From positions 1-25,967 of the IMG/VR virus record IMGVR_UViG_3300005253_000604: a stretch of DNA of 25,967 bases; one strand, 5' to 3'. The notes under the pieces are model-generated. The model saw nothing but the letters and a program-made list of their open reading frames with translations, did not search any database and had not been told where the DNA came from. Positions 1-25,967 of this stretch are shown piece after piece; the stretch's first letter is position 1, and the number at the start of each line of letters is the position of its first letter. Position numbers and translations under genes: made by a program. This DNA is from a virus.

Positions 1-294
1 CGCCGCCATAATTAGTACACCTCTAGGGTCACTATTACCTCGCGATATAGAGGGTTTGGCATGGAAGGCGGGGTAAGAATCTTTGGATAGTAGCCTCCTA
101 GAGAGGTACTCCTCTATGTGATGGACAATATCCAAAGGAGTACCCTCATCGGCTACTAGGTCCATGATAAATGCGTTGTCACCAGCAGGGTTATCTCCTC
201 TTCCGTATGAAGCCTTGGAAGGCCATATGTGTATTAGCACATAGGTCAGAGGAGTGTCAATGACAGTGCTTACCTCTACTACCTTAGCCAGCAT
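1..294 (-). CDS. Hypothetical protein, 3' end outside window
   Basis: An open frame runs from an ATG at 294 to the window edge (98 codons, no stop), so the C-terminus is missing. The N-terminus reads MLAKVVEVSTVIDTPLTYVL and is followed by a mixed alpha/beta-looking stretch with a PAGDNAF segment. It starts four bases after the TAG of the upstream virion gene (298-798), with a weak GAG-type ribosome site inside that gene's end, so it is probably translationally coupled and part of the same leftward virion transcript. I do not recognise the family. Position suggests a structural or connector protein. Confidence 0.6.
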   Translation of the reverse strand, partial: MLAKVVEVSTVIDTPLTYVLIHIWPSKASYGRGDNPAGDNAFIMDLVADEGTPLDIVHHIEEYLSRRLLSKDSYPAFHAKPSISRGNSDPRGVLIMAA

Positions 295-297
295 GCT

Positions 298-798
298 CTA
301 GCTCAGGCTAACCTCGACTGTGAACACCCAAGTGGTACCGGAGACCTTAGTACCCAGGACAGTGACCTTACGGTTTAGGTTCTTGTTAGCACCTGCACCA
401 TTATCGACAGTCCACTCTTCCCAAGCGAAGTTACCCTCACTGCTACCAAAGCTGGACCGGAATGTGGCCTTCTGGTCGGTACCATTAAGTGGGTATGTGG
501 CCTCCATAGCCTTAAACAAGGTCGAGCCACCTAGTAAGCCGGTCTGAGTGGCTACCGCGGCAGAGTTGCTATTCCCTACCCCAAGCCTTGCGTTAGAGTT
601 GTCGAACTTGGTACCGCCTGAGCCACACAGGAGGACGAACAACTCGTTAATGCCCTCATTGAGTAGAAGGTTACCTTCACCTTCTATGACCTCATATGGC
701 TCTATACCATAGCGGTCCTGTTCAGCCGGGAGGTCACCATGATACTTCTCGACCTTGTACCTGGCTTTCCAGACCAGACCCTCGATTGCAGCTACCAT
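298..798 (-). CDS. Putative virion structural protein (166 aa)
   Basis: A 166-residue protein with a strong AGGAGG site five bases before the ATG. The centre is rich in Gly, Asn and Ser (LLNEGINELFVLLCGSGG, ARLGVGNSNSAA) and the second half has short beta-strand patterns ending in TWVFTVEVSLS. There is no signal peptide, membrane segment or coiled coil. This style of protein, with an EGxNLLLNEGINEL motif followed by a Gly-rich loop, is a pattern I associate with uncharacterised phage virion proteins encoded downstream of capsid genes; that is recollection, not a search. A head decoration, connector or tail-associated role is possible. It is co-directional and closely spaced with the capsid cluster. 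Confidence 0.75.
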   Translation of the reverse strand: MVAAIEGLVWKARYKVEKYHGDLPAEQDRYGIEPYEVIEGEGNLLLNEGINELFVLLCGSGGTKFDNSNARLGVGNSNSAAVATQTGLLGGSTLFKAMEATYPLNGTDQKATFRSSFGSSEGNFAWEEWTVDNGAGANKNLNRKVTVLGTKVSGTTWVFTVEVSLS

Positions 799-813
799 AG
801 CTACCTCCTAAGA

Positions 814-1185
814 CTAAACTTCCGTTATAATTGAGATTGCCGAGGTTATAGCACCTCCGGCAGCAGGAGCAGTTACCTTGATAACGTCGTCATCCTGTAG
901 TTCAACTTTGTCCCCTGGAATGTACACAGTATGCTGAGCGTTAGCGGACCCTGTGTTGAGGAGTGCATCATAGTCCGCTCCAGTTCCGCTGTCTATCTCA
1001 AAGGTTACACCTGTCTGTGTAGGAGCAGCGGAGTATTTCACCGTTGCAAACAGAAACCTTCTGTTCTTGCCTACAAGGGTTGACAGTGCTAGTAAGGTAT
1101 TGGCAGCACTCTTCTCGGTTATCTTCTCTACCGAGGACCCCTTCTTACCTAAAGGGTACTTAGTTACCTTAGTAGCGGAGGCCAT
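814..1185 (-). CDS. Putative beta-rich virion protein (123 aa)
   Basis: A 123-residue protein with a basic N-terminus (MASATKVTKYPLGKKGSS) and a C-terminal half of alternating hydrophobic residues (VYIPGDKVELQDDDVIKVTAPAAGG...), as in a small beta-sandwich. Decoration or stabilisation proteins of phage heads often have this size and composition, but I cannot assign a family. Its start codon shares one base with the stop of the 66-residue gene before it (TAATG), so the two are coupled. The last residues (SAISIITEV) form a strong beta strand. Confidence 0.75.
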   Translation of the reverse strand: MASATKVTKYPLGKKGSSVEKITEKSAANTLLALSTLVGKNRRFLFATVKYSAAPTQTGVTFEIDSGTGADYDALLNTGSANAQHTVYIPGDKVELQDDDVIKVTAPAAGGAITSAISIITEV

Positions 1186-1385
1186 TAGATAGCACTCCTA
1201 CTACGACTCTGTTCGGGTCGGGTAAGCTGCTTACCTGTAGCCTTCTCCGCCTGTTGGAAGGCAATAGCGACAGCCTGGTCTTGGTTGAAACCTTCTTCAA
1301 CCAGCTTAGCGACTGTATCCTGAATTGCCTTACCTATTTCCTGGTCAGAGGATTCAGGCTTTAATGATTCAGACATGGTGGGCAT
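1185..1385 (-). CDS. Small acidic-to-basic helical protein (66 aa)
   Basis: A 66-residue protein. Residues 15-50 form an amphipathic helical segment with a short recurring phage motif: EEGFNQDQAVAIAFQQAEKATG, i.e. a Gly followed by a QAxAIAxxxA helix. That motif turns up in small uncharacterised phage proteins and in domains near head genes, which is family-level recollection. The tail is Arg/Ser rich (RPEQSRSRSAI). It is preceded by a large mRNA hairpin (1399-1453) and a GGAGGG ribosome site about 8 bases before the ATG. TAATG-coupled to the next virion gene. Confidence 0.7.
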   Translation of the reverse strand: MPTMSESLKPESSDQEIGKAIQDTVAKLVEEGFNQDQAVAIAFQQAEKATGKQLTRPEQSRSRSAI

Positions 1386-1398
1386 ATTCCCTCCAGTT

Positions 1399-1453
1399 GG
1401 GGGAGTCGGGGGTACAGGTCATGGCCCTCACACACCTGCACCCCACTTCCCCC
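1399..1453 (-). promoter_or_regulatory. Long GC-rich intercistronic hairpin
   Basis: Bases 1409-1419 (GGGGTACAGGT) pair with 1434-1444 (ACCTGCACCCC) over 11 positions; the one mismatch is a G-U wobble in the leftward mRNA. An outer stem pairs 1399-1404 with 1448-1453, nearly continuous with the inner stem. The loop is 14 bases. It lies just after the stop of the 48-residue gene (1456) and before the 66-residue gene. There is no U-tract, so an intrinsic terminator is unlikely; mRNA stabilisation, processing or translational control fits better. Confidence 0.7.
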
Positions 1454-1455
1454 GG

Positions 1456-1602
1456 TTACCTTATACGTATAATCTTTCGTATACCACTCCGAGGCGCTCT
1501 TGCTGCTCTTGGAGAGCGTGCTCCTGGTAACCTCCTCATACGTTTACGCTTTTTAAGAAACCCTCTGAGCTTGAGTTTACGCTTTAGAGGGTGCCTAGCC
1601 AT
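1456..1602 (-). CDS. Protamine-like, Arg/Lys-rich small protein (48 aa)
   Basis: A 48-residue ORF that begins two bases after the TAG of the preceding virion gene, with a GGAGGA ribosome site about 9 bases upstream of its ATG. It reads MARHPLKRKLKLRGFLKKRK..., with 21 Arg/Lys among 48 residues and no Asp or Glu. Residues 1-24 look like an amphipathic basic helix; residues 25-40 are Pro/Ala/Arg-rich. Such proteins bind nucleic acid in general; a role in neutralising packaged DNA or in head assembly is inference from its place between capsid-associated genes. Its tight coupling and ribosome site argue that it is real despite its size. Confidence 0.7.
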   Translation of the reverse strand: MARHPLKRKLKLRGFLKKRKRMRRLPGARSPRAARAPRSGIRKIIRIR

Positions 1603-1603
1603 T

Positions 1604-1951
1604 CTAGTTAGTCCTCCGACACAGGATGAAACATCGAGCCGTACAGGCGGACGCGGTCACCAAAGAGAGTGAACCGTCAGCAGCGATGTTGTTCTTGGCC
1701 TGGTCAATGTCAGCAGCCCGGACAATCAGGTCAGAGGTGGTTGTGGTAAGAGCGGCAACGATGTCATCGGTGCCATCGGTGAGCTTTACAGTGTCACCGG
1801 AACCACCAGGTTCTCCTACAACCCACATATCCAGGACTTCAAACGCGGCAGGAGCATCCCCGTCATAGATTTTGAGTTCGGCTGACCCTGACTCGGTCAG
1901 TGCCTCTATGACGAATAGTTCCTGGTGGACGTATGACTCAATAACTGCCAT
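1604..1951 (-). CDS. Putative head decoration or virion protein (115 aa)
   Basis: A 115-residue protein directly downstream of the major capsid gene, with a strong AAGGAGG site before its ATG. The sequence has beta-strand alternation (YVHQELFVIEALTESGSAEL, WVVGEPGGSGDTVKLTDG) and a Cys-containing C-terminus (ASACTARCFILCRRTN). Genes in this place in many tailed phages encode head-decoration or stabilisation proteins; no family motif confirms it here. It stops with TAG, and the 48-residue basic protein starts two bases later. Confidence 0.75.
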   Translation of the reverse strand: MAVIESYVHQELFVIEALTESGSAELKIYDGDAPAAFEVLDMWVVGEPGGSGDTVKLTDGTDDIVAALTTTTSDLIVRAADIDQAKNNIAADGSLSLVTASACTARCFILCRRTN

Positions 1952-1975
1952 GGTTTTTCCTCCTTCCCTATAAGG

Positions 1976-2947
1976 TTATTCGACGACTGCTACGTCGGTA
2001 ATGCCGTCGATGATGCCGATGGACTTGGTACTGCCATTGATAAGGGACACGTACCATACCAGCCTGATGCGACCGGCATCCTTGTTCTCCAGGTGGTCCC
2101 ACTCCCTAAGTTCAAAGGCAGGACTGCCTGTGAGTAGGGAACAGCCACCATCCTCGACTTCACCCTTGCGGATGGCAATAACACTGGAGGTGGCTCCACC
2201 TGTCTTGGCAGAGAAGTCACCGGAGGCGATGGTTTCAGTCTGGAGCATGAAGTCCGACCGGACGATAGGGACTCCACGGTAACTGGTAATCATTGGCTGA
2301 ACGTCTCCGCCAGGACTCTCAGGCATCTGGATTACTGGTACGCTAGTCGTCCCGCCACGGCCAACTGCGGACAGGCGCCTGTTAATCGCGAAGGTCATCA
2401 GGAGCATATCCGGCTTGGGCTTCACAGAGTCGATGAGTTCGTCTAGGGTTGCTAGGGATAGTGCAGCTCCAGTAGAGCCTGACCCCATGTTCAACCTCAA
2501 AGCTGCCGCACATAGCTTCTGCCAACCATCGAACTCCTTAGCGTTGGCGGAGTTGTCCCCATAAATGAGCTTGTCTTCCATAACTCGCATGACGCCCTTG
2601 CGAGTACGGGTAATTGCAACGGCCCGTAGGTCGTTCACGTTCTTGTAGGTGCCGGTCACGAAGTGGTCGAGGTCCCACTGGCCAATCGCCCGCTTGAGTG
2701 CTACGGTAACAGGGGTGTAAGCCTCGGCAGCTTGGGATGCAATCTCTTCCCCTACGTCGTAGAAATCTGCGGTCGGTGTGCCTATCTCACGGTTGAATCC
2801 CAGGTCCTTCCCGTCGATTTGAAGGACGGGTAGGTTGGCGATTTGCTGGCCTTCCTCAATGATTTCCTCAACGATACCACGGAGGAGGACAGTCTGTGTG
2901 AGTCGCTCGGCTTCGGTCAGGCTATTCCAGTATCCTATGATAGCCAT
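1976..2947 (-). CDS. Major capsid protein, HK97-like fold
   Basis: A 323-residue protein of typical length for a major capsid protein, placed right after the scaffold gene. The N-terminal region (residues 1-50) is helical and followed by an E-loop-like segment (FNREIGTPTADFYDVGEE). The centre carries RVMEDKLIYGDNSANAKEFDGW, and the A-domain-like part has DMLLMTFAINRRL and YRGVPIVRSDFML. The C-terminus (LREWDHLENKDAGRIRLVWY) is a typical capsid P-domain or spine strand. Known function of the family: it self-assembles on the scaffold into the icosahedral shell. No protease gene is seen nearby and no delta domain is obvious. AGGAGG ribosome site. Confidence 0.85.
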   Translation of the reverse strand: MAIIGYWNSLTEAERLTQTVLLRGIVEEIIEEGQQIANLPVLQIDGKDLGFNREIGTPTADFYDVGEEIASQAAEAYTPVTVALKRAIGQWDLDHFVTGTYKNVNDLRAVAITRTRKGVMRVMEDKLIYGDNSANAKEFDGWQKLCAAALRLNMGSGSTGAALSLATLDELIDSVKPKPDMLLMTFAINRRLSAVGRGGTTSVPVIQMPESPGGDVQPMITSYRGVPIVRSDFMLQTETIASGDFSAKTGGATSSVIAIRKGEVEDGGCSLLTGSPAFELREWDHLENKDAGRIRLVWYVSLINGSTKSIGIIDGITDVAVVE

Positions 2948-2963
2948 GTACGATGCCTCCTAA

Positions 2964-3506
2964 CTAGGTTGCTTTAAGTTCACCGGCCTCCAGTCCTTCC
3001 TTGACCTTCTCTCTGCCGGTGGTTTTCTTGTCTCCGCCACCTCCACCACCGCTACCGACGTAATCCTTGGAGTTAGGCCCACGACTAGCGGACAAGGCAT
3101 CCCTGATAACTGTTAGCTCAGAGACGGACTTACCCTCTAGCGCCTTCTCATTGATGGAGAACTCGCCTATCAGGCGGTCGCGCAGGTTACCCGCCAGGGA
3201 GTCCTGTGCATCCTGTAGACTCTTCTGCGCGGTCTTGAGTTCTCCTTTGACAGTCTTTATCTCTTCACCGGTAGCATTGCTGTTGGTGACCTTTTCCTCA
3301 AGCTCAGCAACGGTAGCCCTTGCCCGGCCTAGCTCCTCAGTCCCAGTTCTGACCTGGGTATTCAGTCCCTCAACGGTACTGGTGTGTGCATCACCCAGTT
3401 TGGTGATGGCCTCTTCGTGGGTTTTCTCTAGGTCTCCCAAAGCCGTCTTGTGTGACTCCTTCAGAGCTATCAAGTCAGACTTTGGAACCATGTCATCATC
3501 AGACAT
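2964..3506 (-). CDS. Capsid scaffolding protein
   Basis: A 180-residue, highly charged protein. Residues 10-115 show heptad-like helix with many Glu, Lys, Ala and Thr (SHKTALGDLEKTHEEAITKL and so on), followed by a short globular-looking part (RDRLIGEFSINEKALEGKSV), a poly-Gly linker (SGGGGGG near residue 153) and a basic C-terminal helix (TTGREKVKEGLEAGELK). A coiled coil with a small basic C-terminal helix is the usual design of scaffolds that guide HK97-like capsid assembly, and the gene directly precedes the capsid gene. Transcribed from the strong promoter at 3630-3658, leaving a leader of about 117 bases. Confidence 0.8.
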   Translation of the reverse strand: MSDDDMVPKSDLIALKESHKTALGDLEKTHEEAITKLGDAHTSTVEGLNTQVRTGTEELGRARATVAELEEKVTNSNATGEEIKTVKGELKTAQKSLQDAQDSLAGNLRDRLIGEFSINEKALEGKSVSELTVIRDALSASRGPNSKDYVGSGGGGGGDKKTTGREKVKEGLEAGELKAT

Positions 3507-3629
3507 TTGGACGTTCCTTTCAGTGTAGTCCTTGGTTCCAGCACCCCGGTAATGATGGGGTCATTTCTACCTTAGCCTTAAGACAATTCCTGTCAGTCTA
3601 GTCCTAAGAGCTTGAGGTTCTTCACTATC

Positions 3630-3658
3630 ATTATAGCATGGCTACTAGCTTCTGTCAA
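3630..3658 (-). promoter_or_regulatory. Consensus sigma70 promoter for scaffold-capsid genes
   Basis: On the minus strand TTGACA (3658-3653) is followed by a 17-base spacer ending in TGC and then TATAAT (3635-3630): a perfect -35 and an extended -10. Transcription should begin near 3623, about 117 bases before the scaffold ATG. One base upstream of the -35 box ends a 42-bp inverted-end module (3660-3701), so the promoter is probably regulated through it. Confidence 0.9.
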
Positions 3659-3659
3659 G

Positions 3660-3701
3660 TGACTATTCACTGTTTATATATGAGATTACAGCTATTAGTC
3701 A
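3660..3701 (-). repeat. 42-bp inverted-end control module, copy A
   Basis: Read on the minus strand, the element begins TGACTAA, contains GTAAT, ATATATAA and AGTGAATAG, and ends TAGTCA, one base before the -35 box of the scaffold promoter. It matches copy C (14097-14138) in length (42 bp), end sequences, internal blocks and position relative to a TTGACA box. Likely a binding site for a phage or host regulator. Confidence 0.7.
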
Positions 3702-3707
3702 CCGGGT

Positions 3708-3748
3708 TGACTAAAGAGAGTAATACTTATATAATGAGTGTTTAGTCA
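3708..3748 (+). repeat. 41-bp inverted-end control module, copy B
   Basis: TGACTAAA at 3708-3715 and TTTAGTCA at 3741-3748 are perfect inverted ends. With one preceding base its left part, TTGACTAAAGAGAGTAAT, is identical over 18 bases to copy C. It lies six bases from copy A, in tandem but on the opposite strand, and overlaps the TAA stop codon of the giant virion gene. Its TTGACT and a TATAAT 17 bases later also form a sigma70-like promoter pointing rightward, antisense to that gene. Confidence 0.7.
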
Positions 3749-6700
3749 TCCCCTCCCTCTCCACTACTAAGCACTAATACAGGAGCGGAGTCATCCACCT
3801 TTGGAAGTTCCTGGTCACTACCTGGCCGGTACCTCTGCATTAGTATCTCATACCGTCTCTGTCCCTCATCGGTTCGGAATGAGTCGGTGACCTGCCAGAA
3901 TGCTAGCCATGCGTCTATGTCAGGGGAGTAGAAGCGGAGGTTCTGACCTGCCAGTTTAATGTCAGCTTGGTACCTGCCTATGAGTGAACGACCATCTAGC
4001 TCTATAGCCTCAAGCCGGTCACGCTCTAGGGGACTGTCAGATGCTAGCCACCGTCGGATTATTAGTTGTGCATCAGGAGCAAAGCGTTCTATAGTAAGGT
4101 CACGCCTGTTGAAGTACGGTCGGAGATACTGCACATAGCTCCAGCGGTGTAGCTTCTCCAGTTCGGACTCATATTGACGGATCTGGTCCTCTAGCTCATC
4201 TCTACGTTCACCAGCAGCTTGTAGCAGTATTTCACGCTGGATATAGAAGGTATCAAAATCAGGACCAAGGGTACCAGTCTCAGAGTCGAACACCTCCTGT
4301 AGCTCAATGTCATAGTACATACGGAGTAGCTCTACCATAGGATGCTCTGTAGGTAGAGGCTGACCGGTACGCTGGTAATACTCTACTACTTCCTCATGGG
4401 TAACAGGGATGTCCTTATACCGGTCCCGCTCACGTAAAGCGTCAAAGCCGGACTGGTAATCTGCACCTAGTCCGGAGTGTAGCTTTATCCAATTCCTTGC
4501 TGTAATACTCCCAGGGTGGTCACACTGGGTAGCGCCTGCGAATCCAAACTGACAATCCATTTCCTCTTGCTTGGCAGTTAGACCTAGCCTTAAGGAGTCT
4601 ATATCATCCCAGAACTCATTACGTCGAGCACGGAACTGTTGTTCAGCAGCACCGAACAGGACATTGGTAAATCCTGAGAAGCGTTCTAAGGACTCGGTGG
4701 CACTGAGTAGGTCACGTACTTCCGGTGTAGGTGGGATAATATCCTGCCAGCGTATACCCCAATTACGCATGTCACGGAGTTGTTCTGTGGTAAAGCCAGT
4801 GTACTCGGACACAATGATGTCATACTCTGCTCTGGCCTCGGTCAGTTCTTCGGGCCGGAATCGGAATAGTCCAGTCTGGTCTAGGAGTATGAAGGTAGGT
4901 GACATTTGACCAGTAGCACGGTCCCATAGCTCTTGTTCAAAGGGGTCCAGTGGACTACCTGCCAAGGTCTTATTTAGTAGGTCAGCGCCACTGATTACCT
5001 CACCTGTGTCTGGGTCCTTCTCACCTATCTGGCTAACCTTCATAGCTATCATGTAGGAGCGGAAGCGTTCGGGTATAAATACATTAGCGAGACGCTTGGA
5101 AGCCTCCATCATAGTCTTGTTACCTATAAGCTCTGCAAAGGCTTGGAAGCCCTGGATGGGAGCCTTCATCCATACTGGTACTAGTTCTCCTAGCTGGTTG
5201 AAAGCTGGACCCTTACCCGTGCCAAAGAGTAGGTTGCCAATGGTGACATGTGCTCCTGGGTAGAAGCCGAATCTACCGGCCATATCTAGTACCTGTTGAC
5301 CTTTAGAGAAGGTGTCATAGAACTCAGGATAGTCACGGATAAGTAGTCGTCTCAGACCACCCATGAGGATGGTTCCACGTAGAGGGTTAATCTCTAGGCT
5401 GGTGAAGGGGACATGTATGTAGTTATCACCACCTGTAGCTTCGTTGTATCTACCTAAGCCAGTGATGAGTCCTGGTGTACGCATAAATTGACGTGGGAGG
5501 TACCATAGCCTATGCCACTCATATACCCAGAATGGCATCTGAGAGCGGAAGAACTTGTCTAGGTAGTTGAGGTCCACATAGTCAGGGAACATACGGTAGA
5601 ACTCAGTGGTGGCAGTGTCTAGAGCTTCACCTTTAGCCTGTAGCCAGGGAGCACCACCATACCCCTCTATGCGTCCTAGCCCATCTGCCATATCATCAGC
5701 CCACCGCTGGAAGGCTGTCCTAGCCTCAGCGGATAGCTCTGCACCTTTGGATTCAAACCTCACACCACGCACCAGGTCCTCTACCTGCATTAGTGTGGGA
5801 GATATACGGGATACGTTCTCAGGGTTGAGTCGGAACTCCCGCATGATGTCATCCCAGACTTCACCGACAGCTTCCTTAGTCCAGCCTAGAGCGGCTAGGT
5901 CTTGGCCTGGTTCTAAGTTAATGACAGCACGGTTGAGTAGCTCCTGAGTGAACTCATCCTTGCCCATGATTGCTTGTAGGTCTGAGAGCATAGTCATGGA
6001 GCTCACGTCATCCGGACGGATGTTATACATCAAGGCTACATCGACCCGTGATATGGTTCGACCAGCTACATCAGGGACAGCATTCTTAGCTTGCTGGCCT
6101 ATCCTAGCTTCAAGGGTATAGACTTCCCTAACTAGAGCCTCCTTAGCTATGGCTATATCACGGAAGGGCTGTCCCATCTGCTCCTTAGCCTTTAGCCATT
6201 GTTCATTAGTTTTAGGTCTGGCTCCCTTTGGAGCACTCTTACCAAAGATACCCTCGGCTATATCCCTACGACGAGAGTAAGCACTAGCTTCTAGGGTCTT
6301 GAGTGCCTTGTAACGATTCATAAGTAGGCTAACATCACCACTACGGTCGCCAACTGCTCCTATGTGACCTTGTAGTGATTCAATGTATCGGTCAATAGCA
6401 TGTCCAGCACGGTTACCGAATACATCGGAGCTTCCACGCCATACGTCCCAGATAGCGTCATTGTCACTTGCTCGGACTACCTTTTCACTGGCTTCTCTAG
6501 CTATACCATACTGATGCTCCAGAACTCCACCATAACCACGACTCATACCTTGGAGAGTCATCAGGCGTTTGGAGAAGTCTTCCCAGTTATTGATAGGAGC
6601 AGTAAGTATCTCCTCTGCCATCTCCTCAAAGTGAACTGAAAAGAACTCAGGTGAGCGTAGGTGAGTATCCCATATAAGGTCTACTACTTCCTGGCCTACC

Positions 6701-9700
6701 TCATCGGTATTGGTAAAGAGTCTACCGGACTTAGCCTGAGTTAGGATAAAGTCACCTACATGACTATCTATTAGGTCATAGTCACCTAGCATCTTCTCTA
6801 TGTTAAGGGTGCGAAGTCTCTCAGCAGTAGCCTCTCCTGGCATACCTCTAATGGCATCCGGGCCACGTAGCAAGTTAGCCTCGGTCGCGTCTTGTGCCCA
6901 AGGTCTAAGGTCTTTAGGTAGAAACCGGAAGTCCATACCGGTAGCCCTTTGCACTTTGTCGATTTCATCCCATACCTGAGGTAGTAACCTCTTTAGCTCG
7001 CGGAGTCCTAGCTGGTGTTGTATTAGTACCTGGTCAGCAGCCTGGATACGGATAGCTAGCTCTTCACGGAACATCCTACTGACCCACTGTGGAGCTAGGA
7101 ACTTCTCGACTCCTTTACGAGCCTGTTGAACGGTGGCATAGCTCTCGCCCCATACAAGACCACGGCCTCCACCTAGGAGTACCTCTGGCCTTGTACCTAA
7201 TGAGTCAGCCCAGGAATTAAGAATCATCTGGGAACGGTTGCCACGGTAGAATGGATTGATACCTGCTAAGGATGCTTTACCTTTAGTCTCGGCTATATTC
7301 CACAGGTGGTACATGCCAAAGAGGAGGTAGGAACGTGCTATTGGTCTAATTACCCACCTCTCGACTGAGCCGGACCATACTGCTCCTATGCCTTCTGGGA
7401 CCTTCTGTAGTGGAATGGATAGTATACCTAACCGTTCAGCTTGGCCAGCAGCTAGGGACTGGTGGTTACTTACAGTTAGCTTCTCGGAGAACTGTGCAAT
7501 ACTACTAATGATACCCTCTAAGGAGTCACCTTGGATTAGTCTCTCAGCTTGTCGCTCACCAGTAGATATATAGTTATCCACTAAGGACTTGACTAGACGG
7601 AAGCCTTTACCGTCAGCGGCATCCTCTACGCCAAGGACGACCATAAGTTGTCGAGCTACCAGTCCGGCCTTCTTAGGATCCTCAGCAGCCATGACTAGTT
7701 GGGTTTCCAGGTCTAGCAGGATAGTCTTAGAAGCTAACAGGGTGTCCTTAGTAACTGTACCACCCACACGCTGGGACCAGCCTAGGACCGTATCTACATC
7801 TGGTACAGCCTGGGACTTAAGGGTCTTGGACACTTGTGTACCCAGGTCAGCTAAGCCAATACCCTCAGGGAAATCGGTACCCCTCTTAAGTGCCTGACCC
7901 AAGGATTCAGTAGCTTGGGAAGCTGTAAGCCTACCATACTCGGTGTCAGGATTAGCTCGGGTCAAGAACCTAACAAGCAGACCAGATACACGCTCACCTT
8001 CAAGCAGACCTAGAGTAGCGGCAGGACGTTTGATTATACCTCTTAGTCCACTGCCTACTATCCTGAATGGAGCACTTGCAGCTTGTAGGTATCCATACTC
8101 AGCAGCAGCTACCATACGACTTAGAGGTCTACCTAGAATTGGTAGTGGCCTTACTAGCTTAGTAGCTATACCCCAGCCGATATATGTAGTAGGGTCAGCT
8201 AAGGTTTCAAATGCAAACTTAGCTACAGGGTGCCAGGTATTAGCGTTCCATGCGTCACCTGCTGCCTGCCAGAAGTTAGCATCCTCAAGGGCTATATTCA
8301 TGTCCCTCTCTATCTTCTGCTCGCCAGGGATAATCAGGGCAGGGTAGTAAAGTGCTTGTCCAGCTATAGGACGCACTACACCTTCAAAGTACTTCTCCAA
8401 TGCTTGGGAGGCAACTAGTATAGGCTGAACAGCTAAAGTCTTAAGGTAAGCCGCTGTACCGGGTTTAGGAAGAGACCAATCCCCTTGGCCTGTCCTCAAT
8501 GATGCTATGTTCTGTTCTAGCTCCTTATAGGCTGCTAGTCGGTCTTGTACCCTAGCTAGGGTATCTTCACGGTAAGCCTGAGCTTCTTCACTATCTAGTC
8601 CCTGTGCCATGAGGACATTACGTATCTCTTCACCAGTCTGTAACTCTTCTGGACCAGAAGGTCGGAAGCCTTTAAGGGATAGTCGGAGTTGTTCAGTACT
8701 CAGGAGATAGGAGGCCACCGGTCTAGCTCTACCCTGCTCAAATAGCTTCTCAGTTATGTCTGACTCCGAGAGGATAGCTATTTCCTCTGGAGTCATGGTA
8801 GAGAGTAGGTCTATCTGTTCCTCTACCTGCCGTCTAATCTCAGCTAGCACAGGGTCCATCATCTGCTGCTGTATGGTAGAGTTACCATTTACTAGTTGGT
8901 CCAATGCAGCTTGTGCTTCAGCACGGACCTCAGGGTCAATCTCCTGTAGTATGTCAAACTGTAACTCAACTGCGGTAAAGAACCTAGCCAGGTCATTATG
9001 ACGTGCAAAGAGGTTATCCCGCTCCGCTCTGAGTAGCTCTAGCTCCTTACTAGCTTCCTCAGTTAATCCCGTTTGTACATCCACACCTGGACCAAACGGT
9101 AAAGCACTAAGGACAGCATTAGTAGCTGTGCCAAGGAAACCTATATCTATCAGACCAAAGGGACTTATAATCTCAGACGGAGCGGGTACGTCCTTAAGGA
9201 GAATACTTATCTCCAGATCTATAGATTCCAGTCTAGAGGAGTTAAAATTATTCTCACGTTCAAAGGGTCTTAGTAGGTCTAAGAACCCGGGGAAAGGCTC
9301 CTGAGGAGTCCGGTCAGGAGGCTGACCGAATACCTGCTCGGATATCTGCTTTAACCGCTGTCTCTGTTGGAACCCAAACTGTTGGAAGAACTCTAAGGGT
9401 CGAGTTTCCTGTGCAGCAGCAGGGAGGGTAGGCTGTCCGGGTCTAGGAGCTAAGGTGCCACCACCTAGAATATTGGCTAGGTAGGTAGCATTGTCTCTAC
9501 CTATACGGTCAGCTTCCTGAGGGAAGAACTCGGACGCAGCGGCAAATATGGAGCCTTCCCAGTCTCCCCCACCTAGTTCCATAGCCCTGTTCAGGATTCC
9601 AGGGCCAGCATGGTAAGCAGTAAGCGCCTTACGGATGTCTCCTCCATAGATGCGGAGGTGTCCTGCGACTAGATTAGCAGCGTATCTAAGGGAAGCATCA

Positions 9701-9885
9701 GGATCCCACGGGTCTACCCCTGGATGGTATCGCGGTATAATCTGTGCTATACCCTGAGCGCCAGCAGAGGAACCCAGGTCTGTCCTAAAGCCACTCTCCT
9801 GGTTTATCTGCGCTACAAAGATGTCAGGGTCGATGCCGGCTTGAGTAGCATAGGTACGTGCTAGGGACTCATAATGTGAAGGCAT
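3742..9885 (-). CDS. Giant virion ejection/polyvalent protein with N-terminal transglycosylase
   Basis: A 2047-residue protein, the largest of the window. Residues 1-115 form a soluble-lytic-transglycosylase domain: the catalytic Glu is E30 in INQESGF, followed by AQGIAQI (43-49) and AYHAGPG (90-96). The rest is mostly helical: long charged helices around 200-470, Gly/Pro-rich hydrophobic helices around 530-620 (ADPTTYIGWGIATKL), and a conserved-looking aromatic stretch near 1440-1475 (MPFWVYEWHRLWYLPRQF). Known analogues are internal ejection proteins such as T7 gp16 and the phage large polyvalent proteins, which enter the cell with DNA; the enzyme locally opens peptidoglycan. It lies between portal and scaffold, the usual place of a MuF-type head protein, and is TAATG-coupled to the portal. 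A tape-measure role is less likely because no tail genes flank it. Confidence 0.85.
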   Translation of the reverse strand: MPSHYESLARTYATQAGIDPDIFVAQINQESGFRTDLGSSAGAQGIAQIIPRYHPGVDPWDPDASLRYAANLVAGHLRIYGGDIRKALTAYHAGPGILNRAMELGGGDWEGSIFAAASEFFPQEADRIGRDNATYLANILGGGTLAPRPGQPTLPAAAQETRPLEFFQQFGFQQRQRLKQISEQVFGQPPDRTPQEPFPGFLDLLRPFERENNFNSSRLESIDLEISILLKDVPAPSEIISPFGLIDIGFLGTATNAVLSALPFGPGVDVQTGLTEEASKELELLRAERDNLFARHNDLARFFTAVELQFDILQEIDPEVRAEAQAALDQLVNGNSTIQQQMMDPVLAEIRRQVEEQIDLLSTMTPEEIAILSESDITEKLFEQGRARPVASYLLSTEQLRLSLKGFRPSGPEELQTGEEIRNVLMAQGLDSEEAQAYREDTLARVQDRLAAYKELEQNIASLRTGQGDWSLPKPGTAAYLKTLAVQPILVASQALEKYFEGVVRPIAGQALYYPALIIPGEQKIERDMNIALEDANFWQAAGDAWNANTWHPVAKFAFETLADPTTYIGWGIATKLVRPLPILGRPLSRMVAAAEYGYLQAASAPFRIVGSGLRGIIKRPAATLGLLEGERVSGLLVRFLTRANPDTEYGRLTASQATESLGQALKRGTDFPEGIGLADLGTQVSKTLKSQAVPDVDTVLGWSQRVGGTVTKDTLLASKTILLDLETQLVMAAEDPKKAGLVARQLMVVLGVEDAADGKGFRLVKSLVDNYISTGERQAERLIQGDSLEGIISSIAQFSEKLTVSNHQSLAAGQAERLGILSIPLQKVPEGIGAVWSGSVERWVIRPIARSYLLFGMYHLWNIAETKGKASLAGINPFYRGNRSQMILNSWADSLGTRPEVLLGGGRGLVWGESYATVQQARKGVEKFLAPQWVSRMFREELAIRIQAADQVLIQHQLGLRELKRLLPQVWDEIDKVQRATGMDFRFLPKDLRPWAQDATEANLLRGPDAIRGMPGEATAERLRTLNIEKMLGDYDLIDSHVGDFILTQAKSGRLFTNTDEVGQEVVDLIWDTHLRSPEFFSVHFEEMAEEILTAPINNWEDFSKRLMTLQGMSRGYGGVLEHQYGIAREASEKVVRASDNDAIWDVWRGSSDVFGNRAGHAIDRYIESLQGHIGAVGDRSGDVSLLMNRYKALKTLEASAYSRRRDIAEGIFGKSAPKGARPKTNEQWLKAKEQMGQPFRDIAIAKEALVREVYTLEARIGQQAKNAVPDVAGRTISRVDVALMYNIRPDDVSSMTMLSDLQAIMGKDEFTQELLNRAVINLEPGQDLAALGWTKEAVGEVWDDIMREFRLNPENVSRISPTLMQVEDLVRGVRFESKGAELSAEARTAFQRWADDMADGLGRIEGYGGAPWLQAKGEALDTATTEFYRMFPDYVDLNYLDKFFRSQMPFWVYEWHRLWYLPRQFMRTPGLITGLGRYNEATGGDNYIHVPFTSLEINPLRGTILMGGLRRLLIRDYPEFYDTFSKGQQVLDMAGRFGFYPGAHVTIGNLLFGTGKGPAFNQLGELVPVWMKAPIQGFQAFAELIGNKTMMEASKRLANVFIPERFRSYMIAMKVSQIGEKDPDTGEVISGADLLNKTLAGSPLDPFEQELWDRATGQMSPTFILLDQTGLFRFRPEELTEARAEYDIIVSEYTGFTTEQLRDMRNWGIRWQDIIPPTPEVRDLLSATESLERFSGFTNVLFGAAEQQFRARRNEFWDDIDSLRLGLTAKQEEMDCQFGFAGATQCDHPGSITARNWIKLHSGLGADYQSGFDALRERDRYKDIPVTHEEVVEYYQRTGQPLPTEHPMVELLRMYYDIELQEVFDSETGTLGPDFDTFYIQREILLQAAGERRDELEDQIRQYESELEKLHRWSYVQYLRPYFNRRDLTIERFAPDAQLIIRRWLASDSPLERDRLEAIELDGRSLIGRYQADIKLAGQNLRFYSPDIDAWLAFWQVTDSFRTDEGQRRYEILMQRYRPGSDQELPKVDDSAPVLVLSSGEGGDD

Positions 9886-11606
9886 TACTGCTGACCCTCC
9901 GGACTTATGTTCATCAAGGCCATCATAGCTTGGGTAGCGGGGTCTAGGCCACTGGCAGGTACTTCTCCTGGTGGCCTCTGACCATTGGTAGGTGGACCTT
10001 GCTGTTGTTGTTGACCCATAATCTGACCTATGAGGGCTAGACCGGCTTGGTCTAGTAGGTCTGCATCCTCATTGTTACCAGACTTACGGAGTAGTTGGGA
10101 CTCCTCCCTGAGTGCGGATATGAGGGTAAGCATCGCGAATACCGGAGAGGTCTGTGCATCATCTGACCGTGCCTGTGCCTGCTCCTGCTGTGGGTCATCT
10201 ATCTCAGGGAAGAATAGGTCAAGAGCGGTAGTGTTAGATATCCTGGCTCCAGGTGCTATCATACGGGTGACTGTAGCTCGTTGGATAAGGTCACCTGGGA
10301 TACTGATGGGGTAGCTAATATCGAATAGTATGTCATCTACTGCTAGGTCTCCAGGGACAATAAGGGACTCGGACTCAAAGACACCGCTGGTTACACCCTT
10401 GACCCAGGTGTTGTCAATGTCAGTGAGTAGCCCCATGGTGGTCTTGTGGTATAGACCTAATACCTGTACCGCGGCGGCTGCGACCTGAGACATGAGGCCA
10501 AGTGGTATGTTCTGTACCTGACCAGACAGAGCGTTAGGAAGGGCTCCTCTCTGTATCATCTGTTCGTAGGAACCTATAAGACTGGTTAGCTCTACAGGGA
10601 TACCAGGCATTGAAATGGTACCTAGGTCATCGCCCTCACCCATACGGAATATGGCACCTCGCTTCTCAAGGTCCTCAGTGGAGAGGATTGTATTGGCACC
10701 TCTGGACTTCTCCCAGTATTTAGGCTGTGCTGTGTCACGAAGGATTTGCTGTAGGAAGGTGACTGACCGGTTGTAGTTCTTATATATACCCTCGTTGGTA
10801 GCCAGGATGGACTGACCTACACTCTCACGCCAGTCTACACGGGAACCACCAGCTCGCTGACCTGTAGCTCTCCGCTTGGCGTTGATAGGACCATCATCAG
10901 GTAGCCCACCTGCTGGACCTACAAAGATGGGTATCTCCTCAAATGGTTCCTTCCTTGCAGGCTTAACTAGCTGGTTCTCGATGACGGTAGCATTGATTAC
11001 TCCCTCATCAGTCTGCTCCCACAGGTCGTATACGGTCAAATCCTTGTTGTGCAGGACCGATGGGAAAGGCCAGTTATGACGTTGGAATAGTCTCCGAGCC
11101 TGAGTGGCACCTATACCGAACACATGGGCCACACTGGTTAGTCCTTCGCCATCCCAGTCAGGGTAGACCTCAATGGGGTTCCAAGTCTCAGCTATGAGTT
11201 TGTCCTTGGTAGCCATACAGAGGACGGCATACCAGCCTGTGGCTATGAGGAGTCCGACTGTATACTCCATCCAGGACTTACGGCCACGACGGCGGTACTC
11301 ACGGTCTAGCCCTCTCCAGGTACTAGTGACTGACCGCTCTATGGTAGATGCCCAGGCTATGGATTCTTTATCTAGCCCTTGGACTGGTATCCGGTGTGGT
11401 ATGTTAGGCGCTAGTAGGTGGAGCGCAGTGTTATAGAAGGTGCGTGGGTCATTGACCACAACGCTCTCCATATGCTGCTGCTCCAGCTCGTCGACCAGGG
11501 AGAGGGTGTCATACCATTGGGCTATCTTACGGTCACGCTTAGCCCATAGCTGTTTGAGTTGGGTACAACGTGCGATTACCTGACTATGCTTGGTATAGAC
11601 TGCCAT
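9885..11606 (-). CDS. Portal protein
   Basis: A 573-residue protein directly after the large terminase. The N-terminal part has a helical wing region (HSQVIARCTQLKQLWAKRDR), then a strand-rich core (WNPIEVYPDWDGEGLTSVAH). The central part has NEGIYKNYNRSVTFLQQI and a helix with PNALSGQVQNIPLGLMSQVA, typical of portal stems. The C-terminus is a Gln/Pro-rich barrel tail (GQIMGQQQQQGPP...). Portal proteins form the dodecameric ring through which DNA is packaged and ejected, docking the terminase. Size and gene order agree. AGGAGG site before the ATG; the stop overlaps the start of the giant virion gene. Confidence 0.85.
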   Translation of the reverse strand: MAVYTKHSQVIARCTQLKQLWAKRDRKIAQWYDTLSLVDELEQQHMESVVVNDPRTFYNTALHLLAPNIPHRIPVQGLDKESIAWASTIERSVTSTWRGLDREYRRRGRKSWMEYTVGLLIATGWYAVLCMATKDKLIAETWNPIEVYPDWDGEGLTSVAHVFGIGATQARRLFQRHNWPFPSVLHNKDLTVYDLWEQTDEGVINATVIENQLVKPARKEPFEEIPIFVGPAGGLPDDGPINAKRRATGQRAGGSRVDWRESVGQSILATNEGIYKNYNRSVTFLQQILRDTAQPKYWEKSRGANTILSTEDLEKRGAIFRMGEGDDLGTISMPGIPVELTSLIGSYEQMIQRGALPNALSGQVQNIPLGLMSQVAAAAVQVLGLYHKTTMGLLTDIDNTWVKGVTSGVFESESLIVPGDLAVDDILFDISYPISIPGDLIQRATVTRMIAPGARISNTTALDLFFPEIDDPQQEQAQARSDDAQTSPVFAMLTLISALREESQLLRKSGNNEDADLLDQAGLALIGQIMGQQQQQGPPTNGQRPPGEVPASGLDPATQAMMALMNISPEGQQ

Positions 11607-11615
11607 GGTTGCCTC

Positions 11616-13118
11616 CTACCACTTAAAACCGTAGGTGCCAATTAGTCCTTTATCTGCTGTGCCTACACCCTGATAGGTTGAGGTCCCTATCATAGCAGCC
11701 ATAGCGAGGTCATCCTCACCGGTGAATGTGATGTCGGTGCCATACCAGCGGACTGACCTTAGTTGGCGTACAAGGTCTAGGTCATAGGTGACCAACTGGT
11801 ATATTTCCTTACTCATTTGGGCTATCATGTAAGGTTTAGAGGTACGGGTGGTTAGCCATCCGAACTTGGTACCTAGCTTTCCTGTAGCAAGGTCACTACG
11901 CTTACCAAGGTTAGGATAGTCCATCATCTCATTTATAACAGCCTGACCTGGTCCATTGAACTCTACCTGTACCTCGGCCATGTTGTAGTGTTCACCTAGA
12001 CGTTTGAGCTTCCAAGCAAAAGGAGCAGGCTCTAGGAGTCCCCAATAGGTGGCTACATGGGTAAGCTTCTCACCTAATGCCCATACTATAGCTGCGGCCT
12101 TGTCATGCTCACCTACTGTCGGGTCAGCAGATATGAGGTATATCCCCTTTTCTGTGGGAGGCTCCCATATCCTAGCTCCCTCCCAGGTCTCAGGTGCCGG
12201 GTAGCATCCATGTGCTAGTTCATCCAGTCGGGAGTTGTCAAAGACCGCTTCGCCGGATGTGAGGAAGCACTTGTCAGGGTCCTCTGGGAACTCCTGGTAG
12301 AAGCTCAGGCCACGGTCAGCACGCTTCCTTCTACGCCACCGTATCTGGTCCTCATCCAAGTCAAATAGCTCTGCTACATCCTGCTCCTCAGGTGTATAGC
12401 TCAGGTCACCTCGGTCATTAGGCAGAGCCAGGTGACTACCCCTTGGGATTGTGTACTCTGGGTCAAGAGGCCAGGGAAGGAACAGGAAGTCATAGGACGA
12501 CATGTCACCTCTGGATTCCTGTATCTTGGTATGGAAGTAGTCACCTTCGCCCCATGGTGTGGACTCAATAGCGATAAACCCGGAGTCAAGAGGTACTGCT
12601 TCCTCTGCTGCCGACATGGCCCCTTCCGGGTCAGGCCAACGGGATATCTCGGTGGCAAGGAAGTTGTGCACCGTGTCTCCTCTGATTAGTAGGTTTGACC
12701 TAGCTGTAGTAATGAACATAGTAGAGTTGATGCTAGGCCAGGTAATTTCATAGCTGGAGTTGTGGTGCATAGGAGGCTTTAGTTCATCCGGTATGGAGTG
12801 ATATAAGGAGTGTGCTTTGGTAAGTGCCCTTTGGGTAGCAAACTCATTCTCCGATGCAATGACGGATACCGTACCTGGCACTGTGAGACAATCTGCGAGG
12901 AACTTAGCGATGTATAATGTGGTCGAACCCATCTGACGCGCTTTGAGGACAAGTAGCCTACCTCCTGGTCTGATGTGAGGCCACGCGAGGGACTGTGACC
13001 GGTTGAGTGTAAATGGTACTTCCTCCCTCCGCTTGTTCTTAACCTTCATTAAGGTCTCAATATACCGTTTCCGGTCGGTAATGAGATCCCTTAAAGCGGT
13101 ATCTACCTCAGATACCAT
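11616..13118 (-). CDS. terL: Terminase large subunit (packaging ATPase/nuclease)
   Basis: A 500-residue protein. The ATPase half shows a Walker A-like KARQMGST (59-66), a Walker B position HNFLATEIS (151-159; E157 is the likely catalytic Glu, while the usual Asp before it is Thr), and coupling motif IESTPWG (184-190). The nuclease half has an RNase H-like set of acids: D332 (ISADPTVG), E386 (VQVEFNG) and D469/D470 (GEDDLAMA). The family pumps DNA into the prohead through the portal and cuts the concatemer. It starts just downstream of a small membrane protein gene, with an AGGGGA ribosome site, and is followed by the portal gene. Confidence 0.93.
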   Translation of the reverse strand: MVSEVDTALRDLITDRKRYIETLMKVKNKRREEVPFTLNRSQSLAWPHIRPGGRLLVLKARQMGSTTLYIAKFLADCLTVPGTVSVIASENEFATQRALTKAHSLYHSIPDELKPPMHHNSSYEITWPSINSTMFITTARSNLLIRGDTVHNFLATEISRWPDPEGAMSAAEEAVPLDSGFIAIESTPWGEGDYFHTKIQESRGDMSSYDFLFLPWPLDPEYTIPRGSHLALPNDRGDLSYTPEEQDVAELFDLDEDQIRWRRRKRADRGLSFYQEFPEDPDKCFLTSGEAVFDNSRLDELAHGCYPAPETWEGARIWEPPTEKGIYLISADPTVGEHDKAAAIVWALGEKLTHVATYWGLLEPAPFAWKLKRLGEHYNMAEVQVEFNGPGQAVINEMMDYPNLGKRSDLATGKLGTKFGWLTTRTSKPYMIAQMSKEIYQLVTYDLDLVRQLRSVRWYGTDITFTGEDDLAMAAMIGTSTYQGVGTADKGLIGTYGFKW

Positions 13119-13119
13119 T

Positions 13120-13302
13120 TTAGTCCCCTATCTTAGCCTCTATGCGTGTAAGGACTATAAGGATCTTATTCAGCTTCTCATCTAAGGTGGACATGTTAGG
13201 GTTACTGCTACCGTTACGTCGCAGCAGCACTCCTACAAGACCTATGAATCCTACTATAACTGACCCGGATATACCAAGCAGGACTAATAGAGAGTCTTCC
13301 AC
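13120..13302 (-). CDS. Small single-span membrane protein (60 aa)
   Basis: A GTG start is supported by AAGGAGG four bases upstream. Residues 4-27 (SLLVLLGISGSVIVGFIGLV...) form one transmembrane helix, followed by RRNGSSN and a short amphipathic C-terminal helix (STLDEKLNKILIVLTRIEAK). Such proteins can be holin-like or hold a partner at the membrane. Lying among packaging genes and away from the cell-wall hydrolases, a lysis role is not certain. The stop is one base from the start of the large terminase, so they are coupled. Confidence 0.7.
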   Translation of the reverse strand: MEDSLLVLLGISGSVIVGFIGLVGVLLRRNGSSNPNMSTLDEKLNKILIVLTRIEAKIGD

Positions 13303-13314
13303 TATGCCTCCTTA

Positions 13315-13494
13315 TTATCGCTTCTTAGGGAGTGCCCATGACGGTCTAGCTCTCCGGCGGACCCAACCTAGTATATGAGCCTTTTTGATGTTGCTCCTTA
13401 CAGCACTGAGTTGTCTGAGGGAGCCTACCCAGCTACGCCTCTTCGGACTCGGCTTCAATGATGTCTGGGTCCTCAGGCGTCCGCTCTGTGGCAA
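13315..13494 (-). CDS. Candidate basic protein overlapping terS (59 aa)
   Basis: The gap between the small terminase and the membrane protein is filled by an open frame that starts inside the small terminase gene. A TTG at 13494 has GGAGG six bases upstream. The 59-residue product is strongly basic (SLKPSPKRRSW near the start, GWVRRRARPSWALPKKR at the end) with almost no acidic residues. Its stop lies just before the AAGGAGG site of the next gene. The alternative is untranslated spacer; the rare start codon and out-of-frame overlap lower confidence. A nucleic-acid-binding role is only suggested by charge. Confidence 0.4.
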   Translation of the reverse strand: MPQSGRLRTQTSLKPSPKRRSWVGSLRQLSAVRSNIKKAHILGWVRRRARPSWALPKKR

Positions 13495-14059
13495 GTTTAA
13501 CCTCCGTCTCGGTTCTGGTGATGCTTAGTACGAAGTCCGCAAAGTTGATAGGACCATCAGCATTCGGGCCGACTGCACGGGTGACAGCAAGGAGATCCTG
13601 TGGGGAGTAGAGTGAGCGTATCTTCTGGAGTACTTTGAACTCCCTCTCGGTGAGTGCGTCTAGGTGGTGTACCGCCTTATAGAGTACTTTGAAGTCGGTC
13701 CGCATAGCCAGCCGCATGTTCCTTAGGAACTCTATACGGACCAAGTCCCCACCTACACTAGCCTGGAGTTCACTTAACCTATTGGTTTCAAAGTCAGCAA
13801 AGTCAGGGTCAGAGGCTCGCCACCTGGTAAGGGTTGAGTGATTGATATTTGCCAGGTAACATGCCTGTCTGATAGGGAAGCCAGTAGCTCTGTATCCCAG
13901 GTAGTCAGCTTTAGACTCTGCTGTCCGTGGTCCGCCCTTCATATGTGGGATACGACTTAGGAGAGCCTTCTGACCCGTCTCATCCGCCAAGTCTATCCCA
14001 TCCGGGTCAGGAACAGCGGGTGGTTCCTCACTAACTACTGGCAGTATCTCTTCAACCAT
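13433..14059 (-). CDS. terS: Terminase small subunit
   Basis: From the ATG at 14059 the product is 208 residues. Residues 58-80 form a helix-turn-helix (RATGFPIRQACYLANINHST then LTRWRASDPDF), the usual DNA-recognition unit of small terminases; the following region is helical, as needed for ring assembly, and the tail is acidic (IIEAESEEA). The family recognises the packaging site and hands DNA to TerL. A longer reading from 14107 is unlikely because the promoter (14066-14094) lies inside it; the TATAAT box ends six bases before the 14059 ATG, so the message appears leaderless. First gene of the leftward virion operon. Confidence 0.8.
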   Translation of the reverse strand: MVEEILPVVSEEPPAVPDPDGIDLADETGQKALLSRIPHMKGGPRTAESKADYLGYRATGFPIRQACYLANINHSTLTRWRASDPDFADFETNRLSELQASVGGDLVRIEFLRNMRLAMRTDFKVLYKAVHHLDALTEREFKVLQKIRSLYSPQDLLAVTRAVGPNADGPINFADFVLSITRTETEVKLATERTPEDPDIIEAESEEA

Positions 14060-14065
14060 ATTAAC

Positions 14066-14094
14066 ATTATAGCATACTATGTTAGGTTTGTCAA
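14066..14094 (-). promoter_or_regulatory. Consensus sigma70 promoter for packaging genes
   Basis: Minus-strand TTGACA (14094-14089), a 17-base spacer ending TGC, and TATAAT (14071-14066). The predicted start point coincides with the first base of the terS ATG at 14059. Two bases upstream of the -35 box ends control module copy C. Confidence 0.9.
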
Positions 14095-14096
14095 GT

Positions 14097-14138
14097 TGAC
14101 TAATCACTAGTTATATATACCATTACTCTCTTTAGTCA
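14097..14138 (-). repeat. 42-bp inverted-end control module, copy C
   Basis: On the minus strand it begins TGACTAAAGAGAGTAAT, continues with ATATATAA and AGTGATTAG, and ends TTAGTCA, two bases before the -35 box of the terS promoter. The first 17 bases, plus one preceding T, are identical to copy B; length, ends and placement equal copy A. Likely regulator-binding site. Confidence 0.7.
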
Positions 14139-14166
14139 AGATAATGTGTACAAGCACTTTAGCCTA

Positions 14167-14195
14167 TTGACAAGATGTGACGAACATGCTATACT
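14167..14195 (+). promoter_or_regulatory. Rightward sigma70 promoter for early genes
   Basis: TTGACA (14167-14172), a 17-base spacer ending TGC, and TATACT (14190-14195). Expected start point is near 14202, leaving about 29 leader bases before the ATG at 14231. Control module copy D overlaps its -10 box and start point. Confidence 0.85.
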
Positions 14196-14218
14196 AATGT
14201 ATAAACAGTGATTAGACA
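14178..14218 (+). repeat. Diverged control module, copy D
   Basis: A 41-bp element with degenerate ends (TGACGAA ... TTAGACA). Its right part, TATAAACAGTGATTAGACA, differs from copy A at only two positions over 19 bases. It covers the -10 box and start point of the rightward promoter, where bound protein would be expected to block transcription, unlike copies A and C which lie upstream of -35 boxes. Confidence 0.5.
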
Positions 14219-14230
14219 CATGAGGCATCC

Positions 14231-14902
14231 ATGGTAAAGCACCTCGGCAGACTCAAGATTGTAACCAGACGTAAGGAAGGCCAGTGCAGGTACAAGTACT
14301 GTCCTAAGGACCGTAAGCTGAATCCGGGGGATAAGGTACTCATACTCACTAAGCTTGGGAAGATTGGGACTAGGACCACTATCTTCTACAAGGCTTACCA
14401 TCCAGATTGTTTCGGATTATGGGCACTATGGATGATTGACCAGACACCTATCAGTAAAGACGGTAGGAAGTCTATGGAGCTAGACTCCGATGCTGCTAAG
14501 GTCAGAGCTAATCTAGTGAGGGAGAGGGCAAGGATACTACGCGACATCAGGACTATAGAATCCGGTGATAGACTAGACCGACGTATAGCACGACTTACAG
14601 AGGTTGATAGACTCATAGGTGAGACTGGATACCCTGTACTGCATTATAAGGGAAGGAAGAGTGCGGTCCTGATTGAGTTTGAAAAGTTTATACAGGCTGT
14701 CAAGGACAGATACCTGTCTGAGCTGAGGGTTCCTAAGAAGGTCTTTGACCAGGCAAAGGAGATGGGCATGGAGGGCGAGTTCAGGGATGAAATGGACATA
14801 TGGCACAGAGAGGAGATAGTTAAGGTACAGAAACAGGCGCCACATATGGAAGACACGATGACAGACCAGGAGGACACCAATGGCCAAGACCAAGGTAAGT
14901 AA
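14231..14902 (+). CDS. Putative zinc-binding early protein (223 aa)
   Basis: First gene of the rightward arm, with a GAGG ribosome site five bases before the ATG. The N-terminus has a candidate zinc site: C19-x4-C24 and, after a strand-rich insert, H57-x2-C60. This C4C...H2C layout resembles treble-clef or PARP-type fingers; that assignment is tentative. Residues 85-135 form a long charged helix (AKVRANLVRERARILRDIRT), and the C-terminus is acidic and Gln/Asp-rich. As an early, first-transcribed gene behind an operator-like repeat it could be a DNA-binding regulator, but I recognise no named family. Its last 23 bases overlap the next gene. Confidence 0.75.
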   Translation: MVKHLGRLKIVTRRKEGQCRYKYCPKDRKLNPGDKVLILTKLGKIGTRTTIFYKAYHPDCFGLWALWMIDQTPISKDGRKSMELDSDAAKVRANLVRERARILRDIRTIESGDRLDRRIARLTEVDRLIGETGYPVLHYKGRKSAVLIEFEKFIQAVKDRYLSELRVPKKVFDQAKEMGMEGEFRDEMDIWHREEIVKVQKQAPHMEDTMTDQEDTNGQDQGK

Positions 14903-15155
14903 GCTCATACGAGTACGGACCGGTCGAAATGTAGTGGAGCTAGAGCTAGTTGAGGGTAAGCTCGCTATACAGGTAGGAGATAGCTCCAAGGTGACCCTCA
15001 ATATAGAGGCGGTTAATGTACTAAGAGCTATGCTAGGTGATCCTCAATTCAAACCAGCTAAGTTAGCCACTGCTCTCCCACCTGAGGCCCCTGACCCTGA
15101 ACACACCAGTCCAGACCTAGAAGGGGAAAGCGACTTTGTAGAGGGCATGGTATGA
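14880..15155 (+). CDS. Hypothetical protein (91 aa)
   Basis: The start is set by AGGAGG seven bases before the ATG, inside the end of the preceding gene. Residues 1-45 have beta-strand alternation (SKLIRVRTGRNVVELELVEG, LAIQVGDSSKVTLNIEAV), then a helix (NVLRAMLG) and an acidic Pro-rich tail (LPPEAPDPEHTSPDLEGESD). No family recognised. Co-transcribed with both neighbours; its stop overlaps the next start (ATGA). Confidence 0.7.
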   Translation: MAKTKVSKLIRVRTGRNVVELELVEGKLAIQVGDSSKVTLNIEAVNVLRAMLGDPQFKPAKLATALPPEAPDPEHTSPDLEGESDFVEGMV

Positions 15156-15445
15156 ATGTCGGTGACCTAGTCGATGTAATGCCACATCACCTAGATGGTA
15201 AAGATTGGACTATAGGGCAGGTAGGTGTAATAACGGGACCTACACATACCGAGTTCATTGATAACAGACATCTAACTAAGAAGCAAAGAGCCAAGGTCAA
15301 GATGCCTCCTATTAAGAAAACCTGGTGGAACTGTAATGTGGAGCATAAGGTTGCTAGAGGTGGATATGCTACTGTATCCCTACCTGAGGAGTTCCTCGGC
15401 CCTCATAACTGTACTGAGTCCTGTCCTACCCCACATATGCTGTAG
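15152..15445 (+). CDS. Hypothetical protein, SH3/KOW-like barrel possible (97 aa)
   Basis: ATGA-coupled to the gene before it. The N-terminus (NVGDLVDVMPHHLDGKDWTI then GQVGVITGP) has the rhythm of a small SH3-like or KOW-like barrel: VGDLVxV, then GxxGVITGP. The C-terminus has VARGGYATVSLPEEFLGPHN and two Cys in CTESC. I cannot name a family; a nucleic-acid- or RNA-polymerase-related role would be guesswork. It is the last gene before a 344-base non-coding gap. Confidence 0.65.
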   Translation: MNVGDLVDVMPHHLDGKDWTIGQVGVITGPTHTEFIDNRHLTKKQRAKVKMPPIKKTWWNCNVEHKVARGGYATVSLPEEFLGPHNCTESCPTPHML

Positions 15446-15789
15446 CTCCTTAGGTAGCCCCTTTTCCCCAGATTCATAATTTGCGATACCACCTTCCGGA
15501 GATGTTGGAGCCTGATAGGGTGCCTATACGTACTATCATATGTGTGTATGTAGGGATGTGTGTAGACGTGTGAATAGTTAGTAGCTGGCATGTATTGTGC
15601 ATTCCTTCACAATGTTATCATCCGTACATATGTCCTATCAGTTCACTTTCCTTAGCCTTTGAGTCTAGTATGGGGGTAGTCAAACGGATGTGCTAATGTA
15701 TTGTCCTACTCTTTGTGCTATCCTTCACAATCACAGCAGGCACAAGTATAGGCAGGCCGTAAGGGTAACCTGCCTATACAAGTTAGTGG
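15446..15789 (+). other. Non-coding gap between convergent genes
   Basis: No convincing gene on either strand. The stretch contains a TG-rich patch (about 15538-15572), two copies of an approximate direct repeat (ATGTATTGT at 15590 and 15696, each followed downstream by TCCTTCACAAT at 15603 and 15721), and a perfect 11-bp hairpin at its right end (15746-15779). It separates the rightward early genes from the minus-strand gene at 15790-16356. Confidence 0.6.
15746..15779. terminator. Hairpin between convergent genes, possible bidirectional terminator
   Basis: GTATAGGCAGG (15746-15756) pairs perfectly with CCTGCCTATAC (15769-15779) around a 12-base loop. It lies just beyond the stop of the minus-strand gene (15790) and downstream of the rightward early genes, the expected place for a terminator serving both. 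There is no T-tract on either side, so termination would have to be weak, factor-aided, or the hairpin acts as a 3'-end stabiliser. Confidence 0.5.
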
Positions 15790-16356
15790 CTAGGACGCTG
15801 GCGTCTTATCCCACTCTAGCTTCTTGGCGATGCGATCCGCCAAGTGTGTCAACCCGTGCTTGCTTGGCTCGGCAAGCGTAGCATCCCGTCGTTCATCGCC
15901 TACTTCGTCGGCACCGTGCTGCTCGACAACCTGGCGACTGTTCAGACCTTCCGGGCCGTAGACGTAGCGAGTACGTGAGCCGTTACCGCCACTCTTGACA
16001 ACTGTGCGCTTGCCGAGAGTGTTGACTACAACCTTGTCAGCCTCGACAGGCTCAGGCCCGACAGGCACCGTGATGGTCACATTGGCGATTTCGTGACGGC
16101 CCATGGTTGCCATGTCAAACTTGTGCACCAACGGCAGCACGGCGGCACGGATGCCCTCGTACACTGCCACCAGCTCGAATGTGTCTACATCCGACTGTGA
16201 CTTTGTAGCCGCACGCTCGGCCTTGGTGACCGTCGTTGCAGCCTTAACGATGTCAGCCGCCGAGCCGTCTTTCCTCAGCCCGGTAAACTCCTTGTTCGCA
16301 GCCTCAAATGCCGACTTGGCATCCTTGGCAATTACTTCTAGTTCTTGTCTCGTCAA
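15790..16356 (-). CDS. Moron-like hypothetical protein (188 aa)
   Basis: The only minus-strand gene within the rightward arm. The start is TTG at 16356 with AAGGAG six bases upstream. Residues 1-60 are an Ala/Lys-rich helix pair (ELEVIAKDAKSAFEAANKEF); residues 88-130 are beta-rich and include KSGGNGSRTRYVYGPEGLNS, followed by a His/Glu-rich helical tail. No family recognised. It is visibly richer in G and C and uses GCC, GGC and CGT-type codons where neighbours favour CTA, GGT and AGG, suggesting a different origin. It has its own consensus promoter and a hairpin after its stop, the build of a phage moron. Function unknown; expression apart from the main programme is likely. Confidence 0.75.
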   Translation of the reverse strand: MTRQELEVIAKDAKSAFEAANKEFTGLRKDGSAADIVKAATTVTKAERAATKSQSDVDTFELVAVYEGIRAAVLPLVHKFDMATMGRHEIANVTITVPVGPEPVEADKVVVNTLGKRTVVKSGGNGSRTRYVYGPEGLNSRQVVEQHGADEVGDERRDATLAEPSKHGLTHLADRIAKKLEWDKTPAS

Positions 16357-16416
16357 TGTTCGCTCCTTACTACTAAATGTATCGGCAGCCTAGGCAGCTA
16401 CCCCCTTACATTCATC

Positions 16417-16445
16417 ATAGTAGCACACTTCACATTAAATGTCAA
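16417..16445 (-). promoter_or_regulatory. Sigma70 promoter of the moron-like gene
   Basis: Minus-strand TTGACA (16445-16440), a 17-base spacer ending TGC, and TACTAT (16422-16417). Expected start near 16410, about 54 bases before the TTG start codon. A second TTGACA lies 14 bases further upstream but lacks a -10 partner. Confidence 0.8.
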
Positions 16446-16679
16446 GCACATTATGTCAAGTATCCATAAGTAGTTTTATTCACAATGATATGCAAGGTAA
16501 AGTTATCAATAGTCACATACGAACATGTGTGCGGTAGTGTGCAACTGCTAAAGGATGTATACAATATCACACATCACGGTAGTTGCACTGAATTGTGTAA
16601 GGGAGTATACCGTTACGGTAAGTCTACTTTACATGCTATAAACGTATTAAAGCACTGTACTTCACTTGACATAAAAGAC
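16446..16679. other. AT-rich non-coding region between divergent promoters
   Basis: Between the moron promoter and the next rightward promoter there is no convincing gene. It contains TTATTCACA at 16476-16484, which fits the DnaA-box form TTATnCACA, an inverted pair GTGCAACT / AGTTGCAC (about 16539 and 16582), and palindromic GTATAC words. One open frame (16485-16724) runs through it but lacks a ribosome site and runs over the promoter. A replication origin or regulatory region is possible but unproved. Confidence 0.4.
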
Positions 16680-16708
16680 TTGACAGTATCAAGCGGATGT
16701 GATATAAT
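16680..16708 (+). promoter_or_regulatory. Consensus sigma70 promoter for the main rightward operon
   Basis: TTGACA (16680-16685), a 17-base spacer ending TGA, and TATAAT (16703-16708): exact -35 and extended -10. Expected start near 16715. It should drive the dense gene run from 16847 onward. Confidence 0.9.
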
Positions 16709-16718
16709 AGATGTATAC

Positions 16719-16834
16719 GGTTAGACAAGAGCTAACCTTGAGAGGGGACAGCCTATGAGGGCCAGCGCACCTTAATGACGGATGCCAGCGCCCTGTACTC
16801 AAGCAACCTTACTAAAGAAACAACCTATTTTTAA
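16719..16834 (+). promoter_or_regulatory. Leader with 5' hairpin and two mini-ORFs
   Basis: GGTTAG (16719-16724) pairs with CTAACC (16732-16737) right at the 5' end of the predicted RNA. An AGGGGA site then precedes a 6-codon ORF (ATG 16755, MRASAP, TAA 16775), whose stop overlaps the ATG of a 19-codon ORF (16775-16834, MTDASALYSSNLTKETTYF). A second AGAGGGGACA copy then serves the gene at 16847. The word GCCAGCGC is directly repeated (16761 and 16784). This may be a translated regulatory leader or simply two very small genes. Confidence 0.5.
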
Positions 16835-16846
16835 GAGGGGACACAC

Positions 16847-17098
16847 ATGGACAACGAGACACTTAAGGAAGCAGCCTTGACCTTGGGAGAAGGTAACCCA
16901 GGAGCCATCAAGACTATTATCAACCTTGCCAAGGAACATGGTGAGGCACCGATAGTAGCACTCGGTGAGCTAGGTATCAAAGGCCCGGACATCTGGCTCC
17001 TGTTCAAGGACATCAATGGCGAGGACTACGGTAAGATGGCGGAGTCACTGGCGGATGGTACAGCCGTGAGTAAGTTGGAGGCACTACCGTACAGGTAA
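16847..17098 (+). CDS. Hypothetical small phage protein (83 aa)
   Basis: Clear AGAGGGGA ribosome site before the ATG. The sequence is helical and mildly acidic; GAIKTIINLAKEHGEAPIVA is followed by LGIKGPDIWLLFKDINGEDY and a final helix. The second segment (GxxGPxIWxxFKDxxGxD) resembles a recurrent motif of uncharacterised small phage proteins, from memory only. No catalytic or metal site. First full-sized gene of the main rightward operon; its stop overlaps the next start (TAATG). Confidence 0.75.
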   Translation: MDNETLKEAALTLGEGNPGAIKTIINLAKEHGEAPIVALGELGIKGPDIWLLFKDINGEDYGKMAESLADGTAVSKLEALPYR

Positions 17099-17187
17099 TG
17101 AGCCGGCAAGCCATCATCGAGGTCATCTACTATAGCATCCTAGCAGTAGCGGTACTGGTGGTACTCATGCTGCTTAGGGTAGTTTAA
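17098..17187 (+). CDS. 29-residue single-span membrane peptide
   Basis: A very small ORF starting on the TAATG overlap with the gene before it. The product is MSRQAIIEVIYYSILAVAVL followed by VVLMLLRVV: almost entirely one transmembrane helix with a short basic N-terminus and one C-terminal Arg. The coupling and the typical hydrophobic helix argue for a real gene. Membrane role unknown; small phage peptides of this kind can act on host membrane proteins or in lysis. Followed by a GGGGA ribosome site for the next gene. Confidence 0.6.
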   Translation: MSRQAIIEVIYYSILAVAVLVVLMLLRVV

Positions 17188-17196
17188 GGGGACATC

Positions 17197-17343
17197 ATGC
17201 CTAAGTACCGGATAAAGATACGCAGTGTGGTAACGCACACTAATGGACGTAGGTACGTACACTCAAGGTACATCAATGAGGTAGTTGAGCGGGCTACTCG
17301 ACCGACAGCAGCACGACACACAAGGGTCAAGAGGGTAGGATGA
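17197..17343 (+). CDS. Small basic hypothetical protein (48 aa)
   Basis: Preceded by AAGGGGA six bases before the ATG. The product is basic (MPKYRIKIRSVVTHTNGRRY, then VHSRYINEVVERATRPTAAR and HTRVKRVG), with beta-strand alternation in the first part and a helix in the second. No family recognised. It ends with an ATGA overlap with the next gene. Confidence 0.65.
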   Translation: MPKYRIKIRSVVTHTNGRRYVHSRYINEVVERATRPTAARHTRVKRVG

Positions 17344-17525
17344 GTAAGACAATAATACCTAGCAGTAACCCAGGTACCAGACGGTACCAGCATGGGAAAC
17401 ATGTATTCAATCTAACAGGACACAACCTTCCACGTTTCTTCATGTGTCCTATTGAGCCTCCGGATAATGCTGGAGGTAGGCAGGCCAGGTTGAATAGATG
17501 TGCCGAGCTAGCTGTGGCACGGTAA
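17340..17525 (+). CDS. Hypothetical protein (61 aa)
   Basis: ATGA-coupled to the preceding gene. The product (MSKTIIPSSNPGTRRYQHGK...) contains His, Cys and Pro residues (GKHVFNLTGHNLPRFFMCPI, RLNRCAEL) but no complete metal-binding pattern. The spacing and codon use fit the operon. Function unknown. Confidence 0.6.
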   Translation: MSKTIIPSSNPGTRRYQHGKHVFNLTGHNLPRFFMCPIEPPDNAGGRQARLNRCAELAVAR

Positions 17526-17537
17526 GAGAGTAGGGTA

Positions 17538-17678
17538 ATGCTAAACTCAGTACAGCGGTGGATTGCAGAACAGGTACGGTTACATTGTACCTGTCGAGTA
17601 AGTCTGCGTCCTCTTGACATCATTTACGGGACACCTTACAGTCTACACACATGCAGCTACTATAAGGATGGAGGATAA
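17538..17678 (+). CDS. Candidate Cys-containing small protein (46 aa)
   Basis: An ORF filling the gap between two better-supported genes. It starts MLNSVQRWIAEQVRLHCTCR and contains a C-x-C pair, a further HTC motif near the end, and the tail SYYKDGG, whose codons also form the GGAGG ribosome site of the next gene. The start site (TAGGG, 5 bases) is weak. Its stop ends one base before the next ATG. Possible metal binding; real but not certain. Confidence 0.45.
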   Translation: MLNSVQRWIAEQVRLHCTCRVSLRPLDIIYGTPYSLHTCSYYKDGG

Positions 17679-17679
17679 C

Positions 17680-17850
17680 ATGGAAACTGTAACCGTAACG
17701 CTCAAGCACAAGGACACCAAGAAATGGTCAGAGAGGTATGATGCTGATGACAAGGACGCTGCTATCAGTGCCCTCTACGTCTCCAAGACCGCATTCAATG
17801 ACGGTGAGCGTAGGCCGGACACAATCAAGGTAACCATCGAGGCTGCATAA
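17680..17850 (+). CDS. Hypothetical protein (56 aa)
   Basis: The start at 17680 (METVTVTLKHKDTKKWSERY...) is set by GGAGG five bases upstream; longer in-frame starts lack such a site. The fold should be a small alpha/beta: strand, charged turn, helix (DADDKDAAISALYVSKTAF), strand (PDTIKVTIEAA), as in a small ferredoxin-like or dsRBD-like unit. No family named. TAATG overlap with the next gene. Confidence 0.7.
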   Translation: METVTVTLKHKDTKKWSERYDADDKDAAISALYVSKTAFNDGERRPDTIKVTIEAA

Positions 17851-18044
17851 TGTGGGTCTATGTTACCCATACACAGACCTCTATCGTGACCTGTGCTGCA
17901 CATCGGGAGGATGCAGAGGCACAGGGGTGGTCCTTCTTAGAGTACCGTGAACCAACCGACTCGTTCGTAGTTGGATGGGACTGCTACTTTGAGAGGGAAT
18001 ACCGAGGAGTTACCTTCAACCCTTGTAATAGGAATACAGATTGA
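17850..18044 (+). CDS. Hypothetical protein (64 aa)
   Basis: TAATG-coupled. Reads MWVYVTHTQTSIVTCAAHRE then DAEAQGWSFLEYREP. The first 15 residues are beta-forming and the centre an Ala/Glu helix; aromatic residues are abundant (WDCYFEREYRGVTFN). No recognised family. It shares the MWV start with the gene at 18075, but no further similarity is obvious. Confidence 0.65.
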   Translation: MWVYVTHTQTSIVTCAAHREDAEAQGWSFLEYREPTDSFVVGWDCYFEREYRGVTFNPCNRNTD

Positions 18045-18074
18045 GTCAGCTTAGAGTCCTAGTAAGGAGATAAC

Positions 18075-18296
18075 ATGTGGGTCATAAATAACAAGGATTC
18101 ACGAGGGTACTACCAGGCTGGATACTATAAGCCTGACGGTACCTTCTACATACATGATGCATACCCCACAGTTGATGAGGCCGAGTTAAAGGTAGCCTTC
18201 CTCAATGGCGGAGTATATAGTGAGGATGCAGTGACCCACCTACAGGAGATAGCTATGCACTTGGAGAATATCTCTATTAAAGGACAGGTGCACTAA
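18075..18296 (+). CDS. Hypothetical protein (73 aa)
   Basis: AAGGAG site six bases before the ATG. The product has a Tyr/Gly-rich N-terminal half (SRGYYQAGYYKPDGTFYIHD), which looks like a small beta sheet as in WGR- or AP2-like mini-domains, and an acidic helical C-terminus (EDAVTHLQEIAMHLENI). No family claimed. Overlaps the next gene by TAATG. Confidence 0.65.
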   Translation: MWVINNKDSRGYYQAGYYKPDGTFYIHDAYPTVDEAELKVAFLNGGVYSEDAVTHLQEIAMHLENISIKGQVH

Positions 18297-18529
18297 TGAT
18301 GAACCATAACAATGGCAACGGTAGTCAGCCAGAGGTTGAGCCAGGTCTGATGTCACTCAATGAGGTGATAGGCATCCTCATCTTTGGCAAGGACTTAAGA
18401 CAGGTCAAGAGGGACAAGCAGTGCATGACCTGTCCGTGTGATGCTAACGAGTTCAAGGATGACATCAGCCGGAAGGAGTACCTTCAGTCCGGCATGTGCC
18501 AGCACTGTCAGGATAAGGTGTTCGGATGA
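18296..18529 (+). CDS. Putative zinc-finger protein (77 aa)
   Basis: TAATG-coupled. The N-terminal half is an Asn-rich then hydrophobic segment (LMSLNEVIGILIFGKDLRQV). The C-terminal half has a four-Cys arrangement: CMTC at about 43-46 and CQHC at about 69-72, separated by FKDDISRKEYLQSGM. The D-D-x-S-x-K-E-Y...SGxCQxCQD pattern recurs in uncharacterised small phage proteins in my recollection. A zinc ribbon fold is likely; partner unknown. Overlaps the next gene (ATGA). Confidence 0.7.
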   Translation: MMNHNNGNGSQPEVEPGLMSLNEVIGILIFGKDLRQVKRDKQCMTCPCDANEFKDDISRKEYLQSGMCQHCQDKVFG

Positions 18530-19065
18530 AGTTCAGTATATCCCAACCAATGACCTCTGCTAGCGGTGAAGCAGCCAAGCATGGGTACAAGGTATACCAC
18601 GGTCGGAGTGGTAGGCGGTGGCTAGTAGCGGACACTGATACACCAGCGGAGAACATTTACGTTGAGGACCCTAGGCCAGGTTCACTAGGATTTGGTGGTA
18701 GGACACTCACCTTTGACTTAGTATATGGCGGAGAGCTAAAGCTTCAAGGTCCATGGATGTCTAGTTCTGGAGCCTTGTATGCTGATACGGGGGTTGATGT
18801 AAGGGATACACATAAGACCATAGGTATAGTAGCCTTTAAGCGGGGGTGGTTACACGCTATAATACCAAACGGTTGGAACTCAGAGGGGTGTGAGTACGAG
18901 GACATCATATACTATGACAGAGGGCCAGTCATAGGCAGGTACAACCGTATCATAGACATAGCACAGGAAGCAGCGAACAAGTCAGGTAAGCTGGTGTTCT
19001 ATGCTATGAGGTCTAGCGGTGGCGGGTCATCAGGTAGGATGAAGCCAAAAGAGGTGCCAGTATGA
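18526..19065 (+). CDS. Hypothetical phage protein (179 aa)
   Basis: ATGA-coupled. A beta-rich protein with the conserved-looking segment GGRTLTFDLVYGGELKLQGP, then WMSSSGALYADTGVDVRDTH and an Asp-Arg-Gly turn (IIYYDRGPVIGRY). The C-terminus is a helix plus a Gly/Ser-rich tail (MRSSGGGSSGRMKPKE). I associate the GGxTLTFxLxxGxxxxLxGPW motif with uncharacterised siphovirus proteins of the early region; no function is known to me. No membrane segment or signal peptide. Confidence 0.7.
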   Translation: MKFSISQPMTSASGEAAKHGYKVYHGRSGRRWLVADTDTPAENIYVEDPRPGSLGFGGRTLTFDLVYGGELKLQGPWMSSSGALYADTGVDVRDTHKTIGIVAFKRGWLHAIIPNGWNSEGCEYEDIIYYDRGPVIGRYNRIIDIAQEAANKSGKLVFYAMRSSGGGSSGRMKPKEVPV

Positions 19066-19259
19066 GTACCTACTGTGACTACTGCTACAGTAGGGAACAC
19101 GCATCATGGGAGTGTCCTAAGCTAGCACAGTCATTACAGAGGGACGTTGATAATGCTAGTAGTGAGGAGCTAGAGGCAGCAGCAGATATGTGGGATAGGC
19201 TGGTCCTTACTGAGGATGAGAAGGTCAGACAGCTACCTGTTAACCCTGATTTATCATGA
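19062..19259 (+). CDS. CCHC zinc-knuckle-like protein (65 aa)
   Basis: ATGA-coupled. The N-terminus is MSTYCDYCYSREHASWECPK: C5-x2-C8-x4-H13-x4-C18, exactly the spacing of retroviral-type CCHC zinc knuckles, which bind single-stranded RNA or DNA. The remainder is one acidic helix (NASSEELEAAADMWDRL) and a short tail. With only one knuckle and few aromatic or basic flanks, nucleic-acid binding is plausible but unproved. Located in a run of several other small Cys-containing genes. ATGA overlap with the next ORF. Confidence 0.7.
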   Translation: MSTYCDYCYSREHASWECPKLAQSLQRDVDNASSEELEAAADMWDRLVLTEDEKVRQLPVNPDLS

Positions 19260-19393
19260 CTAGAAACAGACACATCCGCACACCTCCTAAGACACGTAAA
19301 CAGAAACAGAAGGACAGACAGAAGAGGCTTGACCGTCAGGCTACTAAGAGTAGTCACCGTAAGAACAAGCCACCTTGGAGAGCAGATAAGTAA
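19256..19393 (+). CDS. Very basic small protein (45 aa)
   Basis: ATGA-coupled to the zinc-knuckle gene and TAATG-coupled to the next. The product (MTRNRHIRTPPKTRKQKQKD followed by RQKRLDRQATKSSHRKNKPP) has nearly half Arg, Lys or His, with Gln-rich helical character in the middle. Such a peptide would bind nucleic acid electrostatically or be a small assembly factor; neither can be shown. The tight double coupling supports reality. Confidence 0.65.
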   Translation: MTRNRHIRTPPKTRKQKQKDRQKRLDRQATKSSHRKNKPPWRADK

Positions 19394-19578
19394 TGGATGA
19401 CATGACCGGACAACAGGTCGGACTAATCCTTAGAGGTGTCTCAGTAGAGGAGGCACGTAGAGGATTAGTCATCATAAGGAAACCGAGAAGGTGTAACACG
19501 GTAGTATGTGAGATATGTGACTGGACTAGGTGCCTGTTACATAAAGGACATTATGGAAGGTGTAAGTTCCGTGAGTGA
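19393..19578 (+). CDS. Small Cys/His protein (61 aa)
   Basis: TAATG-coupled. Reads MDDMTGQQVGLILRGVSVEE at the start, then a basic strand (RRGLVIIRKPRRC) and a Cys/His cluster CNTVVCEICDWTRCLLHKGHYGRC. The last part (C...L-x-KGH-x-G-x-C) resembles the C-x-L-P-x-GH-x-G-x-H ending found in many short phage zinc-finger proteins. Probably one zinc-binding unit; role unknown. Confidence 0.65.
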   Translation: MDDMTGQQVGLILRGVSVEEARRGLVIIRKPRRCNTVVCEICDWTRCLLHKGHYGRCKFRE

Positions 19579-19765
19579 CCTTACACTGTGTAACTTCTGT
19601 AAGTTCTATGAACTAATAGGACCAGCTATCAAGGAACACAAGAAGGTGGAGGTAAAGGTAGATGACCAGAACCTACTACCTACTAAGGCGGCAAGAGGTG
19701 TATACATAGATGGTGAGTTCCAAGCTTGGTTCATGGAGATACCGGACAGGTGTATATGTGACTAA
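19571..19765 (+). CDS. Small CxxC protein (64 aa)
   Basis: The best start is GTG at 19571, overlapping the previous stop, with GGAAGG about 10 bases upstream; an ATG at 19553 is the alternative. The product has CNFC at the N-terminus, a helix (IGPAIKEHKKVEVKVDDQN) and a C-terminal CIC. The core GVYIDGEFQAWFMEIPDRC is beta-like. Function unknown; possibly metal binding. TAATG overlap with the next ORF. Confidence 0.6.
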   Translation: MSDLTLCNFCKFYELIGPAIKEHKKVEVKVDDQNLLPTKAARGVYIDGEFQAWFMEIPDRCICD

Positions 19766-19878
19766 TGACCTGTCCTCATAACATACTCAGAAGGGGAAGG
19801 TGGTCAGTATGTATCCGCGCACTTCACCATAAGGGAGGTCACATATATAGAATGTTATCCGGTATTCGTACAAGGTAG
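19765..19878 (+). CDS. Candidate Cys/His peptide (37 aa)
   Basis: TAATG-coupled short ORF (MTCPHNILRRGRWSVCIRAL then HHKGGHIYRML). The segment C-x4-LHHKGGH echoes CLLHKGH in the 61-residue protein two genes upstream, suggesting a remnant or short relative of the same zinc-finger type. Its stop lies at the base of the structured RNA element that follows, so translation would run into that stem. Confidence 0.45.
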   Translation: MTCPHNILRRGRWSVCIRALHHKGGHIYRMLSGIRTR

Positions 19879-20052
19879 GTATGGTGTCAGTAGCATCCCA
19901 GCATCAGTGGCAAATGTCCCCGCCATTCGGTGACCAACCGCTACTGGCACCTTACCTGCTCTGTACCCCCGCGTATGAAGCAGAGTAGGAGCTAGGATAA
20001 GGTAGGCAGTTGAAAGGGCCAAGAGTTACGGGTTAGTTGGACCTATCCCCGT
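19877..20052 (+). ncRNA. Structured RNA / leader upstream of csrA
   Basis: Bases 19877-19894 pair with 19940-19957 over 18 positions, broken only by one T-T mismatch and one G-U. Inside are a hairpin 19906-19911 / 19922-19927 and a small stem CGGT/ACCG (19928-19940). A second hairpin (CTCTG 19959-19963 / CAGAG 19981-19985) follows, then a third (ACGGG 20028-20032 / CCCGT 20048-20052, with TAG/CTA inside) whose six-base loop is TTGGAC. GGA in a hairpin loop is the recognition form of CsrA. The roughly 170 bases lack a convincing gene and end about 70 bases before the csrA GTG. It may be a cis-regulatory leader or an independent sRNA. Confidence 0.6.
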
Positions 20053-20122
20053 GTCCATGCTCAACGGTGGTCCTCAGTACGTAAGTCCTACCACTAGCCT
20101 TAGTAGCATAAGGAGGGACCCG

Positions 20123-20281
20123 GTGCTAGTAGTAACTCGCAAGGAGGAGGAGTCTATCACTATTGAGGGTGGTATAGTAATCACGGTCTTTGACATAAGA
20201 ATGAACCGAGTTAAGTTAGGTATAGTGGCGCCTGGATTGAGGGTACTACGTACCGAGCTACTAGAGAGGAAGAAATCATGA
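20123..20281 (+). CDS. csrA: CsrA/RsmA-family RNA-binding translational regulator
   Basis: From a GTG at 20123 with AAGGAGG exactly six bases upstream the product is 52 residues: MLVVTRKEEESITIEGGIVI..., matching the CsrA pattern MLVLTRKxxESIxI. Key family features are present: T5-R6 at the N-terminus, RVKLGIVAP (29-37) and VLRTELL with R43 in the place of CsrA R44, the RNA-contacting residues. A longer reading from 20051 only adds unrelated residues and lacks a ribosome site. CsrA dimers bind GGA motifs in mRNA leaders and control translation or stability. The gene's own ribosome site and first codons are GGA-rich, so autoregulation is likely. Csr relatives on mobile elements are known; in a phage it could reprogram host mRNA or time phage genes. 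Length is slightly short (host CsrA about 61). Confidence 0.9.
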   Translation: MLVVTRKEEESITIEGGIVITVFDIRMNRVKLGIVAPGLRVLRTELLERKKS

Positions 20282-20466
20282 GCCATACAATACGGTGTGA
20301 CTGGTGTGGTAAGACCTATGGTTGGGAACATGGTATCCATCCAACTAGAATGCCTTTCGGGTGGATAAGGGTTGAACCTCAGGGTCGTCACATGTGCGGT
20401 GCCTGCATACCTGACGTACAAGCCACTGATATTGAGGAAGGTTCTGAACAGGAGGAACCAGCATGA
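20278..20466 (+). CDS. Putative zinc-ribbon protein (62 aa)
   Basis: ATGA-coupled to csrA. Cys pairs CDWC (7-10) and CGAC (about 40-43) flank an aromatic, Gly-rich segment (GKTYGWEHGIHPTRMPFGWI), giving the C2-x(n)-C2 layout of a short zinc ribbon. The tail is acidic (DIEEGSEQEEPA). No family recognised; a partner or regulator role next to csrA is only positional inference. Confidence 0.7.
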   Translation: MSHTIRCDWCGKTYGWEHGIHPTRMPFGWIRVEPQGRHMCGACIPDVQATDIEEGSEQEEPA

Positions 20467-20747
20467 GTGAGGAGCATGACACATGGATAAAGGATGCTAA
20501 GTTAATCATCCAACATATACCTGAGGGGTCGGTGCTTACCGGTAAGTACAAGGATGTAGAGAAGGAAGCTATGCCTCACATCCTTGAGTCTATTGAGGAA
20601 TTAGAGAGACACCTCGATGACTTCCCTGATGTAAAGGTATGTCAATGTAGTACTGACCCTTTGTGTCCGGGCTATGACTTAGGGTGGGCAGCGGGTAATG
20701 AGTATGCATTCCCCGACGAGCCTAAAAGTGATAAGGAGGGAACATGA
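20463..20747 (+). CDS. Hypothetical protein (94 aa)
   Basis: ATGA-coupled. An acidic, mainly helical protein (DTWIKDAKLIIQHIPEGSVL, MPHILESIEELERHLDDFPD) with a Cys-containing C-terminal part (VCQCSTDPLCPGYDLGWAAG). The final codons include the AAGGAGG site of the lysin gene. Function unknown. Confidence 0.65.
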   Translation: MSEEHDTWIKDAKLIIQHIPEGSVLTGKYKDVEKEAMPHILESIEELERHLDDFPDVKVCQCSTDPLCPGYDLGWAAGNEYAFPDEPKSDKEGT

Positions 20748-21658
20748 AAGCAGCGGGTAAATGGGGTTGGTGGAACCAGCACACCGGTCACTCGGTTGAG
20801 TTCACAATCGACCGGGCAAAGGACGACCCAACACTCCAAGGTATCATCACCAAGGCTAGCTATCCTTCTGTTACCCAGAAGTTCCTTGATGCTGGCTTAA
20901 GGGTAGGTGTAGAGGCTTATGTGTACCCTAATAATCCTGTTGTTGAAGGTCACAACCTAGCGGCTGCTGTAGCGGGAGGTGCTGAGTTCGCAGTCATCAA
21001 TGCAGAGGTTGAGTGGGAGGAAACTATCAGTACTCCTATGGAGGAGCTTATCGCTTCCTTCCGTGAGACTCAACCGGACACCGAACTATACGCATCAACG
21101 GACACAAGGGCTAACCGTACTCACCTGCCATACCAACAGGTACTGTCCGACTATATCACAGCATGGATGCCGATGATATACCCGTTGGCATTCTACCCTA
21201 CTAGACCCCAAGGTTTTGTAGAGCTAGCCTTCCGTGATTGCTTAGACGGGAACCAACACTTTGAAGGTAAGCCTGTGCTGCCTACCATCCAGACCTATGA
21301 CCAGATAGGTGCCTACCAAGTAGAGACAGAGCTGGATGAGATTAGGAAGCGCAGTCTCCTTGGCTACCAAGCATACACAATAGGGCACGCTACCCAGAGT
21401 GAGTGGGAAGTAGTCAGGAAGGGACACTTCTGGGGTATGCCGCCAGAGGAAGAGGAGGATGACATGGCGTGGAAACCAGGCGACCCGGTATTCGTAAGGA
21501 AACCAGGAGCACAGTACATCTATGCAGAGGTAGACGGTCATCACTGGCATGTTAGCGGTGATGAGCAAGAGCGGATGATGGAAAGGAGTATAGCAGCGTG
21601 GCCTAAGGTAATACAGGTACGTGAACCAGAAGGTACAAGACTAGACTGGATATTGTAA
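20744..21658 (+). CDS. Putative endolysin, GH25-like TIM barrel
   Basis: AAGGAGG four bases before an ATGA-coupled start. Residues 1-235 look like a glycosidase barrel: GKWGWWNQHTGH at the start, a LRVGVEAYVYPNN strand, then AEFAVINAEVEWEE (residues 81-93), the position of the GH25 or DUF1906 acidic motif, and IITAWMPMIYPLAFYP further on. The usual first Asp of the DxE pair is Asn here (N86-A-E88-V-E90), so catalytic detail is uncertain. Residues 240-304 form a small C-terminal domain (KPGDPVFVRKPGAQYIYAEV, HHWHVSGDEQERMM), perhaps for wall binding. The likely role is peptidoglycan cleavage at lysis. No signal peptide, so export would need a holin. Confidence 0.7.
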   Translation: MKAAGKWGWWNQHTGHSVEFTIDRAKDDPTLQGIITKASYPSVTQKFLDAGLRVGVEAYVYPNNPVVEGHNLAAAVAGGAEFAVINAEVEWEETISTPMEELIASFRETQPDTELYASTDTRANRTHLPYQQVLSDYITAWMPMIYPLAFYPTRPQGFVELAFRDCLDGNQHFEGKPVLPTIQTYDQIGAYQVETELDEIRKRSLLGYQAYTIGHATQSEWEVVRKGHFWGMPPEEEEDDMAWKPGDPVFVRKPGAQYIYAEVDGHHWHVSGDEQERMMERSIAAWPKVIQVREPEGTRLDWIL

Positions 21659-21669
21659 GGGAGAACATC

Positions 21670-22269
21670 ATGACAACTGAACAGGCCAACCTACTTAGAA
21701 CAGACATCATTGACCGTCTACAAAGGTCAGAGAAGGAGAGCTATAAGGACATAGGGAGAAATCGTGAGGGATATGCACAGTTAGTGGAGTATGTCCTACC
21801 TCATATGCCAAGGTCCTTAGGGGAATACTTCATAACTAACTACGTCTCCTTCCTGATGAGGAACACACTGCGGGTAGACTTCCATCCCCGCGATGAAGAG
21901 GAGTACCCTGCTGAGATAGTGCTAGGTACACTACGTAAGGTCGAGGGTGGCCTTATTGTAGGAGGGTGGGTTATCACATCGGGCCTAACACCGGAGGCAT
22001 ATGGTAATACCTTAATCATACGGCTAGAGGCTACCATGAAGGTCACAGATGTAGGTCCGACCTTTGCTGAACGTGTTATGGATAGGGTGATGGGCAGGAA
22101 AACCTTAGAGCCTAAGCCTCATCCTCTTTACCTTCAGTTGGCATTTGAACGGTTGAAGAACACCGAACACTGTCAGCTAATGGAGAAGGAGGTACTGGTA
22201 CCCACAATAGAGGAGCACTACGAGACCAAGAAGGTACTGGTCTGTGACGGGGAAGAACAGAGCTCCTAA
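21670..22269 (+). CDS. Hypothetical protein (199 aa)
   Basis: Preceded by GGGAG before the ATG. The N-terminal third is helical (IDRLQRSEKESYKDIGRNRE, SLGEYFITNYVSFLMRN); the centre is beta-rich (AEIVLGTLRKVEGGLIVGGW, NTLIIRLEATMKV) and the C-terminus acidic. No motif I recognise, no membrane segment. It lies between two cell-wall hydrolase genes, but nothing in it indicates a lysis role. TAATG overlap with the next gene. Confidence 0.65.
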   Translation: MTTEQANLLRTDIIDRLQRSEKESYKDIGRNREGYAQLVEYVLPHMPRSLGEYFITNYVSFLMRNTLRVDFHPRDEEEYPAEIVLGTLRKVEGGLIVGGWVITSGLTPEAYGNTLIIRLEATMKVTDVGPTFAERVMDRVMGRKTLEPKPHPLYLQLAFERLKNTEHCQLMEKEVLVPTIEEHYETKKVLVCDGEEQSS

Positions 22270-22598
22270 TGGGACACACAATCAGACCTATGACCGAAGA
22301 GGAACTAGAGGAGTTTGCGTACCTTGCTGCTCTTGAAGGACTAGAGAATGATGCAGCGGTACGTCAGTCCCATGACCGTACCCTCATGCTTACTGAACTG
22401 TCCGAGTACGACCTCGCCCACATGCAGGAGATAATCAAGGAGGATATGGGTACCTGGTTCCATGCCAAGCTACTCCGTGCCTTACATGAGCTACTGAGAG
22501 AGGCAGACGGTAACAACCTTCGCAGGTTAAGGCTAGCCTACCCTGGTACCTGTGCTGCCTACATGGCATGGTACAATGGACGTATCCCCACCGCCTAA
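22269..22598 (+). CDS. Hypothetical helical protein (109 aa)
   Basis: TAATG-coupled. Almost fully helical: EEELEEFAYLAALEGLENDA, then ELSEYDLAHMQEIIKEDMGT and AKLLRALHELLREADG. The N-terminus MGHTIRPMTEEELEEF resembles the start of many small phage proteins, but no family is recognised. The end overlaps a further small ORF. Confidence 0.65.
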   Translation: MGHTIRPMTEEELEEFAYLAALEGLENDAAVRQSHDRTLMLTELSEYDLAHMQEIIKEDMGTWFHAKLLRALHELLREADGNNLRRLRLAYPGTCAAYMAWYNGRIPTA

Positions 22599-22716
22599 GC
22601 AGGTAAAGATATTTGGTAGGTGGGTACCCATCACTGACTACTACTACATGCAGTGGACCGGACCAAAGCGTGACCTTAGTAAGGAGGACAAGGATGCAAC
22701 CGGTAGAGCCAACTGA
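22576..22716 (+). CDS. Candidate small protein (46 aa)
   Basis: An ORF that begins inside the end of the 109-residue gene and overlaps the start of the next by 23 bases, filling the gap. The product (MDVSPPPKQVKIFGRWVPIT, then DYYYMQWTGPKRDLSKEDKD) looks like a folded mini-domain rather than random translation. Against it, no Shine-Dalgarno site precedes the ATG. Confidence 0.4.
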   Translation: MDVSPPPKQVKIFGRWVPITDYYYMQWTGPKRDLSKEDKDATGRAN

Positions 22717-22963
22717 AGGTCTGCCAGGGATAAGAGTAGAGTTCGCAAAGGAGCAACTCGGGTATAACACCTTGGTTGCCATGTATGAGGCTGACAATCA
22801 AGGTCGAGTCACCTCATGCTGGAGCCTGGATGCCAGGGAACGTAAGGCTATCATGGAGGAAGCTAACATTAAGCTCACCTTACTCACATTCAGCGGTCCC
22901 CCACAACCGGTAGTCCTGGTAGTAGAGGGAGTCAGACCAGTAGCGGAGCGTGAAGCAGTATAG
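22694..22963 (+). CDS. Hypothetical protein (89 aa)
   Basis: The ATG at 22694 has a strong AAGGAGG six bases upstream; an in-frame ATG at 22613 has none. The product (MQPVEPTEGLPGIRVEFAKE...) has strand-helix-strand alternation: IRVEFAKEQLGYNTLVAMYE, SLDARERKAIMEEANIKLTL, PVVLVVEGVRPVAE. Function unknown. Immediately upstream of the membrane-anchored transglycosylase-like gene. Confidence 0.65.
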   Translation: MQPVEPTEGLPGIRVEFAKEQLGYNTLVAMYEADNQGRVTSCWSLDARERKAIMEEANIKLTLLTFSGPPQPVVLVVEGVRPVAEREAV

Positions 22964-22974
22964 TAATCCGTGCG

Positions 22975-23637
22975 GTGCTAGTAGTGGCGGTACTACTAAT
23001 GACCGCGACGATTGTTAAACTAGGACTGAATCATGGCCCATTGTCGGAGATGCAGGAAGAACCCACAGTTGAATTGCCCATGCACCTGCCACGGGTGGAG
23101 GAACTAGATGGACAACTGGAAACAATTCCTAATCCTACTACTGGTAATGACATTCTTCTACCTAATGGGGTTAGCAGTGATAGCAGCAGCTTACCACAAC
23201 GCAACGGGAGAGTGGTTCTAGATGAAGGTTACTATTACCTTGCTTTTGCTTATGCTATTGGGTTGGGTCCTTCGCTCCCTACTCCGACAAGCATACCGGT
23301 TGGACTTACGGTTCAGGATACGGATACAACGATACCAACGGTGGATGTGGCAGCATGGGGTACCCTTGCCTGTGCCCAAGGGTTCACCTGGTCGTGTGCA
23401 TGGGTCTTGGAGACGATTGATTGCGAATCTACAGGACGGCCAGCGGTCGTCGGACATGAGGTCATAGGAGGGATTGATTACTACTTCTATGGACTACTAC
23501 AGATATACCATCCCGACCCGCCAGGTGTATCCAATGAGTACCTGCTACAGCCATACCTTAACCTAGCAGAAGGACACATACAATATGCCCAATGGCAAAG
23601 AGGAGAGAGACCTAACCCGTGGCCTAACTGCCCTTAG
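22975..23637 (+). CDS. Membrane-anchored transglycosylase/lysozyme-like protein
   Basis: Read from a GTG at 22975, the 220-residue product has an N-terminal membrane anchor (MLVVAVLLMTATIVKLGL), a Ser/Thr/Pro-rich linker to about residue 125, and a lysozyme-like domain: WVLETIDCESTGRPAVVGHE with candidate catalytic E151, then YGLLQI (172-177), the two hallmarks of lytic transglycosylase or Rpf-type folds. Four Cys (133, 141, 150, 219) may form disulphides outside the cell. It probably cleaves peptidoglycan as a lysis or infection factor. The ribosome site for the GTG is weak, and three ORFs nested in another frame cover the linker region, so the true start is uncertain. Confidence 0.75.
   Translation: MLVVAVLLMTATIVKLGLNHGPLSEMQEEPTVELPMHLPRVEELDGQLETIPNPTTGNDILLPNGVSSDSSSLPQRNGRVVLDEGYYYLAFAYAIGLGPSLPTPTSIPVGLTVQDTDTTIPTVDVAAWGTLACAQGFTWSCAWVLETIDCESTGRPAVVGHEVIGGIDYYFYGLLQIYHPDPPGVSNEYLLQPYLNLAEGHIQYAQWQRGERPNPWPNCP
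23033..23107 (+). CDS. Candidate nested Cys-rich peptide (24 aa)
   Basis: In a different frame from the transglycosylase gene. The product MAHCRRCRKNPQLNCPCTCH plus four residues has five Cys and two His in 24 residues, as in a tiny zinc site. The AGGA ribosome site is modest. Its TAG stop is followed directly by the ATG of the next nested ORF. Confidence 0.3.
   Translation: MAHCRRCRKNPQLNCPCTCHGWRN
23108..23221 (+). CDS. Nested membrane peptide, holin-like (37 aa)
   Basis: A 37-residue ORF in another frame, with GGAGG six bases before its ATG, better than the site of the enclosing gene. The product, MDNWKQFLILLLVMTFFYLM then GLAVIAAAYHNATGEWF, is one clean transmembrane helix with a polar N-terminus and short tail. 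Codons here (TTC, TAC, AAC, CTA) fit the phage's preferred set better than those of the enclosing frame. Beside two cell-wall hydrolases a small holin or lysis regulator is a reasonable guess. Its TAG stop directly precedes the next ATG. Confidence 0.5.
   Translation: MDNWKQFLILLLVMTFFYLMGLAVIAAAYHNATGEWF
23222..23467 (+). CDS. Nested membrane protein with basic tail (81 aa)
   Basis: Starts right after the TAG of the 37-residue ORF, in the same frame. Residues 1-17 (MKVTITLLLLMLLGWVL) form a membrane or signal helix; the rest is very Arg-rich (RSLLRQAYRLDLRFRIRIQR). It overlaps the linker and first half of the transglycosylase domain out of frame. The Arg-rich part may be a by-product of the overlapping frame, but the hydrophobic start coupled to the preceding ORF suggests real translation, as in nested spanin-type arrangements. 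Confidence 0.4.
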   Translation: MKVTITLLLLMLLGWVLRSLLRQAYRLDLRFRIRIQRYQRWMWQHGVPLPVPKGSPGRVHGSWRRLIANLQDGQRSSDMRS

Positions 23638-23689
23638 AGAATCATTAGAGAGGATACGGGAGATAATAAGGAAGGCTATAAGGTTTTGA
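23585..23689 (+). CDS. Candidate amphipathic peptide (34 aa)
   Basis: An ORF overlapping the end of the transglycosylase gene in another frame (MPNGKEERDLTRGLTALRES then LERIREIIRKAIRF). The C-terminal two-thirds is a strongly amphipathic cationic helix. A GAAGGA site lies about 12 bases upstream. It could be a membrane-active or protein-binding peptide; evidence is limited to composition and spacing. Confidence 0.35.
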   Translation: MPNGKEERDLTRGLTALRESLERIREIIRKAIRF

Positions 23690-23768
23690 TAATACCCATA
23701 GCTCAATACATAGTCTAAGCCTACCTTCACACCTGTACGAGAGACTAGAGAGAGACGAGTGTTACCTA

Positions 23769-24032
23769 TTGGGTAGAGGTAAAGGTACCAGGGGTAAAGT
23801 AATGGATGCCATCCTTAAGCGCCGGCTCAAGGTAGTACCTCGCACCGACGAGCCAGTTGAGGTAAACCACAACAAGACCCTAGCTATGAGGCTGTTGGAG
23901 AACCAGTTTGGCCAGACTATAGAGTACCTACTAGATGAGGAACAAGGGTCACTCAAAGAGGTCGCCAAGACCTTAGGTATAGATGAAAGCACGGTCAGCA
24001 AGTGGAGGCTTAGGCTAGGTATGCGTACATGA
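23769..24032 (+). CDS. Helix-turn-helix DNA-binding protein (87 aa)
   Basis: The start is either TTG at 23769 or ATG at 23802. The N-terminus is basic (GRGKGTRGK, KRRLKVV). Residues 59-84 are a clear helix-turn-helix: QGSLKEVAKTLGIDESTVSK then WRLRLG, like sigma region 4, transposase or replication-initiator HTH units. Its stop overlaps the start of the RepA-like ATPase gene (ATGA), suggesting a joint role in replication start or in regulation of the replication genes. A 131-base gap before it holds only weak secondary structure and the 34-residue candidate ORF. Confidence 0.75.
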   Translation: MGRGKGTRGKVMDAILKRRLKVVPRTDEPVEVNHNKTLAMRLLENQFGQTIEYLLDEEQGSLKEVAKTLGIDESTVSKWRLRLGMRT

Positions 24033-24838
24033 CCAACTCTCCCAATGTAGGTGTACCTCAGTCCTTAGACCAGATACTGTCCCAGAAGATGGTCTATCCT
24101 CGGACTCTAGTGGGTGGTGGTCTCCTATACGAGAGTACCAAGATGATAGTGTATGGGAGATACAAGTCCCTTAAGTCCATGCTTGCTCTTGACCTGGCAT
24201 TCTCAATGGTGACCGGTAATGACTGGCTAGGGTTCAAGACAGATGATAAAGGATCAAGTGTACTATACCTCCAGCTAGAGATTAGCTACCCTTTATTCAG
24301 GTCCCGTCTGAGTAAGACCTGGTCCTGGCGGAAGCAGTACTCCGAGATACTCAAACCTCTAACCTTCTGGACTCACCATTTCCTTAAGCTCGACCAAGCA
24401 GATGGTATTAGGTTACTCGACCACTATCTGGAGCAGTATCACCCCGACATACTCATACTTGACCCACTGTATAAGGTAGTGTCCGGTAACTTACTCACTG
24501 TCCTCGACATGCAGCGGATAGTAGATGCACTGGATACCATGATTAGTAAGCACCAGGTATCCGTTATCCTAATCTCCCATACCCGTAAGGGGGTAATGGA
24601 CATGGGAGAGTGGGGTAGTGATGACCTTATAGGTTCCTTTGTATTCAGCGCATGGGCTGATACTGTACTTAAGGTTGAAAGGAGAGGAGGAGACCGACTT
24701 GCGCTAAAGTTTGATGTAGTACGACATGCGGAAGAGGAACTAGACCCTAAGGAGGTGGTGTTTAATAGGGATACCTTAGAGCTGACCGTTGTGGAACCGC
24801 TTATAACGGTACCAAAAGAAACAAGTAGTAGTACATAG
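24029..24838 (+). CDS. RepA-like RecA-fold ATPase / helicase
   Basis: ATGA-coupled to the HTH gene. A 269-residue AAA_25/RepA-type protein: Walker A GRYKSLKS (43-50), where the usual Gly before the P-loop Lys is Leu, a variant seen in this group; then LALDLAFSMVTG; Walker B ILILDPLYKV (141-150, D145); and sensor strand VSVILISHTRKG (178-188) with H184. Such proteins act as hexameric helicases or helicase loaders in plasmid and phage replication. Length equals the core domain with no primase part, so a separate primase would be expected outside the window. Followed by a possible DNA-binding gene. Confidence 0.85.
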   Translation: MTNSPNVGVPQSLDQILSQKMVYPRTLVGGGLLYESTKMIVYGRYKSLKSMLALDLAFSMVTGNDWLGFKTDDKGSSVLYLQLEISYPLFRSRLSKTWSWRKQYSEILKPLTFWTHHFLKLDQADGIRLLDHYLEQYHPDILILDPLYKVVSGNLLTVLDMQRIVDALDTMISKHQVSVILISHTRKGVMDMGEWGSDDLIGSFVFSAWADTVLKVERRGGDRLALKFDVVRHAEEELDPKEVVFNRDTLELTVVEPLITVPKETSSST

Positions 24839-24852
24839 GAAAGGAACTAACA

Positions 24853-25548
24853 TTGGTACAAGAAGGACCATTCGTACCTAGCCTTGAGACTAGACCATTT
24901 GGGACGCCACTGCGGAGGTTCCGAGGTTTACTCAAAGAGTACAACAGTGAGAAGGTCTCCCCTGATGGCGGTGGCAGGGAGTACATGAGGATTACCTTCG
25001 ACTTCATCGACTTGGAGGTCATGGAGAGTATGGAGCCTTACCCGTTCCCTATCGCCACTCTCCAGATCTCCTACTCCACTGCCACTGAGACACGGTGGGA
25101 TGCCCTAGCACAGAGCATTAAGAGGGTAGTGGGACTTAACCCAACCCTTGAGGACATCGTAGGTAAGACCCAAGAGTGGGCATACCTAGAGGCTACTCTA
25201 CGTGCTCAGGTAGAGGGTGTCTGGACCAACACCAAGCAGGAAGCATGGCAGCTGGTCTCCCTAGCTGGCACAGTAAGTGGTAATGGTGTCGATGACGGTA
25301 TCGACGACCATGTCCTCGCTCTGCTAGACGGTAAGACAGAGCAGGACTTCTATGCAGTACTCTATGCGGATGAGCTAGTCCGTAAGCACCCTGAAACTAT
25401 CAGTGCTGCAACTGAGCGTCTCCTCCTGCCAGCACTGGAGAAGGCAGGCCGGATTACCCGTGACACTGAGGGTATCTACCATATCCAGCCAAAGGAAGGG
25501 GCAACACCAGCGGAGGCTGCTCTCCCTCCAGTCACGCAGCCGGAATAA
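24853..25548 (+). CDS. Hypothetical replication-region protein, OB-fold possible (231 aa)
   Basis: The start is TTG at 24853 with AAAGGA seven bases upstream. Residues 15-100 are beta-rich (TPLRRFRGLLKEYNSEKVSP, YMRITFDFIDLEVMESMEPY, YPFPIATLQISYS), followed by WDALAQSIKRVVG and IVGKTQEWAYLEA, a layout like OB-fold or ssDNA-binding modules; this is tentative. Residues 150-215 resemble a winged-helix tail (QDFYAVLYADELVRKHPETI, LEKAGRITRDTEGIYHIQ). The C-terminus is Pro/Ala-rich. Its place after the ATPase gene supports a DNA-metabolism role. Confidence 0.65.
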   Translation: MVQEGPFVPSLETRPFGTPLRRFRGLLKEYNSEKVSPDGGGREYMRITFDFIDLEVMESMEPYPFPIATLQISYSTATETRWDALAQSIKRVVGLNPTLEDIVGKTQEWAYLEATLRAQVEGVWTNTKQEAWQLVSLAGTVSGNGVDDGIDDHVLALLDGKTEQDFYAVLYADELVRKHPETISAATERLLLPALEKAGRITRDTEGIYHIQPKEGATPAEAALPPVTQPE

Positions 25549-25558
25549 GGAGGCGCTA

Positions 25559-25825
25559 ATGACTCAAGACAGGGTGAGGGTAGCAAAGGTAGGACTAGGC
25601 AACTTTGATGTCTATATCGGAAGGGGTAGCCTTTGGGGTAACCAGTTCAGGATAGGCGTTGACGGTGATAGGCAGCAGGTCATAGAGAAGTATAGGGAAT
25701 GGATAAAGGAACAACCCTACCTACTTGGCAAGCTGTGGGAACTTAAAGGTAAGGTACTAGGCTGTCATTGTGCTCCCTTGCCCTGTCATGGGGATATACT
25801 AATTGAAATGTTGGAGGAACTATGA
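25559..25825 (+). CDS. DUF4326 family protein (88 aa)
   Basis: AAGGAGG five bases before the ATG. The product shows the DUF4326 pattern: VRVAKVGLGNFDVYIGRGSL, then WGNQFRIGVDGDRQQVIEKY, REWIKEQPYLLGKLWELKGK and VLGCHCAPLPCHGDILIEML. The C-x-C-x4-C-H-G-D cluster suggests a metal or active site, but the family's biochemical role is not established to my knowledge. It is common in phages and usually sits near nucleic-acid-metabolism genes, as here. ATGA overlap with the next gene. Confidence 0.85.
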   Translation: MTQDRVRVAKVGLGNFDVYIGRGSLWGNQFRIGVDGDRQQVIEKYREWIKEQPYLLGKLWELKGKVLGCHCAPLPCHGDILIEMLEEL

Positions 25826-25967
25826 CTGTAAATACTACTATCACCTGTGACCTTGAAGGTTCAAGGTGTCATGGTACAGTAGAAAAGCCTTATGGGACAC
25901 TACCGGATAAGTGGAAGGTACTCCAAGGAAAGCGCAGGATAGACCTCTGTCCTTCTTGTGTTGTACA
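25822..25967 (+). CDS. Partial zinc-binding protein, cut by window end
   Basis: ATGA-coupled with GGAGG five bases upstream. The first 48 residues (MTVNTTITCDLEGSRCHGTV...) contain C9, C16-H17 and a CPSC pair near residue 44, forming a likely four-ligand zinc site. The frame is open at the window edge, so the C-terminus is missing. No family named. Confidence 0.6.
   Translation, partial: MTVNTTITCDLEGSRCHGTVEKPYGTLPDKWKVLQGKRRIDLCPSCVV

Follow-up and report, generated by a model that had tools for sequence, protein, structure and literature searches.

Activators that contact sigma classically bind at position −41.5, the site used by class II activators such as CRP and, at PRM, lambda CI. The late activators Ogr of phage P2 and Delta of phage P4 act through an upstream dyad at late promoters; the Ogr sites are centered near −55 and are shorter than the element described here. 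In Bacillus phage phi29, p4 represses early and activates late transcription through four inverted-repeat sites (consensus CTTTTT-15-AAAATG) grouped in two regions close to divergent early and late promoters of the host-sigma type; these sites are located between promoters A2c and A3, and the late promoter A3 has a poor −35 box (PMC3100819). The window analyzed here, a stretch of 25,967 nucleotides of viral DNA (IMGVR_UViG_3300005253_000604), likewise holds four inverted-repeat sites, divergent promoters, and virion genes on the opposite strand, and the p4 switch may be taken as its closest working analogue, with no membership of the p4 system claimed. However, the eight copies of the module present in this phage and in a relative have the ends YGACTAA/TAGTCR and a length of 41-43 bp, and by reading none of them follows the p4 consensus; moreover, the two pairs of sites are 10 kb apart, with one site lying on a −10 box and start point, and the late promoters are perfect whereas A3 has its poor −35 box, so that no late promoter with a poor −35 box in need of an activator was found here. 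Family scans of the candidate regulator genes gave no match to the p4 family. What both phages do have is one site that occurs at the late as well as the divergent promoters in a conserved register, as would suit the operator of an early/late regulator.

Module A (3660-3701, minus strand, 42 bp; TGACTAATAGCTGTAATCTCATATATAAACAGTGAATAGTCA, read in the common direction) points left, and module B (3708-3748, plus strand, 41 bp; TGACTAAAGAGAGTAATACTTATATAATGAGTGTTTAGTCA) points away from it across a gap of 6 nt; module C (14097-14138, minus strand, 42 bp; TGACTAAAGAGAGTAATGGTATATATAACTAGTGATTAGTCA) points left, and module D (14178-14218, plus strand, 41 bp; TGACGAACATGCTATACTAATGTATAAACAGTGATTAGACA) points right. 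The copies form two divergent pairs: A/B precedes the scaffold/capsid promoter, and C/D precedes the terminase promoter. A and C face the leftward virion promoters, and B and D face the opposite way. The initial annotation of the window had placed four copies at these positions, and all four were located. The shared letters that it listed hold less strictly: the ends TGACTAA/TTAGTCA become TGACGAA/TTAGACA in D, and one end of A reads TGACTAT; as for the internal blocks, GTAAT is present in A, B, and C and missing from D, AGTGA is present in A, C, and D and reads AGTGT in B, and TATATAA is replaced in D by GTATAAA. The module is directional, with a right arm (TATATAAnnAnTGAWTAGTCA) that is 21 bp in every copy and terminates in the 10-bp quasi-palindrome TGAWTAGTCA, and a left arm of 20-22 bp in which a lone YGACTAA half-site is followed by a variable stretch.

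The 18-mer TTGACTAAAGAGAGTAAT, reported earlier as a word common to two copies, does have exactly two occurrences in the window (3707-3724, plus strand, and 14122-14139, minus strand), which give B and C 18 identical bases; the chance expectation is 0.02 matches even when up to three mismatches are allowed. A matrix of the four copies scored them at 43.6-53.9 bits, compared to 8.1 bits for the next-best site in the window, and the copies still scored 31.1-39.6 bits under leave-one-out. No fifth copy was found in the window by this matrix scan, in agreement with the earlier statement that there was none elsewhere. Module B is not wholly intergenic, as its last 7 bp overlap the end of the gene for a 2047-aa virion protein (3742-9885, minus strand) and include the stop codon; the only domain recognized in this protein is a lytic transglycosylase (SLT) domain at the N terminus. 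A reading of the A-B junction as an RNA hairpin or terminator was rejected, there being none at C/D.

Promoters of the form TTGACA-16/18-TATAMT were observed four times in the window, where about zero would be expected. The scaffold/capsid operon promoter (3630-3658, minus strand; perfect TTGACA-17-TATAAT with TGC before the −10 box) has module A at −78 to −37, with the proximal 10-mer TGAATAGTCA centered at −41.5, and the terminase/portal operon promoter (14066-14094, minus strand; perfect TTGACA-17-TATAAT) has module C at −79 to −38. Between the module and the −35 box there is 1 nt at A and 2 nt at C, and the description of two copies lying one or two bases upstream of perfect TTGACA boxes was thus correct, as was that of a diverged copy over the −10 box and start point of the rightward promoter (14167-14195, plus strand; TTGACA-17-TATACT), since module D begins 5 nt past the −35 box of this promoter and extends from −24 to +17. 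The rightward promoter is that of the 14231-14880-15152 operon, whose three genes we infer to be early. The replication-operon promoter (16680-16708, plus strand) is perfect and module-free. Module B has no promoter of the D type on its own side. B itself, and perhaps other copies, could be read as a sigma-70 promoter (TTGACT-17-TATAAT, 11 of 12 in the promoter scan) that would make antisense RNA; however, neither the other copies nor the relative (GTGACT-17-TATATA) preserve the match, and the spacing of the two blocks shifts with the module length of 41-43 bp, which leaves this reading hardly credible.

The relative is a record of 40,262 bp (IMGVR_UViG_3300037247_000198, here L011) with the same gene order and orientation as the window; identity is 67% for terminase, 61% for portal, 55% for the 2047-aa protein, and 43% for scaffold. 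It too has four modules, each at the orthologous position and oriented as in the window: A at L011 18358-18400, with the junction GAATAGTCACTTGACA identical in both phages; B at 18311-18353, which scores highest of the relative's four; C at 7433-7475, more degenerate, upstream of the terminase promoter; and D at 7342-7384, in the same register, 5 nt past the −35 box and, taking the two phages together, over −24 to about +18. The matrix built from the window only gave 37.8, 30.3, and 26.7 bits and a weaker 11.0 bits in the relative, with the next-best site at 7.5 bits. By that matrix the 11.0-bit copy, at the C position, is inside the range of random maxima for 40 kb (7-21 bits), and it reached 24.8 bits when scored with a matrix of the remaining seven. 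Leave-one-out scores of the eight copies were 24.8-46.7 bits, those of B and C being raised by their mutual likeness; the rest of both genomes reached at most 8.0 bits.

Spacing was compared between the two phages as well. The proximal sites are centered at −41.5 (A) and −42.5 (C) in the window and at −41.5 and about −44.5 in the relative, and the A and B centers are 47.5 bp apart in the window and 47.0 bp apart in the relative, where the A-B gap is 4 nt. The C-D centers are separated by 80.5 and 91 bp respectively, a difference of about one turn that is suggestive of helical phasing and depends on the points measured. The weakest copy is D in the window and C in the relative, so that the order of quality is not alike. 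The replication promoter of the relative (TTGACA-17-TACAAT, minus strand near L011 4000), as read by eye, is also without the module. Scattering of the module inside genes, or its absence from the promoters of a close relative, had been named as grounds against the initial annotation; on inspection, the module stands at the same three promoters. These data confirm that the module is real, is shared at both virion control regions, and is kept in the nearest relative, and we put at about 0.85 the probability that a single regulator uses the copies as operators to control these three promoters.

A role for the copies as DNA-processing sites (inversion, packaging, replication, or partition) would fit the inverted 18-base identity between B and C and the position of one pair next to the terminase small-subunit gene. 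We regard this as quite improbable, because the register to the −35 and −10 boxes is fixed in two diverged phages, the relative keeps gene order and orientation, and neither an integrase (PF00589) nor a large serine recombinase (PF07508) was found in the window, the 40 kb relative, or a 45 kb relative, all of which may be fragments. DNA inversion between B and C was rejected on the gene order shared with the relative.

In the explanation that we favor, a regulator, proposed to be restricted to this phage lineage, would be made after infection and would bind each divergent pair cooperatively. From A and C, with the proximal half-sites at about −41.5 behind the −35 box, it would contact RNA polymerase, and this contact would raise the output of the virion promoters. 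Simultaneous occupation of D would cover −24 to +17, with the −10 box and start point, and would thereby hinder the rightward promoter and shut it off. B has no promoter to occlude, which would fit a pair working for its late promoter, with the divergent promoter superimposed on the distal member, D. As in class II systems, the quasi-palindrome proximal to the promoter is at −41.5 (A) or −42.5 (C); however, the module ends before an intact consensus −35 box, and a further half-site about 30 bp upstream and a second, divergent module are present. We infer activation of the virion promoters by the module, and the cooperativity, timing, and identity of the regulator belong to the model in the same way; the full version, in which late promoters are activated and the divergent one is repressed, has in our judgment somewhat less than an even chance. 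It would amount to a compact, testable control circuit.

Several observations weigh against that explanation. The virion promoters are perfect or near-perfect (TTGACA-17-TATAAT or TATACT) and have a TGn extension, and promoters of this extended −10 type normally need no activator, unlike typical activator-dependent ones. More distant relatives, in which terminase is 38-42% and capsid 42-57% identical where present, keep promoters at the same places, and the eight-copy matrix reaches no more than 7.9 bits there. Divergent promoter pairs before the terminase gene are module-free in the 45 kb relative and in a 21 kb relative, and promoters before the scaffold gene are module-free in three records; the contig of the 45 kb relative ends at the A/B region, and the module check in that relative covers the C/D region. 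The module is thus one lineage's overlay on an older promoter skeleton, and late expression across the family at large does not depend on it. In addition, copy quality is ordered differently in the two phages, and the module is carried by two genomes only. Of the early/late switch under one regulator that had been suggested initially, the shared element at the virion control regions therefore stands, but the activation finds no support in consensus promoters or in module-free relatives. The question raised is why fully consensus late promoters bear an elaborate, precisely placed operator that distant relatives lack.

The same strong-looking promoters and module-free relatives make repression of all three promoters a serious, if somewhat doubtful, rival. 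The module would then be purely a repressor operator, through which one protein lowers all three promoters, at D by covering it and at A/B and C/D by a clamp or loop; perfect promoters would need such a brake, and the module-free replication promoter would stay on. It is simplest to let one operator act with one sign; none of the three promoters departs far from consensus, distant relatives use promoters of this kind with no such site, and paired sites 10 kb apart suit looping. However, in a lytic phage a repressor made early would arrive after the virion promoters had fired; the integrase and recombinase searches found no lysogeny genes in the three records, which, for records that may be fragments, would favor a lytic program over a prophage repressor; and non-overlapping sites at −41.5 are more typical of activators.

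As for which protein would bind, the first gene behind D (14231-14902, plus strand) encodes a candidate of 223 aa that is 51% identical between the two module-bearing phages and to which a protein of the 45 kb relative is weakly related. Residues C19, C24, H57, and C60 are conserved, and the ligand pattern is kept in three proteins. In a model with pLDDT 71, residues 1-72 resemble PARP zinc fingers, a weak match (Foldseek probability up to 0.96 but E 0.15-0.3; VIA Z 5.4-6.4, middling, over about 60 residues). As with Ogr and Delta, an upstream dyad may be accompanied by a zinc-binding protein, although the putative ligands here (C-x4-C...H-x2-C) resemble those of PARP fingers and not those of Ogr. 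PARP fingers are known to recognize nicks and breaks, not specific sequences, and for this reason the 14231 product is a candidate only; that it is a sequence-specific regulator of the PARP zinc-finger type, autoregulated through D and working a paired-module switch at A/B and C/D on fully consensus late promoters, seems unlikely. If true, both the class of phage transcription regulator and the composite operator would be new. Small proteins of the same operon are also common to both module-bearing phages. The second candidate (23769-24032, plus strand; 87 aa, homeodomain-like HTH) is shared by these two phages and is also encoded by the 45 kb relative, where the module was not found. A search for a single-subunit RNA polymerase (PF00940) gave no match, and the control search was likewise silent.

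The binding protein might otherwise belong to the host, a further rival to be taken seriously. Phage use of the host regulator CtrA has been described (PMC9437464). A scarce host repressor would keep the perfect late promoters down until replication from the module-free 16680 promoter titrated it away; the element would then serve as a copy-number timer, and this reading would explain both an operator on consensus promoters and a replication promoter without one. A literature search with the module end sequences, however, matched no phage or bacterial operator, and we know of no host regulator with such a 42-bp asymmetric site; this, too, we consider unlikely.

Searches with the terminase, capsid, portal, and 14231 proteins returned one module-bearing relative only. 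An exact scan of viral_contigs for TAGTCA-N1-2-TTGACA-N17-TATAMT gave 47 stretches, and, the known relative aside, none had the module by the matrix or a relative of any window protein; scans of genome_contigs yielded no module-bearing relatives. The count of two carriers applies to the relatives searched, among which the short relatives L003 (terminase 77%) and L009 (61%) end before the module regions. The portal protein had no match among 50,697 phage records, and the sequences represent a phage clade without a close named relative.

Other features of these genomes were also recorded. In the 45 kb relative, each of the six perfect promoters (L013 10656, 10693, 13417, 13689, and 13788; L014 1857) ends in TGTGGTATAAT, conserved beyond the consensus. 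The predicted start of the terminase/portal promoter is at the terminase small-subunit ATG, which is 6 nt past the −10 box in three phages (window 14057-14071, minus strand; L011 7503-7517; L077), so that the mRNA is predicted to be leaderless. Positions 15446-15789 and 16357-16846 of the window contain no convincing gene; they flank an opposing gene (15790-16356) that has its own leftward promoter at 16445 and recurs in both relatives, and the predicted structure of its product is a poor model (pLDDT 56). The window encodes a CsrA homologue (20051-20281; Pfam E 2e-13), which was not found in the three relatives searched, though the 40 kb relative keeps two hairpins in the scaffold-gene 5′ leader (window 3509-3530 and 3582-3603, minus strand; L011 from 18462 and from 18542). 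The loop UANACUGANAGGAAY is common to both hairpins; the first has a stem whose sequence is not the same in the two phages, with pairing kept, the second holds the ribosome-binding site, and the GGA in the loop suggests translational control of the CsrA type.
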